Positions 1 through 64,000 of a stretch of DNA of 64,000 bases are shown one piece after another. The DNA is taken from NCBI RefSeq assembly GCF_030604785.1, contig NZ_JAUVVF010000003.1, positions 62,001 to 126,000 of the forward strand. The letters are read 5' to 3'. Positions within the stretch are counted from its first letter, which is position 1. Each line of letters starts with the position of its first letter. The translations under genes and the position numbers were made by a program. This stretch comes from Paracoccus sp. (in: a-proteobacteria) (GTDB taxonomy: Bacteria > Pseudomonadota > Alphaproteobacteria > Rhodobacterales > Rhodobacteraceae). The notes below the pieces were generated by a model. The model was given only the letters and a program-made list of their open reading frames with translations. It had not been told where the DNA came from and made no database searches.

Positions 1-591
1 GATCTGGGCGGGCTGCTGGTCTATCGCCGCCATGTCGATTGGTCGGTGCTGAACAGCGCGCTGCCCGGTGCGGTCGCGGGGGTGGGGATCGGCTGGGCCA
101 CGGCGCATCTGGTGCCGGTCTGGGGCGTGACGCTGATCGTGGGGCTGATCGGGCTGGTCTTCGCGCTGAACGCGCTGCGGCCAAGGCCCGCGCCCGCCGA
201 GCGCGCCGTTTCCAGGTCAAGGGGAAATTCCTGGGGAGTTCTGGCGGGTTACACCAGCTTTGTCAGCCATTCCGGAGGTCCGCCCTGGCAGGTCTATGCC
301 CAGCCGCTGCGTCTGCCCTCGCTGATCTTTGCGGGCACGACGACCTGGTTCTTCGCGGTGGTGAACTGGATCAAGCTGGTCCCCTATGCGGCGCTTGGGC
401 AGCTTTCGGCGCAGAACCTGACAATCGCGGCGGTGCTGATGCCGGTCGCGCTGGTCTCGGTCTGGGCGGGGCTGGCGCTGGTGCGGGTGATCCCGCAGGC
501 GCTGTTCTACCGGCTGATCACCTGGGGGCTGCTGCTGGTCTCGATCCGGCTGGTCTGGCAGGGACTGGCCGAACGCGGCGTGGCGGGTTAG
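1..591 (+). CDS. TauE/SafE (TSUP) family permease, 5' truncated by window
   Basis: The reading frame is open from the first base of the window, so the N-terminus lies outside; the visible 196 residues are the C-terminal part. They hold several long hydrophobic stretches (for example around 14-60, 98-115 and 130-190) separated by short basic loops, as in the sulfite exporter TauE/SafE family of inner-membrane anion permeases. The substrate cannot be read from the sequence; family members move sulfite, sulfoacetate or other organic anions. The GTG at 46 would cut a membrane segment and is not a likely start. It is followed after 30 bases by the malyl-CoA-lyase-family gene and may be cotranscribed with it. 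Confident of the family, not of the substrate. Confidence 0.75.
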   Translation, partial: DLGGLLVYRRHVDWSVLNSALPGAVAGVGIGWATAHLVPVWGVTLIVGLIGLVFALNALRPRPAPAERAVSRSRGNSWGVLAGYTSFVSHSGGPPWQVYAQPLRLPSLIFAGTTTWFFAVVNWIKLVPYAALGQLSAQNLTIAAVLMPVALVSVWAGLALVRVIPQALFYRLITWGLLLVSIRLVWQGLAERGVAG

Positions 592-621
592 GTCTGGGCC
601 GACCGCCCAACCGGAGGCACG

Positions 622-1506
622 ATGACGCGTTCCGCCCTCTATATCCCCGCCGCCAATCCCCGCGCGATGGAGAAGGCGCGCAGCCTGCCCGTCGATGCGA
701 TCCTCTTCGATCTGGAGGATGCCGTCGCCCCCGATGCCAAGGCCGGGGCGCGCGACCATCTGGCCCGCGCGCTTCAGGCCGATTACGGCCCGCGCCAGCG
801 CATCCTGCGGATCAACGCGCTGGCCACGCCCTGGGGCACCGATGACGCGGCGCTGGCCGCGCGGATGGCGGCGCATCTGGATGGAGTGCTGCTGCCCAAG
901 ACCGCCGGGCCGCAGGATTTGGATGCGCTGGCCGCTTTGGTGCCCGGTTTGCCGCTTTGGGCGATGATCGAGACGCCGCAGGGCGTTCTGTCGGCCCCGC
1001 AGATCGCCGCGCATCCGCGCCTGCACGCGCTGGTCATGGGCACGAACGATCTGGCCAAGGACCTGCGCTGCCGCAATCGCGTCGACCGCCTGCCGCTGCT
1101 GCCCGCGCTTGGCGCCTGCCTGCTGGCGGCGCGGGCGCATGACCGGCTGATCCTCGACGGGGTCTACAACGCCTTTCGCGACATCGACGGCCTGCGGGCC
1201 GAGGCCGAGCAGGGCCGCGATCTGGGCTTTGATGGCAAGACGCTGATCCATCCCGACCAGATCGCCGTCGCCAATGCGTGCTTCGGCCCGACCGAGGCCG
1301 AGATCGCGCAGGCCCGCCGCGAGATCGCCGCACACGAGGCCGCGCTGGCGGCGGGGCAGGGCATTGCCGTGCTGGACGGCCGCATCGTCGAGAACCTGCA
1401 TGTCGAAACGGCCCGCCGCCTGATCGCCCGCGCCGAGGCGATTGCGAAACACGCGCATCAAGGGCAGTCTGCGAGCAGTCTCGATCCAGCCGGAGAAGCC
1501 AGATGA
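622..1506 (+). CDS. mcl2: HpcH/HpaI-family CoA-ester lyase, probable (3S)-malyl-CoA thioesterase
   Basis: The 294-residue protein matches the CitE-like branch of the HpcH/HpaI TIM-barrel family. Visible family motifs are FDLEDAVAPDAK (about residues 29-40), which carries acidic residues near the metal site, IETPQGVL (about 116-123) with the metal-binding glutamate, VMGTNDLAKDL (about 138-148) and GKTLIHPDQI (about 202-211). The length fits the family. In Rhodobacter sphaeroides a paralogue, Mcl2, lies upstream of the succinate dehydrogenase genes and hydrolyses (3S)-malyl-CoA to malate and CoA. The same position here supports that role over a true malyl-CoA or citryl-CoA lyase, but sequence alone does not separate them. 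Its TGA overlaps the next ATG (ATGA at 1503-1506). Confidence 0.75.
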   Translation: MTRSALYIPAANPRAMEKARSLPVDAILFDLEDAVAPDAKAGARDHLARALQADYGPRQRILRINALATPWGTDDAALAARMAAHLDGVLLPKTAGPQDLDALAALVPGLPLWAMIETPQGVLSAPQIAAHPRLHALVMGTNDLAKDLRCRNRVDRLPLLPALGACLLAARAHDRLILDGVYNAFRDIDGLRAEAEQGRDLGFDGKTLIHPDQIAVANACFGPTEAEIAQARREIAAHEAALAAGQGIAVLDGRIVENLHVETARRLIARAEAIAKHAHQGQSASSLDPAGEAR

Positions 1507-2057
1507 CGATCCTGATCCTTGGCGTGGCCCTGTGGTGGGCGGCACATCTTTTCAAGCGCATCGCCCCCGAACGCCGCGCCGCGATGGGCGACCGGGGCAA
1601 GGGGCTGGTCGCGCTGGTGCTGCTGCTGTCGGTGGTGCTGATGGTGGTCGGCTATCGCCGCGCGGACGGGGCGTTCTTCTGGGGGCCGCATCCGGCCCTG
1701 GTCGGCATCAACAACCTGCTCGTGCTGCTGGCTTTCTATCTTTACGCCGCAGACGGGATGAAGACCCGCGTGACCGCCTGGCTGCGCCATCCGCAGCTGA
1801 CGGCGTTTTGGCTCTGGGCCTTCGCTCATCTTCTGGTCAACGGCGACATGCCGTCCTTCATCCTGTTCGGAGGGCTGCTGGTCTGGGCGCTGGTCGAGAT
1901 CGTCGTGATCAACCGCGCCGTGCCGGTCTGGAACCGCCCCCGCGGCCCGTTCCCCGCCCGCAAGGAGGCGATGGCGGCAGCCGGTGCCGTCGTCGTGATG
2001 CTGATCGTCGGGATGATCCATGGCTGGATCGGCCCCTGGCCCTTCGGAGGCGCGTGA
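1503..2057 (+). CDS. NnrU family integral membrane protein
   Basis: The 184-residue protein has about five hydrophobic helices and a conserved-looking start with WWAAHLFKR, together with WLRHPQLTAFWLWAFAHLLVNGD in the middle, both typical of the NnrU family. NnrU was named for its location beside denitrification genes in Rhodobacter, but members also occur without them and the biochemical role is unknown. No nitric oxide or nitrite reductase gene lies in this window, so a denitrification role is not supported by context. Its start codon overlaps the stop of the gene before, and its TGA (2055-2057) overlaps the next ATG (2057), so the three genes are probably cotranscribed. Confidence 0.8.
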   Translation: MTILILGVALWWAAHLFKRIAPERRAAMGDRGKGLVALVLLLSVVLMVVGYRRADGAFFWGPHPALVGINNLLVLLAFYLYAADGMKTRVTAWLRHPQLTAFWLWAFAHLLVNGDMPSFILFGGLLVWALVEIVVINRAVPVWNRPRGPFPARKEAMAAAGAVVVMLIVGMIHGWIGPWPFGGA

Positions 2058-2263
2058 TGCCCCTGATCTATCGCATGATCACCGAGGACGACACGTCCCA
2101 GTTCTGCCACCGCGTCAGCGAGGCGCTGTCGAAAGGCTGGCAGTTGCAGGGCAGCCCGACCATGGCCTTCGACGTCGCGCGCGGCGTGATGCGCTGCGGG
2201 CAGGCCGTCACGAAAGAGATCGAGACGCCCTACAGTCCGGACATGAAGCTGGGCCAGCAATGA
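2057..2263 (+). CDS. DUF1737 domain protein
   Basis: This 68-residue cytoplasmic protein matches the small DUF1737 family: it opens with LIYRMITEDDTSQFCHRV, followed by EALSKGWQLQGSPTMAFD and ends with CGQAVTKE. The pattern of short beta strands around a GW(Q/E)L(Q/Y)GSP core is what defines the family; no function is known. It starts inside the stop of the NnrU gene (TGATG at 2055-2059) and is the last gene before the sdh regulatory gap. Family assignment is good; there is no basis for a function. Confidence 0.75.
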   Translation: MPLIYRMITEDDTSQFCHRVSEALSKGWQLQGSPTMAFDVARGVMRCGQAVTKEIETPYSPDMKLGQQ

Positions 2264-2541
2264 CCGGCGGATTCGCGGCGCTGCCGCCGGTTGCGCTAAC
2301 GCCGACAAGGGCTTGCACGACAGGTTGTGCGCGGCGCGATCCGCTGTGATCACAGGCGGGACATGTGTGATCACAAAGCCCGCAAATCCGCGCCATTTCC
2401 GCGCAGCGTCTGGAATCAGCAAGTGACAGGCGCCACAAAAGAGGTCAAGAGACCGCAAATCGCCAGCCCGCGCGGCCAGCCCGAACCCAAGGACGGTGGC
2501 TGGCGCGGGTTCTGTCAGAACCGATCAAGGAGGGCCGCCTC
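2264..2541 (+). promoter_or_regulatory. sdh upstream region with two identical palindromes
   Basis: This 278-base gap precedes sdhC. It contains the perfect 10-bp palindrome TGTGATCACA twice, at 2345-2354 and 2366-2375. The centres are 21 bp apart, two helical turns, so two dimers could bind the same DNA face. The arrangement strongly suggests an operator for the sdh operon. It is not a CRP site, which would have six bases between the half-sites. I cannot name the regulator and see no convincing -35/-10 pair. A Shine-Dalgarno-like aaggaggg (2527-2534) precedes the sdhC ATG. Confidence 0.6.
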
Positions 2542-2931
2542 ATGGCCGATGTGAACCGGGGTAACCGGCCGCTTTCCCCCCATCTTCAGGTCTATCGCCT
2601 GCCTTTGCCGGCGATCACCTCGATCATGACGCGCATCACCGGCCACGCGCTGGTCGCGGGCGTCCTGCTGCTGGTCTGGTGGCTGGTCGCCGCCGTCTCC
2701 AGCCCGGGCGCATTCGCCGCCGCCGACTGGGTGCTGCGGTCCTGGCTCGGGTTTCTCGTGATGCTGGGCTCGGCCTGGGCACTGTGGTTCCACCTGCTGG
2801 CGGGCATCCGCCACCTGTTCTACGACGCCGGCATGGGGCTCGAGATCGAGGATGCCAAGCGGTCCTCGTGGGGCATCATCATCGGCTCGGTCGCGCTGAC
2901 CGTGCTGAGCCTGATCATCTTCTTCATCTGA
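2542..2931 (+). CDS. sdhC: succinate dehydrogenase cytochrome b556 subunit
   Basis: This 129-residue membrane anchor of respiratory complex II helps bind haem b and ubiquinone. The family signature near the N-terminus, RPLSPHLQVYRLP (about 9-21), is followed by SIMTRITGHAL, and three hydrophobic helices follow (about 34-52, 66-88 and 106-128). The His residues in the segment HLLAGIRHLFYD (about 84-95) are the candidate axial haem ligand. It is the first gene of sdhCDA-(three genes)-sdhB and sits 15 bases before sdhD. The length is normal for the family. Confidence 0.93.
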   Translation: MADVNRGNRPLSPHLQVYRLPLPAITSIMTRITGHALVAGVLLLVWWLVAAVSSPGAFAAADWVLRSWLGFLVMLGSAWALWFHLLAGIRHLFYDAGMGLEIEDAKRSSWGIIIGSVALTVLSLIIFFI

Positions 2932-2946
2932 GCCAAGGGGCAGACA

Positions 2947-3333
2947 ATGCGCTACATCACCCCCCGCAAGGCCGCGATCGGCATGGGCTCGGCCCGGTCC
3001 GGGACGCTGCATCACTGGCAGATGACCGTGACCTCGGCGGCGCTGCTGATCCTGACGCCGCTTTTCCTGATCGTCGTCGGCGGCGCCATCGGGCTGGAAC
3101 GCGAGGCGGTCATCGCCCATTTCGGCCGGCCCTTCGCCGGGATCATCACCGCCTTGTTCATCGTCGTGGGCATGGTCCACTTCATCAAGGGCACGCGGAT
3201 CATGCTGGACGACTACCTGCATGGCACCGCCAACCGCGTGGCGATCATCGTCTCGCACATCTTCGGCTGGGGCGTCATCGCCACGGCGCTGTTCGCGCTG
3301 GCCAAGATGGCCTTCACCACTCCCGTGATCTGA
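2947..3333 (+). CDS. sdhD: succinate dehydrogenase hydrophobic membrane anchor subunit
   Basis: This 128-residue second membrane subunit of complex II forms the quinone pocket and haem site with SdhC. It has a positively charged N-terminus, the motif [16 protein letters not shown] (about 21-36), and three transmembrane helices. A His/Asp pair occurs in the loop [16 protein letters not shown], matching the usual H-x10-DY region near the haem. The stop at 3333 is seven bases from the sdhA ATG. Normal family length. Confidence 0.92.
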
Positions 3334-3340
3334 GGACGAC

Positions 3341-5143
3341 ATGGCTGCTTACCAAACCCAAACGCATGATTACGACGTCGTGGTGGTGGGCGCCGGGGGC
3401 GCTGGCCTCCGCGCGACGCTCGGCATGGCCGAACAGGGTCTGCGCACGGCCTGCGTGACCAAGGTCTTCCCGACCCGCAGCCACACCGTGGCCGCCCAGG
3501 GCGGCATCGCCGCCAGCCTGGCCAATATGGGCCCCGACAGCTGGCAATGGCACATGTACGACACCGTCAAGGGGTCGGACTGGCTGGGCGACACCGACGC
3601 CATGGAATACCTGGCGCGCGAGGCCCCCAAGGCCGTCTACGAGCTGGAACATTACGGCGTGCCCTTCTCGCGCACCGAAGAGGGCAAGATCTATCAGCGT
3701 CCCTTCGGCGGCCACACGACCGAATACGGCGAAGGCCCCCCCGTGCAGCGCACCTGCGCCGCCGCCGACCGGACGGGCCACGCCATCCTGCACACGCTGT
3801 ATGGCCAGTCGCTCAAGAACAACGCGGAATTCTTCATCGAATATTTCGCGCTGGACCTGATCATCACCGATGGCCGCTGCACCGGCGTCGTCTGCTGGAA
3901 GCTGGATGACGGCACGATCCACGTCTTCAACGCCAAGATGGTCGTGCTGGCGACGGGCGGCTATGGCCGCGCCTATTTCAGCGCCACCTCGGCCCATACC
4001 TGCACCGGCGACGGCGGCGGGATGGTGGCCCGCGCGGGCCTGCCGCTGCAGGACATGGAATTCGTGCAGTTCCACCCGACGGGCATCTACGGCTCGGGCT
4101 GCCTGATCACCGAGGGCGCACGGGGCGAGGGCGGCTATCTGACGAACTCGGAAGGCGAGCGCTTCATGGAGCGTTACGCGCCGACCTACAAGGATCTGGC
4201 CAGCCGCGACGTGGTTTCGCGCTGCATGACGCTGGAGATCCGCGAAGGCCGCGGCGTGGGCGAGCACAAGGACCACATCTTCCTGAACCTGATGCACCTG
4301 CCGCCGGAAACCCTGGCCGAGCGTCTGCCGGGCATCAGCGAAAGCGCCAAGATCTTCGCCGGCGTCGATGTGACCCGTGCGCCGATCCCGGTCCTGCCGA
4401 CCGTGCATTACAACATGGGCGGCATTCCGACGAACTACTGGGGCGAGGTGCTGGCCCCGACCGAGGATGACCCGGACCGCATCTTCCCCGGCCTGATGGC
4501 GGTGGGCGAGGCGGGCTGCGCCTCGGTCCACGGCGCGACCCGGCTCGGCTCGAACAGCCTGATCGACCTGGTGGTCTTTGGCCGCGCCGCCGCGATCCGC
4601 GCCGGTCAGGTCGTGGACCGCGAAGGCGCCGTTCCCTCGACCAACAAGGCCGAGGTGGACCGCGCGCTGGACCGCTTCGACGGCCTGCGCCACGCCAACG
4701 GCACCGTCGGCACCGCCGAGCTGCGCGACCAGATGCAGCGCACGATGCAGGCGGACGCCGCGGTCTTCCGCACCGACAAGACGCTGGCCGAGGGCGTCGT
4801 CAAGATGGAGGCGATCGCCGCCAAGCTGGACGACCTTCGCGTGACGGATCGCGGATTGATCTGGAACACGGACCTCATGGAGACGTTGGAGCTGACGAAC
4901 CTGATGCCCAACGCCCTGACCACCATCGTCGCGGCCGAGGCCCGCAAGGAAAGCCGCGGCGCCCATGCGCACGAGGACTGGCCTGAGCGGGATGACGCCA
5001 ACTGGCGCAAGCATTCGCTTGCCTGGGTGGAGGGGAACAAGGTTAAACTGGCCTATCGTCCCGTCCATCTCGAGCCTTTGACCAAGGCCGAGGAAGGCGG
5101 GATCGATTTGCAGAAGATCGCTCCGAAGAAAAGGGTTTACTGA
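3341..5143 (+). CDS. sdhA: succinate dehydrogenase flavoprotein subunit
   Basis: The 600-residue catalytic subunit oxidises succinate to fumarate in the TCA cycle on the cytoplasmic face of complex II. The dinucleotide-binding motif [13 protein letters not shown] is at about 13-25. The FAD is expected on His48 in [10 protein letters not shown]. The substrate region includes [22 protein letters not shown] and the active-site-containing [18 protein letters not shown] near residues 394-411. The C-terminal domain carries the usual [17 protein letters not shown]. Its TGA overlaps the ATG of a small lipoprotein gene rather than sdhB, which lies about 1.6 kb further on. Confidence 0.96.
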
Positions 5144-5511
5144 TGCGCTTGAAACTGATTGCGGCCTTTGGTCTGTCCGCTGCTGTGCTGGCAGGCTGCG
5201 TCGCGCCCGTTCCGGTGCCTGGTCCGGCGCTGCCCCAGGCTCCTGTCGCCGCGCCCGCGCCGACGACGCTGGATGCCGCGTCGCGTCAGGTGGCGCGCAA
5301 CACGATCCAGAACGAGATCCAGAACCGCTTTCAGGGCGTGGATGTCGCTCCCTGGACGGATTGCGTGATGAACAACGCGACCACCGCGGAACTGATCGAC
5401 ATCGCCCAGATGTCGAATGCCGGCTCCAGCGGCGTCAGCCAGAGCGTGGCGGCCATCGTCTCGCGTCCGGCCACGACGCAGTGCATCGCCGCCGCGGCGC
5501 GCCGGACCTGA
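5143..5511 (+). CDS. small lipoprotein between sdhA and sdhB
   Basis: The predicted 122-residue protein has a short lipoprotein signal peptide ending in the lipobox LAGC, with Cys19 as the lipidated residue, then a Pro/Ala/Val-rich linker. The mature part contains NTIQNEIQNRFQGVD and two further cysteines (C66 in WTDCVMNN and C117 in TQCIAA), which could form a disulfide in the periplasm. I do not recognise a characterised domain. The ATG overlaps the sdhA stop (TGATG, 5141-5145), so translation is probably coupled. Rhodobacteraceae sdh operons often carry such inserted lipoprotein genes; whether they act in complex II assembly is unknown. Confidence 0.75.
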   Translation: MRLKLIAAFGLSAAVLAGCVAPVPVPGPALPQAPVAAPAPTTLDAASRQVARNTIQNEIQNRFQGVDVAPWTDCVMNNATTAELIDIAQMSNAGSSGVSQSVAAIVSRPATTQCIAAAARRT

Positions 5512-5515
5512 TCCG

Positions 5516-5836
5516 ATGGCGTTCGCGCGGGCATTGGCTCTGACGTTTCTGCCTCTGGCACTGGGGCTGGCCGCTTGCGGCCCTGTCCCGGTCGAGCAGG
5601 CCGAACGCAGCTGCCTGCGCGACGCCGAACTGGCGCAGCGTCCACGGGGCGAGGTGGCCATCGGGGTCGGTTCCGGCCCCGGCGGCACCCGCACCGCGGG
5701 CCGCGTCACGCTTGAGGTCGGCAGCGACTATCTGGCCGGACGCGACCCGGCCAAGGTCTTCGACCGCTGCGTGCTCAACCGCTCGGGGCAGCCGCCCGCG
5801 CGCGGGCTTTACGAACAACCCGGCTGGCGGGGCTGA
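5516..5836 (+). CDS. second small lipoprotein between sdhA and sdhB
   Basis: The 106-residue predicted lipoprotein has a signal peptide ending in LAAC (Cys20). The mature part includes a cysteine pair, one in AERSCLRDAELAQ and one in VFDRCVLNRSG, and a Gly-rich segment GVGSGPGGTR, followed by YLAGRDPAKVFDRC. I chose the ATG at 5516, four bases after the previous stop, because it puts the signal peptide at the N-terminus; a longer reading frame upstream would bury it. No known domain is recognised. It lies two bases from the next gene. Confidence 0.7.
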   Translation: MAFARALALTFLPLALGLAACGPVPVEQAERSCLRDAELAQRPRGEVAIGVGSGPGGTRTAGRVTLEVGSDYLAGRDPAKVFDRCVLNRSGQPPARGLYEQPGWRG

Positions 5837-5838
5837 AC

Positions 5839-6690
5839 ATGGCCGGGGCTGACAGCTTGATGCCCGACGGTCGTCCGATGATCCTGCATCTGGGGGTGCA
5901 GAAGACCGGCACGACCTCGCTTCAGCGCTTCCTGCGGCTGAATGCGCCCGCCTTGGCCGACCGCCTGATGATCCGTACGCCCGAGGAAGGCACGCCGATG
6001 CGCCCCTTGGGCCGCGCGGCGGTCCGCCTGAGCCTTGCCTCCGGCGACGACAACGAACGCGCGCTGCGCGTGGCCTTCGAGGATGTGCTGGACACGCTGC
6101 CCGATGGTCCGCAGACCGCGCTGATCAGCCACGAGAACCTGGCGGGCGCCATGCCCGGCAATGGTGGCGAGACGCGGCTATATCCGGCTCTGCCCCGGAT
6201 CGCGCAGCTTCTGGACAAGGTCGCGCAGGAACGCGGCTTCGCGCCGGTTTTCGCGATCTGCACGCGCAACATGACGGCATGGAAGCCCTCGGTCTGGGCG
6301 CAGGCCGTGCGCACGGACGGCTATGCGGGCGACTGGGACCAGTTCCAGCGCGAGACCGCCGACCTACCCGGCTGGGGCGACCTGTTCCGCCGCATGGGCG
6401 CGAAGCTGGGCGCGGACCGCGTCTACCGCCTGCGCCTTGAGGACGAGACCGATCCCGACCGCCCCGCGACGCAGCTTCTGCGGCTTGCCGGGCTGGACGA
6501 GGCGCGCATCGCCGCGCTGCCGCCATTGGATGGTCGCGCGATGGAGCGGCTGTCGAATGGATCCACCGAATTTCTGCGTCGCATCAACGAATTGGCGCTG
6601 AATCCTACAGCCCGTGACAAGGTGGCGGACCTTGTCGCGCGCTCGCAGACATTGTTTGCGGCCGATTGGCCGTCCAAAGGCACTTCCTGA
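5839..6690 (+). CDS. sulfotransferase-like P-loop protein
   Basis: This 283-residue protein starts its fold with ILHLGVQKTGTTSLQRFL (about 15-32), the 5'-phosphosulfate-binding loop of PAPS-dependent sulfotransferases, where K22-T-G-T-T would hold the phosphosulfate group. A second region, FAICTRNMTAWKPSVWAQAVR (about 136-156), resembles the 3'-phosphate-binding segment with Arg and Ser. No signal peptide or membrane helix is visible, so it is probably cytoplasmic. The acceptor substrate cannot be predicted, and weak similarity to functionally uncharacterised family members is equally possible. It sits inside the sdh operon, 12 bases before sdhB, an odd place for a sulfotransferase. Confidence 0.6.
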   Translation: MAGADSLMPDGRPMILHLGVQKTGTTSLQRFLRLNAPALADRLMIRTPEEGTPMRPLGRAAVRLSLASGDDNERALRVAFEDVLDTLPDGPQTALISHENLAGAMPGNGGETRLYPALPRIAQLLDKVAQERGFAPVFAICTRNMTAWKPSVWAQAVRTDGYAGDWDQFQRETADLPGWGDLFRRMGAKLGADRVYRLRLEDETDPDRPATQLLRLAGLDEARIAALPPLDGRAMERLSNGSTEFLRRINELALNPTARDKVADLVARSQTLFAADWPSKGTS

Positions 6691-6702
6691 AAGGAGCAAC
6701 CC

Positions 6703-7482
6703 ATGGTCCAGTTTACCCTGCCCAAGAACAGCCAGATCCGGGTCGGCAAGACCTGGCCCAAGCCCGAGGGCGCGACGAATGTCCGCAAGTTCAAGATCTA
6801 CCGGTGGGACCCCGAGACGGGCGAGAACCCGCGTCTGGACACCTATTTCGTCGATCTGGACAAGTGCGGCCCGATGGTTCTGGACGCGCTGATCAAGATC
6901 AAGAACGAGATCGACCCGACCCTGTCCTTCCGCCGGTCCTGCCGCGAGGGGATCTGCGGCTCCTGCGCGATGGTCATTGACGGCGGCAACCGCCTCGCCT
7001 GCATCTTCGGCATCGACGAGGTCGCAGGCGATGTCGCGATCTACCCGCTGCCGCACATGCCGGTGGTCAAGGACCTGGTCCCCGACCTGACGCATTTCTA
7101 CGCGCAGCATGCCAGCGTGAACCCCTATCTCCAGACCAAGTCGCCGACGCCGGGCAAGGAGTGGAAGCAGTCGATCGAGGACCGCAAGAAGCTGGACGGT
7201 CTTTATGAATGCATCCTCTGCGCCTCGTGCTCGACCTCGTGCCCCAGCTACTGGTGGAACGGCGACCGCTATCTGGGGCCGGCCGCGCTGCTGCATGCCT
7301 ATCGCTGGATCATCGACTCGCGCGACGAGGCGACGGGCGAGCGGCTGGACGAGCTTGAGGACCCCTTCAAGCTCTATCGCTGCCACACGATCATGAACTG
7401 CACCAATACCTGCCCCAAGGGCCTGAACCCCGCCAAGGCCATCGCGGCGATCAAGCACATGATGGTCGAACGCGCCGCCTGA
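6703..7482 (+). CDS. sdhB: succinate dehydrogenase iron-sulfur subunit
   Basis: The 259-residue subunit carries electrons from the flavin to quinone through three iron-sulfur clusters. The [2Fe-2S] ligands lie in [10 protein letters not shown] with a further Cys at 100. The [4Fe-4S] and [3Fe-4S] ligands are in [12 protein letters not shown] (about 172-183) and [14 protein letters not shown] (about 227-240). Length and cysteine spacing are normal. It is the last gene of the operon and is followed at once by a strong terminator. A good ribosome-binding site, aaggag, precedes its ATG, suggesting that translation here does not depend on the inserted genes upstream. Confidence 0.95.
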
Positions 7483-7497
7483 GGCAGCACTAACCCG

Positions 7498-7526
7498 AAA
7501 GGCCCGGAGCATGCTCCGGGCCTTTT
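7498..7526 (+). terminator. sdh operon terminator
   Basis: A perfect 22-bp palindrome (7501-7522) flanked by AAA on the left and TTTT on the right begins 15 bases after the sdhB stop. It can fold in transcripts from either strand, so it probably also ends the convergent mur gene, which stops at 7531. Confidence 0.85.
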
Positions 7527-7530
7527 GCGT

Positions 7531-7953
7531 TCAGTCCCGGCTCTTGCGGACGTAAAGCTCCAGCCGGTGATGGACGATCTCATAGCCCATCTCGGCGGCG
7601 ATCTCGGCCTGCAGCCGCTCGATCCGGTCGTCGGTGAATTCGATCACCGCGCCGCTGTCCAGGTCGATCATGTGGTCGTGATGGGCGTCGTCGGCGGCCT
7701 CCCACCGGGCGGGTTCGCCCTGGAATTCCAGCTTGTCGATCACGCCCTGCGCCTGAAGCGTGGTCAGCGTGCGATAGACCGTCGCCAGCGACACGCCGGC
7801 CCCCGCCGCGACCGCCCGCGCATGCAATTCCGCCGCATCCGGATGGTCGGATGCCGCCGCGATCACCCCCAGCAGCGCCGCGCGCTGCCGCGTGACCCGC
7901 ACCCCCGCGCCGCGCAGCGCCTGTTCCAGCCTGTTCCTGCGTTCCTTGCTCAT
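7531..7953 (-). CDS. mur: Fur-family regulator, probable manganese regulator Mur
   Basis: The 140-residue protein has an N-terminal winged helix with SLATVYRTLTTLQAQGVIDKLEF (about 56-78), the recognition helix of Fur proteins. The metal-binding region HHDHMIDLDSGAVIEF (about 92-107) follows, with a C-terminal His pair in IVHHRLELY. It lacks the CxxC zinc pairs seen in the zur gene at 22312. It is divergent from sitABCD, whose promoter carries inverted repeats, and in Rhodobacteraceae the Fur-like protein next to sit acts in manganese control, hence Mur rather than Fur. The ATG at 7953 was preferred to an upstream in-frame ATG because it gives the usual Fur-family start. Confidence 0.82.
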   Translation of the reverse strand: MSKERRNRLEQALRGAGVRVTRQRAALLGVIAAASDHPDAAELHARAVAAGAGVSLATVYRTLTTLQAQGVIDKLEFQGEPARWEAADDAHHDHMIDLDSGAVIEFTDDRIERLQAEIAAEMGYEIVHHRLELYVRKSRD

Positions 7954-7981
7954 GGCGTCATCCTGCCGCAAGCGGGCGCCA

Positions 7982-8032
7982 GTTGCAACTGGTTCGCAAC
8001 TATTGACAGTTGCGAACGATTCGCACATCTAT
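7982..8032 (+). promoter_or_regulatory. sitA promoter with two Mur-type inverted repeats
   Basis: A consensus -35 TTGACA lies at 8003-8008, with a -10-like ATCTAT near 8027-8032. On either side are two related inverted repeats: GTTGC-N9-GCAAC at 7982-8000, just upstream of the -35, and TGCGAA-CGA-TTCGCA at 8011-8025, inside the spacer. Placement over the promoter fits repression by the divergently encoded Mur when manganese is plentiful. The sites also lie 29-72 bases before the mur start, so autoregulation is possible. Confidence 0.7.
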
Positions 8033-8050
8033 GCGGCACAGGAGGATTGC

Positions 8051-8926
8051 ATGACCCGTCTGCTTGCCGCCGCTCTGACTTGCCTTCCCGCCTTGGCCTC
8101 GGCCGATCAGGTGAAGGTCGCCACCAGCTTCACGATCCTTGCCGACATGGCCCGCAACGTTGCGGGCGATCTGGCCGAGATTCATTCGATCACCCGCCCG
8201 GGCGCCGAGATCCACGATTACCAGCCGACGCCCCGCGACGTTCTGGGAGTTCAGGATGCCGACCTGATCCTTGTGAACGGAATGAACCTTGAGGGCTGGA
8301 TCGATCCCTTCCTGGCGCGTCTGGGCGACGTGCCGGTCGCGATCCTGACCGAGGGGGTCGAGCCCATCGCCATCGCGGGCGGCGGCTATGACGGCCAGCC
8401 GAACCCCCATGCCTGGATGTCGCTGGAGAATGCCGCGATCTATGTCGGCAACATCGCCGAGGCCCTTTCCGCCGTCGATCCCGACAATCAAGCGACCTAT
8501 GCCGCCAATGCCGAGGCCTATCTGGCCCAGCTGGCCGAGGTGGTAGGCCCCCTGCGCGAACAGGCGCGCGCGCTGCCCGAGGATCGGCGCTTTCTGGTCA
8601 CCTCCGAGGGCGCCTTTTCCTATCTGGCGCGCGATTTCGGCCTGACCGAGATGTATCTCTGGCCGATCAATGCCGAAGGCGAGGGCACGCCCCAGCAGGT
8701 GCGCCGCCTGATCGACCTGATGCGCGAGACGGGCGCGCCAGTGATCTTCTCCGAAAGCACCGTATCCGACCGTCCGGCGCGCAGCGTCGCCGCCGAGACG
8801 GGCGCGCGTTATGGCGGCATCCTCTATGTGGACAGCCTGTCCGATCCCGACGGCCCTGTGCCCACCTATCTGGACCTGCTGCGCGTGACCGGCGAAACCA
8901 TCGTCACCGAACTGGCCGCCGAATGA
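8051..8926 (+). CDS. sitA: manganese ABC transporter substrate-binding protein
   Basis: This 291-residue periplasmic cluster A-I metal-binding protein has a signal peptide ending near ALASA (about 14-18). Candidate ligands are the His in EIHDYQPTPRD (about 55), the His in NPHAWMS (about 122), a Glu in VTSEGAFSYL (about 188) and the Asp in ILYVDSLSD (about 263), the His/His/Glu/Asp set typical of manganese or iron binders. It lacks the long His-rich loop present in znuA at 21180, which argues against zinc. The ATG at 8051 follows a strong ggagga site (8041-8046). Its stop overlaps the sitB start (ATGA). Confidence 0.9.
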   Translation: MTRLLAAALTCLPALASADQVKVATSFTILADMARNVAGDLAEIHSITRPGAEIHDYQPTPRDVLGVQDADLILVNGMNLEGWIDPFLARLGDVPVAILTEGVEPIAIAGGGYDGQPNPHAWMSLENAAIYVGNIAEALSAVDPDNQATYAANAEAYLAQLAEVVGPLREQARALPEDRRFLVTSEGAFSYLARDFGLTEMYLWPINAEGEGTPQQVRRLIDLMRETGAPVIFSESTVSDRPARSVAAETGARYGGILYVDSLSDPDGPVPTYLDLLRVTGETIVTELAAE

Positions 8927-9777
8927 GCGAAACCCCCGCCATCGCCGTCCGCGACCTGACCGTCGCCTATCGCAGCGGGGTCACCGCGCTCAGCGATGCC
9001 AGCCTCGACGTGCCGGCCGGGTCGGTCACGGCTCTGGTCGGCGTGAACGGGGCGGGAAAATCGACGCTGTTCAAGGCGCTGATGGGGCTGGTCGCGCATG
9101 GCCGGGGCGAGGTGCGGATCATGGGCCTGCCCGTCGCGCAGGCGCTGCGCCGCAACCTGGTCGCCTATGTTCCCCAGACCGAAGAGGTCGACTGGACCTT
9201 TCCCGTCCTTGTCCGCGATGTGTTGATGATGGGCCGCTATGGGCGTATGGGCCTGATGCGCCGTCCGCGCCCCGCAGACCGTCAGGCGGTCGAGGGCGCA
9301 TTGGCGCGGGTCGGCCTGACCGACATGGCCACCCGCCAGATCGGTGAGTTGTCGGGCGGCCAGAAGAAGCGCGTCTTTCTGGCCCGCGCGCTGGCGCAGG
9401 ATGCGCGCGTGATCCTGCTGGACGAGCCCTTCACCGGCGTCGATGTCGAGACCGAGCGGCGCATCATCGCGCTTCTGTCCGCGATGCGGGACGAGGGCCG
9501 GGCGATGCTGGTCTCGACCCACGATCTGGGCGCGGTGCCTGAATATTGCGATCGGGTGGTCATGGTGAAGGGCACCGTCCTGGCCGCCGGGCCGACCGCC
9601 ACGACCTTCACCCCCGAGAACCTGCGCCGCGCCTTTGGCGGCACGTTGCGCCATTTCGTGCTGGCCGGCAGCGACCTGCATGACGATCCCGATGCCCGCG
9701 CGCTGGATGTGTTCACCGACGACGAGCGGCCACTGATCCTCTATGACGACCGCCACCAATCCGCGGGGCGTCCGTGA
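8923..9777 (+). CDS. sitB: manganese ABC transporter ATP-binding protein
   Basis: The 284-residue ATPase drives SitCD. It has Walker A GVNGAGKST (about 39-47), a Q-loop in AYVPQTEEVDW, the ABC signature LSGGQKKR (about 143-150), Walker B VILLDEPF and the switch His in VSTHDLG. The phrase PQTEEVDWTFPV is typical of the MntB/SitB metal-type group. The C-terminal extension after about 225 has no recognised domain. Both ends overlap neighbouring genes: ATGA with sitA and GTGA with sitC. Confidence 0.92.
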   Translation: MSETPAIAVRDLTVAYRSGVTALSDASLDVPAGSVTALVGVNGAGKSTLFKALMGLVAHGRGEVRIMGLPVAQALRRNLVAYVPQTEEVDWTFPVLVRDVLMMGRYGRMGLMRRPRPADRQAVEGALARVGLTDMATRQIGELSGGQKKRVFLARALAQDARVILLDEPFTGVDVETERRIIALLSAMRDEGRAMLVSTHDLGAVPEYCDRVVMVKGTVLAAGPTATTFTPENLRRAFGGTLRHFVLAGSDLHDDPDARALDVFTDDERPLILYDDRHQSAGRP

Positions 9778-10622
9778 TCGGCACGATGCTGGAACCCCTT
9801 GCCTACGATTACATGGTCACGGCCATCTGGGCCTCGGCCCTGGTGGGAGCGACCTGCGCCTTTCTGTCCGCCTATCTGATGCTCAAGGGCTGGAGCCTGA
9901 TCGGAGACGCGCTTTCGCATTCCATCGTGCCGGGCGTGGCGGGGGCCTATATGCTGGGCCTGCCCTTCGCGCTTGGGGCGTTCCTGTCGGGCGGGCTGGC
10001 CGCGCTGGCGATGCTGTTTCTGAACAACCGCACGGGGCTGAAGCAGGACGCGATCATCGGGCTGATCTTCACCGGCTTCTTCGGGGTGGGGCTGTTCATG
10101 GTCTCGCTGAACCCGGTGGCTGTGGATCTTCAGGCGATCACGCTTGGCAACATCCTGGCCATCGCGCCCGAGGATCTGGTCCAGCTGGTGATCATCGCGG
10201 GCGTCACGCTGGCGGTCCTGTCGGTGATCTGGCGCGACCTGCTGGTCGTCTTCTTCGACGAAAGCCATGCGCGGACGGTGGGCCTGCGGCCGGGCCTGCT
10301 GAAGCTGGTCTTTTTCACGCTGCTGGCCGGATCGACCGTCGCCGCGATGCAGACGGTGGGCGCGTTTCTGGTCATCGCGCTGGTCATCACGCCGGGCGCC
10401 ACGGCCTATCTGCTGACCGACCGCTTTTCGCATCTGGTGCTGATCTCTGTGGCGATCGGGGGGCTGTCCTCGGCGATCGGGGCCTATGCAAGCTTCTTCC
10501 TCGACGGCGCGACGGGGGGGATCATCGTCCTGTTGCAGACGGCGCTGTTCCTGCTAGCGCTGGTTTTCGCCCCGAAACACGGGCTGCTGGCCACGCGCCG
10601 CAGGCGGCGGGCGGCGTCATGA
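9774..10622 (+). CDS. sitC: manganese ABC transporter permease
   Basis: The 282-residue ABC-3 family inner-membrane permease has eight or nine hydrophobic helices. Family motifs are LMLKGWSLIGDALSHSIVPGVA (about 39-60), the coupling region that contacts the ATPase, and GAFLVIALVITPGATAYLLT (about 200-219). It starts with GTG overlapping the stop of sitB. It pairs with SitD, the two permeases forming a heterodimer in SitABCD systems. The basic C-terminus ends in an Arg-rich run. Confidence 0.9.
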   Translation: MIGTMLEPLAYDYMVTAIWASALVGATCAFLSAYLMLKGWSLIGDALSHSIVPGVAGAYMLGLPFALGAFLSGGLAALAMLFLNNRTGLKQDAIIGLIFTGFFGVGLFMVSLNPVAVDLQAITLGNILAIAPEDLVQLVIIAGVTLAVLSVIWRDLLVVFFDESHARTVGLRPGLLKLVFFTLLAGSTVAAMQTVGAFLVIALVITPGATAYLLTDRFSHLVLISVAIGGLSSAIGAYASFFLDGATGGIIVLLQTALFLLALVFAPKHGLLATRRRRRAAS

Positions 10623-11440
10623 TCGAGACCCTGATCCTGCCCTTTTCCTTTCCCGTCATGCGTGAGGCCGCGCTGATCGCGCTGATCGTGGCGCTGCCCG
10701 CCGCGCTGCTCAGCTGCTTTCTGGTGCTGAAGGGATGGGCGCTGATCGGGGACGGGATCAGCCATGCGGTCCTGCCGGGCATCGTGCTGGCGCATCTGGC
10801 GGGGCTGCCGCTGCTTCTGGGCGCCTTTGCGGCGGGGATGGTCTGCGCGCTGGCCTCGGGCTGGCTGGACGCGAACAGCCGGATCAAGCCCGACACGGCG
10901 CTTGGCGTGGTCATGGCGGGGATGTTCGCGCTTGGCCTGGTGCTGATCCTGGCCTTTCCGGGGCGGCTGCATCTGAGCCATATTCTGTTCGGCAACATCC
11001 TGGGCGTGACGCCTGATGATTTCGCGCAGGCCCTGCCCATCGCGGGGGCGGTGCTGGTGATCCTGCTGGTCAAGTGGCGCGACTTCGCGCTGTTGGCTTT
11101 CGATCCCGTGCAGGCGCGGGCGGCGGGGCTGCGGGTGGGCTGGCTGCATTACGGGATGCTGGCGATGATCGCGGCGATGGTGGTGGCGATGCTGTCCTCG
11201 GTGGGGATCATCCTTGCGGTGGGCCTGCTGATCGCGCCAGGCGCCATCGCCTTTCTGCTGACGCGCAGGCTGCCCGTCATGCTGGCGCTGGCGGCGGGGG
11301 TGGCGGGGCTGGCCAGCCTTGGCGGGGTCTGGGCCAGCTTCTGGCTGGACAGCGCGCCCGCGCCCACGATCATCGTGATCCTCACTGGTGCGTTCGTCTT
11401 GGCCTTTCTCTGGCGGCAGATCGGAGCCGCCCGCGCCTGA
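10619..11440 (+). CDS. sitD: manganese ABC transporter second permease
   Basis: The 273-residue protein is a paralogue of SitC in the same ABC-3 family, with matching motifs VLKGWALIGDGISHAVLPGI (about 37-56) and SVGIILAVGLLIAPGAIAFLL (about 196-216). I start it at the ATG at 10619, which overlaps the sitC stop (ATGA), since this puts the first membrane helix at the proper distance from the N-terminus. It ends the sit operon; no terminator hairpin is evident in the 61 bases before the glycosidase gene, so readthrough is possible. Confidence 0.9.
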   Translation: MIETLILPFSFPVMREAALIALIVALPAALLSCFLVLKGWALIGDGISHAVLPGIVLAHLAGLPLLLGAFAAGMVCALASGWLDANSRIKPDTALGVVMAGMFALGLVLILAFPGRLHLSHILFGNILGVTPDDFAQALPIAGAVLVILLVKWRDFALLAFDPVQARAAGLRVGWLHYGMLAMIAAMVVAMLSSVGIILAVGLLIAPGAIAFLLTRRLPVMLALAAGVAGLASLGGVWASFWLDSAPAPTIIVILTGAFVLAFLWRQIGAARA

Positions 11441-11501
11441 CCCCCTTTTCGCCGCGCCCGCGACCTGTCACTGTCAGCGCAAACATCGCCAAGGACATGC
11501 C

Positions 11502-12824
11502 ATGCTGCCGCCACGCTCCGACTTTCCCGCCGACTTCGTCTTTGGCGCCGCCACCTCGGCCTATCAGATCGAGGGCTCGGGCGCGGGCGGGGCGGGCCTG
11601 TCGCATTGGGACACATTCGCCGCGACGCCCGGCAATGTCACCGATGGCAGCGACGGCCGGGTCGCCTGCGACCACCTGAACCGCTGGCCCGAGGATCTGG
11701 ACCTTGTCCGCGATGCGGGCTTTGACGCCTACCGCTTTTCCGCATCCTGGGCCCGGGTGATGCCCGACGGCGTGACGCTGAACCCGCAGGGGATGGATTT
11801 CTACGACCGCCTCGTCGATGGCATGGTCGAGCGCGGGCTGAAGCCCTATCTGACCTGCCACCATTGGGACCTGCCCGCCGATCTGTCCGCGCTTGGCGGC
11901 TGGCAGAACCGCGACATCGCGGCGCGGTTTGCGGATCTCTGCGTCGCGCTGCACGACCGTCTGGGCGACCGTCTGGCCAGCACCGCCACCCTGAATGAGC
12001 CCTGGTGCATCGCCTGGCTGTCGCATTTCCTGGGCCATCACGCGCCGGGCCTGCGCGACATCCGCGCCGCCAGCCGCGCCATGCATCACGTCCTTCTGGC
12101 GCATGGCACAGCGGTTCAGGCGCTGCGGGCCGAGGGCGCGGCCAATCTGGGGATCGTGCTGAACTTCGAGACCGCCCATCCCGCCGATGACACGCCCGAG
12201 GCCGTGCGCGCGGCCGAGGTTCAGGACGCGATCTACAACCAGTGGTTCATCCGCGCGCTGATGGGGCAGGGCTATCCCGAGGCCGCGCTGGACGGCATCG
12301 GCCCGCATCTGCCCGAGGGCTGGCAGGATGACATGGCGCTGATCGCCCAGCCGCTGGACTGGCTGGGGGTGAACTACTACACGCGCCGCCTTTATACCGC
12401 CGCGCCGGGCCTGTGGCCCCATGCCGCCGAGGCGCCCGGCCCCCTGCCCAAGACCCAGATGGGATGGGAGATCCGCCCCGAGGGCCTGACCGAATTCCTG
12501 ACCCGTCTGGCGCGCGACCATACCGGCGCCCTGCCGCTTTACGTCACCGAGAACGGCATGGCGCTGGAGGCGCCCGACGACGTGGCCGCCGATGCCCGCC
12601 GGGTGCAGTTCATCGGCGATCACCTGCGCGCGGCCCGTGCGGCGCTGGCGCAGGGCGTCGATCTGCGGGGCTTCTTCTACTGGTCGCTTCTGGACAACTA
12701 CGAATGGGCCTTCGGCTACGGGCCGCGTTTCGGACTGGTCCATGTCGATTACGACAGCCAGACGCGCACACCCAAGCAAAGCTGGTACGCCTTTCGCGCC
12801 ATGCTGGCCGGAGGGGGCGCCTAG
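11502..12824 (+). CDS. GH1 family beta-glucosidase
   Basis: This 440-residue cytoplasmic glycoside hydrolase of family 1 cleaves beta-linked glucosides or related sugars by a retaining mechanism. The N-terminal signature [14 protein letters not shown] (about 12-25) is present. The acid/base Glu166 is in TLNEPW and the nucleophile Glu350 in YVTENG. The aglycone-side sequence [21 protein letters not shown] is also typical. No signal peptide is seen. The ATG at 11502 aligns with the family start. It converges on the GMC oxidoreductase gene, and the two stop codons share the bases CTAG (12821-12824). The precise substrate cannot be told. Confidence 0.92.
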
Positions 12825-14431
12825 CGCACCCCCTCCAGCGCGTCGGCCAGGATCATGTCGCTGGCCTTTTCCGCGATCATCGTGGCGGGCGCGTGGGTGT
12901 TGCCCGACACGATCGAGGGCATGATTCCGCAATCGGCCACGCGCAGCCCCTCGATCCCGTGGACGCGCAGGCGCGGATCGACCACGGCCATCGGATCGGT
13001 GCCCATCTTCGTGGTGCCGACCGGGTGGAAGATCGTCGTGCCGATATCGCCCGCCGCCCGCGCCAGATCGGCGTCGCTGACCAGATCGGCGCCGGGCTTC
13101 ACCTCGGCGGGCGTGAAGGCCGCCATGCGCCGCGTTCCCATCAGGCGGCGGGCATGGCGCAGGCTGTCGATGGCCACCTGCCGGTCGCCCGGCGTGGACA
13201 GGTAGTTCGGCGCGATGGCGGGCGGGCCGTCGGGCGTGGTCAGGTGGCAATGCCCGGTGCTTTCCGGCCGCAGGTTGCAGACCGAGACGGTCAGGCCCGG
13301 AAAATCGTGCAAGGGCTGGCCGAAGGCATCCAGCGACAGGGGCTGGACGTGGTATTCGATATTCGCCGTCTCGAACGCATCGGATGATTTCGCGAAGATG
13401 CCCAACTGACTGGGTGCCATCGCCATCGGCCCGGTCCGGCGCAGCGCATATTCCAGCGCGATCCCCGCCTTGCCCCAGATCGTGCGCGCCCGGTCGTTCA
13501 GCGTCCGCGCCCCCGCGATGCGGAAGATCATCCTCAGTTGCAGATGGTCCTGAAGGTTCTCGCCCACGCCGGGCAGGTCATGGACCGGCGTGATCCCGAG
13601 CGCGCGCAGCCGTTCGGCCTGACCGATCCCGGAACGTTCCAGACGCGCGGGCGAATTGATCGCGCCCGCCGACAGGATCACCGCGCCCCGGGTGCGGGCA
13701 TGGCGCGCCAGCCCGTTCTGGATCAGCGAGACGCCGGTGACGCGGCGGCCCTCAAGGGTCAGGGCCGAGACCTGGGAGTCGGTCTCGATCCGCAGGTTGG
13801 GACGGCCCCTTGCGGGGTCGAGAAACGCCTTGCGGGCGTTCCAGCGGATGCCCTTGCGCTGCGTGACGGGGAAATAGCCGACCCCCTCATTGTCGCCGCA
13901 ATTGAAGTCGGGGCAGGCGGGCAGGCCCATTTCCTGCGCGGCCTCGGCCACCGCATCCAGGATCGGCCAGCGCAGGCGCTGCTTTTCCACCCGCAATTCG
14001 CCCTGATCGCCATGCAGGTCGCAGGCGGGTTCGTAATGGCGCTCGCTGCGGCGGAACAGCGGCAGCACGTCGTCCCAGCCCCAGCCGGGATTGCCCGCCT
14101 GCCGCCAGCGGTCGTAATCGGCCGCCTGACCGCGCATGTAGATCATGCCGTTGATCGAGGAGCAGCCGCCCAGCACCCGCCCGCGCGGATAGTTCAGCCG
14201 CCGCCCGTTCAGGCCCGGCTCGGGCTCGGTCCGGTAGCACCAGTCCAGCGCCGGATTGCCCATCGCGTAGAGATAGCCGACCGGCACATGCACCCAGAGC
14301 CGGTTGTCATGGCCCCCGGCCTCCAGCAGCAGGACCCGGTTTCGCGGATCGGCCGACAGCCGGTTGGCCAGCACGCATCCGGCCGAGCCCGCGCCCACGA
14401 TGATGTAGTCGTATTCCCCCAGATCCTGCAT
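12821..14431 (-). CDS. GMC-family FAD-dependent oxidoreductase (choline/alcohol dehydrogenase-like)
   Basis: This 536-residue flavoprotein has the FAD-binding motif [17 protein letters not shown] (about 8-24) and the GMC signatures [17 protein letters not shown] (about 79-95) and [19 protein letters not shown] (about 252-270). The C-terminal active-site pair is visible as His in [10 protein letters not shown] (about 463-472) and Asn in [18 protein letters not shown] (about 507-524). Such enzymes oxidise alcohols, sugars or choline; the substrate is not evident. Without a betaine aldehyde dehydrogenase neighbour, calling it BetA would be unsafe. One residue differs from the commonest motif, LERSGIG instead of LxxSGIG-type Leu/Met, which is within family variation. 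Confidence 0.88.
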
Positions 14432-14488
14432 CCCGGTCCTCCCTCGCGCCGGAGGCTAGACCGGGGTGCGGGGGCGGGCAAGACCCGC

Positions 14489-15703
14489 TCAGGCGGCCTG
14501 AACGTCGCGGCGCCAGGCGGGGAAGGGGTCGAACATGTTCGGCCAGAGCTGCGGCGTCGCGGCCAGCGCCGCCGGGATCAGGCAGGCATCCAGCAGGGCG
14601 CGCAGCCGCGCCTCGTCCATGCCCGATCCGATGAAGACCAGTTCCTGCCGGCGGTCGCCGAAGGGTTCGGCCCAATGCGCGTCCAGGTAGGCGCGGCCCT
14701 CGGGATGGGTCGGCCAGCGATCCTTGGGGACCGAGGCCCACCATTGCCCGAGCGGCCTGACCGAGGACAGCGCCCCGGCCAGCGAGAATTCCGCCACCCA
14801 GTCGGGCCGCGTGGCGACCCAGAAATGCCCCTTGGCGCGGATCACGCCGGGCAGGGGGCCGTTCAGCGCGGCATGGATCTTCTGCGGGTCAAACGGCAGC
14901 CGGGCGCGATAGACGAAGCTTGTGACGCCGTATTCCTCGGTTTCGGGGGTGTGGTCGGCGAAACCGTAAAGCTCGCGCGCCCACATCGGGTGCTGATGGG
15001 CGCGGTCGAAATCGAAGAGCCGCGTGTCGAGGATGTCGCGGGGCGCGACGCGGCTGTGATCGGTCTGGATGATGCGGGCATCGGCGTTCAGCGCGCGGAT
15101 GATCTTCAGCGCGGCATCCACGCGCTCGGCCCCGGCATCGGCGCATTTGTTCAGCACGACCACATCGGCGAATTCGATCTGATCGGTCAGCAGATCGACC
15201 AGCGTACGGTTGTCGGCATCGCCCATGACCTCGCCCCGGTCGGCCAGGAAATCATGGCTGGAATAATCCTGCAGCAGGTTCACCGCATCCACGACCGTGA
15301 CCATCGTGTCCAGCCGCGCCACGTCGGACAGGCTGTCGCCGTTCTCGTCGGTGAATTCAAAGGTGGTGGCGACGGGAAGGGGCTCGCTGATCCCGGTCGA
15401 TTCGATCAGCAGATAGTCAAAGCGCTCGGCCTCGGCCAGCTTGCGGACCTCGGCCAGCAGATCCTCGCGCAGCGTGCAGCAGATGCAGCCGTTCGACATC
15501 TCGACCAGGGTCTCGTCCGTGCGGGTCATGCCGCCCTCGGCCCGGACCAGATCGGCGTCGATATTCACCTCGGACATGTCGTTGACGATGACCGCGACGT
15601 GCAGCCCCTCGCGGTTGTTCAGCACATTGTTCAGCAGCGTCGTCTTGCCCGCGCCCAGAAAGCCGGACAGCACGGTGACGGGAAGGCGGGGATCGGCGTT
15701 CAT
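14489..15703 (-). CDS. COG0523 GTPase, putative zinc metallochaperone
   Basis: The 404-residue G3E-family GTPase has Walker [12 protein letters not shown] (about 14-24), the metal-binding GCICC motif (about 72-76), the switch region [12 protein letters not shown] and the NKCAD guanine-specificity motif (about 181-185). A CobW C-terminal domain follows from about 250, with the typical [11 protein letters not shown]. The family includes cobalamin CobW, nitrile hydratase activators and zinc chaperones such as ZigA/ZagA. No cobalamin or nitrilase gene is nearby, and a Zur-like palindrome lies 29-41 bases upstream, so a zinc-starvation chaperone is the best inference. A strong aaggagg ribosome site precedes the ATG. 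Confidence 0.85.
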
Positions 15704-15731
15704 GGCAACCTCCTTGCGATGGCGCGCTTTA

Positions 15732-15744
15732 GTTATAGTATTAC
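15732..15744 (-). promoter_or_regulatory. Zur-like box upstream of the COG0523 gene
   Basis: The near-palindrome GTTATAGTATTAC (one mismatched pair) lies 29-41 bases upstream of the COG0523 start, in AT-rich DNA that stands out from its surroundings. Its outer GTTA...TAC pattern is shared with the two boxes between znuA and zur (22249-22289). Repression by Zur is inferred from that similarity. Confidence 0.6.
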
Positions 15745-15801
15745 ATTACTCCGCGCAACCGGCCATTGACGACCCGCGCCCTTTGGGCCATGCCGCGCCC
15801 C

Positions 15802-17655
15802 ATGCTGCGTATCGACGACATCTCGTATTCCATTCAGGGCCGCCCCTTGTTCGCAGGGGCCAGCGCCACCATTCCCGAAGGCCACAAGGTGGGTCTGGTC
15901 GGCCCGAACGGGGCGGGCAAGACGACGCTGTTCCGGCTGATCAAGGGCGAAAGCCAGCTTGACGGCGGCGCGATCAGTCTGCCCTCGCGCGCCCGGATCG
16001 GGGGGGTGGCGCAGGAATCGGCGGCCACGTCGCGTTCCGTGCTGGACACGGTGCTTGACGCCGACCGCGAACGCACCGCGCTGCTGGCCGAAGCCGCGAC
16101 CGCGACCGATCCCAACCGCATCGCCGAGATCCAGACCCGGCTGACCGATATCGACGCCTGGTCGGCCGAGGCCCGCGCGGCGACGATCCTTGACGGTCTT
16201 GGCTTTCCGACCGCCGATCAGGCCCGGCCCACCAGCGATTTCTCGGGCGGCTGGCGGATGCGGGTCGCGCTGGCGGGCGTGCTGTTCGCGCAGCCCGACC
16301 TGCTGCTTCTGGACGAGCCGACGAACTATCTAGACCTTGAAGGCGCGCTGTGGCTGGAGGGCTATCTGGCCCGCTATCCGCATACGGTCATCATCATCAG
16401 CCATGACCGGGGCCTTCTGAATCGCGCCGTCGGGCATATCCTGCATCTCGAGGACAAGAAGCTGACCCTCTATACGGGGGGCTACGACAGCTTCACCCGC
16501 ATCCGCGCCGAGAAACGCGCCCTGCAGGCGGCCGAGGCCAAGAAGCAGGCCGACCGCCGCGCGCATCTGCAAAGCTTCGTGGACCGTTTCGGCGCCAAGG
16601 CCAGCAAGGCGCGTCAGGCGCAGGCCCGCGTCAAGATGCTGGCCAAGATGGAGCCGATCACCGCCCCCGAAGAGGCCAAGTTCCACCGCTTCACCTTTCC
16701 CCAGCCCGAGGAAATGTCGCCGCCCATCGTCTCGATGGAGGGGGTCAGCGTGGGCTATGGCGACCGCGCGGTGCTGCGCAAGCTGAACCTGCGGATCGAC
16801 CAGGACGACCGCATCGCGCTGCTGGGCCGGAACGGGCAGGGCAAATCGACGCTGTCCAAGCTGCTGGCGGAACGGCTTGGCACGATGGAAGGGCGCGTCA
16901 CGCGGTCGTCGAAACTGCGCGTGGGCTATTTCGCGCAGCATCAGGTCGATGAACTGCATCTGGACGAGACGCCGCTGGATCATATCCGGTCCGTGCGCCC
17001 GAACGAGGGGCAGGCCAAGCAGCGCGCCCGTCTGGCCGGTTTCGGCCTGATGGAGGCGCAGGCCGAGACCAAGGTCCGCGCCCTGTCCGGCGGACAGAAG
17101 GCGCGGCTGTCGCTGCTGCTGGCCACGATCGACGCGCCGCATCTGCTGGTGCTGGACGAGCCGACGAACCACCTGGACATCGAAAGCCGCGAGGCTTTGT
17201 CCGAGGCGCTGAACGACTATACCGGCGCGGTGGTGCTGGTCAGCCACGACATGCACCTGCTGGGGCTGGTCGCCGACCGGCTGTGGCTGGTCAAGGACGG
17301 CGCCGTCGCCCCCTACGACGGCGATCTGGACGATTACCGCAAGTTCCTGCTGTCGGGCGACACACCCGCCGGCAAGCCCGCCGAGGCGCCGAAACCCCCG
17401 GCGCCGAAGAAGCCGTCGCGCGACGCGCTGATGGCCCTGCGCGCCGAGGCCCGCAAATCCGAGGAACGCGTCCAGAAGCTGACTGAGATGATGGGCAAGC
17501 TGGACGTGAAGCTGGCCGATCCCGCGCTCTACAACGATCCCTACGAGGCCGAGAAATGGGGCAAGAAGCGGGCCGAGGCCGTCCAGGCCCTGGCCTTCGC
17601 CGAAGAACTGTGGATGACCGCGCTCGAAAGGCTTGAAGCCGCGGAAAAAGGATAG
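15802..17655 (+). CDS. ABC-F family ATPase (YheS/Uup-like)
   Basis: This 617-residue soluble protein has two ABC ATPase domains and no membrane helices, as in ribosome-associated ABC-F factors. Domain 1 has GPNGAGKTT (about 34-42), signature FSGGWRMR and DEPTNYLD. Domain 2 has GRNGQGKST (about 344-352), LSGGQKAR and DEPTNHLD. Between them is a basic helical linker, DRFGAKASKARQAQARVK (about 258-275), the P-site tRNA interaction region. A C-terminal coiled coil rich in Lys and Glu follows from about 530. Start at MLRIDDISYS (15802); an ATG at 15790 is possible and an upstream TTG less likely. The particular subfamily is uncertain. Confidence 0.88.
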   Translation: MLRIDDISYSIQGRPLFAGASATIPEGHKVGLVGPNGAGKTTLFRLIKGESQLDGGAISLPSRARIGGVAQESAATSRSVLDTVLDADRERTALLAEAATATDPNRIAEIQTRLTDIDAWSAEARAATILDGLGFPTADQARPTSDFSGGWRMRVALAGVLFAQPDLLLLDEPTNYLDLEGALWLEGYLARYPHTVIIISHDRGLLNRAVGHILHLEDKKLTLYTGGYDSFTRIRAEKRALQAAEAKKQADRRAHLQSFVDRFGAKASKARQAQARVKMLAKMEPITAPEEAKFHRFTFPQPEEMSPPIVSMEGVSVGYGDRAVLRKLNLRIDQDDRIALLGRNGQGKSTLSKLLAERLGTMEGRVTRSSKLRVGYFAQHQVDELHLDETPLDHIRSVRPNEGQAKQRARLAGFGLMEAQAETKVRALSGGQKARLSLLLATIDAPHLLVLDEPTNHLDIESREALSEALNDYTGAVVLVSHDMHLLGLVADRLWLVKDGAVAPYDGDLDDYRKFLLSGDTPAGKPAEAPKPPAPKKPSRDALMALRAEARKSEERVQKLTEMMGKLDVKLADPALYNDPYEAEKWGKKRAEAVQALAFAEELWMTALERLEAAEKG

Positions 17656-17737
17656 CGCGACCGTCAGGCAGATTGCCTTGCCCGGCCGCTGCGGCATAAG
17701 CCTTGCAAAACAACCCCATCGCATCCGGGAATCACCC

Positions 17738-18460
17738 ATGAAGAACTGCCTTGCCCTGACCGCCGTGCTGGCCGCAACCTTCGCAGGCGGTCCGCTTGCC
17801 GCGCAGCATGCGCGCGCGGTCTCGCTGGATCTGGGGCTTGGGGTCGAGCAGGGGCCGCGCTATTCCGGCGCCGATGACGGGGGCACCTCGCCCTGGATCA
17901 TCCTGCGCCGGGGCGGCGGGCAGGGCGAAGGGCTGACCATCTCTCCGTCCTTCGGCCTGAAGGGCAAGCGCGACGAGGGCGACGGGCCGCTTCTGTCGGG
18001 GCTGGAACCCATCGACGCGGCAGGCGAGATCGGCGCCCGCATCGGCTATCGCACCGGACCCGTGGCCGGCTACGTCACGCTGCGCCGGGGCTTTGGCGGG
18101 CATGAGGGCCTGACCGGCGCGGTCGGTCTGCGCTATCACACGGAATTGTCGGACACGATCTCGCTGACGTCGGGCGTGCAGGCCGTCTATGGCAATGCGC
18201 GCTACAACCAGACCTATTACGGCGTGACCGAGGCCGAATCCGAGGCCGGCGGCCTGTCGGCCTATCAGCCGGGCAGCGGCTTCAACGAGGCCGCGATCAC
18301 CTTCGAGGCCCGCTATGCGCTGAGCGACAGCACCGCGATTCTGGGCGAGGTCCGCTATGGCAAGCTGATCGGCGATGCCGCCGATTCGCCCATCGTGGCC
18401 GAGACCTACCAGCCTTCGCTGCGCCTGGGCGTGGTGCGCCGGTTCAGCTTCGGCTTCTGA
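17738..18460 (+). CDS. MipA/OmpV family outer-membrane protein
   Basis: The 240-residue protein has a signal peptide ending near PLAAQHARA (about 20-28), then alternating beta-strand sequence and a C-terminal aromatic residue (FSFGF), the mark of an outer-membrane beta barrel. Family features are the start of the mature part, LGLGVEQGPRYSGADD, and a late strand with ILGEVRYGKLIGDAADSPIV, both typical of MipA/OmpV. Members scaffold murein enzymes (MipA) or act as porin-like proteins; which applies is unknown. The ATG at 17738 gives a proper signal peptide. A short hairpin terminator follows. Confidence 0.85.
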   Translation: MKNCLALTAVLAATFAGGPLAAQHARAVSLDLGLGVEQGPRYSGADDGGTSPWIILRRGGGQGEGLTISPSFGLKGKRDEGDGPLLSGLEPIDAAGEIGARIGYRTGPVAGYVTLRRGFGGHEGLTGAVGLRYHTELSDTISLTSGVQAVYGNARYNQTYYGVTEAESEAGGLSAYQPGSGFNEAAITFEARYALSDSTAILGEVRYGKLIGDAADSPIVAETYQPSLRLGVVRRFSFGF

Positions 18461-18472
18461 GATGCGAGCCCG

Positions 18473-18492
18473 AGGGCGCTGCGGCGCCCTTT
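18473..18492 (+). terminator. mipA-like gene terminator
   Basis: A 7-bp GC stem AGGGCGC with loop TGCG and its complement (18473-18490) is followed by TTAT, 13 bases after the preceding stop codon. The T-run is short, so it may be a weak terminator. Confidence 0.55.
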
Positions 18493-18519
18493 ATCCGGCC
18501 TGCGTTCCTGATGAGGGAT

Positions 18520-18593
18520 TGGAGCGGGTGATGGGAATCGAACCCACGTATTCAGCTTGGAAGGCTGCTGCTCTACCATTGAGCTACACCCGC
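18520..18593 (-). tRNA. tRNA-Gly (anticodon TCC)
   Basis: Read on the minus strand, the gene opens GCGGGTGTAGCTCAATGGTA and pairs its 7-bp acceptor stem (18587-18593 with 18524-18530). The anticodon loop CTTCCAA gives TCC, reading GGA and GGG glycine codons. The T arm contains GGGTTCGATTCCC. The 3' end ...CACCCGCT is followed by an encoded CCA (18520-18522). Total length with CCA is 74 bases. Confidence 0.95.
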
Positions 18594-18645
18594 ATGGCCT
18601 CTCTATAGGCCGCGCGGCGCCGGGGTTCAAGCGCCCCCGGACAGG

Positions 18646-19098
18646 CTAGCGCCGGGCGGCGAAGAAATCGCGCAGCAGCGCGCGCGCTTCGGGCTCGGCA
18701 AGGCCGTGATAGATCTGCGGCCGGTGATGGCATTGCGCGTGATCGAAGACGCGCGCCCCGTGCAGGACGCCGCCCATCCGCTGATCCTCGGCCCCGAAAT
18801 AGAGCCGCCCTATCCGCGCGGCCGAAATCGCCGCCGCGCACATGGGGCAGGGCTCCAGCGTCACCCACAGGTCATGGCCGGGCAGGCGCTCGGAACCAAG
18901 CGCCGCGCAGGCTGCGCGGATCGCCAAGATTTCGGCATGGGCGGTCGGATCGGAAAATTCGCGCGTCCGGTTGCCTGCCGCCGCGACCACGCGCCCTTGG
19001 GGTGAGACGACGACCGCCCCCACCGGCACCTCGCCGCGCAGGGCGGCGGCGCGGGCCTCGGCCAGGGCCTGATCCATATGGCTGAGAAAGCGGCTCAT
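18646..19098 (-). CDS. tadA: tRNA-specific adenosine deaminase
   Basis: The 150-residue zinc enzyme deaminates A34 of tRNA-Arg(ACG) to inosine. It has the cytidine/deoxycytidylate deaminase zinc motif HAE (about 56-58, with Glu as proton shuttle) and PCPMC (about 84-88), plus GEVPVGAVVV (about 22-31) at the N-terminus. The length is normal. An ATG at 19098 is used; a GTG three bases before it, or an internal ATG at 19077, are alternatives. It is divergent from the pseudouridine synthase gene with a 120-base gap. Confidence 0.92.
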   Translation of the reverse strand: MSRFLSHMDQALAEARAAALRGEVPVGAVVVSPQGRVVAAAGNRTREFSDPTAHAEILAIRAACAALGSERLPGHDLWVTLEPCPMCAAAISAARIGRLYFGAEDQRMGGVLHGARVFDHAQCHHRPQIYHGLAEPEARALLRDFFAARR

Positions 19099-19218
19099 CA
19101 CCCCGTCTTGCCCAAAGCCCGCCCCGCCCGCAAGCCGCGCGCCGATTTTCCTTTCCCCGCGCCGGTCCAGCGCCTAGAAGCGCAGACTTGACCCCGCAGC
19201 GATGCGCAGGAGGATCGC

Positions 19219-20748
<1,530 letters not shown>

Positions 20749-20756
20749 ACCAACGG

Positions 20757-20784
20757 AAAAGGGCGCCCGGTCGGGCGCCCTTTG
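20757..20784. terminator. bidirectional terminator between the pseudouridine synthase gene and hemP
   Basis: A 9-bp perfect GC stem, GGGCGCCCG (20761-20769), has a two-base loop and its complement at 20772-20780. It is flanked by AAAA on the left and TTT on the right, so it ends transcripts from both directions: the pseudouridine synthase gene on the plus strand and hemP on the minus strand. Confidence 0.85.
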
Positions 20785-20823
20785 TCCATTCCGGGCGTCG
20801 CTCGGCGGCGCGGCCTGCCGGTG

Positions 20824-21000
20824 TCACTTGGTCAGGATCAGCTTGCCCGCGCGCGTGATCCGCAGCTGATAGACCTGTTCGTCCAGCACGATCAGGGCCT
20901 GATTGCCCCCGCGCGTCAGCTGGGTGGCGTCGTGCTGGGGGATGCGGGCCAGCAGCGAGGTGCCGGGGCGGGTGAAATCGGCGGGGCGCGTTGCGGTCAT
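20824..21000 (-). CDS. hemP: hemin uptake protein HemP
   Basis: This 58-residue protein matches the small HemP family. Its second half reads HDATQLTRGGNQALIVLDEQVYQLRITRAGKLILTK, where the S/T-L-GG-x5-H/D-x3-YxLRxTRxGKLILTK pattern is the family signature. HemP homologues in other proteobacteria promote expression of haem-uptake genes and respond to iron, but no hmu genes lie next to it here. The ATG at 21000 is the natural start. Upstream on the minus strand there is a TTGACA (21061-21066) that could be its -35, in an AT-rich stretch. Confidence 0.85.
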   Translation of the reverse strand: MTATRPADFTRPGTSLLARIPQHDATQLTRGGNQALIVLDEQVYQLRITRAGKLILTK

Positions 21001-21179
21001 GGTCGGCCTCTGGTGACAAGGGTTTGACGTTGTGAATCCAAAGCTGACTGATTCCGTAAGGATTGTCAAAGTAAAATAGTCGGGTTTCTCTATTTTTCGC
21101 CGCCATGACAAAGGGCGCGACCATGACGGCCGCGCCCCTGCTATTCTTGCTGCCTTTTTTGCCGGGCGTCCGGTGCGGA
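21001..21179 (-). other. gap between znuA and hemP
   Basis: The 179-base gap between the 3' end of znuA and hemP, both on the minus strand, holds the znuA terminator at its far side and the hemP promoter region. An AT-rich patch (21040-21100) contains a minus-strand TTGACA. No reading frame here looks real. I looked for an iron-type palindrome ahead of hemP and did not find a convincing one. Confidence 0.5.
21110..21137 (-). terminator. znuA terminator
   Basis: Read on the minus strand, a 10-bp stem GGGCGCGGCC with one mismatch, loop GTCAT and its complement is followed by TTTG. It lies 43 bases beyond the znuA stop. Confidence 0.7.
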
Positions 21180-22208
21180 TCACTCGGCCGCGAAGCACTC
21201 GGTGATCGTGTCGGCCATCTGGCGCATCATGTCCTGATAGGATTCCGCCCCCGATCCGCCCTGCGGGTCCAGCGTGCCGCCCAGCCGGGTCTCGGTGCCC
21301 TCGATCGCGGTCTCGATCAGGCGGGCGTCATGCGCGTATTCCGGGAAGGCGCAGGCCGCGCCCGTCTCGGCGATCTGCCGACGGATCTGGTCGATCCGGG
21401 CCGCCGAGGGGGTCGAGGCATCGCCAAGCGCCACCGGGATGGCCGGCGCCAGCTCGAACCGGTTGGTGAAATAGCCATAGGCGTCGTGGAAGACGACCAT
21501 GCGCCGTTCGGCATGAGGCGCAAGCTGCGCGGTCAGCTCGGCCTGGAGCGCGATGATGCTGTCCGCAGCCGCCGCCGCGTTGGCGGCATAGGTCTGCGCA
21601 TTCTCGGGGTCCTGTTCGGACAGGGTCGCCGCAATCGCGTCGAGCCATTGCACTGCGTTCTCCGGGTCCAGCCAAGCATGGGGATCGATGCCCTCGTGGC
21701 TGTGATCGTGCCCATGTCCGTGGTCGTGGCCATGTCCATGATCGTGGTCGTGTCCATGATCGTGGTCGTGTCCATGGTCGTGGTCGTGTCCATGGTCGTG
21801 GTCGTGTCCGTGGTCATGGTCATGCCCGTGGTCGTGGTCGTGCCCGTGATCGTGGCCCGCTTCGGTCGCGTAATCCTGCAGATGGATGCCCTCGACCCGC
21901 AGCAATTCCAGCCGCGCGCTGTTGGCCGACAGGTTGGCGGCGGCGCGGTCCAGCCACGGCGTCAATTCAGGCCCGATCCAGACCAGCAGGTCAGCGCCCT
22001 GCAGGGCCTGCGCGTCCGATGGGCGCATCTGATAGTGATGCACGCTTGCCCCGTCGGGCAGAAGCACGCGCACCTCGCCCAGATCGCCCAGCACCTGCTG
22101 GACCAGCGAGGCGGTGACCGGCATGTCCGCCACCACGCTGCCCGGCGCAGCCAGGACGGGCGTGGCGCTCAGCGACAGCAATGCTGCGATGGATGCGGTG
22201 TGACGCAT
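21180..22208 (-). CDS. znuA: zinc ABC transporter substrate-binding protein with long His-rich loop
   Basis: The 342-residue periplasmic zinc-binding protein has a signal peptide ending near PVLAAP (about 17-22). Candidate zinc ligands are His57/58 in SVHHYQM, His183 in [10 protein letters not shown], a later His in VFHDAYGYF and Asp in GGTLDPQGG. Residues 119-177 form an exceptionally long loop of alternating His, Asp and Gly that begins after the first lobe; in ZnuA proteins this loop captures zinc. A Cys pair (C near 289 in AACAFPEY and one near the C-terminus in TECFAAE) may form the disulfide usual in ZnuA. The ATG at 22208 follows a strong aaggagg site and replaces an upstream in-frame start. 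Confidence 0.93.
21678..21854 (-). repeat. 18-bp tandem repeat encoding the ZnuA His/Asp loop
   Basis: The loop is encoded by about six near-identical 18-bp units specifying His-Asp-His-Asp-His-Gly, flanked by degenerate copies with His-Gly-His. Units differ mainly at third positions (for example GTGGTCGTGTCCATGGTC against GTGATCGTGTCCATGATC on the plus strand). This is a minisatellite inside a gene; the copy number may vary between strains. Confidence 0.85.
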
Positions 22209-22248
22209 GGGGGCCTCCTTGCTCATGTTGCGATGGAGTGCTTGTCCG

Positions 22249-22289
22249 TGTTACACGGTAACAAGTCAAGACAACCGTAACACTATAAC
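22249..22289. promoter_or_regulatory. two Zur-like boxes in the znuA/zur divergent promoter
   Basis: TGTTACACGGTAACA (22249-22263) has one mismatched pair; GTAACACTATAAC (22277-22289) is less perfect. Their centres are 27 bp apart. They lie in the 103-base gap between the znuA and zur starts and resemble the box at 15732, with outer GTTA/TAAC ends. Zur bound with zinc would be expected to repress both directions. Confidence 0.7.
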
Positions 22290-22311
22290 AGCTCGTTGAG
22301 CGCGAGGCCCC

Positions 22312-22836
22312 GTGTCCGATCGCCCCGCCCGTCCTGCCGCAGATCAGGGTTCCGATCCTGCCGCAGCCTTCCAGCCGCATGATCACGGCCATTGCAGCAG
22401 TGCCGCGCTGGACGCGGCCGAGGCGCGGCTGGCGCAGCAGGGCGCGCGCCTGACGCCGGTGCGGCGCCGCACGCTGGAGATCCTGCTGGAAAGCCCTCGC
22501 GCGATGGGCGCCTATGAGGTGCTGGACCGTCTGGCCGCCGAGGGCTTCGGCCGTCAGCCGCCGGTGGCTTACCGCGCGCTGGAGTTTCTCGTCAGCCACG
22601 GGCTGGCGCACCGGTTGCAGCGGCTGAACGCCTTTGCGGCCTGCCTGCATCCGGGCCATGACCACACGCCCGCTTTCCTGATCTGTCGGTCCTGCGACCG
22701 GGTGGCCGAGGCCGAGGCGGCGCCGATCCGTGCGGTTCTGTCCGATGTCGCCTCGGGCGCGGGCTTCCGGGTCGAGCGTGCCACGATCGAGGCGCTTGGC
22801 CTCTGCGCCTCCTGCGCGGCGGACGGTGCCGCATGA
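22312..22836 (+). CDS. zur: Fur-family zinc uptake regulator Zur
   Basis: This 174-residue protein has a Fur-type winged helix (RLTPVRRRTLEILLESPRAMGAYEVLDRL, about 46-74) and a recognition region VAYRALEFLVSHGLAHRL. Two CxxC pairs, CRSC (about 125-128) and CASC (about 165-168), form the structural zinc site seen in Zur proteins. The N-terminal extension has a short HDHGHC segment, unusual and perhaps metal-binding. Translation begins at GTG (22312). It heads zur-znuC-znuB, with an ATGA overlap into znuC, and is divergent from znuA. The order and the cysteine pairs separate it from the mur gene. Confidence 0.9.
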   Translation: MSDRPARPAADQGSDPAAAFQPHDHGHCSSAALDAAEARLAQQGARLTPVRRRTLEILLESPRAMGAYEVLDRLAAEGFGRQPPVAYRALEFLVSHGLAHRLQRLNAFAACLHPGHDHTPAFLICRSCDRVAEAEAAPIRAVLSDVASGAGFRVERATIEALGLCASCAADGAA

Positions 22837-23609
22837 GCGCGCTGATCGAGGCCGAGGCCCTGACAATCAATCGGCCCGACACCGCCGTTACCGTGCTGGA
22901 GCGTGTCGATTTCCGCATCCGGCCGGGCGAGATCGTCACGGTGGTCGGGCCGAACGGGTCGGGCAAGTCCTCGCTGGTGCGCGCGCTTCTGGGACATATG
23001 CCGCTGGCCGGGGGGCGGGTCTCGCGCCGGGCCGGATTGCGGATCGGATATGTGCCGCAGAAGGTGCATGTCGACACCGCCATTCCGATGAATGTCCGGC
23101 GCTTCCTGTCGCTGCCCCGCCGCGTCAGCGATGCCGAAGCCGAAGCCGCCCTGACCCGGACGGGCGTGCCGGGCCTGGGCCAGCGCCAGTTGACGCAGCT
23201 TTCGGGCGGGCAGTTCCAGCGCGTGCTGCTGGCGCGCGCGCTTCTGGCCGATCCGCATCTGCTGGTGCTGGACGAGCCGACGCAGGGTCTGGACCAGCCG
23301 GGCATCGTCGCCTTCTACCAGCTTATCGACGAGGTGCGGCGCCAGACCGGTGCGGCGGTGCTGATGGTCAGCCACGATCTGCTGGTGGTCATGCGCTCGT
23401 CGGATCGCGTGATCTGCCTGAACGGGCATGTCTGCTGCGAGGGCACGCCCGAACATGTCAGCAACGCGCCTGAATACCGCGCGCTCTTTGGGGCCGAGGC
23501 GCAGGGCATGCTGGCGCTTTACCGACATCACCACGACCATGATCATGACGGCACGGCTGCGGGGCATGTCCACGGGCCGGGCTGCGATCACGACCACAGC
23601 CACGCCTGA
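22833..23609 (+). CDS. znuC: zinc ABC transporter ATP-binding protein
   Basis: The 258-residue ATPase has Walker A GPNGSGKSS (about 39-47), Q-loop YVPQKVHV, signature LSGGQFQR (about 127-134), Walker B LLVLDEPTQGLD and switch His in VSHDL. The PQKVHVD phrase is typical of ZnuC. The C-terminal 30 residues are rich in His and Asp (YRHHHDHDHD...HGPGCDHDHSHA), a possible zinc-sensing or buffering tail facing the cytoplasm. It overlaps zur by ATGA and lies 24 bases before znuB. Confidence 0.92.
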   Translation: MSALIEAEALTINRPDTAVTVLERVDFRIRPGEIVTVVGPNGSGKSSLVRALLGHMPLAGGRVSRRAGLRIGYVPQKVHVDTAIPMNVRRFLSLPRRVSDAEAEAALTRTGVPGLGQRQLTQLSGGQFQRVLLARALLADPHLLVLDEPTQGLDQPGIVAFYQLIDEVRRQTGAAVLMVSHDLLVVMRSSDRVICLNGHVCCEGTPEHVSNAPEYRALFGAEAQGMLALYRHHHDHDHDGTAAGHVHGPGCDHDHSHA

Positions 23610-23633
23610 GGGGCGGGCACGACAGGACAGGAC

Positions 23634-24416
23634 ATGCTGGACGATTTCTTCACCCGCGCGGTTCTGGCGGGCCTTGGGCTGGCGCTGGTGGCGGGGCCTC
23701 TGGGCTGCTTCGTGGTCTGGCGGCGGATGGCCTATTTCGGCGATTCGACCGCCCATGCCGCGATTCTGGGCGTGGCGCTGGCCCTGGCCTTCGACGTCTC
23801 GATCTATGCGGGCACGCTGGCCGTCGCTGTGGTGATGGCGGTGACGGTCGCGGCGCTGGTCTCGCGGGGGCAGGCGATGGACACGATGCTGGGCGTGCTG
23901 TCCCATTCCGCGCTGGCCTTCGGCCTTGTGGCGATCAGCTTCGTGCCGGGAGCGCGGTCAGATCTGTCGGGCTATCTGTTCGGCGACATCCTGGCGGTGG
24001 GCCGCAGCGATCTGGTGCTGATCTGGGGCGGCGCGGCGCTGGTCCTGGCGGTCCTGATGATCCGCTGGCAGCGCCTGCTGACCAGCAGCCTGAACGAGGA
24101 GCTGGCCATGGCCGCGGGCATCGATCCGCGGGTCGAGCGGCTGGTCCTGTCGCTGGCCTTGGCGGTGGTGGTCGCCCTTGCGATTCGAGTGGTGGGCTCG
24201 CTGCTCATCTCGGCCATGCTGATCGTGCCGGCGGCGGCAGCCCGCGGATGGGCCGGTTCGCCCGAGCGGATGGCCGCCGGTGCCGCGCTGGTCGCCGCCG
24301 CCTCGGTGGGGCTGGGAATGTGGGCAAGCTTGCGTCTGGACAGTCCCGCAGGTCCCACGATTGTGACCGTTGCGGCAATTTTTTTCGTGGCGTCACAGAT
24401 GCTTCGCCGCCGCTAG
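23634..24416 (+). CDS. znuB: zinc ABC transporter permease
   Basis: The 260-residue ABC-3 family permease has about eight hydrophobic helices. Family motifs are WRRMAYFGDSTAHAAILGVAL (about 29-49) and VGSLLISAMLIVPAAAARGWA (about 187-207), the latter being the ATPase coupling helix. ZnuB is normally a homodimer, unlike the SitC/SitD heterodimer at 9774. It is the last gene of zur-znuCB. No clear terminator follows in the gap to 24613. Confidence 0.92.
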   Translation: MLDDFFTRAVLAGLGLALVAGPLGCFVVWRRMAYFGDSTAHAAILGVALALAFDVSIYAGTLAVAVVMAVTVAALVSRGQAMDTMLGVLSHSALAFGLVAISFVPGARSDLSGYLFGDILAVGRSDLVLIWGGAALVLAVLMIRWQRLLTSSLNEELAMAAGIDPRVERLVLSLALAVVVALAIRVVGSLLISAMLIVPAAAARGWAGSPERMAAGAALVAAASVGLGMWASLRLDSPAGPTIVTVAAIFFVASQMLRRR

Positions 24417-24613
24417 TGCGGTTTTGCAACGGCATTCCAAGATGATGGCCGGGTTTGGAACGAAGCGCGCCCAAGGGTGTTTGCCAATATGCAACACCTG
24501 CCCAGACCCGGTAACGCCTCTGAATTAATGCTTCTTTTCAAGCGTCCGGGTTTGTGCAAGTGTCGCCTCGATGTTGCCGGTGACGGCAGCCTTCAATGAA
24601 ACGGAGCATGATC
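24417..24613 (+). other. gap before the small secreted protein
   Basis: This 197-base gap separates znuB from the small secreted protein. It has an AT-rich patch CTGAATTAATGCTTCTTTTC near 24522-24541 that may be part of a promoter, but no clear -35/-10 pair. Nothing else is recognised. Confidence 0.4.
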
Positions 24614-24817
24614 ATGACCAAATTCGCTACTATCGCTGCCGCACTGACCCTGTCGGCTACCTCGGCCGTTGCCGGTGGCTTCGTTGCCCCCGTCGTCGAA
24701 GTCGAGCCCGTCGTCGTCGAAGAAAGCGCCGCCACCACCAACGCTGGCCTGGTCGTTCCGGCCCTGCTGCTGCTGGCCGTGATCGCCGCCGTCGCTTCGG
24801 ACAGCGACGACAGCTGA
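24614..24817 (+). CDS. small secreted or membrane-tethered protein
   Basis: The 67-residue protein has a signal peptide (to about ATSAVAGG, residues 14-21), a Val/Glu-rich mature segment VVEVEPVVVEESA, and a hydrophobic C-terminal helix AGLVVPALLLLAVIAAVA followed by an acidic end SDSDDS. I know such tiny Ala/Val-rich proteins from Rhodobacteraceae, where they are sometimes labelled ferrochelatase; nothing here supports that enzyme. The ATG at 24614 follows ggag by seven bases; in-frame ATGs at 24596 and 24608 are less well placed. It is followed by a clear terminator, so it is probably a single-gene transcript. Function unknown. Confidence 0.7.
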   Translation: MTKFATIAAALTLSATSAVAGGFVAPVVEVEPVVVEESAATTNAGLVVPALLLLAVIAAVASDSDDS

Positions 24818-24850
24818 TATCCGACGGGTCTTTCAAAGGCCTGTTGACAG

Positions 24851-24886
24851 GGGGCTGGCCCGTTCGGGTCGGCCCCTTTCCTTTTG
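24851..24886 (+). terminator. terminator of the small secreted protein gene
   Basis: An 11-bp stem (24851-24861 with 24866-24876), including two G-U pairs, closes a GTTC tetraloop and runs into TTTCCTTTT. Confidence 0.75.
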
Positions 24887-24926
24887 CCGTCCTCGTCCGT
24901 TGCGGCGCGAGCCTTGAGGCACCATG

Positions 24927-24959
24927 AAAAACGCCGGCCCCGCAAGGGACCGGCGTTTT
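24927..24959 (-). terminator. yjbF/yjbH terminator
   Basis: A 14-bp inverted repeat, AAAACGCCGG(T)CCC on the minus strand, with loop TTGC ends in TTTT. The single non-Watson-Crick pair is G-U in the minus-strand transcript and C-A on the plus strand, which favours use by the minus-strand genes ending at 24984. Confidence 0.82.
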
Positions 24960-24983
24960 CCTGTTGGCGTGGGGACGCCCCCG

Positions 24984-25634
24984 TCAGGGGCGCAGCGTCG
25001 CGATCGTCACATGGCCGAGCCCCGGCCCGACCCATTGCCGCGAGACGAGGATCTGCCCGCCCTCCAGCGCATAGGTGTTCTGGAAGCGCGTGCCGTGGCC
25101 CTCGCAAGCCTCGATCATCAGCCCGGCCTGCGGGCCCGGCGTGACGGTGCAGGCGAATTGCAGCGGCCGTTCCAGCCCGTCGCCCGACAGATAGCGCATG
25201 ACGCGCGTGCCCTGGCCCGCACGGCCTGCCCGGATCAGTGCCTCGGTGCCGGGCTCGGCAACCGACAGGTCGCGGCCCAAACCGCGCGTGCCGACCAGCA
25301 TGCCGCCGCGCAGGATCACCGCCTCTTCCGAGGGGGTCATGTAGGTCCGCATGGCGCCGTTCTGGCCAACCATCGCCATGATCTGCGTCTGGCCCAGGCT
25401 TTCAAACCCGACCTGAATCAGCGGGCCGGGATTGACGCGCAGGGCCTCGGCGGCGCGTTCGGCATCGCTGCGGGCGGGGGCGGGTGTCTCGGGCGCGCCC
25501 TGGGCGCGGGCGACGCGGTCGGCCAGCACCGCCTGCGCCGTGCGCGTCACGACGCCCGGACCCTCGTTGCCGCAGGCGGCCAGCGCACCCAGCAGGGCCA
25601 AGGCGGTCAAGGCCTTCATCGGTTTCGTGATCAT
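24984..25634 (-). CDS. yjbF: YjbF family lipoprotein
   Basis: The 216-residue protein has a lipoprotein signal peptide with lipobox LAAC (Cys at about 21). The mature part includes ALIRAGRAGQGTRVMRYLSGDG and RQWVGPGLGHVTIATL, matching the YjbF/GfcB group encoded with YjbH in exopolysaccharide loci. YjbF proteins are thought to help export or assemble a surface polysaccharide at the outer membrane. I take the ATG at 25634, which overlaps the yjbH stop (ATGA); an ATG at 25619 gives a more usual short signal peptide and is possible. The gene is followed by a strong terminator. Confidence 0.75.
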   Translation of the reverse strand: MITKPMKALTALALLGALAACGNEGPGVVTRTAQAVLADRVARAQGAPETPAPARSDAERAAEALRVNPGPLIQVGFESLGQTQIMAMVGQNGAMRTYMTPSEEAVILRGGMLVGTRGLGRDLSVAEPGTEALIRAGRAGQGTRVMRYLSGDGLERPLQFACTVTPGPQAGLMIEACEGHGTRFQNTYALEGGQILVSRQWVGPGLGHVTIATLRP

Positions 25635-27823
25635 CGCCAGAAACTCCCCCAGCCCTGTTGCATCCTGACGCTGTGGCTGTCGCGCACCTTGTCGTAGAGA
25701 CGGTCCTTGACCTCGACCCGCGCCCCGCCGTCGCGCGACAGCGAACGGATGCGGCTTTCGGCCCGTTCGCGGGTCGGCGTGCCGGTCGCCCAGGAAAGCG
25801 GGATCGAGAAGGTCACGCCCTTGTCGAAGCTGCCCTCGCCGAATTCCTCGGCCGACAGGTCGGTCTTGGTCGCATAGGCGCCCACGCGCCAGCCATTGGC
25901 GAATTCGCGGGTCAGCGTGAAGGTCGCGCCCCGGTCGCCCGCCAGATACTGGCCGACATCCAGCTGCGCGATGAAGCCCTGGCTGAACTCGTAATAGGCC
26001 GAGACATGGCCCGTCGTGACCTCGTAATCGCGGAAATCGAACAGCGCGTCGAAATCGCGCTTGCGCACGCGGTTCACCTCGGCGCCGAAGGCCAGGGGCG
26101 AGTTGACCGGTTTCCACAGCACCTCGGCCGAGGCGCCGCCAAAGGCGCGTTCCAGCAGGCCCACGGTCACGCGGCTGTAGACCTGATCCGAGGGCTTGGC
26201 GAACCAGGCCAGCGTCAGTTCAGGAATGATCGGGCTGGTATTGCCCGCATACATCCGCGTGTCCGACCGCACGCGCGGCACACCTTCGGGCGTGGTCTCA
26301 AGCGAGGGATCGGCCAGATATTCCTCGGGGGTGTAGCGGCGGCCGCGCTCGCCCGGAACGCCGGGGCCGCTTTGCTTGATGTCGCCGAAGGCGCGCTGGC
26401 GGATGGCGCCGGTGGCGATCAGGCCGGGCAGCAATTCATAGCTGGCCCGCGCCTCGGCGCCGAATTCGTAGCGCAGGGGCTCTTCGGGGTCGAAGAGGCC
26501 CAGATCGAAATAGGGCCCGATCCGCCAGCGAAAGCGCGGGAACAGGTCCTCGGTCTGGATCAGCCCGGCGGGACGGGGGGTGGCATCCGACAGGTCGGTC
26601 GCGGCGGCGATCTGCCCGACCTCGGTATTCTCGAGCCGCTCGATATCGCTGCGGCGCAGGGTCACCGACGAGGTCGGCAGCCCGTCCGCCGACGAGGTGA
26701 TCACGAAGGTCTCGACCGTGGCGGGCAGAGCGCGGGTCATCAGACGCGCGGTGCGCCCGATCGCCTGCGGCTGCTGGTTGTAGCGGTTGTTGCGGATGCG
26801 CAATTCCGCCCGCGTGGCCGAAAGCGTCATCGATTCGAGGATCTGCCCCTCTTTCGCCAGCGCATCGGCCAGCACCTTCTGCAAGACCGGCCGCGCGGTC
26901 GGGTCGCTGGCCCATTCGGGCGACCAGGCCTCGGGATCGGCGGCGGGGGCGGGGCGCGGGCGCACCGGGGCGGGGGCCTTTTCCAGCCCCGAGGGATAGG
27001 TGGCCTCGCGCGGGTTCAGCGTCACGGTGAACTGTGCGCCGACGGATTCGCGGCCCAGGGTGTACACGCCCAGCTGGTAGTTCTGCCCGATCCGGTAGCT
27101 GGCGCCGAAATTCAGCCGACCCGGATCGCCGTCGCCCTGCTGAAAGACATCCAGCGCGCCGCTGGAACGGCGATAGGTCGATTCGTAGATGTCGTTGGAA
27201 TACTCTGCCGTCACGGTCAGCCGGTCGTTGACGTCGTAACTGACCGAGGCGAAGGGCCGCGCGCCCCCGCTGAACCAGTCGCTGGCATTCAGCGTGCCGC
27301 CCGGATCGGCCGCGTCGATGACCCGTGGCCGGCCCGCGATCGTGCCCCAGCCCAGACCGATGCTGGCGCGCAGTTGCGGCGTGACTTGCCGGGTTGCCAC
27401 GACGTATTCGCCCGAATAGACGCCTGTGCCCAGGAAATCCTGAAGGCCGATGGCGACGGCCGGGCGCCAGCCCTGCTGCTCGAAGAGCTGGTAGCGCAGG
27501 TCGAAGGACCGGTCCCAGATGAAGCCGTCATTGCGGAAATCGTTGATCCCGTCGACGCGGGAATAGCGCAGATTGGCCGTCAGCTGAGGAAGAACCTGAA
27601 AGAAGACGTTGTTGCGCAACGCATAATCGGAATAGGACACGGTCGCGCCAAGGCTGCCTTCGGGCAGGGTCTCGGCGGTGGGCGTGTCAATCCCGCCGGG
27701 CATGCCATAGGCCGACATGTTGCGCGCGACCAGGGGATCGGCAGGCGCCGCGCCGGGGATCGTCAGCACTGCAAGGGGCAGGGTGGTGGCCAGAAGCTGG
27801 CGCAGCAGGGGTGATCGGCGCAT
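25631..27823 (-). CDS. yjbH: YjbH domain outer-membrane protein
   Basis: The 730-residue protein has a signal peptide (to about GAAPADP) and then NMSAYGMPGGIDTPTAETLPEGSL, a phrase typical of the YjbH family's N-terminal domain. Most of the protein is alternating beta strands with many aromatic residues, ending SHSVRMQQGWGSFWR, consistent with an outer-membrane beta barrel. In E. coli yjbEFGH affects an exopolysaccharide; only F and H counterparts are seen here. The ATG at 27823 is chosen because agagga lies eight bases before it; the ATG at 27832 would sit directly against that site. The ends overlap yjbF. Confidence 0.82.
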   Translation of the reverse strand: MRRSPLLRQLLATTLPLAVLTIPGAAPADPLVARNMSAYGMPGGIDTPTAETLPEGSLGATVSYSDYALRNNVFFQVLPQLTANLRYSRVDGINDFRNDGFIWDRSFDLRYQLFEQQGWRPAVAIGLQDFLGTGVYSGEYVVATRQVTPQLRASIGLGWGTIAGRPRVIDAADPGGTLNASDWFSGGARPFASVSYDVNDRLTVTAEYSNDIYESTYRRSSGALDVFQQGDGDPGRLNFGASYRIGQNYQLGVYTLGRESVGAQFTVTLNPREATYPSGLEKAPAPVRPRPAPAADPEAWSPEWASDPTARPVLQKVLADALAKEGQILESMTLSATRAELRIRNNRYNQQPQAIGRTARLMTRALPATVETFVITSSADGLPTSSVTLRRSDIERLENTEVGQIAAATDLSDATPRPAGLIQTEDLFPRFRWRIGPYFDLGLFDPEEPLRYEFGAEARASYELLPGLIATGAIRQRAFGDIKQSGPGVPGERGRRYTPEEYLADPSLETTPEGVPRVRSDTRMYAGNTSPIIPELTLAWFAKPSDQVYSRVTVGLLERAFGGASAEVLWKPVNSPLAFGAEVNRVRKRDFDALFDFRDYEVTTGHVSAYYEFSQGFIAQLDVGQYLAGDRGATFTLTREFANGWRVGAYATKTDLSAEEFGEGSFDKGVTFSIPLSWATGTPTRERAESRIRSLSRDGGARVEVKDRLYDKVRDSHSVRMQQGWGSFWR

Positions 27824-27939
27824 GGGCAACATCCTCTCGGCGGGCAGATCGGCGGGTCGAAGGCAGCGTGGCCTTGCCTTGGCAGGGATCGTTCCGGCGC
27901 GCGACACACGCTTGCGTGAAGTGCGCCGGGGTCTTCCGG

Positions 27940-28479
27940 TCAGCTGGCCGGGGCGGCGGTGGCGGTGCCGGGCGCGGCGCAGCCCGTCCGGGTCTGGCCC
28001 TGCACCGTCAGCCGCGCGGTCAGCGGAAAGCGTTCGTCGGCCATGCTGTCCTGGCATTCGCCCGGGCGCAGGTTCAGCACGAAGGGGCGTCCGCCCAGCA
28101 CGCCGATGTATTCGACGCCGCCGGCAAAGTTCAGACGGTTGACCTGGATGGCACGGCCGGACTGGTTCTCTGGCGTGCGATAGGTGGCGGTGTTGCCTGC
28201 GACCTGCACGTTCCAGAAGGGCTCGTTGCCGCGCGCCACGAAGGCCTCGGCGCGATAGGTGACGGGCTCGACCGTGGCCACGGGGCGGGCCTCGGTCCCG
28301 GTCTCGATGGGCTGGACCAGCGGCGAGACGGCGGGCGGGCGCGGCCCGGCGGGCGTCTCGGGCTGCGGCTCGGCCTCGGCGCCAAGGCCGATATTGCGGC
28401 GCAGGTCGGTCATGGCCTCGCTGTCGCAGGCGGCAAGGGGCAGGGTCAGCAGCGCGACAAGCGCGAAACGCGGGAACAT
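27940..28479 (-). CDS. COG3650-type lipoprotein
   Basis: This 179-residue predicted lipoprotein has the lipobox LAAC (Cys18), a long Pro/Glu-rich linker to about 70, and a C-terminal domain opening FVARGNEPFWNVQVAGN (about 81-97). That opening and the later GRPFVLNLRPGECQDSMADERFPLTARL mark the uncharacterised COG3650 group. Two Cys in the domain (ECQDSM and TGCAAPG) may be disulfide-bonded. It lies 116 bases upstream of yjbH on the same strand and may share its promoter, or may follow sdaA. Function unknown. Confidence 0.7.
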   Translation of the reverse strand: MFPRFALVALLTLPLAACDSEAMTDLRRNIGLGAEAEPQPETPAGPRPPAVSPLVQPIETGTEARPVATVEPVTYRAEAFVARGNEPFWNVQVAGNTATYRTPENQSGRAIQVNRLNFAGGVEYIGVLGGRPFVLNLRPGECQDSMADERFPLTARLTVQGQTRTGCAAPGTATAAPAS

Positions 28480-28593
28480 GGGCTTTGGCCTCTGGATGGC
28501 AACGGGATCACTGTCGCACAAGCGTTAGCAACCCCGGCCCGGCGCGGCAAGCAGGCAGGGCCGGATGGGCAGAACCCCGCCCGCCCCGGCGCA

Positions 28594-29976
28594 TCAGCAA
28601 TTCGGCACGTTCACGGCCAGCCCGCCAAGCGAGGTCTCCTTGTATTTGTCGGACATGTCGCGGCCGGTCTGGCGCATCGTCTCGATGGCCGCGTCCAGCG
28701 GCACGATATGGCTGCCATCGCCGCGCAGGGCCAGGCTGGCGGCGCTGACGGCCTTGATCGCGCCAAGGCCGTTCCTTTCGATGCAGGGCACCTGCACGAG
28801 GCCCTTCACCGGGTCACAGGTCATGCCCAGATGATGCTCCAGCGCGATTTCGGCGGCGTTTTCGATTTGCCGAGGCGTGCCGCCCAGAACGGCGGCCAGC
28901 CCCGCCGCAGCCATCGCGCTGGCGCTGCCGACCTCGGCCTGGCAGCCGCATTCCGCGCCCGAGATGCTGGCATTGTGCTTGATGAGGCCACCGATCGCCG
29001 CAGCTGTCAGCAGGAAATCGGGCAGCTGCCGCTCGGACGCGCCCGGCACATGGTCCAGCCAATAGCGGATCACCGCAGGCACGGTTCCCGCCGCGCCATT
29101 GGTGGGGGCGGTGACGACGCGGCCCCCGGCGGCGTTTTCCTCGTTCACGGCCATGGCATAGACGCTCATCCAGTCGTTGATGACATGGGGCGCGGTCATG
29201 TTCAGCCCGCGCTCGGCCATCAGCTTGGCATGGATCGCGGCGGCGCGGCGGCGGACGTTCAGCCCGCCGGGCAGCACGCCCTCGGTCGCAAGGCCCCGGT
29301 CCATGCAGTCGCGCATCACCGCCCAGATCCGCGACAGCCCCTCGCGCAGCTCGGCGGGGGCGCGGAAGCAGAGCTCGTTTTCCTCTTTCATCCGGGCGAT
29401 GGATTTGCCCGAAGCCTCGGCCATGGCCAGCATCTCGGCGGCGCTGGCAAAGGGGTAGGGCACCGAGACCGAGGCGTCGCTGCGCGTCTCGCCTGCCCGC
29501 GCGGCCAGTTCCTCGGCCGTCAGAACGAAGCCGCCCCCGATCGAGTAATAGACCCGGTGCAGGATCACGTCGCCCTGCGGATCGGTGGCCGAGATGGTCA
29601 TGCCGTTGGCATGGCCGGGCAGCGCGTTGTCATAGTCGAAGCGCAGGTCGCGGTCGGGATCGAAGGCCAAGGGCGCAAGGCCGGGCGGTTGCAGCTGCTT
29701 GCTGGCGCGGTTCTCGGCAAGGGCGGTTTCGGCCCGGTCAGGGTCCAGCCTGGCGGGGTGGAACCCCGCCAGGCCCAGGATCGTGGCGCGGTCGGTCGCA
29801 TGTCCCTTGCCGGTGAAGGCCAGGCTGCCATGCAGGCTCGCGCGCAGCCCATGCGCGGTGAAGGGCTGGGCGCGCAGGTCGTCCAGAAAGCGCGCGCCCG
29901 CCACCATCGGCCCCATCGTATGCGACGATGACGGGCCGATGCCCGGCTTGAACAGATCGAAGACCGACAAGAACAT
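28594..29976 (-). CDS. sdaA: L-serine ammonia-lyase, iron-sulfur, single-chain
   Basis: This 460-residue enzyme deaminates L-serine to pyruvate and ammonia using a [4Fe-4S] cluster. The N-terminal regulatory domain begins [20 protein letters not shown], where [13 protein letters not shown] is the family signature. Cluster cysteines are visible in [11 protein letters not shown] (about 340-350), [13 protein letters not shown] (about 383-395), with the normal spacing. The protein ends in a Cys residue, as single-chain serine dehydratases do; this terminal Cys is thought to occupy the cluster. Downstream genes are unrelated. Upstream, a 296-base gap separates it from the divergent dusB. Confidence 0.93.
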
Positions 29977-30272
29977 GGATCACCCTTCCCCCTTGCATTC
30001 CGGCACCCATCTAAGCAGGTGAGGCAACCGGCCGCCATGCCTGTCCGCGACGCATTGCCCCCGCAGATGCGACAGCATGTCGGCTTGCTTCGTGGCGCCG
30101 GGACGCCCGCACGGGCGGGAGCCGGCGGCGCGTGAACGGTCCGCATCGCATCTGCACTTTTTATGTGCGATGTGATCAAATGAAAGGCAGAGGCATCCCG
30201 CCCGCGAATTGGGCATCGCAAGCGGGCATTGCCGCTCTTGCGGGCTTGGATGCCGAGGGCGAAGGAGTAGGC
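29977..30272 (-). other. divergent gap between sdaA and dusB
   Basis: The 296 bases hold a strong nested GC hairpin (30095-30128: arms CGCCGG/CCGGCG around CGCCC/GGGCG) about 120 bases upstream of sdaA. There is also an AT-rich stretch near dusB containing TGTGATCAAA (30171-30180), one base off the palindrome found twice before sdhC. I saw no riboswitch core. The dusB ribosome site gaagga and its ATG follow. The hairpin may lie in the sdaA leader RNA. Confidence 0.45.
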
Positions 30273-31283
30273 ATGCACAAACCAGAACCGATCATCCTTG
30301 GCGATACGCAGCTCGGCCCGCCGGTGTTTCTTGCACCCATGGCGGGAATCACCGACCTGCCGTTTCGCCGCGCCGTTGCGCGCTTCGGCGCGGGGCTGAT
30401 GGTCTCCGAGATGGTCGCCTCGACCGAGATGGTGACGCCGCGCCCCTCGACCCGCGCGGCGGTGCGCGCCAAGGCCCTGACCGAGGGGCGGCTGCCCGTC
30501 AGCGTCCAGATCGCGGGCCGCGAGGCCGGGCCGATGGCCGAAACCGCGCGCATCGTCGAAGGGATGGGTGCGCGGATCATCGACATCAACATGGGCTGCC
30601 CGGCCAAGAAGGTGACGGGCGGGCTGTCGGGGGCCGCGCTCATGCGCGATCTCGATCACGCGATGACGCTGGTCGATGCGGTGGTCGGCGCGGTCAAGGT
30701 GCCGGTCACGCTGAAGATGCGTCTGGGCTGGGACGACGATTGCCTGAACGCCGCCGATCTGGCGGGGCGGGCGCGTGATGCGGGCGTGGCGATGCTGACC
30801 GTTCATGGCCGCACCCGGGCGCAATTCTACAAGGGCCGCGCGGACTGGGCGGCGATCCGGGCCGTGGCCGATCTGCCGGGCCGTCCGCCGCTGGTCGCCA
30901 ACGGCGATGTGGTGGATGCCGCAAGCGCCCGGGCCGCGTTGGCGGCCTCGGGGGCGGATGCGGTGATGGTCGGGCGCGGCGCGCAGGGGCGGCCCTGGCT
31001 TCTGGCCGGGATCGCGCATGAATTGTGCGGCACGCCCGCGCCCGTGATCCCGAAAGGCGCCGCGCTGGCCGATCTGGTGGCCGAGCATTACGAGGACATG
31101 CTGGACTTCTACGGCACCGATCTGGGCCTGCGCGTCGCGCGCAAGCATCTGGGCTGGTATGCCGAGGCCGCGCAGGCACCGCTGCGCGCCGACATGCTGC
31201 AGGCCGAGACGCCCGCCGCGACACTGGCCCTGATCGCGCGGGCCTTCACCGAGGCCCCCCATCCCGCGCAGGAGGCCGCATGA
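30273..31283 (+). CDS. dusB: tRNA-dihydrouridine synthase (NifR3 type)
   Basis: The 336-residue FMN enzyme reduces uridines in tRNA D-loops. The N-terminal FMN-binding segment is PVFLAPMAGITDLPFRR (about 16-32). The catalytic Cys lies in INMGCPAKKVTGGLSGAAL (about 108-126), and a later motif is MLTVHGRTRAQFYKGRADW. In Rhodobacter this gene, called nifR3, heads the ntrB-ntrC operon, and the same order is seen here. The ATG at 30273 is preceded by gaaggag; an upstream in-frame ATG lacks a ribosome site. Its stop overlaps the ntrB start. Confidence 0.92.
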   Translation: MHKPEPIILGDTQLGPPVFLAPMAGITDLPFRRAVARFGAGLMVSEMVASTEMVTPRPSTRAAVRAKALTEGRLPVSVQIAGREAGPMAETARIVEGMGARIIDINMGCPAKKVTGGLSGAALMRDLDHAMTLVDAVVGAVKVPVTLKMRLGWDDDCLNAADLAGRARDAGVAMLTVHGRTRAQFYKGRADWAAIRAVADLPGRPPLVANGDVVDAASARAALAASGADAVMVGRGAQGRPWLLAGIAHELCGTPAPVIPKGAALADLVAEHYEDMLDFYGTDLGLRVARKHLGWYAEAAQAPLRADMLQAETPAATLALIARAFTEAPHPAQEAA

Positions 31284-32395
31284 GCCATTCCCGCCCCCGC
31301 GATTTCGTCGAGGCGCGACCGGGGCCGGGTTGGGACAGCCTGCCCCTGCCGGCTTTGATCATCGACGGATGCGGGCGCATCGCCGCGATGAACGAGGCGG
31401 CGGAATTCTGGCTGAACCTGTCGCGCAACTCGACTCTGGGCAAGGCGCTGGAGGGCGACGAGATCGCCACCCGGCTGCGGATCGACCCGGCGCTGGCGCC
31501 GATGATCGCGCGGGTCAAGGCGACCGACGAGACGGGCTATCACCCCTCGGTCGCGTTCGAGATCGGCGACCGGGCGGGCGGCCACCTGACGCGCCGCGCC
31601 GCCGTCCATCTGGGCCGCGGGGTCGAGGCCGGCGGCGCGGTCAGCCTGCTGATCGTCCCGCAGGAGGTCGACGGCATCAACCAGAGCCGCAGTGTCCGCA
31701 GCGCCGCGCGCAGCGCCATCGGCATGGCCGAAATGCTGGCCCACGAGATCAAGAACCCGCTGGCGGGCATCCGCGGCGCGGCGCAGCTGATGGCGATGAG
31801 CGCGACCCCCGAGGATCGCGAGATGGCCGAAATGATCGTCAGCGAATCGCGCCGGATCGTGGCGCTGCTGGATCAGGTGGAACGCTTCGGCGACACCTCG
31901 CCGCCGGATCTGGCGCCGGTCAACATCCATGACGTGCTGGAACAGGTCCGGCGCTCGGCCCAGGTGGGTTTCGCCAAGGGCGTGCAGATCGTGACCGATT
32001 ACGACCCCTCGCTGCCCATGGCGCTGGCGGATGCCGACCAGCTGATGCAGGTCTGCCTGAACCTCGTGAAGAACGCCGCCGAAGCGCTGACCGGCAAGGC
32101 GGGCGGCACGATCCGGCTGCACAGCTTCTATGACCATACCCTGCGCCGCCCCCCCGACGAGGCCGATCCCGCAGGCCGCCCGCTGCCCCTGCAGATCGAG
32201 GTCGAGGATAACGGGCCGGGCTTTCCCCCCGCGATCGCCGATCAGGTCTTCGAGCCCTTCGTCTCGGGGCGCGAGAACGGCACCGGCCTCGGGCTGGCGC
32301 TGGTCAGCAAGATCATCACCGACCACGGCGCGCTGATCCGCGTGGACAGCCGCCCCGGACGCACCGTTTTTCGACTTTCACTGCCCAAGGCATAA
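31280..32395 (+). CDS. ntrB: nitrogen regulation sensor kinase NtrB
   Basis: The 371-residue soluble kinase has a PAS-like N-terminal domain (about 21-128), then a HisKA domain with the phosphorylated His155 in MLAHEIKNPLAGIRGAAQL. The ATP-binding domain has the N-box (LMQVCLNLVKNAAEAL), DNGPGF and GTGLGLAL. NtrB, controlled by PII, phosphorylates NtrC when nitrogen is scarce. The ATG overlaps the dusB stop (ATGA at 31280-31283) and ntrC starts 12 bases downstream, so all three are one operon. Confidence 0.93.
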   Translation: MSHSRPRDFVEARPGPGWDSLPLPALIIDGCGRIAAMNEAAEFWLNLSRNSTLGKALEGDEIATRLRIDPALAPMIARVKATDETGYHPSVAFEIGDRAGGHLTRRAAVHLGRGVEAGGAVSLLIVPQEVDGINQSRSVRSAARSAIGMAEMLAHEIKNPLAGIRGAAQLMAMSATPEDREMAEMIVSESRRIVALLDQVERFGDTSPPDLAPVNIHDVLEQVRRSAQVGFAKGVQIVTDYDPSLPMALADADQLMQVCLNLVKNAAEALTGKAGGTIRLHSFYDHTLRRPPDEADPAGRPLPLQIEVEDNGPGFPPAIADQVFEPFVSGRENGTGLGLALVSKIITDHGALIRVDSRPGRTVFRLSLPKA

Positions 32396-32406
32396 GGACC
32401 GACCCC

Positions 32407-33861
32407 ATGGACGGAACCGTTCTGATCGCTGACGATGACCGCACCATCCGCACGGTGCTGACGCAGGCGCTGACGCGCGCGGGCTGTCGCGTCCATGCCA
32501 CCGGCAGCCTGGCGCAGCTGTCGAAATGGGTCGAGGAGGGGCGCGGCGATCTGGTCATCACCGACGTGATGATGCCCGACGGCAACGGCATCGACCGCAT
32601 CCCCGAGATCCGCGAGATGCGCCCCGACCTGCCGGTCATCGTGATCTCGGCCCAGAACACCATCGTCACCGCGATCCGCGCGACCGAGGCCGAGGCGTTC
32701 GAATATCTGCCCAAGCCCTTTGACCTGCCCGATCTGATGTCCAAGGCTGGTCAGGCCCTGTCGCGCCGCCCGCGCAAATCCGATCCCATCCCCGAACCGC
32801 TGGCCGCGCCGCGCGACACGGCCGATCCGGCCATGCCGCTGATCGGCCACGCGCCCGCCATGCAGGCGCTGTTCCGCATGGTCGCGCGGGTGCTGAACGC
32901 CGATCTGCCCGTCCTGATCGCAGGCGAGGCGGGCGTGGGCAAGACCACCATCGCCCGCAGCTTCCACGACCTGTCGGACCGGCGCGAACGGGGGCTTGCG
33001 ATCCTGACCTCGGCCGATTCCGGGGACGAGGCCATCGCCCGCGCCACCGACCGCGCGCGCGGCGGCACCATCGTGATCGAGAACCCGGCGGGCTTCGACT
33101 CGGCCGCCCAAGCCCGGCTGATCGGGATGATCGAGGCGATGGAAAGCGGCCCCGACCGCGCCAGCGCGCCGCGCATCGTCGCCACGACCGGCCCGGACCC
33201 GCAGGCCGATGTGGCAGCGGGGCGGCTTCGGTCGGACCTCTATTACCGGCTGGCGGGGGTGACGATCAGCGTGCCGCCCCTGCGCGCGCGGGTCGATGAC
33301 ATCCTGCCGCTGGCCTCGCACCTGCTGGCGCGCGCGGCCTCGCAGGGTCTGCCTGAACGAAGCCTGTCGGACGAGGCCTCGGCCATGCTGCGCGCCCATC
33401 CCTTCCCGGGCAATGTGCGGGAGCTGGAAAACATGATGCGCCGTCTGGCGCTGACCGCGAACGGCCCGCAGATCAGCGCGACCGAGATGCGCGAGGCGCT
33501 GAGCCAGCAGACCGGCGCCCGCATGGCGCCCCCGCCCGCCAGCATCGCCGCGCCCATGGGCCATGCCGCCTTCGAGCCCGAGCAGACCATCCCCATGCCC
33601 GCCGCCAATGCCCGCCTGTCGGATTCGGTCGAAGCGCATCTGCAGCGCTATTTCGACCTGCATGGCGACGCGCTGCCGCCTCCGGGTCTCTACGACCGCA
33701 TCCTGCGCGAGATCGAGCGTCCGCTTCTGCAGGTCGCGCTGGATGCGACGGGTGGAAACCAGCTGCGCTGCGCCGATCTGCTGGGGATCAACCGCAATAC
33801 GCTGCGCAAGAAACTGACCGAGCTGAATATCGAGGTGACACGGCGCCGCAAACTGATGTAA
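32407..33861 (+). CDS. ntrC: nitrogen response regulator NtrC, sigma-54-independent type
   Basis: The 484-residue regulator has a receiver domain (1-115) with the phosphoacceptor Asp53 in VITDVMMPDGNG, a central AAA+ domain and a C-terminal Fis-type helix-turn-helix (about 443-475). The central domain is degraded. It has Walker A GEAGVGKTT (about 173-181) but no GAFTGA loop, and the region before Walker B is shortened, while Walker B itself reads TIVIENPAGF instead of the usual hydrophobic-DE motif. Rhodobacter NtrC proteins with this loss activate sigma-70 promoters instead of sigma-54 ones. That is the likely mode here. Confidence 0.93.
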   Translation: MDGTVLIADDDRTIRTVLTQALTRAGCRVHATGSLAQLSKWVEEGRGDLVITDVMMPDGNGIDRIPEIREMRPDLPVIVISAQNTIVTAIRATEAEAFEYLPKPFDLPDLMSKAGQALSRRPRKSDPIPEPLAAPRDTADPAMPLIGHAPAMQALFRMVARVLNADLPVLIAGEAGVGKTTIARSFHDLSDRRERGLAILTSADSGDEAIARATDRARGGTIVIENPAGFDSAAQARLIGMIEAMESGPDRASAPRIVATTGPDPQADVAAGRLRSDLYYRLAGVTISVPPLRARVDDILPLASHLLARAASQGLPERSLSDEASAMLRAHPFPGNVRELENMMRRLALTANGPQISATEMREALSQQTGARMAPPPASIAAPMGHAAFEPEQTIPMPAANARLSDSVEAHLQRYFDLHGDALPPPGLYDRILREIERPLLQVALDATGGNQLRCADLLGINRNTLRKKLTELNIEVTRRRKLM

Positions 33862-33946
33862 AACCGCCACAGGTCGCAGCGCATCGGTCACAACGACCCG
33901 CCGCGCCGCGTTGGAAAAGCCGCGACAGACGGCGGATGTGGGGGTC

Positions 33947-36214
33947 ATGGCAGGGTCCGTATCAGGTCTCGGCTGGGACAATCTGGCTAGATTGCGCCTG
34001 CCGCGCGAATCCCGGAAGGTTCTGGGCTGGGTCATGCTGCTTGTCGGGCTGCTGCTGGGCGGCGCGACAATCGCGATGCTGGGCCCTCTGGGGCGGGGGC
34101 TGGACGGGCGGCTGATGCGCCTGGTCCTGCTGCTGGACCTGGCCTATCTGATCCTGCTGACCGGTTTCGTGATGGCGCGAATGGCGCGGCTGATCCTGGC
34201 GCGTCGCACGAATGCGCCGGCCTCGCGGCTGCACGGGCGGCTGGTCGCGATCTTCGCGGGTCTGGCCCTGGTGCCCACCGTTCTGGTGGCGCTGTTCGCG
34301 GGCGTTCTGGTCAATATCGGGCTCGAGGGCTGGTTCTCGGAGCGGGTGCAGCAGGTCGTGACAACCTCGCAGGCCGCGGCCGAGGCCTATCAGGACGAAC
34401 ACCGCCGCGACCTCTCCGAGGATGCGCGCGCCCTGGCCGGCATCCTGACCCAGGCCGCGCGCGCCAATCCGCTGATCGAGGATGCCGAGATCCGGCAGCT
34501 TCTGGTGCAGGGTCAGGCCCTGATCCAGCGCGGCCTGCGCGAGGCCTATATCATCAGCGGCGCGGGCGAGATCCGCGCGCGGGGCGACCGCAGCTATCTG
34601 TTCTGGTATGAAGAGCCCTCGACCGCGCAGCTGGATCAGGCGCAGGCCGAAGGGCTGGTCCTGATCGAGGATTGGGCGAATGACGAGTTCCGCGCGCTGG
34701 TCGCGCTGCCACCGCTGGCGGACCGTTATCTGTATGTGACGCGCGATGTCGATGGCAGCCTGCTGGGGCTTCTGGACGATACCCGCGCCACGGTTGGCAA
34801 TTACCGCCAGTTGGAAGAGATGCGCGCCCGCGTGCTGTTCGAGTTCTCGCTGGTCTATCTGGGTTTCGCGCTGCTTCTGGTCTCGGCCGCTATCTGGCTG
34901 GGCCTGTGGTTCGCAAGCCGGCTGTCGCGGCCCATCGGCCTGCTGGCGCAGGCGACCGAGCGGGTAGGGCAGGGCGATCTGGACGTGCAGGTCCCCGAGC
35001 CGCATACCGGCGACGAGATCCAGACCCTGGGCATGGCCTTCAACCGCATGACGCGCCAGCTCAAGGCGCAGCGCGACGAACTGGTCGAAAGCTACCGCCT
35101 GTCGGACGAGCAGCGGCGGCTGTTCGACAACGTGCTGGGCTCGGTCACGTCGGGCGTGATCGGTCTGGACGCCGCCGGAGAGATCGACTTCGTCAACCGC
35201 TCGGCCAGCCGCCTGCTCGGTCTGGACCCCCGGCGTGACATCGACGCGCTGCTGTCCGAGGCTGTGCCGGAATTCGCGGCCCTGTTCGACCGGCTGTCGG
35301 CCTCTGTCGCGGAAACGGTGCAGGACGAGGTGCGCCTGACCCGTCAGGGCCGCATCGAAAGCCTGCTGGTCCGCATGGCGGTGCGGCGTGGCGGCGATGG
35401 CGCGCTGGAGGGATACGTGGTCGCCTTCGACGACGTGACCGAACTGGTCAGCGCGCAGCGCATGGCGGCTTGGGGCGACGTCGCCCGCCGCGTGGCGCAT
35501 GAGATCAAGAACCCGCTGACCCCGATCCAGCTGTCTGCCGAGCGCCTGCGCCGCAAGTTCGGCCCCTTGGCGGCCGAGGGCGACCGCGCGGCGCTGGACC
35601 AGTATACCGACGTGATCATCCGCCAGACCAACGACCTGCGGCGCATCGTGGACGAGTTCAGCCGCTTTGCCCGGATGCCCGAACCCGACCGCGCCGAGAC
35701 CGACATTGCGGCCCTGCTGCGCGAGGTGACGCTGTTGCAGCAGGACGCGCTGCACGGCGCCCTGCGGACCGAGATCCCCGAGACGCCGGTGATCGTCGAT
35801 GCCGATGCCGGGATGCTGCGGCAGGCGCTGACGAACCTGCTGAAGAACGCGGGCGAGGCGGTCGAGGAGTGCCTGACGCGGCCCGGCTATCAGCCGTTGA
35901 TCCGCGTCACGCTGGAGGCCGCCCCCGAGGCCGTCTGCATTCGCATCATCGACAACGGCCCCGGCCTGCCCGCCGACCGCTCGCGCCTGTTCGAGCCCTA
36001 TGTGACGCTGAAAAGCACGGGGACGGGCCTTGGCCTGCCCATCGTCAAGAAGATCGTCGAGGAACATGGCGGCAGCCTGTCCCTGACCGACGCGCCCGGA
36101 GGCCCCGAAGGCGGGGGAACCGGCGCCATGGCCGAAATCCGGCTGCCGCGCGAACGCCATCCGGTGCGCGCGGCCAAGACCAAGAGCAGAGAGAAGGACG
36201 AGGCGACATCATGA
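33947..36214 (+). CDS. ntrY: membrane sensor kinase NtrY
   Basis: The protein is about 755 residues. The N-terminal part has several transmembrane helices (within residues 25-100), a periplasmic or extracytoplasmic segment to about 280, a further helix (about 290-315), and a HAMP domain. A PAS domain follows (about 395-500) and then HisKA with the phosphorylated His in VARRVAHEIKNPLTPIQLSAERL. The ATPase domain ends in GTGLGLPIVKKIVEEHGG. It pairs with NtrX, whose gene overlaps the stop by ATGA. The start is uncertain: the ATG at 33947 is used, and a TTG at 33911 is possible. NtrYX acts in nitrogen, redox and envelope signalling. Confidence 0.92.
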   Translation: MAGSVSGLGWDNLARLRLPRESRKVLGWVMLLVGLLLGGATIAMLGPLGRGLDGRLMRLVLLLDLAYLILLTGFVMARMARLILARRTNAPASRLHGRLVAIFAGLALVPTVLVALFAGVLVNIGLEGWFSERVQQVVTTSQAAAEAYQDEHRRDLSEDARALAGILTQAARANPLIEDAEIRQLLVQGQALIQRGLREAYIISGAGEIRARGDRSYLFWYEEPSTAQLDQAQAEGLVLIEDWANDEFRALVALPPLADRYLYVTRDVDGSLLGLLDDTRATVGNYRQLEEMRARVLFEFSLVYLGFALLLVSAAIWLGLWFASRLSRPIGLLAQATERVGQGDLDVQVPEPHTGDEIQTLGMAFNRMTRQLKAQRDELVESYRLSDEQRRLFDNVLGSVTSGVIGLDAAGEIDFVNRSASRLLGLDPRRDIDALLSEAVPEFAALFDRLSASVAETVQDEVRLTRQGRIESLLVRMAVRRGGDGALEGYVVAFDDVTELVSAQRMAAWGDVARRVAHEIKNPLTPIQLSAERLRRKFGPLAAEGDRAALDQYTDVIIRQTNDLRRIVDEFSRFARMPEPDRAETDIAALLREVTLLQQDALHGALRTEIPETPVIVDADAGMLRQALTNLLKNAGEAVEECLTRPGYQPLIRVTLEAAPEAVCIRIIDNGPGLPADRSRLFEPYVTLKSTGTGLGLPIVKKIVEEHGGSLSLTDAPGGPEGGGTGAMAEIRLPRERHPVRAAKTKSREKDEATS

Positions 36215-37602
36215 GCGACATCCTGATCGTCGATGACGAACGCGACATCCGCGAACTGATCGCGGATATCCTGAAGGACGAGGGGTTCGAGACGCGGCTG
36301 GCGGCCAATTCCGACGAGGCCGTCGCCGCGCTGAACGACCGCGAGCCCGCGCTGATGGTGCTGGACATCTGGCTCAAGGACAGCCGGATGGACGGCATCG
36401 ACATCCTGAAACAGGTCAAGCGCAACAATCCCGACGTGCCGGTCATCATCATCTCGGGGCACGGCAATATCGAGATCGCCGTCGCGGCGATCAAGCAGGG
36501 TGCCTATGACTTCATCGAGAAGCCCTTCAACATCGACCAGCTGATGGTCGTGGTGAACCGCGCGATGGAGACCAGCCGCCTGCGCCGCGAGAACAGCTCG
36601 CTGCGGCGCGGCGGCGAACGTCTTGCCGAGATGCTGGGCCATTCCGCGCCCTTCCGCCGCCTGCGCGACGCGCTGGACAAGGTCGCGCGCTCGAACGGGC
36701 GGGTGCTTCTGTCGGGCGAGCCCGGCACCGGCAAGGAAATGGCCGCGCGCTATATCCATGCCCACAGCCCGCGCGCCGACGCGCCCTTCGTCACCGTGCC
36801 CTGCGCCACGATCGAGCCCGAGCGGATGGAAGAGGTCCTTTTCGGCCGCGAATCCGCCGAGCGCGGGATCGAGCCGGGTCTGCTGGAGCAGGCGCATGGC
36901 GGCGTGATCTATTTCGACGAGGTGGGCGACATGCCCCTCGGCACCCAGCCCAAGATCCTGCGGGTGCTGACCGAACAGCAATTCGTCCGGGCGGGCGGGG
37001 CGGACAAGGTGCGCGTCGATCTGCGGGTCCTGTCCTCGACCAATCGCGACCTGATGGCAGAGATCGCCGCCGGACGCTTCCGGCAGGAATTGTTCGACCG
37101 GCTGAACGTGGTGCCCATCGCGGTGCCCTCGCTGGCGGACCGGCGCGACGACATCGCCCTGCTGGCCCGCCACTTCATCGAGCAGTTCCACGCGCTGCAG
37201 GGCCTGACGCCCCGCGAACTGCCCGAGGATACCGTCGCCGCGCTGCAATCCATGCGCTGGCCGGGCAATATCCGCCAGCTTCGCAACGTGATCGAGCGCG
37301 TCCTGATCCTGGCCGAGGGGTCGGGCCCGATCCAGCCCTCGGAACTGGAACCGCAGGGCGCGACGCCCGACAACAGCGACGCGCTGAGCCTGGGCCCGCA
37401 GGTCACGGCGATGGCGCTCCGCGAGGCGCGCGAATTGTTCGAGCGCGAATACCTCGTCGCCCAGATCAACCGCTTCGGCGGCAATATCAGCCGCACGGCG
37501 CAATTCGTGGGCATGGAGCGCAGCGCGCTGCACCGCAAGCTGAAATCGCTTGGCGTGGTCGGCGGGATGCGCAGCGACGAGGACATGATGATGGGCAAGT
37601 GA
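36211..37602 (+). CDS. ntrX: response regulator NtrX
   Basis: The 463-residue regulator has a receiver domain with Asp52 in MVLDIWLKDSRMDG, an AAA+ domain with Walker A SGEPGTGKE (about 168-176) and Walker B IYFDEVGDM (about 233-241), and a C-terminal Fis-type helix-turn-helix (FGGNISRTAQFVGMERSALHRKLKSL). The GAFTGA sigma-54 loop is missing, since FGRESAERGIEPGLLEQAHGG leads straight to Walker B. This is usual for alphaproteobacterial NtrX. In contrast to ntrC here, the Walker motifs look intact, so ATP hydrolysis may remain. It overlaps ntrY by ATGA. Confidence 0.93.
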   Translation: MSDILIVDDERDIRELIADILKDEGFETRLAANSDEAVAALNDREPALMVLDIWLKDSRMDGIDILKQVKRNNPDVPVIIISGHGNIEIAVAAIKQGAYDFIEKPFNIDQLMVVVNRAMETSRLRRENSSLRRGGERLAEMLGHSAPFRRLRDALDKVARSNGRVLLSGEPGTGKEMAARYIHAHSPRADAPFVTVPCATIEPERMEEVLFGRESAERGIEPGLLEQAHGGVIYFDEVGDMPLGTQPKILRVLTEQQFVRAGGADKVRVDLRVLSSTNRDLMAEIAAGRFRQELFDRLNVVPIAVPSLADRRDDIALLARHFIEQFHALQGLTPRELPEDTVAALQSMRWPGNIRQLRNVIERVLILAEGSGPIQPSELEPQGATPDNSDALSLGPQVTAMALREARELFEREYLVAQINRFGGNISRTAQFVGMERSALHRKLKSLGVVGGMRSDEDMMMGK

Positions 37603-37699
37603 CCCCGCGCTTGCGCCTTGCCTGCGCCCGGCATAGGCAGGGGGCTTGCAAGGCGCCGACCCGGAAGGGGGCGCGGTTCGTGCGACACGAGGGCAGTCG

Positions 37700-39076
37700 A
37701 TGAAGATCATCATTTGCGGTGCCGGGCAGGTCGGCTGGCAGATCGCGCGCCATCTTGCGGGCGAACGCAACGACGTGACGGTGATCGACAACAATGCCGA
37801 TCTGATCCGCCGGGCGACCGACGCGCTGGACGTGCAGGGCGTCACGGGCTTTGCCAGCCATCCCGACGTCCTGGACCGCGCGGGCGCGCGCGACGCCGAC
37901 CTGATCATCGCCGCGACCCATTCGGACGAGGTGAACATGGTCACCTGCCAGGTCGCGCATTCGGTCTTTCAGGTGCCGCGCAAGATCGCGCGGCTGCGCT
38001 CGGGCGCTTATCTCGACGCGATCTATTCCGACCTCTACCGGACCGAGCACCTGCCCATCGACGTGGTGATCAGCCCCGAACGAGAGGTCGCGCAGGCCGC
38101 ACTGCAGCGCCTGTCCGCGCCCTCGACCTTTGATGTCGAGACCTTCCTCAAGGGGCGGGTGCATCTGCTGGGCATCGATCTCGAGGCCGATTGCCCGGCC
38201 CTGAACACGCCCCTGCGCCAGCTCTCAGAGCTTTTTTCCAGCCTGCGCGCCATCGTGGTGGGGGTGCGCCGCGAGGGGCGGCTTTTTGCGCCGGAACCGG
38301 GCGACCAGCTTTTCGCGGGCGACCAGATCTATGTGTTCGCCCATGTCGATGACGTGGCCCGCACGCTGGACATCTTCGGCAAGCCCGCCCGCAAGCAGGA
38401 GCGTCTGGTCATCATCGGCGCGGGCAATGTGGGTTTGGCCGTCGGCCGGGCGCTCGAGGCACGTCCCGACCGCATCCGCGCCAAGCTGATCGAGCGCGAC
38501 CGCGCCCGCGCGGAATTCGCCGCCGACAGGCTGGAGCGGACCATCGTGCTGAACGGGGACGGCCTGTCGGTCGAATTGCTGGACGAGGCTTCGGTTTCTT
38601 CGGCCGATGCGGTTCTGGCCGTGACCGATGACGACAAGACGAACATCCTGGCCTCGATCCGGGCCAAGCAGGCCGGCGCACGCATGGCCATCGCGCTGGT
38701 CAACGACCCGACACTGGTGCCGCTGATGGGGGCGCTGGACATCGACGCCTATATCAACCCGCGTGCCACGACCGTCTCGACCATCCTGCGCCATATCCGG
38801 CATGGCCGGGTGCGCGATCTCTACTCCATCGGCGACGCCGAGGCCGAGGTGATGGAGGCGCAGGTCCTGTCCACATCTCCGATGGCGGGCCGCACGATCC
38901 GCGACATCGAATTTCCGGAAGGCGCGCTGATCGGGGCCGTGCAAAAGGGCGACCGCATCGTCATGCCCGCCGCCGATACCCGCATCGACGAGGGCGATCT
39001 GGTGCTGATCTTCGCCCTGACCGCCGATGTCCCCGAGGTCGAGCGCCTGCTTCAGGTCTCGATCGATTTCTTCTGA
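37700..39076 (+). CDS. trkA: Trk potassium uptake system, peripheral regulator TrkA
   Basis: The 458-residue protein has two repeats of the RCK domain pair. The first NAD-binding fold opens KIIICGAGQVGWQIARHL (2-19) and the second VIIGAGNVGLAVGRALE (about 236-252). Each is followed by an RCK_C subdomain (for example about 145-225 and 375-455). TrkA binds NAD(H)/ATP and gates the membrane channel TrkH. The ATG at 37700 puts the Rossmann fold at the N-terminus. It lies 97 bases after ntrX and 10 before trkH; the ntrYX-trkAH-hfq order is common in alphaproteobacteria. Confidence 0.95.
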   Translation: MKIIICGAGQVGWQIARHLAGERNDVTVIDNNADLIRRATDALDVQGVTGFASHPDVLDRAGARDADLIIAATHSDEVNMVTCQVAHSVFQVPRKIARLRSGAYLDAIYSDLYRTEHLPIDVVISPEREVAQAALQRLSAPSTFDVETFLKGRVHLLGIDLEADCPALNTPLRQLSELFSSLRAIVVGVRREGRLFAPEPGDQLFAGDQIYVFAHVDDVARTLDIFGKPARKQERLVIIGAGNVGLAVGRALEARPDRIRAKLIERDRARAEFAADRLERTIVLNGDGLSVELLDEASVSSADAVLAVTDDDKTNILASIRAKQAGARMAIALVNDPTLVPLMGALDIDAYINPRATTVSTILRHIRHGRVRDLYSIGDAEAEVMEAQVLSTSPMAGRTIRDIEFPEGALIGAVQKGDRIVMPAADTRIDEGDLVLIFALTADVPEVERLLQVSIDFF

Positions 39077-39086
39077 GGCGCGGGGG

Positions 39087-40694
39087 ATGCGCGCGATCCT
39101 GATGCGCCTGCCGCTGCTGGTCCTGGTCTGCGGCCTTGCGGCGCTGATGATGTGGCTGCCTGCAGCCCATGCCTCGATCACGGGCCATGCGGCGATCGCC
39201 CGCAACTTCTTCTATGCCGGGCTTCTGATCCTGGTCTTCTGCTTCCTGATCGGGCTGGCCATGCAGGGGAACCGTCCGGATGGCCGCTCGCGCACGATGC
39301 TGCTGAACATGCTGGCGGTCTTTGCCGGGCTTCCGCTGATCCTTGCGCTGCCCTTCGCCGAAAGCCTGCCCGATACCGGCTGGTTCAACGCATGGTGGGA
39401 GATGGTCTCGGCGCTGACCACGACGGGGGCCTCGCTCTATTCGGCGGACCTGCTGCCCCAGCCGCTGCATCTGTGGCGGGCACTGGTGGGCTGGATGGGC
39501 GGCTTCTTCGTTCTGGTCGCCGCCGTGGCGATCCTTGCGCCGCTGCGCGTGGGCGGGTTCGAGATCATGACCAACCCGCAGGAAACCCGCCGCCTGGCCG
39601 ATACCGGACAGGCGCTGCGTCGGGCCGAACGCGCGGGCCCGCAGATCGAATCCGCGCCCAACGACCCGCTGCTGCGCGTCCTGCGCGCGGCCGAGGCGGT
39701 GCTGCCGCCCTATGCGGGGCTGACGCTGGCGCTGTGGGTCGGGCTGCTGATGGCGGGCGATCCGTCCTTTCTGGCGCTGTGCCGCGCGCTTGGCACTCTG
39801 TCGACCTCGGGGATCTCGCCGGTTCTGGGGCCGGCGGGCGAGGCGTCGGGCTTCGGGGGCGAGGCGCTGGTCTTCCTGTTCCTTCTGCCCGCCCTGTCGC
39901 GGCGCTTCTGGCCGGGCGGCGGCACGCTGCGCGCCAGCGAAAGGCTGCGCGACGATCCCGAATTGCGGCTGGCGGCAGGGCTGGTCGCGCTGGTCACGGC
40001 GGTGCTGTTCCTGCGCCACTTCATCGGCGCGATCGAGGCCGGCCCGGACGGGCAGGAGCCGCTGGCGGGCATCGGGGCGGGCCTGCGCGCGCTGTGGGGC
40101 GTGGCCTTCAACGCGCTGAGCTACCTGACCACGACGGGCTGGAACTCGAATGACTGGCAGGGCGCGCGGGCATGGTCGGGGCTGACCGCGCCCGGGTTGA
40201 TCCTGGCGGGGCTGGCGATGATGGGCGGCGGCGTGGCGACCACGGCAGGCGGCGTCAAGCTGTTGCGCGTCTATGCGCTGGCCCGGCACGGCGAACGCGA
40301 GATGCAGCGCATCATCCATCCCTCGGCGGTGGCGGGCGGCGGGCGGATCGCGCGCCATCTGCGCCGCGAGGGGGCCTATCTGGCCTTCATCTTCTTCATG
40401 CTGTTTGCCATCTCGATCGCGGTGGTGGTGGCGCTGGTCTCGATCCAGGCGGTCGAGTTCGAGACGGCGACGATCCTGTCGATCGCGGCGCTGACGAATA
40501 CCGGCCCGCTGGCGGGCGCGATCCCGCTGACCCCGGTCTTCGAAGGCAGCGCCGGCATCGCCTCGGCCCCGTGGGAGGGGTGGTCGGGCCTGCCCGACAT
40601 GACCAAGGCCATCCTTGCCGCCGCCATGATCATCGGCCGCATCGAGACGCTGGCGATCCTGGCCCTGTTCTCGCCCGAATTCTGGCGCCGGTGA
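39087..40694 (+). CDS. trkH: Trk potassium uptake system membrane protein TrkH
   Basis: The 535-residue membrane channel has about ten hydrophobic helices. The pore-type segments include ALTTTGASLYSADLLP (about 109-124), ALGTLSTSGISPVLG, LSYLTTTGWNSNDW and AALTNTGPLAGA, each with a TTG- or TSG-like filter motif, the four P-loops of TrkH proteins. It moves potassium inward, regulated by TrkA encoded just before it. The start at ATG 39087, ten bases after trkA, gives the first helix at the N-terminus. The length is slightly longer than E. coli TrkH. Confidence 0.93.
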   Translation: MRAILMRLPLLVLVCGLAALMMWLPAAHASITGHAAIARNFFYAGLLILVFCFLIGLAMQGNRPDGRSRTMLLNMLAVFAGLPLILALPFAESLPDTGWFNAWWEMVSALTTTGASLYSADLLPQPLHLWRALVGWMGGFFVLVAAVAILAPLRVGGFEIMTNPQETRRLADTGQALRRAERAGPQIESAPNDPLLRVLRAAEAVLPPYAGLTLALWVGLLMAGDPSFLALCRALGTLSTSGISPVLGPAGEASGFGGEALVFLFLLPALSRRFWPGGGTLRASERLRDDPELRLAAGLVALVTAVLFLRHFIGAIEAGPDGQEPLAGIGAGLRALWGVAFNALSYLTTTGWNSNDWQGARAWSGLTAPGLILAGLAMMGGGVATTAGGVKLLRVYALARHGEREMQRIIHPSAVAGGGRIARHLRREGAYLAFIFFMLFAISIAVVVALVSIQAVEFETATILSIAALTNTGPLAGAIPLTPVFEGSAGIASAPWEGWSGLPDMTKAILAAAMIIGRIETLAILALFSPEFWRR

Positions 40695-40779
40695 CAGGCG
40701 GTCGCGCCGCCTTGCATGACTGGGAACAACAGCTTAGACATCGTGTTGACAGGGACAGAACAAGACGGACGGCAAAGCA

Positions 40780-41013
40780 ATGGCTGGCGACAAGCAGAAT
40801 CTGCAGGATGCATTCCTGAACCACGTCCGCAAGGCGAAGGTGCCGGTCACGATCTTCCTGATCAATGGCGTCAAGCTGCAGGGCGTCATCACCTGGTTCG
40901 ACAATTTCTGCGTGCTTCTGCGCCGCGACGGCCAGTCGCAGCTGGTCTACAAGCACGCCATCAGCACGATCATGCCGGGCCAGCCGATCACGCTTTATGA
41001 AGGCGACGACTGA
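40780..41013 (+). CDS. hfq: RNA-binding protein Hfq
   Basis: The 77-residue Sm-like chaperone for small RNA and mRNA pairing has the Sm1 motif [27 protein letters not shown] (about 9-35), where Q9 and the F/L pair form the proximal face. The Sm2 motif [11 protein letters not shown] (about 56-66) has the YKH signature that contacts poly-U. The length is short, with no C-terminal tail, as in other alphaproteobacteria. A TTGACA (40745-40750) about 30 bases before the ATG may be its own -35. hflX begins at the very next base after its stop. Confidence 0.97.
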
Positions 41014-42408
41014 TTGGCGGAACTGACGGAAACGGCGGCCCGGCCGACGCGGGCCTATGTGATCCACCCCGACCTTGGCCGGGCGCGCACCCAGAGGCGC
41101 GAGCCCGAGCATGCGCTGACCGAGGCCGTGGCGCTGGCCCTGGCCCTGCCGGGGATCGAGATGGTCGGCTCGGAAGTCGCCAATCTGCGCGAGCCCAATC
41201 CCGGCAAGCTGTTCGGCAAGGGCAAGCTGGCCGAGATCGGCGAACGGCTCAAGGCGCTGGAGGTCGAACTGGTCCTGATCGACGGGCCGGTCACGCCCGT
41301 CCAGCAGCGCAACCTGGAAAAGGATTGGGGCGTCAAGCTTCTGGACCGGACCGGGCTGATCCTTGAAATCTTCGCCGACCGCGCCCGCACGCGCGAGGGC
41401 GTGCTTCAGGTCGAACTGGCGGCCCTGTCCTATCAGCGCACGCGGCTGGTCCGGGCCTGGACCCACCTGGAACGCCAGCGTGGCGGGCTTGGCTTCGTGG
41501 GCGGCCCCGGCGAGACGCAGATCGAGGCCGACCGCCGCGCCATCGACGAACAGATGACCCGCCTGCGCCGCCAGCTTGAGCGTGTCGTCAAGACCCGCAG
41601 CCTGCACCGCGCGGCCCGCGCCAAGGTTCCCTATCCCATCGTGGCGCTGGTGGGCTACACCAACGCCGGGAAATCGACCCTGTTCAACCGCCTGACCGGG
41701 GCCGAGGTCTTTGCCAAGGACATGCTGTTCGCCACGCTTGACCCGACAATGCGCGCGATCCGGCTGCCGGATGTGGCGGGTGGCGGTTCGGGGCGCAAGA
41801 TCATCCTGTCCGACACGGTTGGCTTCATCAGCGACCTGCCCACCGAACTGGTCGCGGCCTTCCGCGCCACGCTGGAAGAGGTGCTGGAGGCCGACCTGAT
41901 CCTGCATGTCCGCGACATCAGCCACCCCGAGACCGAGGAGCAGGCCGCCGACGTGGCCGAGATCCTCGACAATCTGGGCGTGGACGAGGATGTTGCCGCC
42001 ATCGAGGTCTGGAACAAGATCGACGCGCTTGGCCCCGAGACCCGCGCCGCCCTGCGCCGCACCGATGCCCGGACCGAGGGTGTGCAGGCCGTCAGCGCCC
42101 TGTCTGGCGAGGGGCTGGACGACCTGATCGCCGCCATCGACCACGCGCTTGGCACGGTCCTGGACGACGAGCGCCTGCCCGAGACGCTGGTTCTGGACTT
42201 CGCCGATGGCCGCGCCCGCGCATGGTTGCACGAGGCGGGCGTCGTCGAACGCGAAGAGGCCGCCGAGGACGGGCTGCATCTGGACCTGCGCTGGACCGCG
42301 CGGCAGAAGGGCGCCTTTGCGGCCTTTACCGGCGCCGAGCGCGATGAGTACGAAGACGAGGATCAGGGCGCGGATCGTCGCCCCGGCGGCTGGCACCCCG
42401 CGGATTGA
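41014..42408 (+). CDS. hflX: ribosome-associated GTPase HflX
   Basis: The 464-residue protein has an N-terminal HflX domain with KGKLAEIGERLKA and LERQRGGLGFVGGPGETQIEADRR (about 151-174), then a GTPase domain with G1 GYTNAGKST (about 214-222), G3 DTVGFI (about 267-272) and G4 NKID (about 331-334). HflX splits stalled or heat-damaged ribosomes. It starts with TTG exactly adjacent to the hfq stop (TGATTG at 41011-41016), the only visible candidate in frame near the family start. This suggests translational coupling to hfq. The hfq-hflX order is conserved in proteobacteria, as in E. coli hfq-hflX. Confidence 0.94.
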   Translation: MAELTETAARPTRAYVIHPDLGRARTQRREPEHALTEAVALALALPGIEMVGSEVANLREPNPGKLFGKGKLAEIGERLKALEVELVLIDGPVTPVQQRNLEKDWGVKLLDRTGLILEIFADRARTREGVLQVELAALSYQRTRLVRAWTHLERQRGGLGFVGGPGETQIEADRRAIDEQMTRLRRQLERVVKTRSLHRAARAKVPYPIVALVGYTNAGKSTLFNRLTGAEVFAKDMLFATLDPTMRAIRLPDVAGGGSGRKIILSDTVGFISDLPTELVAAFRATLEEVLEADLILHVRDISHPETEEQAADVAEILDNLGVDEDVAAIEVWNKIDALGPETRAALRRTDARTEGVQAVSALSGEGLDDLIAAIDHALGTVLDDERLPETLVLDFADGRARAWLHEAGVVEREEAAEDGLHLDLRWTARQKGAFAAFTGAERDEYEDEDQGADRRPGGWHPAD

Positions 42409-42414
42409 GGCGCA

Positions 42415-42430
42415 GGGCGCAGCCGCGCCC
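42415..42430. terminator. weak hairpin between convergent hflX and sugar kinase genes
   Basis: A 6-bp GC stem GGGCGC / GCGCCC with loop AGCC lies in the 30-base gap between two convergent genes. It has no T-run, so termination is only possible, not shown. Confidence 0.3.
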
Positions 42431-42438
42431 CGCAACCT

Positions 42439-43350
42439 TCAGACAGGCATCTCATACGCCCAGGGCGGGTTCGCGCCGGGCCGCGAGACGGTGATCGCGG
42501 CGGCCTGTGCGCCAAGGGTCAGCGCCGCGCGGATCTGGTCGGGGCTGATTGCCGCCAGCGCGTCTTTCGACAGCAATCCCTGCCGTTCCAGAGAGGCCAG
42601 CACGCCCGCATTGAACGTGTCGCCCGCGCCGATCGTGTCGGCCACTTCGGTCCGCACGGCGGGCGCGTCGACCGTCTCGCCGGACCAGAGCGCGCGCGCC
42701 CCGGCCTCGCCGCCCGTCTGAAGGACCAGCTTCGGCCCCGAGGCCAGGATGCGCCGCGCGCCCTCTTCGGGCGAGAGCTCGGGATAGAGCCATTCCAGAT
42801 CATCCGCCGACATCTTGACGATATCCGCCATCGGCAGCAGCCGCGACAGGCGGGCGCGATAGGCGTCCGCGTCCTTGATGAAGAAGGGCCGGATATTGGG
42901 GTCGATCATCACCGGCAGGCGCGCGTGATGGGCGGCGACCAGCCCCTCGACCGTCGCGCCGCAGGGATCGGGGACGAGGCTGATCCCGCCCGCGAACAAG
43001 GCCGTGACGCTGTCGGGCAGGGGGGCGATATCCTCGGGTCGCAGCATCCGCCCCGCCGAGCCCTCATCATAGAACGAATAGCGCGCCTCGCCATGGGTCA
43101 GCGTCACCAGCGCCAGCGTCGTCAGGCGGTCGGTGCGCGGGCAGAGATCGGTGTTCACGCCCGCCTCGGCCAAGGGCGCCATGATCTGCGCGCCGAACGG
43201 GTCGGTGCTGATCGGCCACAGATAGCCCGTCTCGATGCCCAGACGGCCAAGCGCAATCGCCGTGTTGTAGACCGCGCCGCCGGCCAGCGGACGGAAGACA
43301 CCGTCCTGCGGCACCATGTCGATCAGCGATTCGCCTGCACAAAGGATCAT
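42439..43350 (-). CDS. PfkB-family carbohydrate kinase (fructokinase-like)
   Basis: This 303-residue cytoplasmic kinase phosphorylates a sugar with ATP. Signatures are PLAGGAVYNTAIALGRLG (about 22-39) near the N-terminus, which binds the sugar, and DTIGAGDTFNAGVLASL (about 240-256), where the Asp in GAGD is the catalytic base. The length fits fructokinases. No sugar transporter or regulator lies next to it, so the natural sugar is uncertain. It starts at an ATG (43350) and is separated by 21 bases from the zinc-ribbon gene, and may be transcribed with it. Confidence 0.85.
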   Translation of the reverse strand: MILCAGESLIDMVPQDGVFRPLAGGAVYNTAIALGRLGIETGYLWPISTDPFGAQIMAPLAEAGVNTDLCPRTDRLTTLALVTLTHGEARYSFYDEGSAGRMLRPEDIAPLPDSVTALFAGGISLVPDPCGATVEGLVAAHHARLPVMIDPNIRPFFIKDADAYRARLSRLLPMADIVKMSADDLEWLYPELSPEEGARRILASGPKLVLQTGGEAGARALWSGETVDAPAVRTEVADTIGAGDTFNAGVLASLERQGLLSKDALAAISPDQIRAALTLGAQAAAITVSRPGANPPWAYEMPV

Positions 43351-43371
43351 CGAAGCCCCCTATCCTGTCGG

Positions 43372-44538
43372 TCACTGGCTCAGATACAGGAAAGCCGCTA
43401 GCGCTACCAGCGCAACGGCGACGGCGGCACCGATTTTCCAGACCGACCAGGGCCGTTCGCCCATGACCTTGCCGGTCTGGCCGTTCACGACGAAACGGTA
43501 GCTCTTGCCGTTGTAGCGATAGGCGGCCGACCAGATCGGTAGCATGATATGCTTGAAGGTCTCGTTGGCGAAGCGGCTGTCCACGTGATCGACGCGCTGC
43601 TCGTCGCCGCCGATGGTCCGGCGCACGTCCTGATGGATGATCTGGGCCATCTGGCGGCGCGCGGCCTCGTGGCCGTCGGCCAGGGCGACGGTATAGCCCT
43701 CGGCCTCGAAGCCCGACAGGAAGGCCGGGTCATAATCCGCCAGCGACGACAGATCCCATGGCTTCATCGCCTCGGCAAAGCGGGGCGGCAAGGCGGTCGA
43801 TGCCGGGATCAGCACGTCGTTGAACTGCCGCGCGACCTGGCCCGAGACGGGCGTCCAGCGGATGCGCCGTTCCTGCCGGCTGACCATCTGGCTCTTGCCG
43901 TTCACTGTCTGCATGCTCTGGACCGTGACGTAATAGGCGTCGCCCCGCTGACCCCGGTAGCTTGAGCTCGTATCGGAATCGAAGGTCCAGAAGGGCGAAT
44001 AGACCCCGGTCAGCCGCCGGTCCTTGCGCGCATAGGCGGTCAGCGCGGACGGCGCGAACCACAGGCTGCCCAGCCAGCGTTTCATCGCGGCGCGGGCCTC
44101 GGCCTCGGTCAGGACGAAAGGCAGGACGCCCTGCGGCTTGATGCGTCGGGTGGGGCCGGTATCGGTGACGACCGGCGTCGCGCAGAACGGGCAGGCACTG
44201 GCATGGTGGCTGTCATCCAGATCGACCTGCGCGCCGCAATTGGGGCAGGACAGGGTCCGCACCGTCTGGGCGATGTCCTCGGCCCCGCGATAGAGGTCCA
44301 GCCCCTTTTCCAGCGGGATCTCCCGCAGGGCCAAGCCTTGCGCTCGCGGCCCCTCGGCCCATTGCAGGGCAGCCTCGTCGCTGCTGTCGTCGGATTGGCG
44401 GCCCGGCGCGCGGGCGGGGCCGGGGCCGATCTGCTGGCGGTGGCCGCACCAGTCGCAGACAAGGCTCTGCTGGCCGGGACGAAAGGCGAGGCTCGCCCCG
44501 CATTGTCCGCAGGGAAAGCGATGTTCGGCAGGGATCAT
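43372..44538 (-). CDS. zinc-ribbon protein with C-terminal membrane helix
   Basis: The 388-residue protein starts with two zinc ribbons: CGQCGAS...CDWCGH (about 10-32) and CPNCGAQ...CPFC (about 98-118). A large central domain of beta strands, with WTFDSDTSSSYRGQRGDAYYVT, follows. One transmembrane helix lies at the very C-terminus (about 368-386), so the bulk would face the cytoplasm. It matches the class of zinc-ribbon proteins often encoded beside SPFH proteins; the B. subtilis counterpart would be YdjG-like. The start is 7 bases from the end of the SPFH gene. Function is inferred only from this link. Confidence 0.75.
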   Translation of the reverse strand: MIPAEHRFPCGQCGASLAFRPGQQSLVCDWCGHRQQIGPGPARAPGRQSDDSSDEAALQWAEGPRAQGLALREIPLEKGLDLYRGAEDIAQTVRTLSCPNCGAQVDLDDSHHASACPFCATPVVTDTGPTRRIKPQGVLPFVLTEAEARAAMKRWLGSLWFAPSALTAYARKDRRLTGVYSPFWTFDSDTSSSYRGQRGDAYYVTVQSMQTVNGKSQMVSRQERRIRWTPVSGQVARQFNDVLIPASTALPPRFAEAMKPWDLSSLADYDPAFLSGFEAEGYTVALADGHEAARRQMAQIIHQDVRRTIGGDEQRVDHVDSRFANETFKHIMLPIWSAAYRYNGKSYRFVVNGQTGKVMGERPWSVWKIGAAVAVALVALAAFLYLSQ

Positions 44539-44545
44539 CCGGGCC

Positions 44546-45658
44546 TCAGCGCGGCAGCGGCGGAGGCGTCGCGCCGAAGATCGAGGCCAGGGCCGCGACC
44601 TGACCGGCCTCGACCCAGCCGTCCTGACCCTCGGTCCAGACCAGCGTCTCGCGCGTCAGGCTGCCATCGGCCACAAGGCGCGGCAGGTCGGATTGCGCGA
44701 ATGGCCCCGAAGCCGCGCCGTCGATCGCCACATGCCATTCGGGCGCGCGGCCGGGCAGGGGCGGAGGCGCTGCGGGGGCCTGCTGCTGCGCGGGTTGGGG
44801 CGCCGCGCCCCAGGGACCGGGGCGCGAGGCCATGCCCATCGCCGCGCCCATCGCGGCGCCGAAGCCCGCGCCCGCGCCACCTTCGTTCTTCGAGGCGTTC
44901 AGCATCGCCTCCGAGGCCGCATATTGGCCGAACCGGTCCAGATCGCCGATGATCCCCATGCTGGTGCGCTTGTCCAGCATCGCCTCGACCTCGGAGGGCA
45001 GGCTGACATTCTCGATGTAGAATTCGGGCAGGGTCAGGCCATAACCCTCGATCACGGGGGCGATGGCCCGCGCGACAAGGCCCGAAAGCTGGTCGGTATT
45101 GGCCGCCATGTCCAGAACCGGAATGTTCGAGCCCGCGATGGCACGCGAGAATTCCTGCACGATCACGTTGCGGATCTGGTCGGCGATCTCGTCGCGGCTG
45201 AACTCGCCCTGGGTGCCGACGATCTCGGACATGAAGCGGGCGGGATCGGTCACGCGCATCGCGTAGGTGCCGAAGGCGCGCAGGCGCACCGGCCCGAATT
45301 CGGGGTCGCGCGCGATGATCGGATTGCGCGTGCCCCATTTCAGGTCGTTGAACCGGGTCGTGTTGATGAAATAGACCTCGGACTTGAAGGGGCTGCGGAA
45401 GCCGAGATCCCAGTGGCGCAGCCGCGTCATCACCGGAATGTTGTTGGTTTCCAGCAGATAGAGACCGGGGCCGAAGACATCGGCCAATTGCCCCTCATGG
45501 ACGAAGACCGCGGCCTGCCCTTCGCGGACGGTCAGCTTGGCGCCGTATTTGATGGCCCGTCCGACGGTCGGGAAGCGGTAGACCATCGTGTCGCGGTTAT
45601 CCTCGACCCATTCGATGACCTCGATGAACTCTCCGCCAAGGATGTTCAGGATGGACAT
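44546..45658 (-). CDS. SPFH domain protein with C-terminal GYF_2 domain
   Basis: The 370-residue protein has an SPFH/YdjI-like domain (about 20-245; AKLTVREGQAAVFVHEGQLADVFGPGLYLL) without a clear N-terminal signal. A flexible Gly/Ala/Pro/Gln linker follows (about 262-310), and a C-terminal GYF_2 domain opens WHVAIDGAASGPFAQSDL (about 317-334). SPFH proteins build oligomeric scaffolds at membranes; GYF_2 domains bind Pro-rich or membrane-related partners. I start at the ATG at 45658 (MSILNILGGEF), not the upstream in-frame ATG. The order TelA, lipoprotein, SPFH, zinc ribbon suggests one functional set. Confidence 0.82.
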   Translation of the reverse strand: MSILNILGGEFIEVIEWVEDNRDTMVYRFPTVGRAIKYGAKLTVREGQAAVFVHEGQLADVFGPGLYLLETNNIPVMTRLRHWDLGFRSPFKSEVYFINTTRFNDLKWGTRNPIIARDPEFGPVRLRAFGTYAMRVTDPARFMSEIVGTQGEFSRDEIADQIRNVIVQEFSRAIAGSNIPVLDMAANTDQLSGLVARAIAPVIEGYGLTLPEFYIENVSLPSEVEAMLDKRTSMGIIGDLDRFGQYAASEAMLNASKNEGGAGAGFGAAMGAAMGMASRPGPWGAAPQPAQQQAPAAPPPLPGRAPEWHVAIDGAASGPFAQSDLPRLVADGSLTRETLVWTEGQDGWVEAGQVAALASIFGATPPPLPR

Positions 45659-45741
45659 GGCGCAACCCCCTGCTTCCGCATTCCGCTGCATCCTGTATGA
45701 CCCCGCGCAGGCCGCGGATCAAGCCAGAGGGGCCGGATTGT

Positions 45742-46764
45742 TCAGGCGGGCCGGGCCAGCAATTCGGCGGCGATCCGGCGCAGTATCGGCAGGGCCTCGG
45801 CTTCGGTCATGCCGAAGCGCAGGCGCGGATCATAGAGCATCCGCAGCAACAGCTCGTCATGCCGCGTCAGCAGCGCGAATTCCTCGTCATCGTTGAAGAT
45901 CGAGGGGCGCGCGGCCGGGCTGTCATTGGCCAGGCCCATCGCCTGGGCCAGTTCCTCGTGGATGCAGGACTGGCGCAGAAGCGGCGGCAACTCCGCCCGG
46001 ATCACGGCGACAGCACGGGCATAGACGGGGCTCTCGCCCTGCGAATAGGCGAAGACCGTGCAGGCGATGGCGGGGGGCAGGTCGGTCAGGATCGCGACGT
46101 CATCGGCGGGAATGCCGGGAACCAGTTCGCTCAGGCGCGGCCCGATCTGACGACGCTCGTCCTCGGAGAGGATCAGCACCACGACATTGCCGCCCCCTTG
46201 CGAGGCCAGCCGCACCGGGTGGCCGCTGGCCTGCGACAGGCGCGCGGCGTAGTCCGCGATCTCGGCCCGCCACGCGCGCTGGCGTCCCAGATCGACCGAG
46301 GCGCCGAATTCGGGCTGAAACTGCACCGGCTCGGACCAGCGGCGCAGGGGGGCGGGGCGTTCCTCGGCCACCAGCGCGCCATCGCGGCGGGTATATTCGT
46401 CGCGCAGCGCGATCCGGACGAAGTTCTGCGCCAGTGTCTCGGCGTCGAAGGGCGCGTCGGCCGGATCGCGGTCCCGCCTCAGCCTGCCCTGGGCCAGCAG
46501 CGAGCGCTCCATCCGGGCATAGTAGTCGCGCTGCGTCTGGCTGGCATCGCTGGCCTGCGCCGAGGCGAGGATCGCGGCGCGGTTGGCCGCGCGGTTCCGT
46601 TCGGCGCGGGCCTCGCGCAGCTGGGCCTGACGCTCGGCCTCGGTCAAGGCGGGGGCTTCGGGCGCGGGCGGCGGGGGCGCGGTCTCGGCCGGGATGTCGG
46701 CAGGCTCGCAGGCGGCAAGGATCAGTGCCGCCGCCAGCCCGGTCATGGCCCGCGCCGCGATCAT
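45742..46764 (-). CDS. DUF2927 lipoprotein
   Basis: This 340-residue predicted lipoprotein has a signal ending in LAAC (Cys19) and an Ala/Glu/Arg-rich helical segment (about 40-85, possible coiled coil). The C-terminal DUF2927 domain (about 110-325) contains SCIHEELAQAMGLANDS (about 268-284), in which HEE resembles a zincin helix with Asn/Asp downstream. Whether it is an active peptidase is not known. Its ATG overlaps the stop of the telA-like gene (TGATG), so the two are translationally linked. DUF2927 proteins are common in Rhodobacteraceae and lack an assigned function. Confidence 0.75.
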   Translation of the reverse strand: MIAARAMTGLAAALILAACEPADIPAETAPPPPAPEAPALTEAERQAQLREARAERNRAANRAAILASAQASDASQTQRDYYARMERSLLAQGRLRRDRDPADAPFDAETLAQNFVRIALRDEYTRRDGALVAEERPAPLRRWSEPVQFQPEFGASVDLGRQRAWRAEIADYAARLSQASGHPVRLASQGGGNVVVLILSEDERRQIGPRLSELVPGIPADDVAILTDLPPAIACTVFAYSQGESPVYARAVAVIRAELPPLLRQSCIHEELAQAMGLANDSPAARPSIFNDDEEFALLTRHDELLLRMLYDPRLRFGMTEAEALPILRRIAAELLARPA

Positions 46765-47927
46765 CAGGCCGCCCCTTGGGTCCGCGACCGGGCCGAGGCC
46801 AGGGCATCGCGCAATTCGGTCTCCATCCGCTGCAGCTCGGTCTCGGCGGCGGCGCGGCGGGTCCGGCCCTCATCGGCGATGCGCAGGCTGTCCTCGATCG
46901 TGGCGATCAGCTGGGCATTGGCGGTGCTGACGGCCTCGATGTCGAAGACGCCGCGCTCGGCTTCGGTCCGGATCTGGGCATTGGCCTGACGCAGATTGTC
47001 GGCATTGCGCGTCAGCAATTCATTGGTCAGGTCGGTGGCGGCCTTGACGCTGCGCGCGGCCTCGGCGCTGCGCTGGATCGTGACGGCCTGGGCCAGCTGC
47101 GTCTCCCACAGAGGCACGGTGTTCACCAGCGTCGAGTTGATGCGCGTGACCAGCGACTTGTCGTTTTCCTGCACCAGCCGGATCGAGGGCAGAGACTGCA
47201 TCGTCACCTGCCGCGTCAGCTTGAGGTCATGGACGCGCCGCTCAAGATCGTCGCGCAAGGTCCTGAGATCGCGCAATTCCTGCGCGCCCATCACCTGCTG
47301 TTCCTCGGGCGTCCCCTTCAGCGCGGCCTCGCGTTCGGGAATGATGCGGCTGTCCAGCTCGCGCAGCTTTTCCTCGCCCGCGGCGATATACAGCGCAAGC
47401 TCGTCATAGAAGTTCAGCGTTTTCTCATAAAGCAGGTCCAGAGACTTGATGTCCTTCAGCAATTTCTGCTCGTGCGCTTCCAGTTCGGCGGTGATCCGGT
47501 CAATCTGGGTCTGGACCTGTTCGTAATTGGCGACGAATTTCGCGAAGGGCGCCGACCGGCCCAGCAGCTTTTCCCACAGGCTGCGCTCGCGGCGCATGTC
47601 GAGTTCGCTGGTGGAGAAGCCGCGGATCGTGGTGACCACCGCGCGCAGGCTGTCGCCGGCGGGGCCCACATCCTTGGTCTTGACGTCGTTCAGCATGGCC
47701 TGGCTGATCTGTTGCAGATCGGCCTGGGCGCGGGTGCCGAAGCGCAGGATGGAATTGCTGTCCTTCAGGTCGATCTCGTCCATGCGGCGCTGGATCTCGG
47801 CGCGGGTGGCCGGATCGGCAGCCGAGGCGCTGACCGGGGTGTCATCGGGCTGGGGCAGGCTGGTCTGGGTCAGCGCGTCGATCTGGGCCTGTGCGGCCAG
47901 CGCGCGGCTGCGGGTCTCGTCGGTCAT
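46764..47927 (-). CDS. TelA family (toxic anion resistance) protein
   Basis: The 387-residue, mainly helical protein matches the TelA/KlaA family (PF05816). Recognisable segments are RGFSTSELDMRRERSLWEKLLGRS (about 98-121), FYDELALYIAAGEEKLRELD (about 173-192) and LVQENDKSLVTRINSTLVNTVPLWETQLAQAV (about 248-280). Members were linked to tellurite resistance and to membrane-stress tolerance in several bacteria; direct tellurite action is unproven. I use the ATG at 47927, seven bases after a GGGGG run, rather than 47933 or 47966. It heads the set TelA, DUF2927, SPFH, zinc ribbon. Confidence 0.85.
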   Translation of the reverse strand: MTDETRSRALAAQAQIDALTQTSLPQPDDTPVSASAADPATRAEIQRRMDEIDLKDSNSILRFGTRAQADLQQISQAMLNDVKTKDVGPAGDSLRAVVTTIRGFSTSELDMRRERSLWEKLLGRSAPFAKFVANYEQVQTQIDRITAELEAHEQKLLKDIKSLDLLYEKTLNFYDELALYIAAGEEKLRELDSRIIPEREAALKGTPEEQQVMGAQELRDLRTLRDDLERRVHDLKLTRQVTMQSLPSIRLVQENDKSLVTRINSTLVNTVPLWETQLAQAVTIQRSAEAARSVKAATDLTNELLTRNADNLRQANAQIRTEAERGVFDIEAVSTANAQLIATIEDSLRIADEGRTRRAAAETELQRMETELRDALASARSRTQGAA

Positions 47928-48048
47928 CTGCATTCCCCCGGTCTGCGGCAAAAGCAACCATGCCATTCACACGTTCACCATATGGCGAATCTCTGCCGGT
48001 TCAACGGGACACGCGCCCGAAAGTTTCTCTGCGGCGCGGCGCGAATGG

Positions 48049-48077
48049 AAAAAGGGCGGGCCTGTTGCGGCCCGCCC
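48049..48077 (-). terminator. fadJ terminator
   Basis: Read on the minus strand, a 9-bp perfect GC stem GGGCGGGCC with a 6-base loop and complement runs into TTTTT. It lies 28 bases beyond the stop codon at 48105. Confidence 0.85.
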
Positions 48078-48104
48078 TCATCGTTGTGATGCATCCGGTG
48101 CGGA

Positions 48105-50291
48105 TCAGGCGGCCTTCTTGCCCGCCCCGAAGCGGCCGTAGAAGCTGTCGCCCTTGGCCGCCATCTCGCGCAGCAGAGCGGGGGCCGCGAAGCGTTCGCC
48201 ATGCGCGCCCGCCAGCTGGTCGCAGATCGCCACCGCACGTTCGGCGCCCAGGATGTCCAGCCAGCCGAAGGGGCCGCCAGACCATGGCGCATAGCCCCAG
48301 CCCAGGATCGCGCCCACGTCGCCCTCGCGGATGTCCTCGAGAACGCCCTCCTCGAGCGCGCGCACCGCCTCGAGCGTCTGCGCGAACATCAGCCGGTGCT
48401 GCACCTCCTCCAGACTGGGCTGGTCGTCCGCGCGGGGGAATTGTGCGTCCAGCCCCTCCCACAGACCTTGGCGCTTGCCGGCCTCGTCATAGGCGTAGAA
48501 GCCCGCCGCGGCCTTGCGGCCCATCCGGCCCTGATCGGCCATCCAGAACAGCACCTCGTCCACCGCGCCGTCGGGATAGGCGTCCCCCATCGCGGCCCGC
48601 GTCGCCTTGGCGATCTTGACGCCCAGGTCGATCGAGGTCTCGTCCACCAGCTGCAGCGGGCCGAGCGGCATCCCCATCATCTTGGCGGCGTTCTCGACCA
48701 GGGTCGGGTTCACGCCCTCGGCCACCAGCCGGATGCCCTCGTTGATGTAGGGGATGATGCAGCGGTTGGCGTAGAAGAAGCGCGCGTCGTTCACCACGAT
48801 GGGCGTCTTGCGGATCTGGCGCACGAAATCCAGCGCCTTGGCGACCGCCACGGGGCCGGTCTCGCGGCCCTTGATGATCTCGACCAGCGCCATCTTGTCC
48901 ACCGGGCTGAAGAAGTGGATGCCGATGAACTGCCCGGGCCGCGCGCTGGCCTTGGCCAGGTCGCTGATCGGCAGGGTCGAGGTGTTGGTGGCGAAGATCG
49001 CGTCCGCGGGGATCACCGCCTCGGCCTTCCTCGTGACCTCGGCCTTGACCGAGGGGTCCTCGAACACGGCTTCGACGATCAGGTCGCAGCCCTCCAGCGC
49101 GGCGTAGTCGGTCGTGGCGGTGATGCGGGCCAGCAGCTCGGCCTTCTGGTCCTCGGTCGCCTTCTTGCGGCTGATCGCCTTGTCCATCAGGCCTTCCGAA
49201 TAGGCCTTGCCCTTGTCGGCGCTGGCTTGCGCGGCGTCGATCAGGACCACCTCGATCCCGGCCTTGGCGCTGACATAGGCAATGCCCGCGCCCATCATGC
49301 CCGCACCCAGAATGCCCACCTTGCGGACAGTCTGGTCGGGGGCTTCGGGACGGTTCGCGCCCTTTTCCAGCGCCCCCTTGTTGATGAACAGGCTGCGGAT
49401 CATCGCCGTCGAGGACGGGTTCATCAGGACGTTGGTGAACCAGCGCGCCTCGATCTTCAGCGCCTGATCGAAGGGCACCTGCGCGCCCTCGTAGACGGCC
49501 GACAGCAGCGCCTTGGCCGCCGGATAGACGCCCATCGTCTTGGCGTGCACCATGGCCGAGGCGCCGACGAAGGTCATGAAGCCCGCCGGATGGAAGGGCT
49601 CGCCCCCCGGCATCTTGTAGCCCTTGGCGTCCCAGGGCTTGACCAGGTCGGCCTCCTTCGCCTCGAGCACCCAGGCCTTGGCGGCGGCCAGCGGGTCCTC
49701 GACCACCTCGTCGACCAGGCCGGCGGCCTTGGCCTTCTTCGGCTCGGAGAGCTTGCCCTCCAGCAGGAAGGGCGCGGCGACCATGGCGCCCAGCTTGCGG
49801 ACGAGGCGCGTCGTGCCGCCCGCGCCGGGGAAGATGCCGACCATGATCTCGGGCAGGCCGATTTTGGCCTTGGGATTGTCCGCGACGAAGATCCGGTGCG
49901 TCGCCAGCGGCAGCTCCAGCCCGATGCCGAGCGCGGTGCCGGGCAGGGCGGCGGCGACGGGCTTGCCGCCCTTCTTCGTCTTGGAATCCATCCCGGCCAG
50001 CTCGATCTTGCGCAGCAGGCGGTGCAGCGTCATCACGCCGTCGAAGACCCCCTGCGCGCCGTTCGCCTCCTTCATCCCGGCGATGACCTTGAGGTCCATG
50101 CCGGCGGCGAAGTCCTTCTTGCCCGAGGTGATCACGATGCCTCTGACGGACTCGTTGGCCAGCGCCTGGTCGATCAGATCGTTCAGCTCTTGCGCGCCGT
50201 CCATCGACAGCACGTTCATCGACTTGCCGGGCACGTCCCAGGTGATGACGGCCACGCCATCGTCACCGCGGCTCATGGTGAAATCGGTCAT
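48105..50291 (-). CDS. fadJ: multifunctional fatty-acid oxidation protein (enoyl-CoA hydratase / 3-hydroxyacyl-CoA dehydrogenase)
   Basis: The 728-residue protein fuses two beta-oxidation activities. The N-terminal crotonase domain (about 1-190) has the oxyanion-hole segments SGKKDFAAGMDLKVIAGM (about 51-68) and LPEIMVGIFPGAGGTTRL (about 147-164). The dehydrogenase part opens VGILGAGMMGAGIAYVSAKAG (about 320-340) for NAD binding, and IHFFSPVDKMALVEII (about 452-467) carries the catalytic His. The C-terminal domains (from about 500) have VNDARFFYANRC. It is downstream of the thiolase with a 14-base gap. It is like FadB/FadJ but sequence here does not tell which; fadJ is used as the likelier label. 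Confidence 0.9.
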   Translation of the reverse strand: MTDFTMSRGDDGVAVITWDVPGKSMNVLSMDGAQELNDLIDQALANESVRGIVITSGKKDFAAGMDLKVIAGMKEANGAQGVFDGVMTLHRLLRKIELAGMDSKTKKGGKPVAAALPGTALGIGLELPLATHRIFVADNPKAKIGLPEIMVGIFPGAGGTTRLVRKLGAMVAAPFLLEGKLSEPKKAKAAGLVDEVVEDPLAAAKAWVLEAKEADLVKPWDAKGYKMPGGEPFHPAGFMTFVGASAMVHAKTMGVYPAAKALLSAVYEGAQVPFDQALKIEARWFTNVLMNPSSTAMIRSLFINKGALEKGANRPEAPDQTVRKVGILGAGMMGAGIAYVSAKAGIEVVLIDAAQASADKGKAYSEGLMDKAISRKKATEDQKAELLARITATTDYAALEGCDLIVEAVFEDPSVKAEVTRKAEAVIPADAIFATNTSTLPISDLAKASARPGQFIGIHFFSPVDKMALVEIIKGRETGPVAVAKALDFVRQIRKTPIVVNDARFFYANRCIIPYINEGIRLVAEGVNPTLVENAAKMMGMPLGPLQLVDETSIDLGVKIAKATRAAMGDAYPDGAVDEVLFWMADQGRMGRKAAAGFYAYDEAGKRQGLWEGLDAQFPRADDQPSLEEVQHRLMFAQTLEAVRALEEGVLEDIREGDVGAILGWGYAPWSGGPFGWLDILGAERAVAICDQLAGAHGERFAAPALLREMAAKGDSFYGRFGAGKKAA

Positions 50292-50305
50292 GTCGCTGTC
50301 CTCCC

Positions 50306-51517
50306 TTACACGCGCTCGATGATGGTGGCGGCGCCCATGCCGGACGCGATGCAGAGCGTGGCGAGGCCCATGGTCTTGTCCTGCCGCTCCAGCTCGTCGA
50401 GCAGGGTGCCGATGATGATCGCGCCCGTCGCGCCGAGCGGATGGCCCAGAGCGATGGCGCCGCCATTGACGTTGACCTTGCCGGGATCGACCTGGAAGGC
50501 CTGCATGAAGCGCAGCACGACCGAGGCAAAGGCCTCGTTCACCTCGAAGAGATCGATGTCCCCGATGGACATGCCCGCCTCGCGCAGGATCTTCTCGGTC
50601 ACCGGGACGGGGCCGGTCAGCATGATCGTGGGATCGGTGCCGATCTTGGCGGTGGCGCGGATGCGCGCGCGGGGCTTGAGGCCATAGGCCCGGCCGAACT
50701 CCTCGTTGCCGATCAGAACCGCGGCGGCGCCGTCCACGATGCCCGACGAGTTGCCGGCATGGTGGATGTGGTCGATATGGGTCAGATGCGGGTATTTCAG
50801 CATCGCGACCTTGTCGAAGCCGGGCATCATCTCGCCCATCTCCTTGAAGGCGGGCTTGAGCTTGGCGAGGTCCTCGGCGGTGGTGCCGGGGCGCATGTAT
50901 TCGTCGCGGTCGAGGATCGTCAGGCCGTTCTGGTCGAGCACCGGCACGATGGACCTGTCGAAGCGCCCCTCCTCCCAGGCCCGGGCGGCGCGGCGCTGGC
51001 TTTCCAGCGCCAGCGCGTCGGCCTCCTCGCGGGTGAAGCCGTATTCGGTCGCGATGATGTCGGCGCTGATCCCCTGCGGGACGAAATAGGACTTCATCGC
51101 GAGGCTGGGATCGACCGCGATGGCGGCGCCGTCGCTGCCCATGGCGACGCGGCCCATCATCTCGACCCCGCCGGCGATGTAGGCCTGCCCGGCGCCGCCC
51201 CTGACCTGGTTGGCGGCCAGGTTCACGGCCTCCATGCCCGAGGCGCAGAAGCGGTTGATCGACAGGCCCGGGATGCGCTCGTCCAGGTCCGAGGCAAGCA
51301 CCGCGCTGCGCGCGAGGCAGCCGCCCTGCTCCTTGACCTGGGTGACGTTGCCCCAGATTACATCCTCGACCGCATGGCCCTCAAGGTTGTTGCGCGCCTT
51401 GACGGCGTTCAGCAGGCGCGCGGACAGGGCCAGCGACGTGACCTCGTGCAGGCTGCCATCGGCGCGGCCCTTCCCGCGCGGCGTGCGCGCTGCGTCATAG
51501 ATGAATGCGTCGGTCAT
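50306..51517 (-). CDS. fadA: acetyl-CoA acyltransferase (thiolase)
   Basis: This 403-residue thiolase catalyses the last step of beta-oxidation. The nucleophilic cysteine lies in RFCASGMEAVNLAANQV (about 90-106). The His in GGAIALGHPLGATGA (about 352-366) and the Cys in LCIASGMGAATIIE (near residue 390) complete the triad. The ATG at 51517 is in line with family starts; an upstream in-frame ATG would add an atypical tail. It is separated from the upstream acyl-CoA dehydrogenase gene by a 299-base gap full of inverted repeats and is followed by fadJ. Confidence 0.92.
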   Translation of the reverse strand: MTDAFIYDAARTPRGKGRADGSLHEVTSLALSARLLNAVKARNNLEGHAVEDVIWGNVTQVKEQGGCLARSAVLASDLDERIPGLSINRFCASGMEAVNLAANQVRGGAGQAYIAGGVEMMGRVAMGSDGAAIAVDPSLAMKSYFVPQGISADIIATEYGFTREEADALALESQRRAARAWEEGRFDRSIVPVLDQNGLTILDRDEYMRPGTTAEDLAKLKPAFKEMGEMMPGFDKVAMLKYPHLTHIDHIHHAGNSSGIVDGAAAVLIGNEEFGRAYGLKPRARIRATAKIGTDPTIMLTGPVPVTEKILREAGMSIGDIDLFEVNEAFASVVLRFMQAFQVDPGKVNVNGGAIALGHPLGATGAIIIGTLLDELERQDKTMGLATLCIASGMGAATIIERV

Positions 51518-51557
51518 GGTTCCTCCTAGGTCGCCCGGGCGGGCCGGGCCGAAACGG

Positions 51558-51632
51558 CCGGGGGGCTTCGCGCCCCCCGGACCCCCCGCGGGGTATTTCT
51601 GCAACGAAGAAGAGGCGGGTTAACCTCTTCTT
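51558..51632. repeat. run of three hairpins between the acyl-CoA dehydrogenase and thiolase genes
   Basis: Three inverted repeats follow one another: CCGGGGGGC / GCCCCCCGG (51558-51580, 5-base loop), ACCCC / GGGGT (51581-51594) and AAGAAGAGG / CCTCTTCTT (51607-51632, 8-base loop). They lie between two minus-strand genes and could attenuate or stabilise the transcript. Confidence 0.6.
51591..51612 (+). repeat. copy 1 of an intergenic element (GGGTATTT-N3-CAACGAAGAAG)
   Basis: A 22-base element GGGTATTT, three variable bases, CAACGAAGAAG lies just after a GC-rich hairpin. The same sequence, except for the three variable bases (CTG against GGA), occurs in opposite orientation at 51770-51791. 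Matching such elements in related genomes would show it is a dispersed repeat, which I suspect from memory of similar intergenic sequences in Rhodobacteraceae. Confidence 0.65.
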
Positions 51633-51769
51633 AATCCTGAGCCGCTTTACTCGGCGCTGCGGTACAGGCTGGGGAGCCGATGACCGCCAACGGAGAAGTC
51701 GCCCCGGCTCTTGGGCCGATAACGTCTTGCCGCCCGGAAGGGCGGGGGGGGCCGGGGCGCACCTTCGGA

Positions 51770-51791
51770 CTTCTTCGTTGTCCAAATACCC
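51770..51791 (-). repeat. copy 2 of the intergenic element, inverted
   Basis: On the minus strand this reads GGGTATTT-GGA-CAACGAAGAAG and is followed by TCCGAAGGTGCG. A nearby GC hairpin CCGCCC-GGAA-GGGCGG (51730-51745) mirrors the one beside copy 1. The two copies bracket about 160 bases with no reading frame that looks real. Confidence 0.65.
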
Positions 51792-51816
51792 ATCCGGCCT
51801 CTCCGCCCGCGCGACG

Positions 51817-53595
51817 TCAGAAGGCGTCCGCCTCCAAGGCCATCACCGGCTCGGCGCCCGTGCGGATGCGGGCCAGGTGCGTGCCGGTCATCGGCAGCTG
51901 CCGCGTCATGTAGTAGCGCGCCGTCGCCAGCTTGGTCCTGAGGAAGGCGGCGTCGCCGGTGCCCTCGTCCAGCGCCGCGCGGGCCGCGACCGCCATCCGG
52001 GCCCACATGTAGCCGAGCGTCACGTGCCCGAAGAGGTGCATGAAGTCGTAGGACCCGGCCAGCGCGTCGTTCGGGGACTTCATGCCCCGCTCCATGAAGA
52101 ACATGGCGGCGGCCTGCAGGTCCTTGGAGGCGGCCTTGAGCGGCTCGATGAAGTCGGCGGCGACGGCCTCGTTGCCGGCCTGCTCACGGCAGAAGGACTT
52201 GATCATCTCGAAGAAGGCCATCACGTGCCGGCCGCCGTCCTGGGCCAGCTTGCGGCCCACGAGGTCGAGCGCCTGCACCCCGTTCGCGCCCTCGTAGATC
52301 ATCGTGATCCGGGCGTCGCGGACGAACTGGCTCATGCCCCATTCCTCGACATAGCCGTGCCCGCCCAGCACCTGCTGCGCCAGCACCGTCGCGTCGAAGC
52401 CCTTGTCGGTCAGGAAGCCCTTGATGACCGGGGTCAGCAGCGAGACCAGCCCCTCGGCGTCCGCATCGTCCGCAAGGTGGCTGCGGTCGATCAGGTGCGC
52501 GCCCCAGAGGGCCAGCGCGCGGGCGCCCTCGAGGAAGCTCTTCTGGTCCATCAGGCTGCGGCGGATGTCGGGATGCACGATCAGCGGATCAGCGGGGCCG
52601 GCCGGGTTCTGCGCGCCGGTGACCGCGCGGCCCTGCAGGCGGTCCTTGGCATAGGCCAGCGCGTTCTGGTAGGCCGGCACCGCCGCCGCGTAGCCCTGAA
52701 GCCCCACGCCCAGACGCGCCTCGTTCATCATCGTGAACATCGCGCGCATGCCCTTGTGCAGGTCCCCGAGCAGCCAGCCCTTGGCGCCGTCATAGTTCAT
52801 CACGCAGGTCGCGTTGCCGTGGATGCCCATCTTGTGCTCGAGCGCGCCGACCGAGACTGCGTTGCGTTCGCCAAGCGAGCCGTCCTCGTTCACGAGGAAC
52901 TTCGGCACGATGAAGAGGCTGATCCCCTTGGTGCCCTCGCCCCCGCCCGGGGCCTTGGCCAGCACCAGGTGGATGACGTTCTCGGCCATGTCGTGATCGC
53001 CGGCCGAGATGAATATCTTCTGGCCGGTGATCAGGTAGCTGCCGTCGTCCTGCGGCTCGGCCTTGGTGCGCAGAAGGCCCAGATCGGTGCCGCAATGCGG
53101 CTCGGTCAGGTTCATCGTGCCGGTCCAGTCGCAGCTGACCATCTTGGGCAGATAGGTGCGCTTCTGCTCGTCCGTGCCATGGGCGTGGATCGCCGAATAG
53201 GCGCCGTGTGTGAGACCCTGATACATGTTGAAGGCCATGTTCGCGCTGACGAACATCTCGCCCGTGGCGACGCCCAGAACATAGGGCATGCCCTGGCCGC
53301 CATATTCGGGATCGCAATCCAGCGCGGTCCAGCCGCCTTCCTTGACCTGTTCAAAGGCCTCGCGAAAGCCCTCGGGGGTGCGCACGACGCCGTTTTCCAG
53401 CACGCAGCCCTGCTGGTCGCCGATGATGTTGAGGGGCGCCAGAACCTCGGCGGACAGCTTGCCCGCGGCTTCCAGGACGGCCTCGGTGAATTCGGGCTCC
53501 AGTTCGTCATGGCCCGGCAGGTCGGATTGCGACAGCTTCAGCACCTCGTGCAGGACGAATTGAAGGTCGCGGATCGGCGGTTCGTAGATCGGCAT
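51817..53595 (-). CDS. acyl-CoA dehydrogenase with long C-terminal domain (DmdC/AcdA-like)
   Basis: The 592-residue flavoprotein oxidises an acyl-CoA thioester. Features of the long family are the N-terminal helical AcylCoA_DH_N part, [20 protein letters not shown] (about 157-176) of the middle domain, and [23 protein letters not shown] (about 423-445) with the flavin-proximal region. A C-terminal extension (about 480-592) is typical of 600-residue members that include 3-methylmercaptopropionyl-CoA dehydrogenases and medium or long chain enzymes. No other DMSP genes are nearby, so that substrate is unproven. It starts four bases after the MerR gene end (53600), at ATG 53595. Confidence 0.9.
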
Positions 53596-53599
53596 GACG

Positions 53600-53998
53600 T
53601 TATCCTGTCGGCTGTTCAAGGGATGCGGCGGCAAGCCGCCTTTCGGCATCGGAAAGCTGGTTCTTCAGGTCCGCGATGGCGACCTGAAGCTCGGCATGCT
53701 GACGTTCCATGTCGTCCAGCCGCTCGCGCGCGATGGCGATCGTCGCGGCGATCTGGCTGCCATTCGCACCGCCCGGCTGATACAGTTCCAGCAGCTGCCG
53801 GATCTGTTCCAGGCTGAAGCCGAAGCGCTTGCCGCGCAGGATCAGCTTCAGCCGCGCCCGGTCGCGCCGGTCGTAAAGCCGGTGCTGGCCGCGGCGCTGC
53901 GGAAAGATCAGCTCTCGCGCCTCGTAGAAGCGCAGCGTGCGGGGCGTCACGTCGAACGCATCGCACATCTGGCGAATGGTCATCAGATCGTCGGACAT
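53600..53998 (-). CDS. MerR-family regulator next to fatty-acid oxidation genes
   Basis: The 132-residue protein has a MerR winged helix-turn-helix ([41 protein letters not shown], about 6-46) and a C-terminal antiparallel coiled coil ([36 protein letters not shown]). No metal-binding cysteines follow the HTH, so it is not a metal sensor. It is transcribed in front of the acyl-CoA dehydrogenase with a four-base gap and probably senses an acyl-CoA or other intermediate, like LiuR-type regulators. The ATG at 53998 matches the start of the HTH; an upstream in-frame ATG is less likely. Confidence 0.82.
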
Positions 53999-54057
53999 GA
54001 TGTGCGGCTCCTCCTCCATCACCGGCCTTCCGTCCTTGAAATCGAATATAGCGCAGG

Positions 54058-54072
54058 TTGACGCGAACGTAA
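54058..54072 (-). promoter_or_regulatory. candidate MerR-type operator
   Basis: The sequence TTGACGCGAACGTAA has inner half-sites ACG and CGT spaced by four bases and outer T/A pairs, resembling the operators I recall for LiuR-type MerR regulators. It lies 60 bases upstream of the MerR gene starting at 53998. The match is approximate, with several mismatches, and the assignment is tentative. Confidence 0.35.
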
Positions 54073-54109
54073 GCGAGACGCGGCGTCACGGCCCGGTTCT
54101 GCCGTGGCG

Positions 54110-54496
54110 TCAGCCGGGCCGGTCCATCGCGGCCAGCTCGGCCATGCCGGTCTCGCGCAGCTGCGCCAGATCGATGCGCGCGGCCTGCAGATCGGCGATC
54201 TGCTGGTCCAGCACGGCCAGCTGGCGGTCGGCCATCGCGATCCAGACCTGATATTGCTCGCGCGAGCCCTGCTTGTCGTAGATCAGCAGCCACTGCCGGA
54301 TCTCCTCGAGCGAGAAGCCGAAGCGCCGGCCGCGCAGGATCAGCGTCATCCGCGCCACTTCGCGCGGGCCGTAGAAGCGCGCGCGCCCTTCCTTGTGGGG
54401 CGACAGCAATTCGATGTATTCGTAGTAGCGCAGCGTGCGGGGCGTGACATCGAAACGCGCGCACATCTCCTTGAAGCTGATCCGCTGGTCGGTCAT
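54110..54496 (-). CDS. second MerR-family regulator
   Basis: The 128-residue protein is a paralogue of the regulator at 53600. The HTH reads [45 protein letters not shown] (about 6-50), then a helix and a coiled coil (about 80-125). Again no metal-binding Cys. The two are about 110 bases apart on the same strand; both lie upstream of the beta-oxidation genes. The ATG at 54496 is the natural start. Which genes each controls is not known from sequence. Confidence 0.8.
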   Translation of the reverse strand: MTDQRISFKEMCARFDVTPRTLRYYEYIELLSPHKEGRARFYGPREVARMTLILRGRRFGFSLEEIRQWLLIYDKQGSREQYQVWIAMADRQLAVLDQQIADLQAARIDLAQLRETGMAELAAMDRPG

Positions 54497-54637
54497 GCCG
54501 TCCTCCTCGCTTTCCCCAAAGGTAAAGTTAGGGTCTCGTCCCGGTTTTCTCAACCGAATCCTGCGGGCACGTCACGTCCGGTTGATCGGGCGCGATCCGG
54601 GGGCTAAGCCTGTGGGGACCAGCCACATGAGGACGCG

Positions 54638-55081
54638 ATGACCCAGGACAGCGAAGGCCCCGACGCCGCCGATCAGGCGCGCATCGCGCAGCAATTCATC
54701 GAGGCCATCCCCCATGCCCGCGCCCTGGGGATGCGGGTGGACCGGATCGGGGCGGGCAAGGCCGAGATCTCGATGCCCTGGGCCGAACATCTGGTCGGCG
54801 ATCCGCGCACCGGGGTCGTGCATGGCGGCGTCGTCTCGGCGCTGATGGATACGTGCTGCGGGGCGGCGGTGATGGCCCATCCCGAAAGGCCGCGCCCGAC
54901 CGCGACGATCGACCTGCGCATCGACTACATGCGCGCGGCCCGGCCCGGCCAGCGGATCACGGCGCGGGCCGAGTGCTATCACATGACGCGCAGCGTGGCC
55001 TTCGTGCGCGCCGTCGCGCTGGACGATGACGAGGGCAATCCCGTGGCCACCGCCACCGGCGCCTTTACGGCGGAGCGCTGA
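54638..55081 (+). CDS. PaaI-type hotdog thioesterase
   Basis: The 147-residue single hotdog domain protein contains [22 protein letters not shown] (about 60-81), the central helix with the catalytic-region HGG, and [13 protein letters not shown] (about 91-103). These match the PaaI thioesterase family, which hydrolyses acyl-CoA or aryl-CoA. The following gene, also hotdog, starts one base after its stop, so the two may act as a pair. They lie divergent from the MerR/beta-oxidation genes, which suits CoA-ester metabolism. Confidence 0.85.
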
Positions 55082-55082
55082 G

Positions 55083-55583
55083 ATGGGCGACAGGAACGAG
55101 CCGCTTCACGTGATCAAGTCCCGCCGCGACAGCGCCCTGCGCGCGCTGGTTTCGGGGGTGCCCTACATGACCTGGCTGGGCATCCAGTTCGACCGGCGCG
55201 GGGACGAGTTGACCGCGATCCTGCCCTTTGACGAGAAGCTGATCGGCAATCCGATGCTGCCCGCCATCCACGGAGGCGTCACGGCCGCCTTTCTCGAAGT
55301 GACGGCGATCATCGAGCTGGCCTGGGCCGCCATGTGGGAGGATCTGGAATCCGGCCGCATCGCCCCCGATGCCGCCGTTCCCGACAGCCTGCCGCGTCTG
55401 CCAAAGACGATCGACTTCACCGTCGATTACCTGCGGTCGGGCCTGCCGCGCGACGCCTATGCACGGGCGCGGGTGGTGCGGTCGGGGCGGCGCTATGCCA
55501 GCGTTCATGTCGAGGCCTGGCAGGACAACCGCTCGCGGCTGATGGCGCAGGCGACAGGGCATTTCCTGATGCCGCAGGGCTGA
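55083..55583 (+). CDS. second hotdog thioesterase family protein
   Basis: The 166-residue protein has the hotdog core: AIHGGVTAAFLEVTAIIELAW (about 60-80) and KTIDFTVDYLRSGLPRDAYARA (about 107-128). It is more divergent than its neighbour and lacks a clear catalytic Asp after HGG, where the neighbour has DTCCG, so activity is uncertain. The ATG at 55083 sits one base after the previous stop (TGAGATG). Family membership is clear; a paired heteromer with the previous protein is an inference. Confidence 0.8.
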   Translation: MGDRNEPLHVIKSRRDSALRALVSGVPYMTWLGIQFDRRGDELTAILPFDEKLIGNPMLPAIHGGVTAAFLEVTAIIELAWAAMWEDLESGRIAPDAAVPDSLPRLPKTIDFTVDYLRSGLPRDAYARARVVRSGRRYASVHVEAWQDNRSRLMAQATGHFLMPQG

Positions 55584-55612
55584 CCCCGCATCTTGCAATC
55601 CGCCGCAAGCTG

Positions 55613-55630
55613 CCCTTTCTGAAAAGGGCG
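55613..55630. other. hairpin between the thioesterase and imuA genes
   Basis: A perfect 7-bp stem GCCCTTT-CTGA-AAAGGGC lies in the 71-base gap. It resembles a terminator stem but is not followed by a T-run on either strand. Confidence 0.35.
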
Positions 55631-55654
55631 CCCAGCCTCTGAAAGCCCGCCCCG

Positions 55655-56257
55655 ATGACGCCAACCACTTCTTTGCCCGCCGATCTTTTCCCCCTGCGCG
55701 CGGGCCGGGTGCACGAGGTCACGGGGCCCGCCGCGGCGGCCTTCGCGCTGATCCAGTGCCATCGCGGCGCCCGGGTCGAGGGCGCCGCGATGCTGTGGGT
55801 GCGGCCGAGCTGGAACGCCGCCATTGCCTTTCCACAGGGTCTGGCCGCGCTGATCGCCCCCGAACGCCTGCTGATCGCCGAGACGGCGCAGGAAACTGAC
55901 ACGCTGGCCGTCGCCGAAGAGGCGCTGAAGGATGGCAGCCTGCCCTTCGTCCTGATCCAGACCACGCGTCCCCTGAACCTGCGCGAGGGGCGGCGGCTGC
56001 AACTGGCCGCGCAGGCGGGCGGCACGACGGGCCTCTGCCTGACGCCGCAGGATATGGGCTCGAACGCGGCGCAGACACGCTGGCATTGTGCGCCGGTCTT
56101 TTCGGCCGAGGACTCGACTTTGATGCTGTGGGAGCTTAAAAAGAACAAATCAGGAACATCCGGAGCATGGCATGTCCGCTGGAACTGGCAGGCGCATCGT
56201 CTCGATGTGGTTTCCCCGGCTTCCCTGCGACCGGGAGGCCCGGATTTGCCCGGCTGA
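55655..56257 (+). CDS. imuA: ImuA family protein of the mutagenic translesion cassette
   Basis: The 200-residue protein matches the short alphaproteobacterial ImuA type: a RecA-like core with GRVHEVTGPAAAAFALIQ (about 17-34) and LLIAETAQETDTLAVAEEALKDG (about 72-94), and a basic C-terminal half. The Walker A lysine expected in RecA is not obvious. ImuA works with ImuB and DnaE2 in DNA-damage-induced mutagenesis. imuB overlaps it by 86 bases in another frame, so the last 28 codons overlap the next gene. I saw no SOS box (GTTC-N7-GTTC) in the 71 bases upstream. Confidence 0.85.
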   Translation: MTPTTSLPADLFPLRAGRVHEVTGPAAAAFALIQCHRGARVEGAAMLWVRPSWNAAIAFPQGLAALIAPERLLIAETAQETDTLAVAEEALKDGSLPFVLIQTTRPLNLREGRRLQLAAQAGGTTGLCLTPQDMGSNAAQTRWHCAPVFSAEDSTLMLWELKKNKSGTSGAWHVRWNWQAHRLDVVSPASLRPGGPDLPG

Positions 56258-57650
56258 CGGGCCTATGGCGCTGATCCTGCGCCAGAACAATGCCCAACGC
56301 CTGTATGGCCTGAACGCCGAGGCCGAGACGCTTGGCCTGCGCCCCGGCATGACCCTGCCCGAGGCGCGCGCCTATTGCCCCGACTTGATCCTGCGCGATG
56401 CCGACCTGGCCGCCGACCGCCGCCTGCTGGTCGCGCTGCAACGCTGGTCGATGCGCTACTGTCCTTGGGTGGGTTTTGACGGCGATGACGGGCTGGTCCT
56501 GGACATCACCGGATCGGCCGGGCTGGCGGGGGGCGAGGCTGCGATGCTGGCCGACATGCAGGCGCGGGCCGCGCAGGCGGGGCTGAGCCTGCGCACGGGG
56601 CTTGCCGATACGCGGGGCGCGGCCTGGGCGCTGGCGCGGTTTGCACCGGGGATCGCTGCGCCGGGGCAGGGGGCGCAGGCGCTGGCGCCCCTGCCGGTGG
56701 CGGCGCTGCGCCTGCCCTCGGATCAGGTGACGGGGCTGCAAAGGCTTGGCCTGCGCCGCATCGGCGATCTGGCGGTCACCCCCCGCGGGCCCCTTGCGCG
56801 CCGTTTCGGCCGGGGCGTTCTGGACCAGCTGGACCGCGCACTGGGCCATTTGCCGGACCCCGTCTCGGGTCAGGCCCCGCCCGCGCCGCTTGCCGTGCGG
56901 CTGACCCTGCCGGAACCGATCGGGCTCGTCTCGGACGTGATGGCGGGGCTGGAACGGTTGCGGGAGCGGCTTTGCGCGCTGCTGCGTGCGCGCGATCTGG
57001 GCGCGCGGGCACTGGTTCTGGGCCTGCGCCGGGTGGATGGGGCGGGCTGCGAACTGCCCTTGCATCTGGCCGCGCCGATGCGCGATCCGGCGCGGATCCT
57101 GCCGCTCTTCGCCCGCACCGTCGAAGGCGTGGATGCCGGTTTCGGCATCGACCAGATGCGGCTCGAGGCCGTGCGGGTCGAGCCTCTCGCCCCTCTCCAG
57201 ATCGGCTCCAGCGCGGCGGGGGCGGATCGGCTGGACGCGCTGCTGACGCGGATCGGCAGCCGGATCGGGCTAGACAATATCCGCCGCTTCCGCCCCCTGG
57301 ACAGCCATATCCCCGAGAAAAGTTTCGCGCTCGTCCCCGCCGCATCCGGTCCCGCGCCCGCGCCGGACCCCGCACCGATCCGCCCCGACCGTCCGCTGAC
57401 GCTGTTTCCGCCCGAACCCGTGGTCGCGCGCGGCAGCACGCCGCCCTTGAGGTTTCGCTGGCGCGGCATGGCGCTGACCACGGCGCGGGCCAGCGGTCCC
57501 GAACGCATCGCGCCCGAATGGTGGGCCGAGGACGATCTGGGCCGCGGCCTGCGTGATTACTGGAAGGTCGAGACCCGGCAGGGCCGCCGCCTGTGGATGT
57601 TCCACACGCCGCAAAGGCCGGGCTGGTTCGTGCAGGGGGAATTCCTGTGA
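56172..57650 (+). CDS. imuB: ImuB, inactive Y-family polymerase homologue
   Basis: The 492-residue protein has the ImuB start MWFPRLPCDREAR (about 12-24) in place of the usual Y-family catalytic D-x-D-x-F start, and further on CPWVGFDGDDGLVLDITGSAGL (about 97-118) instead of the S-x-DE motif of active polymerases. The fold is Y-family up to about 330, then a C-terminal extension includes LTLFPPEPV, which could be a clamp-binding motif of the QLxLF type. It is expected to link DnaE2 and the sliding clamp. The start at ATG 56172 overlaps imuA; an internal ATG at 56205 gives MWFPRL and is a plausible alternative. Stop overlaps dnaE2. Confidence 0.9.
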   Translation: MSAGTGRRIVSMWFPRLPCDREARICPADGPMALILRQNNAQRLYGLNAEAETLGLRPGMTLPEARAYCPDLILRDADLAADRRLLVALQRWSMRYCPWVGFDGDDGLVLDITGSAGLAGGEAAMLADMQARAAQAGLSLRTGLADTRGAAWALARFAPGIAAPGQGAQALAPLPVAALRLPSDQVTGLQRLGLRRIGDLAVTPRGPLARRFGRGVLDQLDRALGHLPDPVSGQAPPAPLAVRLTLPEPIGLVSDVMAGLERLRERLCALLRARDLGARALVLGLRRVDGAGCELPLHLAAPMRDPARILPLFARTVEGVDAGFGIDQMRLEAVRVEPLAPLQIGSSAAGADRLDALLTRIGSRIGLDNIRRFRPLDSHIPEKSFALVPAASGPAPAPDPAPIRPDRPLTLFPPEPVVARGSTPPLRFRWRGMALTTARASGPERIAPEWWAEDDLGRGLRDYWKVETRQGRRLWMFHTPQRPGWFVQGEFL

Positions 57651-60600
57651 CCCCGCCCGATTACGCCGAGCTTTGCGTCACCTCGAACTTCACCTTTCTG
57701 ACCGGCGCCTCGCATCCCGAGGAACTGGTCCTGCGCGCCGCCGAACTGGGCCTGCACGCCATCGCCATCACCGACCGCAATTCGCTGGCGGGCGTGGTGC
57801 GCGCCTGGACCGCGCTGCGGAACCTGCGCGAACAGGCAGCCGAACAAAGCGTCCCGATCCGCTCGGCCCGGCAGGTGGATGCCTCGTCCCGGCAGGTCGT
57901 GGCCGAGGGCGCGCTGACGCCCGGCCCGGTCCTGCGCCTGCCGCGCCTGCTGGTGGGCGCGCGGATCGTGCTGCGCGACTGCCCGCTGGACTGGGTCGCG
58001 CTGCCCTTGGACCTTGCGGCTTATCAGCGCCTGTCGCGGCTGCTGTCCCTGGGTAAGCGGCGCGCGGACAAGGGCGAATGCCTGCTGGACCTGACCGATC
58101 TTGAGGCGGCGGGGCAGGGCATGGCGCTGATCGCGCTGCCGCAGCCGGGCGCGACCCCGCCCGCCGAGGCGTTGATCGCGGGCATGCGGCGGCGCTTTCC
58201 GGGCCATGTCTTCACCGGCGCCGTGCCGCGCTATGACGGCACCGATCAGGACTGGTTCCGCACCTGCGCGGCGATGGCGCACAGCACGGCGGCGCCGATG
58301 GTGGCCCTGGGCGACGTGCTGATGCACCGGGCGGCGCGGCGACCTCTGGCGGATGTGCTGACCTGCATCCGCAAGGGCCTGACCATCGACTGCATCGGCA
58401 CCCATGCCCTGCCCAATGCCGAACGGCGCCTGAAGGGTGCGGCGGACATGGCGCGGCTGTTCCGCGACCACCCCGCCGCCCTGCGCCGCAGCGTCGAGAT
58501 CGCGGACATGGTCGCCTTCGACCTGTCGGAACTGGCCCATGATTATCCCGCCGAAGCCACCGACACCGAAACGGCACAGGATCGTCTGTCCCGCCTGACC
58601 CGCGAGGGGCTGGCCCGGCGCTGCCCCGAAGGCGTCCCGACCCGCTATCAGGCGCTGATGGACAAGGAATTGTCGGTCGTGGCCGATCTGGGCTATGCGC
58701 CCTATTTCCTGACCGTGCATGACATCGTGGCCTTCGCGCGCGGGCGGGGCATCCTGTGTCAGGGGCGGGGATCGGCTGCGAATTCGATCATCTGCTGGGC
58801 GCTCGGCATCACCGATGTCAGCCCCGACATGATCGGCATGGTCTTCGAACGCTTCGTCTCGCGCCACCGCAACGAGCCGCCCGATATCGACGTCGATTTC
58901 GAGCATGAACGCCGCGAAGAGGTGATCCAGTGGATCTATGACCGCTATGGCCGCGAACGGGCGGGCCTTTGTGCGACGGTGATCCATTTCCGCTCGCGCG
59001 CGGCGATCCGCGAGGTGGGCAAGGTGATGGGACTGGGCGCCGACATCACCTCGGCCCTGGCGGGGCAGGTCTGGGGCATCTCGAATGGCGGCGCGGCGCC
59101 CGACCGCCTGCGCGAGATCGGGCTGGACCCGACCGAAAGGCGGCTGGCCCAGACCATGGCCCTGATCGGCGAGATCATCGGCTTTCCCCGCCATCTGGGC
59201 CAGCATGTCGGCGGCTTCGTCATCACGCGCGGGCGGCTGGACGAGGTCTGCCCGATCGGCAATGCCGCGATGGAGGCGCGCAGCTTCATCGAATGGGACA
59301 AGGACGACATCGACGCGCTGCGCATTCTCAAGGTCGATGTCCTGTCGCTTGGCATGCTGACCTGCATCCGCAAGGCGCTGGACCTGCTGGACAGCCACGA
59401 GGGGCAGGCCCTGACGCTGGCCACCGTCCCGCAAGAGGACAAACCCACCTATGCGATGCTGCAACGCGCCGATGCGGTGGGGGTCTTTCAGGTCGAAAGC
59501 CGCGCGCAGATGAACTTTCTGCCCCGGATGAAGCCCGCGACCTTCTACGATCTGGTGATCGAGGTCGCCATCGTCCGGCCCGGCCCGATCCAGGGCGGCA
59601 TGGTCAAGCCCTATATCCGCCGCCGTCAGGGGCTGGAACGCCCCGAACCCTTCGGCCCCGCGCTGGAGGCGATCACCCGCAAGACGCTTGGCGTTCCGCT
59701 GTTTCAGGAACAGGCGCTGCAGATCGCGGTGGTGGGCGCGGGCTATTCCCCCGAAGAGGCCGACCGCCTGCGCCGCTCTCTGGCCTCGTTCCGGCGGATG
59801 GGCACGATCGGCCTGCACAAGGCGCGTTTCGTCCAGGGGATGCTGGAGAACGGCTACAGCCCCGAGATCGCGGAACAATGCTTTTCCCAGATCGAGGGCT
59901 TTGCCGATTACGGCTTTCCCGAAAGCCATGCGGCGGCCTTTGCGATGCTGACCTATGTGTCGTCATGGCTGAAATGCCATCACCCGGCGATCTTTGCCTG
60001 CGCGCTTCTGAACAGCCAGCCGATGGGGTTCTACGCCCCCGCCCAGATCATCCGCGACGCCCGCGAACACGGGGTTGAGATCCGGCCGATCTGCGTGAAC
60101 CGCTCGCATTGGGATAACGGGCTGGAACGCCGCGCCGACGGGGCCTGGGCGCTGCGGCTGGGCTTTCGCCAGATCAAGGGCTTCCGCCAGCCCGATGCCG
60201 AACGCATCCTGGCGGCGCGCGGCAATGGCTATCCCGATCCCGAAAGCCTGTGGCTGCGGGCCGGGCTGGCGCCCCCGGTCCTGACCCGGCTGGCCGAGGC
60301 GGATGCCTTTGCCGGGATGGGCCTGTCGCGGCGCGACGCGCTATGGTCGGTGCGGGCCTTCGGCGCGCCCAAGCCCTTGCCGCTGTTCTCGGACCCGCTG
60401 GATGGCGAGGGGCTGGCCGAACCGCAGGTGACGCTGCCCGCCATGCATCTGGGCGAAGAGGTGGTCGAGGATTACCTCTCGACCCGGCTGACATTGCGCG
60501 CCCACCCGATGGAGCTGCTGCGTCCTGACCTGCCGGGCCTGACCCCGCATTCCGGTCTGGCGGCGGTGACGGGATGGGTGAATGTCTGCGGGCTGGTCAT

Positions 60601-60961
60601 CACGCGGCAGCGGCCCGGCACGGCTTCGGGGGTGATCTTCCTGACGCTGGAGGACGAGACGGGCGTGTCGAACATCGTCGTCTGGCCCGCCATCCACGAC
60701 CGGTTCCGCCGAGCGGTGATGACGGGGCGGCTGCTCAGCGTCACGGGACGTGTTCAGAAAGAGGCGGGCGTGATCCACGTCATCGCCGCAAAGGTCGAGG
60801 ATCTGTCGGACCGCCTGTCGCGGCTGGGCCATCCGCTTGGCGCGCAGGTGGGCGAGACCGCGCCCCAGGCCGATGACGCGCCGCGCCCGCGCGCCCCGGC
60901 CTCTGTCCGCCATCCGCGCGATCAGGCCCGCATCCTGTTTCCCAGCCGCGACTTCCACTAG
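57647..60961 (+). CDS. dnaE2: error-prone DNA polymerase DnaE2 (ImuC)
   Basis: This 1104-residue C-family polymerase starts with a PHP domain (TSNFTFLTGASHPEELVLRAAELGLHAIAITD, about 11-42). The catalytic aspartates lie in PPDIDVDFEHERREEVIQW (about 411-429) of the palm, preceded by GRGSAANSIICWALGI. Further conserved segments are EWDKDDIDALRILKVDVLSLGML (about 547-569) and YGFPESHAAAFAMLTY (about 757-772). An OB-fold region with ITRQRPGTASGVIFLTLEDETG (about 985-1006) completes the C-terminal part. It begins with GTG overlapping the imuB stop (GTGA at 57647-57650). As in other DnaE2, no proofreading residues are expected. No SOS operator seen nearby. Confidence 0.94.
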   Translation: MTPPDYAELCVTSNFTFLTGASHPEELVLRAAELGLHAIAITDRNSLAGVVRAWTALRNLREQAAEQSVPIRSARQVDASSRQVVAEGALTPGPVLRLPRLLVGARIVLRDCPLDWVALPLDLAAYQRLSRLLSLGKRRADKGECLLDLTDLEAAGQGMALIALPQPGATPPAEALIAGMRRRFPGHVFTGAVPRYDGTDQDWFRTCAAMAHSTAAPMVALGDVLMHRAARRPLADVLTCIRKGLTIDCIGTHALPNAERRLKGAADMARLFRDHPAALRRSVEIADMVAFDLSELAHDYPAEATDTETAQDRLSRLTREGLARRCPEGVPTRYQALMDKELSVVADLGYAPYFLTVHDIVAFARGRGILCQGRGSAANSIICWALGITDVSPDMIGMVFERFVSRHRNEPPDIDVDFEHERREEVIQWIYDRYGRERAGLCATVIHFRSRAAIREVGKVMGLGADITSALAGQVWGISNGGAAPDRLREIGLDPTERRLAQTMALIGEIIGFPRHLGQHVGGFVITRGRLDEVCPIGNAAMEARSFIEWDKDDIDALRILKVDVLSLGMLTCIRKALDLLDSHEGQALTLATVPQEDKPTYAMLQRADAVGVFQVESRAQMNFLPRMKPATFYDLVIEVAIVRPGPIQGGMVKPYIRRRQGLERPEPFGPALEAITRKTLGVPLFQEQALQIAVVGAGYSPEEADRLRRSLASFRRMGTIGLHKARFVQGMLENGYSPEIAEQCFSQIEGFADYGFPESHAAAFAMLTYVSSWLKCHHPAIFACALLNSQPMGFYAPAQIIRDAREHGVEIRPICVNRSHWDNGLERRADGAWALRLGFRQIKGFRQPDAERILAARGNGYPDPESLWLRAGLAPPVLTRLAEADAFAGMGLSRRDALWSVRAFGAPKPLPLFSDPLDGEGLAEPQVTLPAMHLGEEVVEDYLSTRLTLRAHPMELLRPDLPGLTPHSGLAAVTGWVNVCGLVITRQRPGTASGVIFLTLEDETGVSNIVVWPAIHDRFRRAVMTGRLLSVTGRVQKEAGVIHVIAAKVEDLSDRLSRLGHPLGAQVGETAPQADDAPRPRAPASVRHPRDQARILFPSRDFH

Positions 60962-61101
60962 CAGGCGGCACTTGCCCGCACCGGCGCATCTGCGTAAATG
61001 ATACAAGATAACATCACTAAAACCCCACGCAGATCCGCCATGTCCCGTTCGCCGACAACCCCCATGCCGCCGATGCGTCCCGCCTTCGCGCCGAGGCCGC
61101 G

Positions 61102-61383
61102 ATGAGCCCGCGCAACGTGAAATCCTCGCTGCGGGCGCGCCGCCATGTCGATCCGATGCGCGATTACGATTCCCTGCCGCTGCCGCTGCGGCGCTGGCTG
61201 TCGCAGGCCCGCCTGCCCTGGAGCCCGCGTTCGGCCAGAAAGACCTGGGCGCGCGCGCTTTCGCGTCATCAGGGCGATGCCGAACGCGCGCTGGCGGCGC
61301 TGGACCGGGCCGAGGCGCGGATGCTGTCGCGCGACATCCCCCGGATCTGGGGCGCCGATCATCCGGCCTTGGCCGAGGGCTGA
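61102..61383 (+). CDS. DUF6525 family protein
   Basis: The 93-residue basic protein begins MSPRNVKSSLRARRHVDPM, then DYDSLPLPLRRWLSQARLPWSPRSARKTWARAL, which I associate with the uncharacterised family DUF6525 found in Rhodobacteraceae. It is rich in Arg and Trp, with no signal or membrane segment, and may bind nucleic acid. A short gap (60962-61101), with an AT-rich patch near 60997-61020, separates it from dnaE2, so it may have its own promoter. It converges on the glycosyltransferase gene with 4 bases between them. Function unknown. Confidence 0.65.
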   Translation: MSPRNVKSSLRARRHVDPMRDYDSLPLPLRRWLSQARLPWSPRSARKTWARALSRHQGDAERALAALDRAEARMLSRDIPRIWGADHPALAEG

Positions 61384-61387
61384 GGCC

Positions 61388-62662
61388 CTAGCCCGCCATC
61401 ATCGCCTGCAACAGGGCGCGCTTCTGCTGAAAGACCATTCCGGCCTCGTGCTGTTCAAGGATGCGGCGGCGCGCCTCTTGCCGCAGGGCGGCGGCTTCTT
61501 CGGGATTGTCGAAGGCCCATGCGATCATCTCGGCGATCTCTTCGGGATCGTCCATGTCCACGATGATGCCGTTCTCCATGTCCTCGACCATCTCGGTCAC
61601 GGGCGCCGTGTTGGACCCGATGATCAGCGCACCGATCGCCAGCGCCTCGGACAGCGACCACGAGGTGACGAAGGGTTCGGTGAAATAGACATGGGCGTGC
61701 GAGGCCTGCAGGACCTTTACATATTCCTCGCGCGGGCGCATCGAGTTCACATGGATGCGGCTGTGGTCCAGATCCAGCTCGGCCACCATCCGCAACCACC
61801 AGCTGTCGCCCTGCGGAAGCTGCTGGCCATACGAAACGCTTTCATTGGCCAGGATCACCGTATCGAAATCGTCGCGCTGGCTTTGCAGACGCTCCAGCCC
61901 GCGCAGGAACTGGGGAAAGCCGCGCAGGGGCTCCATTCCGCGGGTGGCATAGGTCAGCACCTTGCGCCCCTTGGGCAGGCGCACCCAGTCGAAATCGATC
62001 CGCGCCTCGGGGTCTGGGCTGTGCTTCTCGCAATCGACCCCGTCCGAGATCACCCGGACCTGCGCCCTCAGCTTGGGGGGAAATCGGCTCGCCTGAAACC
62101 GGGTCGGGCACCAATTGTCGTCGGCCAGGTCGAATTCGCCGCCGATCACCAGGTTGCGCATCCGGTCGCCGACCATCGTGACGTGATCGGCGGGCAGTTC
62201 GGCGCGCTGCTTGTCCCAGTTCCAGTTGCCGTAATACCATTCGTGATAGGCGATATAGCGGCAGCGCGGCCAGATCTGCTTGACCGACAGGCCGACGCCC
62301 CAGCCCACATGCGCCATGACGATGTCGGGGTGATACCCCTCGTCATGCAGCATCCGGTCCATCAACTCGGCCGCGCCCATGCAGTTGACGGCGGCGTAAT
62401 CCAGAACATGCCGGAAATCGTGCCGCGGCAGGCCCAGATTGCGGGGCCGGAAATGGCGGATATGGATGTTGCCCTGCTTGCGGTCCTCTCCGTCCCCGGC
62501 CATCGCAAAGGTGACGTGCCAGCCCTGATCGGCCAGCCATTTGCCCAGAAACTCGAACTGGCCGAAGCCGCCGCGATGGAGGAACAGCACCTTGGGCGCT
62601 GCGCCGTCGAGATCGGGCGCGGCGACCGGTTGCGCGTCACCCTGTGGGGGCAGGGCGGTCAT
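61388..62662 (-). CDS. GT4-type glycosyltransferase
   Basis: The 424-residue protein has a GT-B fold. The N-terminal domain has VLFLHRGGFGQFEFLGKWLADQGWHV (about 25-50), and the C-terminal domain has EPFVTSWSLSEALAIGALIIGSNTAPVTEMVEDMENGIIVD (about 337-377), where the E-x7-E region binds the nucleotide sugar. It matches the glycosyl transferases group 1 (GT4). The donor and acceptor are unknown. Its start overlaps the stop of the gene upstream (62659-62662), so the two are co-translated. Related proteins in Rhodobacteraceae are linked to surface polysaccharide synthesis, but there is no wzy or transport gene here. Confidence 0.85.
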   Translation of the reverse strand: MTALPPQGDAQPVAAPDLDGAAPKVLFLHRGGFGQFEFLGKWLADQGWHVTFAMAGDGEDRKQGNIHIRHFRPRNLGLPRHDFRHVLDYAAVNCMGAAELMDRMLHDEGYHPDIVMAHVGWGVGLSVKQIWPRCRYIAYHEWYYGNWNWDKQRAELPADHVTMVGDRMRNLVIGGEFDLADDNWCPTRFQASRFPPKLRAQVRVISDGVDCEKHSPDPEARIDFDWVRLPKGRKVLTYATRGMEPLRGFPQFLRGLERLQSQRDDFDTVILANESVSYGQQLPQGDSWWLRMVAELDLDHSRIHVNSMRPREEYVKVLQASHAHVYFTEPFVTSWSLSEALAIGALIIGSNTAPVTEMVEDMENGIIVDMDDPEEIAEMIAWAFDNPEEAAALRQEARRRILEQHEAGMVFQQKRALLQAMMAG

Positions 62663-63909
62663 GACGGGGCTCCGTCCGGATCGGCAGAGGGAGCCGGCAG
62701 GCTCAGCCCGCCCAGATGCTGCGCGATCCCGTCGATCTCGTGCTGGCCCGCGATGGCGATCAGGCGCGCGGCGGCATTGGCAAGGGAGGGGCGCGAATGG
62801 ACGCCGACATGGATCACGCCGCCCTCATGGGTCAGCGTGGCGACCGCCGGAAAGACGACCGACATCGCCCGCATCAGCGCGGCATCGGGGCCGGGCGCGC
62901 TGACGATCAGCGCGCCGCCATGCCCGTTCACGGCCTTGGCCAGACGGCGCAGGTTCGGGACCGGGTCCCCGCCGCTCAGCGCCGGATGATCCGAGGCAAG
63001 CAGGATCACGTCGTGACGCTGGCTCGGATCAAGCGGCATGCCTTCGGCATCCACCGCACCCTCGCTGACCGAGGGCACCAGCCCCATCAGGCCAAAGGCG
63101 TTGCGCGGCCAGCCGGGCGAGGCATGCAGCACCCGCGCCTGCGGAACCAGCGACAGCAGGGCCACGATCACGGGCGCGGAAACTGGCGACATCCACAGCG
63201 CGCTGCGCATGGTGGTAAAGGCGATGATCGCGGCCAGCAGGGCGCGATCATCCGCCGCCACGGGCCGCAAAGGGTGCAGCGGGTCGATCATCCCGACCGG
63301 GCGCAGCGCATCGTCCAGGATCTCGACACGGTCGCAGCCGACGGCGCGGATCGGGACATGCGCGGCCTGCGCATCGGCGCTGTTCGGCGCCGCGAAAAAG
63401 GCCGCCTGCATGTTGGCAAAGCGCGCCTTGACCTCGGGCTTGTCGCTGCGCAGCCAGATCATGTGCGACCCGGTGATCCAGTCGAAGGGCCGCGGCTTGT
63501 CGAACAATTCCAGCCCCTGTTGCGCCTGGATGGCCAGATCCTGCTCCAGCTCGACATTACGCGCCTGGCCCGACAGATCCTGTCCGGTCAGCGTGATCTT
63601 CTGGGCGCGCCAGACATTGCGGCGCAGCGGGCCGGTCTGGGGGTGATGCTCGCCCCGGTTCAGGCGGATGTCCTCGGCCGTCGACAGAAGCGGGTTCAGC
63701 AGATGCTGCACCCGGTCGCCGCGCTTGATCGACAGCAGCCGCACCGGAATGCCGATCGAGGGCGCCGACAGCACGCGTTCGCGATGCTGTTCCAGCATGT
63801 CCTCGAGGATCAGCATGGCCGAGCGTGTCAGCGCATCGCCGGTGCTGGCGGCGCCGACCCGCAGGCGCAGGCGGGGATCGTCGAAGGCAAGCTGCTGGAA
63901 TTGTGTCAC
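62659..63909 (-). CDS. protein with degraded peptide-deformylase-like N-terminus
   Basis: The 416-residue protein starts with GTG (63909). Residues 18-76 look like the first part of peptide deformylase: LTRSAMLILEDMLEQHRERVLSAPSIGIPVRLLSIKRG followed by LLNPLLS, where the motif GIGLAAPQIG is replaced by VLSAPSIGI. The zinc-binding EGCLS and HExxH motifs of active deformylase do not appear at the expected place. The rest (about 150-416) has a Rossmann-like feel, with PVIVALLSLVPQARVLHASPGW and ILLASDHPALSGGD, but I do not recognise the domain. The pairing with a glycosyltransferase gene is by an ATGA overlap. Likely inactive as a deformylase. Confidence 0.5.
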   Translation of the reverse strand: MTQFQQLAFDDPRLRLRVGAASTGDALTRSAMLILEDMLEQHRERVLSAPSIGIPVRLLSIKRGDRVQHLLNPLLSTAEDIRLNRGEHHPQTGPLRRNVWRAQKITLTGQDLSGQARNVELEQDLAIQAQQGLELFDKPRPFDWITGSHMIWLRSDKPEVKARFANMQAAFFAAPNSADAQAAHVPIRAVGCDRVEILDDALRPVGMIDPLHPLRPVAADDRALLAAIIAFTTMRSALWMSPVSAPVIVALLSLVPQARVLHASPGWPRNAFGLMGLVPSVSEGAVDAEGMPLDPSQRHDVILLASDHPALSGGDPVPNLRRLAKAVNGHGGALIVSAPGPDAALMRAMSVVFPAVATLTHEGGVIHVGVHSRPSLANAAARLIAIAGQHEIDGIAQHLGGLSLPAPSADPDGAPS

Positions 63910-64000
63910 GCCGGACCTCCCTCATCGTTCGATGCCTCTGCGCCGCCGTCGCCGGCGCCGTCGGACTTGATCCGCTCGACCATGACGGCCGCGAGGCGGG
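63906..64000 (-). CDS. 3' end of a gene extending beyond the window
   Basis: On the minus strand an open frame runs from the window edge to a TGA at 63906-63908 that overlaps the GTG start of the gene described above (GTGA), as expected for a polycistronic set. The visible 30 residues are RLAAVMVERIKSDGAGDGGA followed by EASNDEGGPA, an ordinary hydrophilic C-terminus. No family can be assigned from so little. Confidence 0.45.
   Translation of the reverse strand, partial: RLAAVMVERIKSDGAGDGGAEASNDEGGPA

Follow-up and report, generated by a model that had tools for sequence, protein, structure and literature searches.

The four neighboring genes of Paracoccus sp. that encode a TelA-family protein, a DUF2927 lipoprotein, an SPFH protein with a C-terminal GYF_2 domain and a two-zinc-ribbon membrane protein belong to a gene set that is conserved across the Rhodobacteraceae and probably serves in protecting or organizing the inner membrane. 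With a probability of about 0.55, we interpret this set as a membrane-protection module of the YdjI/YdjG type in which TelA and its partner XpaC would stand in the place of PspA, and as the Rhodobacteraceae version of an alphaproteobacterial core, XpaC-TelA-SPFH(GYF_2)-zinc ribbon.

Organization of the telA locus in Paracoccus sp.

The analyzed window is a stretch of 64,000 nucleotides from contig NZ_JAUVVF010000003.1 of assembly GCF_030604785.1. The following features of this window were considered:

48052-48079, minus strand: terminator-like stem of 11 pairs between a fadJ-like gene and telA (consensus match only)
46764-47927, minus strand: TelA (toxic anion resistance family, YaaN-like; PF05816, E 5.9e-106)
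45742-46764, minus strand: DUF2927 lipoprotein (DUF2927, E 6.9e-61)
44546-45658, minus strand: SPFH (Band_7_1) scaffold with C-terminal GYF_2 domain (Band_7_1, PF13421, E 2.4e-97; GYF_2, E 4.9e-17)
43372-44538, minus strand: two-zinc-ribbon protein with C-terminal transmembrane (TM) anchor (two CxxC pairs and a C-terminal hydrophobic helix)
42439-43350, minus strand: PfkB-family sugar kinase, 21 bp downstream of the zinc-ribbon gene

The initial annotation had described four adjacent minus-strand genes, and we found their strand and spacing as it gave them, including the two junctions that it read as signs of coupling: the stop codon of telA overlaps the DUF2927 start by one base (TGATG), and 7 nt separate the SPFH gene from the zinc-ribbon gene. 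The gap between the DUF2927 and SPFH genes is 83 bp, so that coupling of these two genes is not evident in the source genome. The telA reading frame is open further, to an ATG at 47966. The upstream neighbor of telA is the fadJ-like gene, and the stem between them suggests that telA opens its own transcript; the region contains two terminator-like sites against a mean of 2.2 in shuffled sequences, i.e., no excess. At the other end of the locus, PfkB is probably a passenger, being a common but inconstant neighbor. Its gap is at most 26 bp in 21 of the 46 loci measured, and both this variable distance and its absence beside many loci fail to support PfkB as a core member.

Conservation and co-occurrence in the Rhodobacteraceae

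We surveyed 100 Rhodobacteraceae genomes from 99 genera, the counts being uncorrected for relatedness. TelA and XpaC were both present in 89 genomes and both missing from 11. TelA and a strong SPFH match occurred together in 88 genomes, with TelA alone in one and neither in 11, and none of the 11 genomes without TelA has an intact SPFH protein of this type, two of them having fragments at contig starts. The zinc-ribbon protein was found in 88/100 genomes, in 86 of them with TelA; three genomes had only TelA, two had only the zinc-ribbon protein and nine had neither. The two zinc-ribbon-only genomes (G320 and G389) are probably assembly truncations, because the SPFH gene is cut at a contig start in each, and were kept as discordant in the counts.

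Linkage was similarly consistent, with constant order and strand wherever genes were linked: TelA-SPFH in 81/88 genomes, SPFH-zinc ribbon in 82/85, and XpaC adjacent upstream of TelA in 87/89. In seven TelA genomes, the strong SPFH gene is present and unlinked or on another contig. XpaC, which the initial annotation had overlooked within the set, is thus the most tightly linked partner of TelA, and it is not adjacent in the source genome, where it lies on another contig (C10), away from the telA locus; it is also apart from TelA in both Paracoccus genomes surveyed. In the search for gene order and co-occurring genes that the initial annotation had proposed, XpaC occurs in the same 89 genomes as TelA, and the order is conserved well beyond close strains. 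The TelA-SPFH order, recurring in 81 genomes that are nearly all of different genera, is beyond chance, and the genes of the set are associated.

Several exceptions mark the limits of this conservation. Nine of the 100 genomes, from different genera, have TelA, strong SPFH, the zinc-ribbon protein and XpaC all below cut-off (at least one of these assemblies is incomplete), and therefore the core is dispensable. In a separate check of the DUF2927 position in 80 loci, the SPFH and zinc-ribbon genes were absent from the TelA-DUF2927 locus in five (L007, L008, L011, L065 and L072), and a sixth (L010) retains short remnants. The locus of Paracoccus denitrificans DSM 413 (L045) contains all four genes, TelA-DUF2927-SPFH-zinc ribbon. 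In L010 and L065, pfkB comes directly after TelA-DUF2927, which looks like a deletion of the SPFH-zinc ribbon pair. In P. spongiarum (L008) and P. salsus (L011), a zinc-ribbon homologue is encoded on another contig, so that this gene has moved rather than vanished. In several roseobacters, unrelated genes separate the SPFH and zinc-ribbon genes; these are lineage-specific and were rejected as core parts.

Distribution outside the Rhodobacteraceae

Since other alphaproteobacterial families carry XpaC-TelA-SPFH-zinc ribbon without DUF2927, we define these four genes as the core. This arrangement was found in 6 of the 23 non-Rhodobacteraceae TelA places read, under four family labels, and SPFH was missing from the other 17, one of which is cut by a contig end. 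The places read come from 22 of 29 genomes; three genomes over cut-off, four below it and the second TelA place of genome G449 were left out. The narrow TelA profile missed TelA proteins found with Pfam in L138-L141 and L148, so that XpaC could also be missed there. DUF2927 is present in 45 of 299 sampled Pseudomonadota genomes and is most simply explained as a later addition within the Rhodobacteraceae, outside the core.

The SPFH-linked TelA proteins form one clade with support 100/100, within which there is one unlinked long-branch row (L135); the tree has long branches, and L072, one of its 22 rows labeled as linked, has no SPFH gene at its own locus. SPFH matches occurred in 23 plasmid records, and the surroundings were read in six. 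On Vibrio, Comamonas and Tsukamurella plasmids, as in the set, the gene after SPFH encodes a protein homologous to this zinc-ribbon protein (E 2e-103 to 4e-73), but neither TelA nor XpaC is annotated nearby.

Predicted features of the encoded proteins

TelA/YaaN is a stress-linked family usually labeled as tellurite resistance, for which we know of no agreed biochemical role. The predicted TelA structure, of moderate confidence (mean pLDDT 73.8), has long helices at residues 127-205, 208-324 and 330-383, and no TM-like stretch was found in any of 80 homologues. In a Foldseek comparison of this model, the best match was not significant (E 0.052), and no PspA/ESCRT-III chain was among the matches listed. 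A sequence search against solved structures yielded nothing at an E value of 0.001 for TelA, for DUF2927 or for the zinc-ribbon protein; weak cytochrome b562 rows for TelA in this search were taken as coiled-coil noise.

SPFH proteins are scaffolds. In the SPFH protein of the set, proline-rich PPPLP segments flank the GYF_2 domain, and its homologues have a GYF-like pattern (67/67) and, in 66/67, no TM-like stretch. The GYF region matched the gliding protein GltJ/AglX among solved structures (2.1e-05) and in NCBIfam (7.2e-06); no paper turned up in a literature search on GltJ/GYF. The solved structures gave one further row for SPFH, a weak match to a single-strand-binding protein (0.0068), which was taken as low-complexity noise. 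The zinc-ribbon protein has a conserved domain of ~230 residues for which no Pfam family passed its cut-off. All 67 homologues have a C-terminal TM-like stretch, and 64 have at least four CxxC motifs.

The DUF2927 protein had been annotated as a lipoprotein with a zincin-like HEE motif. It does have a lipobox-like LAAC, and a lipobox-like match lies within the first 50 residues of 72/77 operon homologues (permissive pattern); its predicted fold is matrixin-like. However, the HEE is no zinc-protease motif. The zinc motif of metzincins and matrixins is HExxHxxGxxH. DUF2927 thus shares its predicted fold with matrixins and MMP catalytic domains, but, set against their motif by eye, it has EExxQxxGxxND instead, conserved in 19/19 of the best-scoring family loci read and in 75/77 operon proteins. 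On this motif, which is not HExxH, we rejected an active zinc protease, and the protein is a probable pseudoprotease with a predicted matrixin-like fold. We found no DUF2927 paper in the open-licence literature; a predicted matrixin fold combined with the missing zinc motif gives the family a fold-based hypothesis.

Comparison with pspA-ydjGHI and xpaC-yaaN

In B. subtilis pspA-ydjGHI, a soluble SPFH protein, a membrane protein with two zinc ribbons and a TM segment, and an effector gene share one operon (PMC8581546, PMC11237479), and the SPFH protein YdjI needs YdjG/YdjH to reach the membrane (PMC8581546). The source set likewise combines a soluble SPFH protein, a two-zinc-ribbon TM protein and an effector gene, and the likeness to YdjI/YdjG noted initially was borne out for the SPFH and tail-anchored double-zinc-ribbon pair. 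The SPFH proteins are of the same Band_7_1 type (a control search finds the family in B. subtilis), and the zinc-ribbon protein resembles YdjG (two zinc ribbons, a further domain that is YpeB/NTF2-like in YdjG, TM) in architecture, as compared by description rather than by sequence. The source set differs in having TelA and XpaC instead of PspA, a GYF_2 domain instead of the zinc ribbon at the SPFH C-terminus of YdjI, and an extra DUF2927 lipoprotein, and no YdjH (TPM) match was found among the four genes, pfkB and XpaC.

The adjacency of XpaC and TelA recurs in B. subtilis xpaC-yaaN and Listeria lmo1966-lmo1967. The xpaC-yaaN and pspA-ydjGHI loci are listed as separate members of the sigma-W regulon, and the sigma-W table gives xpaC-yaaN no SPFH or zinc-ribbon gene (PMC3498285). 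A table in an L. lactis CesSR paper lists XpaC-like and telA1 as raised (PMC3139573), and a Listeria telA mutant is reported as more sensitive to nisin (4-fold) than to tellurite (2-fold) (PMC12791056). Our searches of the open-licence literature found no joint description of three-element combinations of the set and no paper joining SPFH with XpaC, its product name or "toxic anion resistance protein".

The initial interpretation as a whole was partly supported, and its placing of TelA in the position of PspA was among the supported parts. PspA (PF04012) had no match in the operon or the whole source genome, so that TelA can stand where PspA stands; the two are nevertheless not mutually exclusive. 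PspA passed cut-off in 21/100 family genomes, namely 19/89 with TelA and 2/11 without it, and was below cut-off in 70/89 TelA genomes.

Proposed function and alternative explanations

From these comparisons, we infer possible protein interactions, a stress role, a direction of recruitment and a function for DUF2927. The tail-anchored zinc-ribbon protein would tether the soluble SPFH-GYF_2 protein to the inner membrane, in the way that YdjI is held by YdjG/YdjH in B. subtilis. The SPFH scaffold would concentrate TelA, a long helical cytosolic effector, together with its partner in the membrane, XpaC, where the membrane is stressed or fluid, giving TelA the role held by PspA in pspA-ydjGHI. The DUF2927 lipoprotein, which would face the periplasm or the outer membrane and has a predicted matrixin fold and no zinc ligands, would be an addition of the Rhodobacteraceae that probably binds or senses and does not act as a protease. 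This membrane-module reading draws on the near all-or-none co-occurrence, the constant order, the core outside the family and the single SPFH-linked TelA clade, as well as on the missing PspA in the source genome, a TM arrangement like that of YdjI/YdjG and the stress-linked Gram-positive relatives. Counting against it are the six loci without the SPFH-zinc ribbon pair, the roseobacter insertions, the plasmid pairs without TelA, 16/23 non-family TelA places without SPFH, the lack of a significant TelA Foldseek match and the PspA genes of 19/89 TelA genomes.

Some of these observations would also suit two separate modules, XpaC-TelA(-DUF2927) and SPFH-zinc ribbon, that share a transcript for dosage or regulation and form no joint complex. 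The joint absence of the pair from six TelA-DUF2927 loci (with clear deletion in L010 and L065), the genes between the modules in roseobacters, the plasmid pairs, the TelA places without SPFH and the separate B. subtilis loci (PMC3498285) agree with such an arrangement. We nevertheless regard it as rather doubtful: strong SPFH is kept in 88/89 TelA genomes, even in the seven that do not have it linked to TelA, the genomes without TelA lack an intact SPFH protein of this type, the SPFH-linked TelA proteins form one clade, and the relocated zinc-ribbon homologue in two of the six loci further weakens the case.

A housekeeping assembly for membrane microdomains or membrane-protein quality control, rather than a stress response, would fit the nearly universal core (TelA in 89/100) and the scaffold role of SPFH proteins, but appears improbable given the nine genomes with all four core genes below cut-off and the stress-linked Gram-positive regulons (PMC3498285, PMC3139573). 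We give equally little weight to a dedicated tellurite or oxyanion resistance operon, as the TelA family name would imply, since no reductase or transporter family is found among the operon genes. A review names a chromosomal telA of R. sphaeroides, a relative within the wider group, as one of the tellurite determinants and refers to O'Gara 1997 for it (PMC6955997); this listing, possibly of another gene, favors the tellurite explanation over the membrane module, whereas the envelope-stress regulation of Gram-positive TelA and the nisin and tellurite phenotypes (PMC12791056) point away from tellurite.

Under the membrane-module reading, the constant arrangement of telA in an operon with an SPFH scaffold and its tail-anchored partner, within a family where PspA passes cut-off in so few genomes, gives TelA a concrete, testable role, membrane recruitment. 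The findings also suggest that SPFH-zinc-ribbon pairs act as adaptors of a general kind, whose effectors can be exchanged. As a more speculative extension, which we put forward tentatively, TelA could represent a second class of membrane-protection effector, one that SPFH proteins recruit independently of PspA. The pair of SPFH scaffold and tail-anchored zinc-ribbon protein would then work with different effectors, with PspA in Firmicutes and with XpaC-TelA in Alphaproteobacteria, and its SPFH tail could likewise be exchanged between a zinc ribbon, GYF_2 and HTH, while a matrixin-fold pseudoprotease lipoprotein would add a periplasmic sensor in the Rhodobacteraceae. The plasmid SPFH tails are GYF-like by eye in Vibrio and HTH_17 in Comamonas, compared with GYF_2 in the source genome.

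Conservation of the gene set in Rhodobacteraceae

The initial annotation described four neighboring minus-strand genes, with the telA stop meeting the DUF2927 start and the SPFH and zinc-ribbon genes 7 nt apart. The positions were borne out in the window, as were a 1-base telA-DUF2927 overlap and the same 7-nt spacing; the DUF2927 and SPFH genes are separated by 83 nt.

46764-47927, minus strand: TelA
45742-46764, minus strand: DUF2927 lipoprotein
44546-45658, minus strand: SPFH protein with a GYF_2 domain
43372-44538, minus strand: zinc-ribbon protein

A pfkB kinase gene starts 21 bp downstream of the zinc-ribbon gene, and a terminator-like stem, of a type not in excess over shuffled sequences, lies between telA and the fadJ-like gene upstream. 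Among the matches listed, the closest TelA relatives are from P. nototheniae and P. hibiscisoli (84%).

From 581 TelA matches we kept 80 loci. DUF2927 comes after TelA in 78, and the remaining two (L027 and L029) stop at a contig edge; the spacing is -4 to +20 nt in 54 of the 77 loci where a script delimited both genes. XpaC is immediately upstream of TelA in the non-Paracoccus loci with both delimited, at 15-36 nt in 29 of 41 spacings (one of the 41 being a script artefact). Because these loci had been selected by TelA, we separately surveyed 100 tool-drawn Rhodobacteraceae genomes from 99 genera. TelA was found in 89 genomes, exactly those in which XpaC was over cut-off; 88 had a strong SPFH match and 88 the zinc-ribbon protein. 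Counting genes as linked when on the same strand, at most 8 kb apart and in constant order, linkage was found for XpaC-TelA in 87/89 genomes, TelA-SPFH in 81/88, SPFH-zinc ribbon in 82/85, and TelA-zinc ribbon in 76/86. Most unlinked SPFH or zinc-ribbon genes are on a different contig. Two genomes, G320 and G389, have the zinc-ribbon protein without TelA; since their zinc-ribbon gene and a cut SPFH gene open a contig, TelA may be missing through assembly. The gene set is real and conserved.

Both exceptions to XpaC-TelA linkage are the two Paracoccus genomes surveyed. In the source Paracoccus, XpaC overlaps a truA-like gene by one base; in another Paracoccus, G175, it is ~200 kb away from TelA.

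Source genome contig C10 (locus L001), 1363-2334, minus strand: XpaC, between truA-like and lpxK-like genes (named by reading)

Origin of the DUF2927-containing version

TelA was matched in 34 of 337 Alphaproteobacteria genomes (30 over cut-off), including 29 from other families, and we read its surroundings at 23 places in 22 of these 29. A contiguous XpaC-TelA-SPFH-zinc ribbon core occurs at six places under four family labels, with a GYF_2-like SPFH C-terminus and no DUF2927 match; Pfam confirmed GYF_2 in the SPFH protein of locus L128. At a seventh place the contig ends right after XpaC-TelA, and no SPFH gene is seen at the remaining 16 of the 23. Within the family, DUF2927 is also absent from the four-gene core of genome G205 (locus L144). 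A tree of 32 TelAs places the L144 protein outside the remaining 15 family rows (support 97/95) and all SPFH-linked TelAs in one clade of 23 rows (100/100), which also includes L135, a long branch with no SPFH seen, and L072, a family member whose locus lacks SPFH. Since the cores outside the family and L144 lack DUF2927, and L144 TelA branches outside the family rows, the simplest reading is that DUF2927 entered the operon within Rhodobacteraceae. On this reading, the four-gene order initially proposed is a derived version with XpaC at another site.

Protein features

A simple hydropathy scan of homologues called no TM-like stretch in TelA (80/80) or in SPFH (66/67), a single C-terminal one in the zinc-ribbon protein (67/67), and 2-6 in XpaC (40/41). 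The TelA model has very long helices at moderate confidence, and fold comparison gave no useful match for it. In the SPFH protein (44546-45658, minus strand), conserved PPPLP segments flank GYF_2, and the consensus of homologues has a conserved PPPxP tail after the domain. The flanking segments are possible ligands, intramolecular or of a neighbor. GYF domains bind proline-rich peptides, so self-assembly through the tail is conceivable. The domain also resembles GYF_2 of the gliding-motility protein GltJ.

Relation to known envelope-stress systems

In B. subtilis, PspA foci require the SPFH protein YdjI, and both in turn depend on YdjG and YdjH (PMC8581546). YdjG combines two zinc ribbons with a YpeB-related domain and a TM segment, and the band-7 protein encoded with it has a C-terminal zinc ribbon (PMC11237479). 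The Paracoccus set may work like the pspA-ydjGHI system but, lacking PspA, YdjH and the SPFH zinc ribbon, does not belong to it. The B. subtilis sigma-W regulon as listed includes xpaC-yaaN, yceC-H and pspA-ydjGHI (PMC3498285). For L. lactis, the transcriptome table of a study of CesSR and membrane-protein overproduction gives 10.3 for an XpaC-like gene and 3.44 for telA1 (PMC3139573). Loss of telA in a Listeria mutant reportedly increases sensitivity 4-fold for nisin and 2-fold for tellurite (PMC12791056), and a review counts the R. sphaeroides telA gene among tellurite determinants (PMC6955997). TelA and XpaC do not occur in the main text of two PSP surveys, and combined-term searches of the open-licence literature found no joint description of either with SPFH. 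We consider a role in membrane protection slightly favored, at a probability of about 0.55.

PspA had no match in the source genome and was over cut-off in 21 of the 100 survey genomes, 19 of the 89 with TelA and two of the 11 without. The 19 genomes with both rule out that TelA excludes PspA, yet by these counts the TelA module usually occurs in cells without PspA. The 19 pspA genes all lie away from the TelA operon: 15 are on a different contig and four on the same contig but >1 Mb off (positions compared by eye).

Modularity of the operon

An intact SPFH-zinc ribbon pair is missing beside TelA-DUF2927 in six loci from Paracoccus or roseobacters (L007, L008, L010, L011, L065 and L072). In L065 and L010 pfkB directly adjoins TelA-DUF2927, with only short SPFH and zinc-ribbon remnants between in L010 (P. 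siganidrum, 10322-10773), so the pair looks to have been deleted. In L008 and L011 (P. spongiarum and P. salsus) the entire downstream flank differs, and the zinc-ribbon gene has moved rather than been lost, since in protein listings its homologue and DUF2927 are on different contigs. Several roseobacters have small cytochrome b561-like and other genes between SPFH and zinc ribbon.

SPFH/zinc-ribbon interval of L054, L055, L062, L063, L070, L075-L077 and L081: cytochrome b561-like insert genes, 1-3 per locus

These encode small membrane proteins with a C-terminal ...WRH...ALRxMxPxxLH... pattern; PF01292 matched the three longer proteins tested, the single short protein tested had no Pfam match, and the others were assigned by eye. 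On Vibrio, Comamonas and Tsukamurella plasmids an SPFH gene precedes a zinc-ribbon homologue with no TelA annotated nearby. The Vibrio SPFH protein has a GYF-like tail (by eye), the Comamonas one HTH_17, and a Butyrivibrio one a double zinc ribbon. This modularity supports SPFH-zinc ribbon as a putative adaptor pair whose tails and partners would be exchangeable. The same evidence, namely the pair-less loci, intervening genes and plasmid pairs without TelA, also supports two modules that share one transcript, as an alternative to a single membrane-protection module in which TelA-XpaC takes the place of PspA.

A further SPFH partner set, with no TelA annotated, is on a Novosphingobium plasmid (L152), where genes for DUF4178, DUF350 and polyamine aminopropyltransferase, and speD, lie downstream of a related SPFH gene. 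Near the operon, at 1000-4450 of L068 and L071, PHROG matches point to phage-type genes for a portal, a terminase and a head protease; each type is present in 8 of 39 Paracoccus loci, possibly as part of a gene-transfer-agent cluster.
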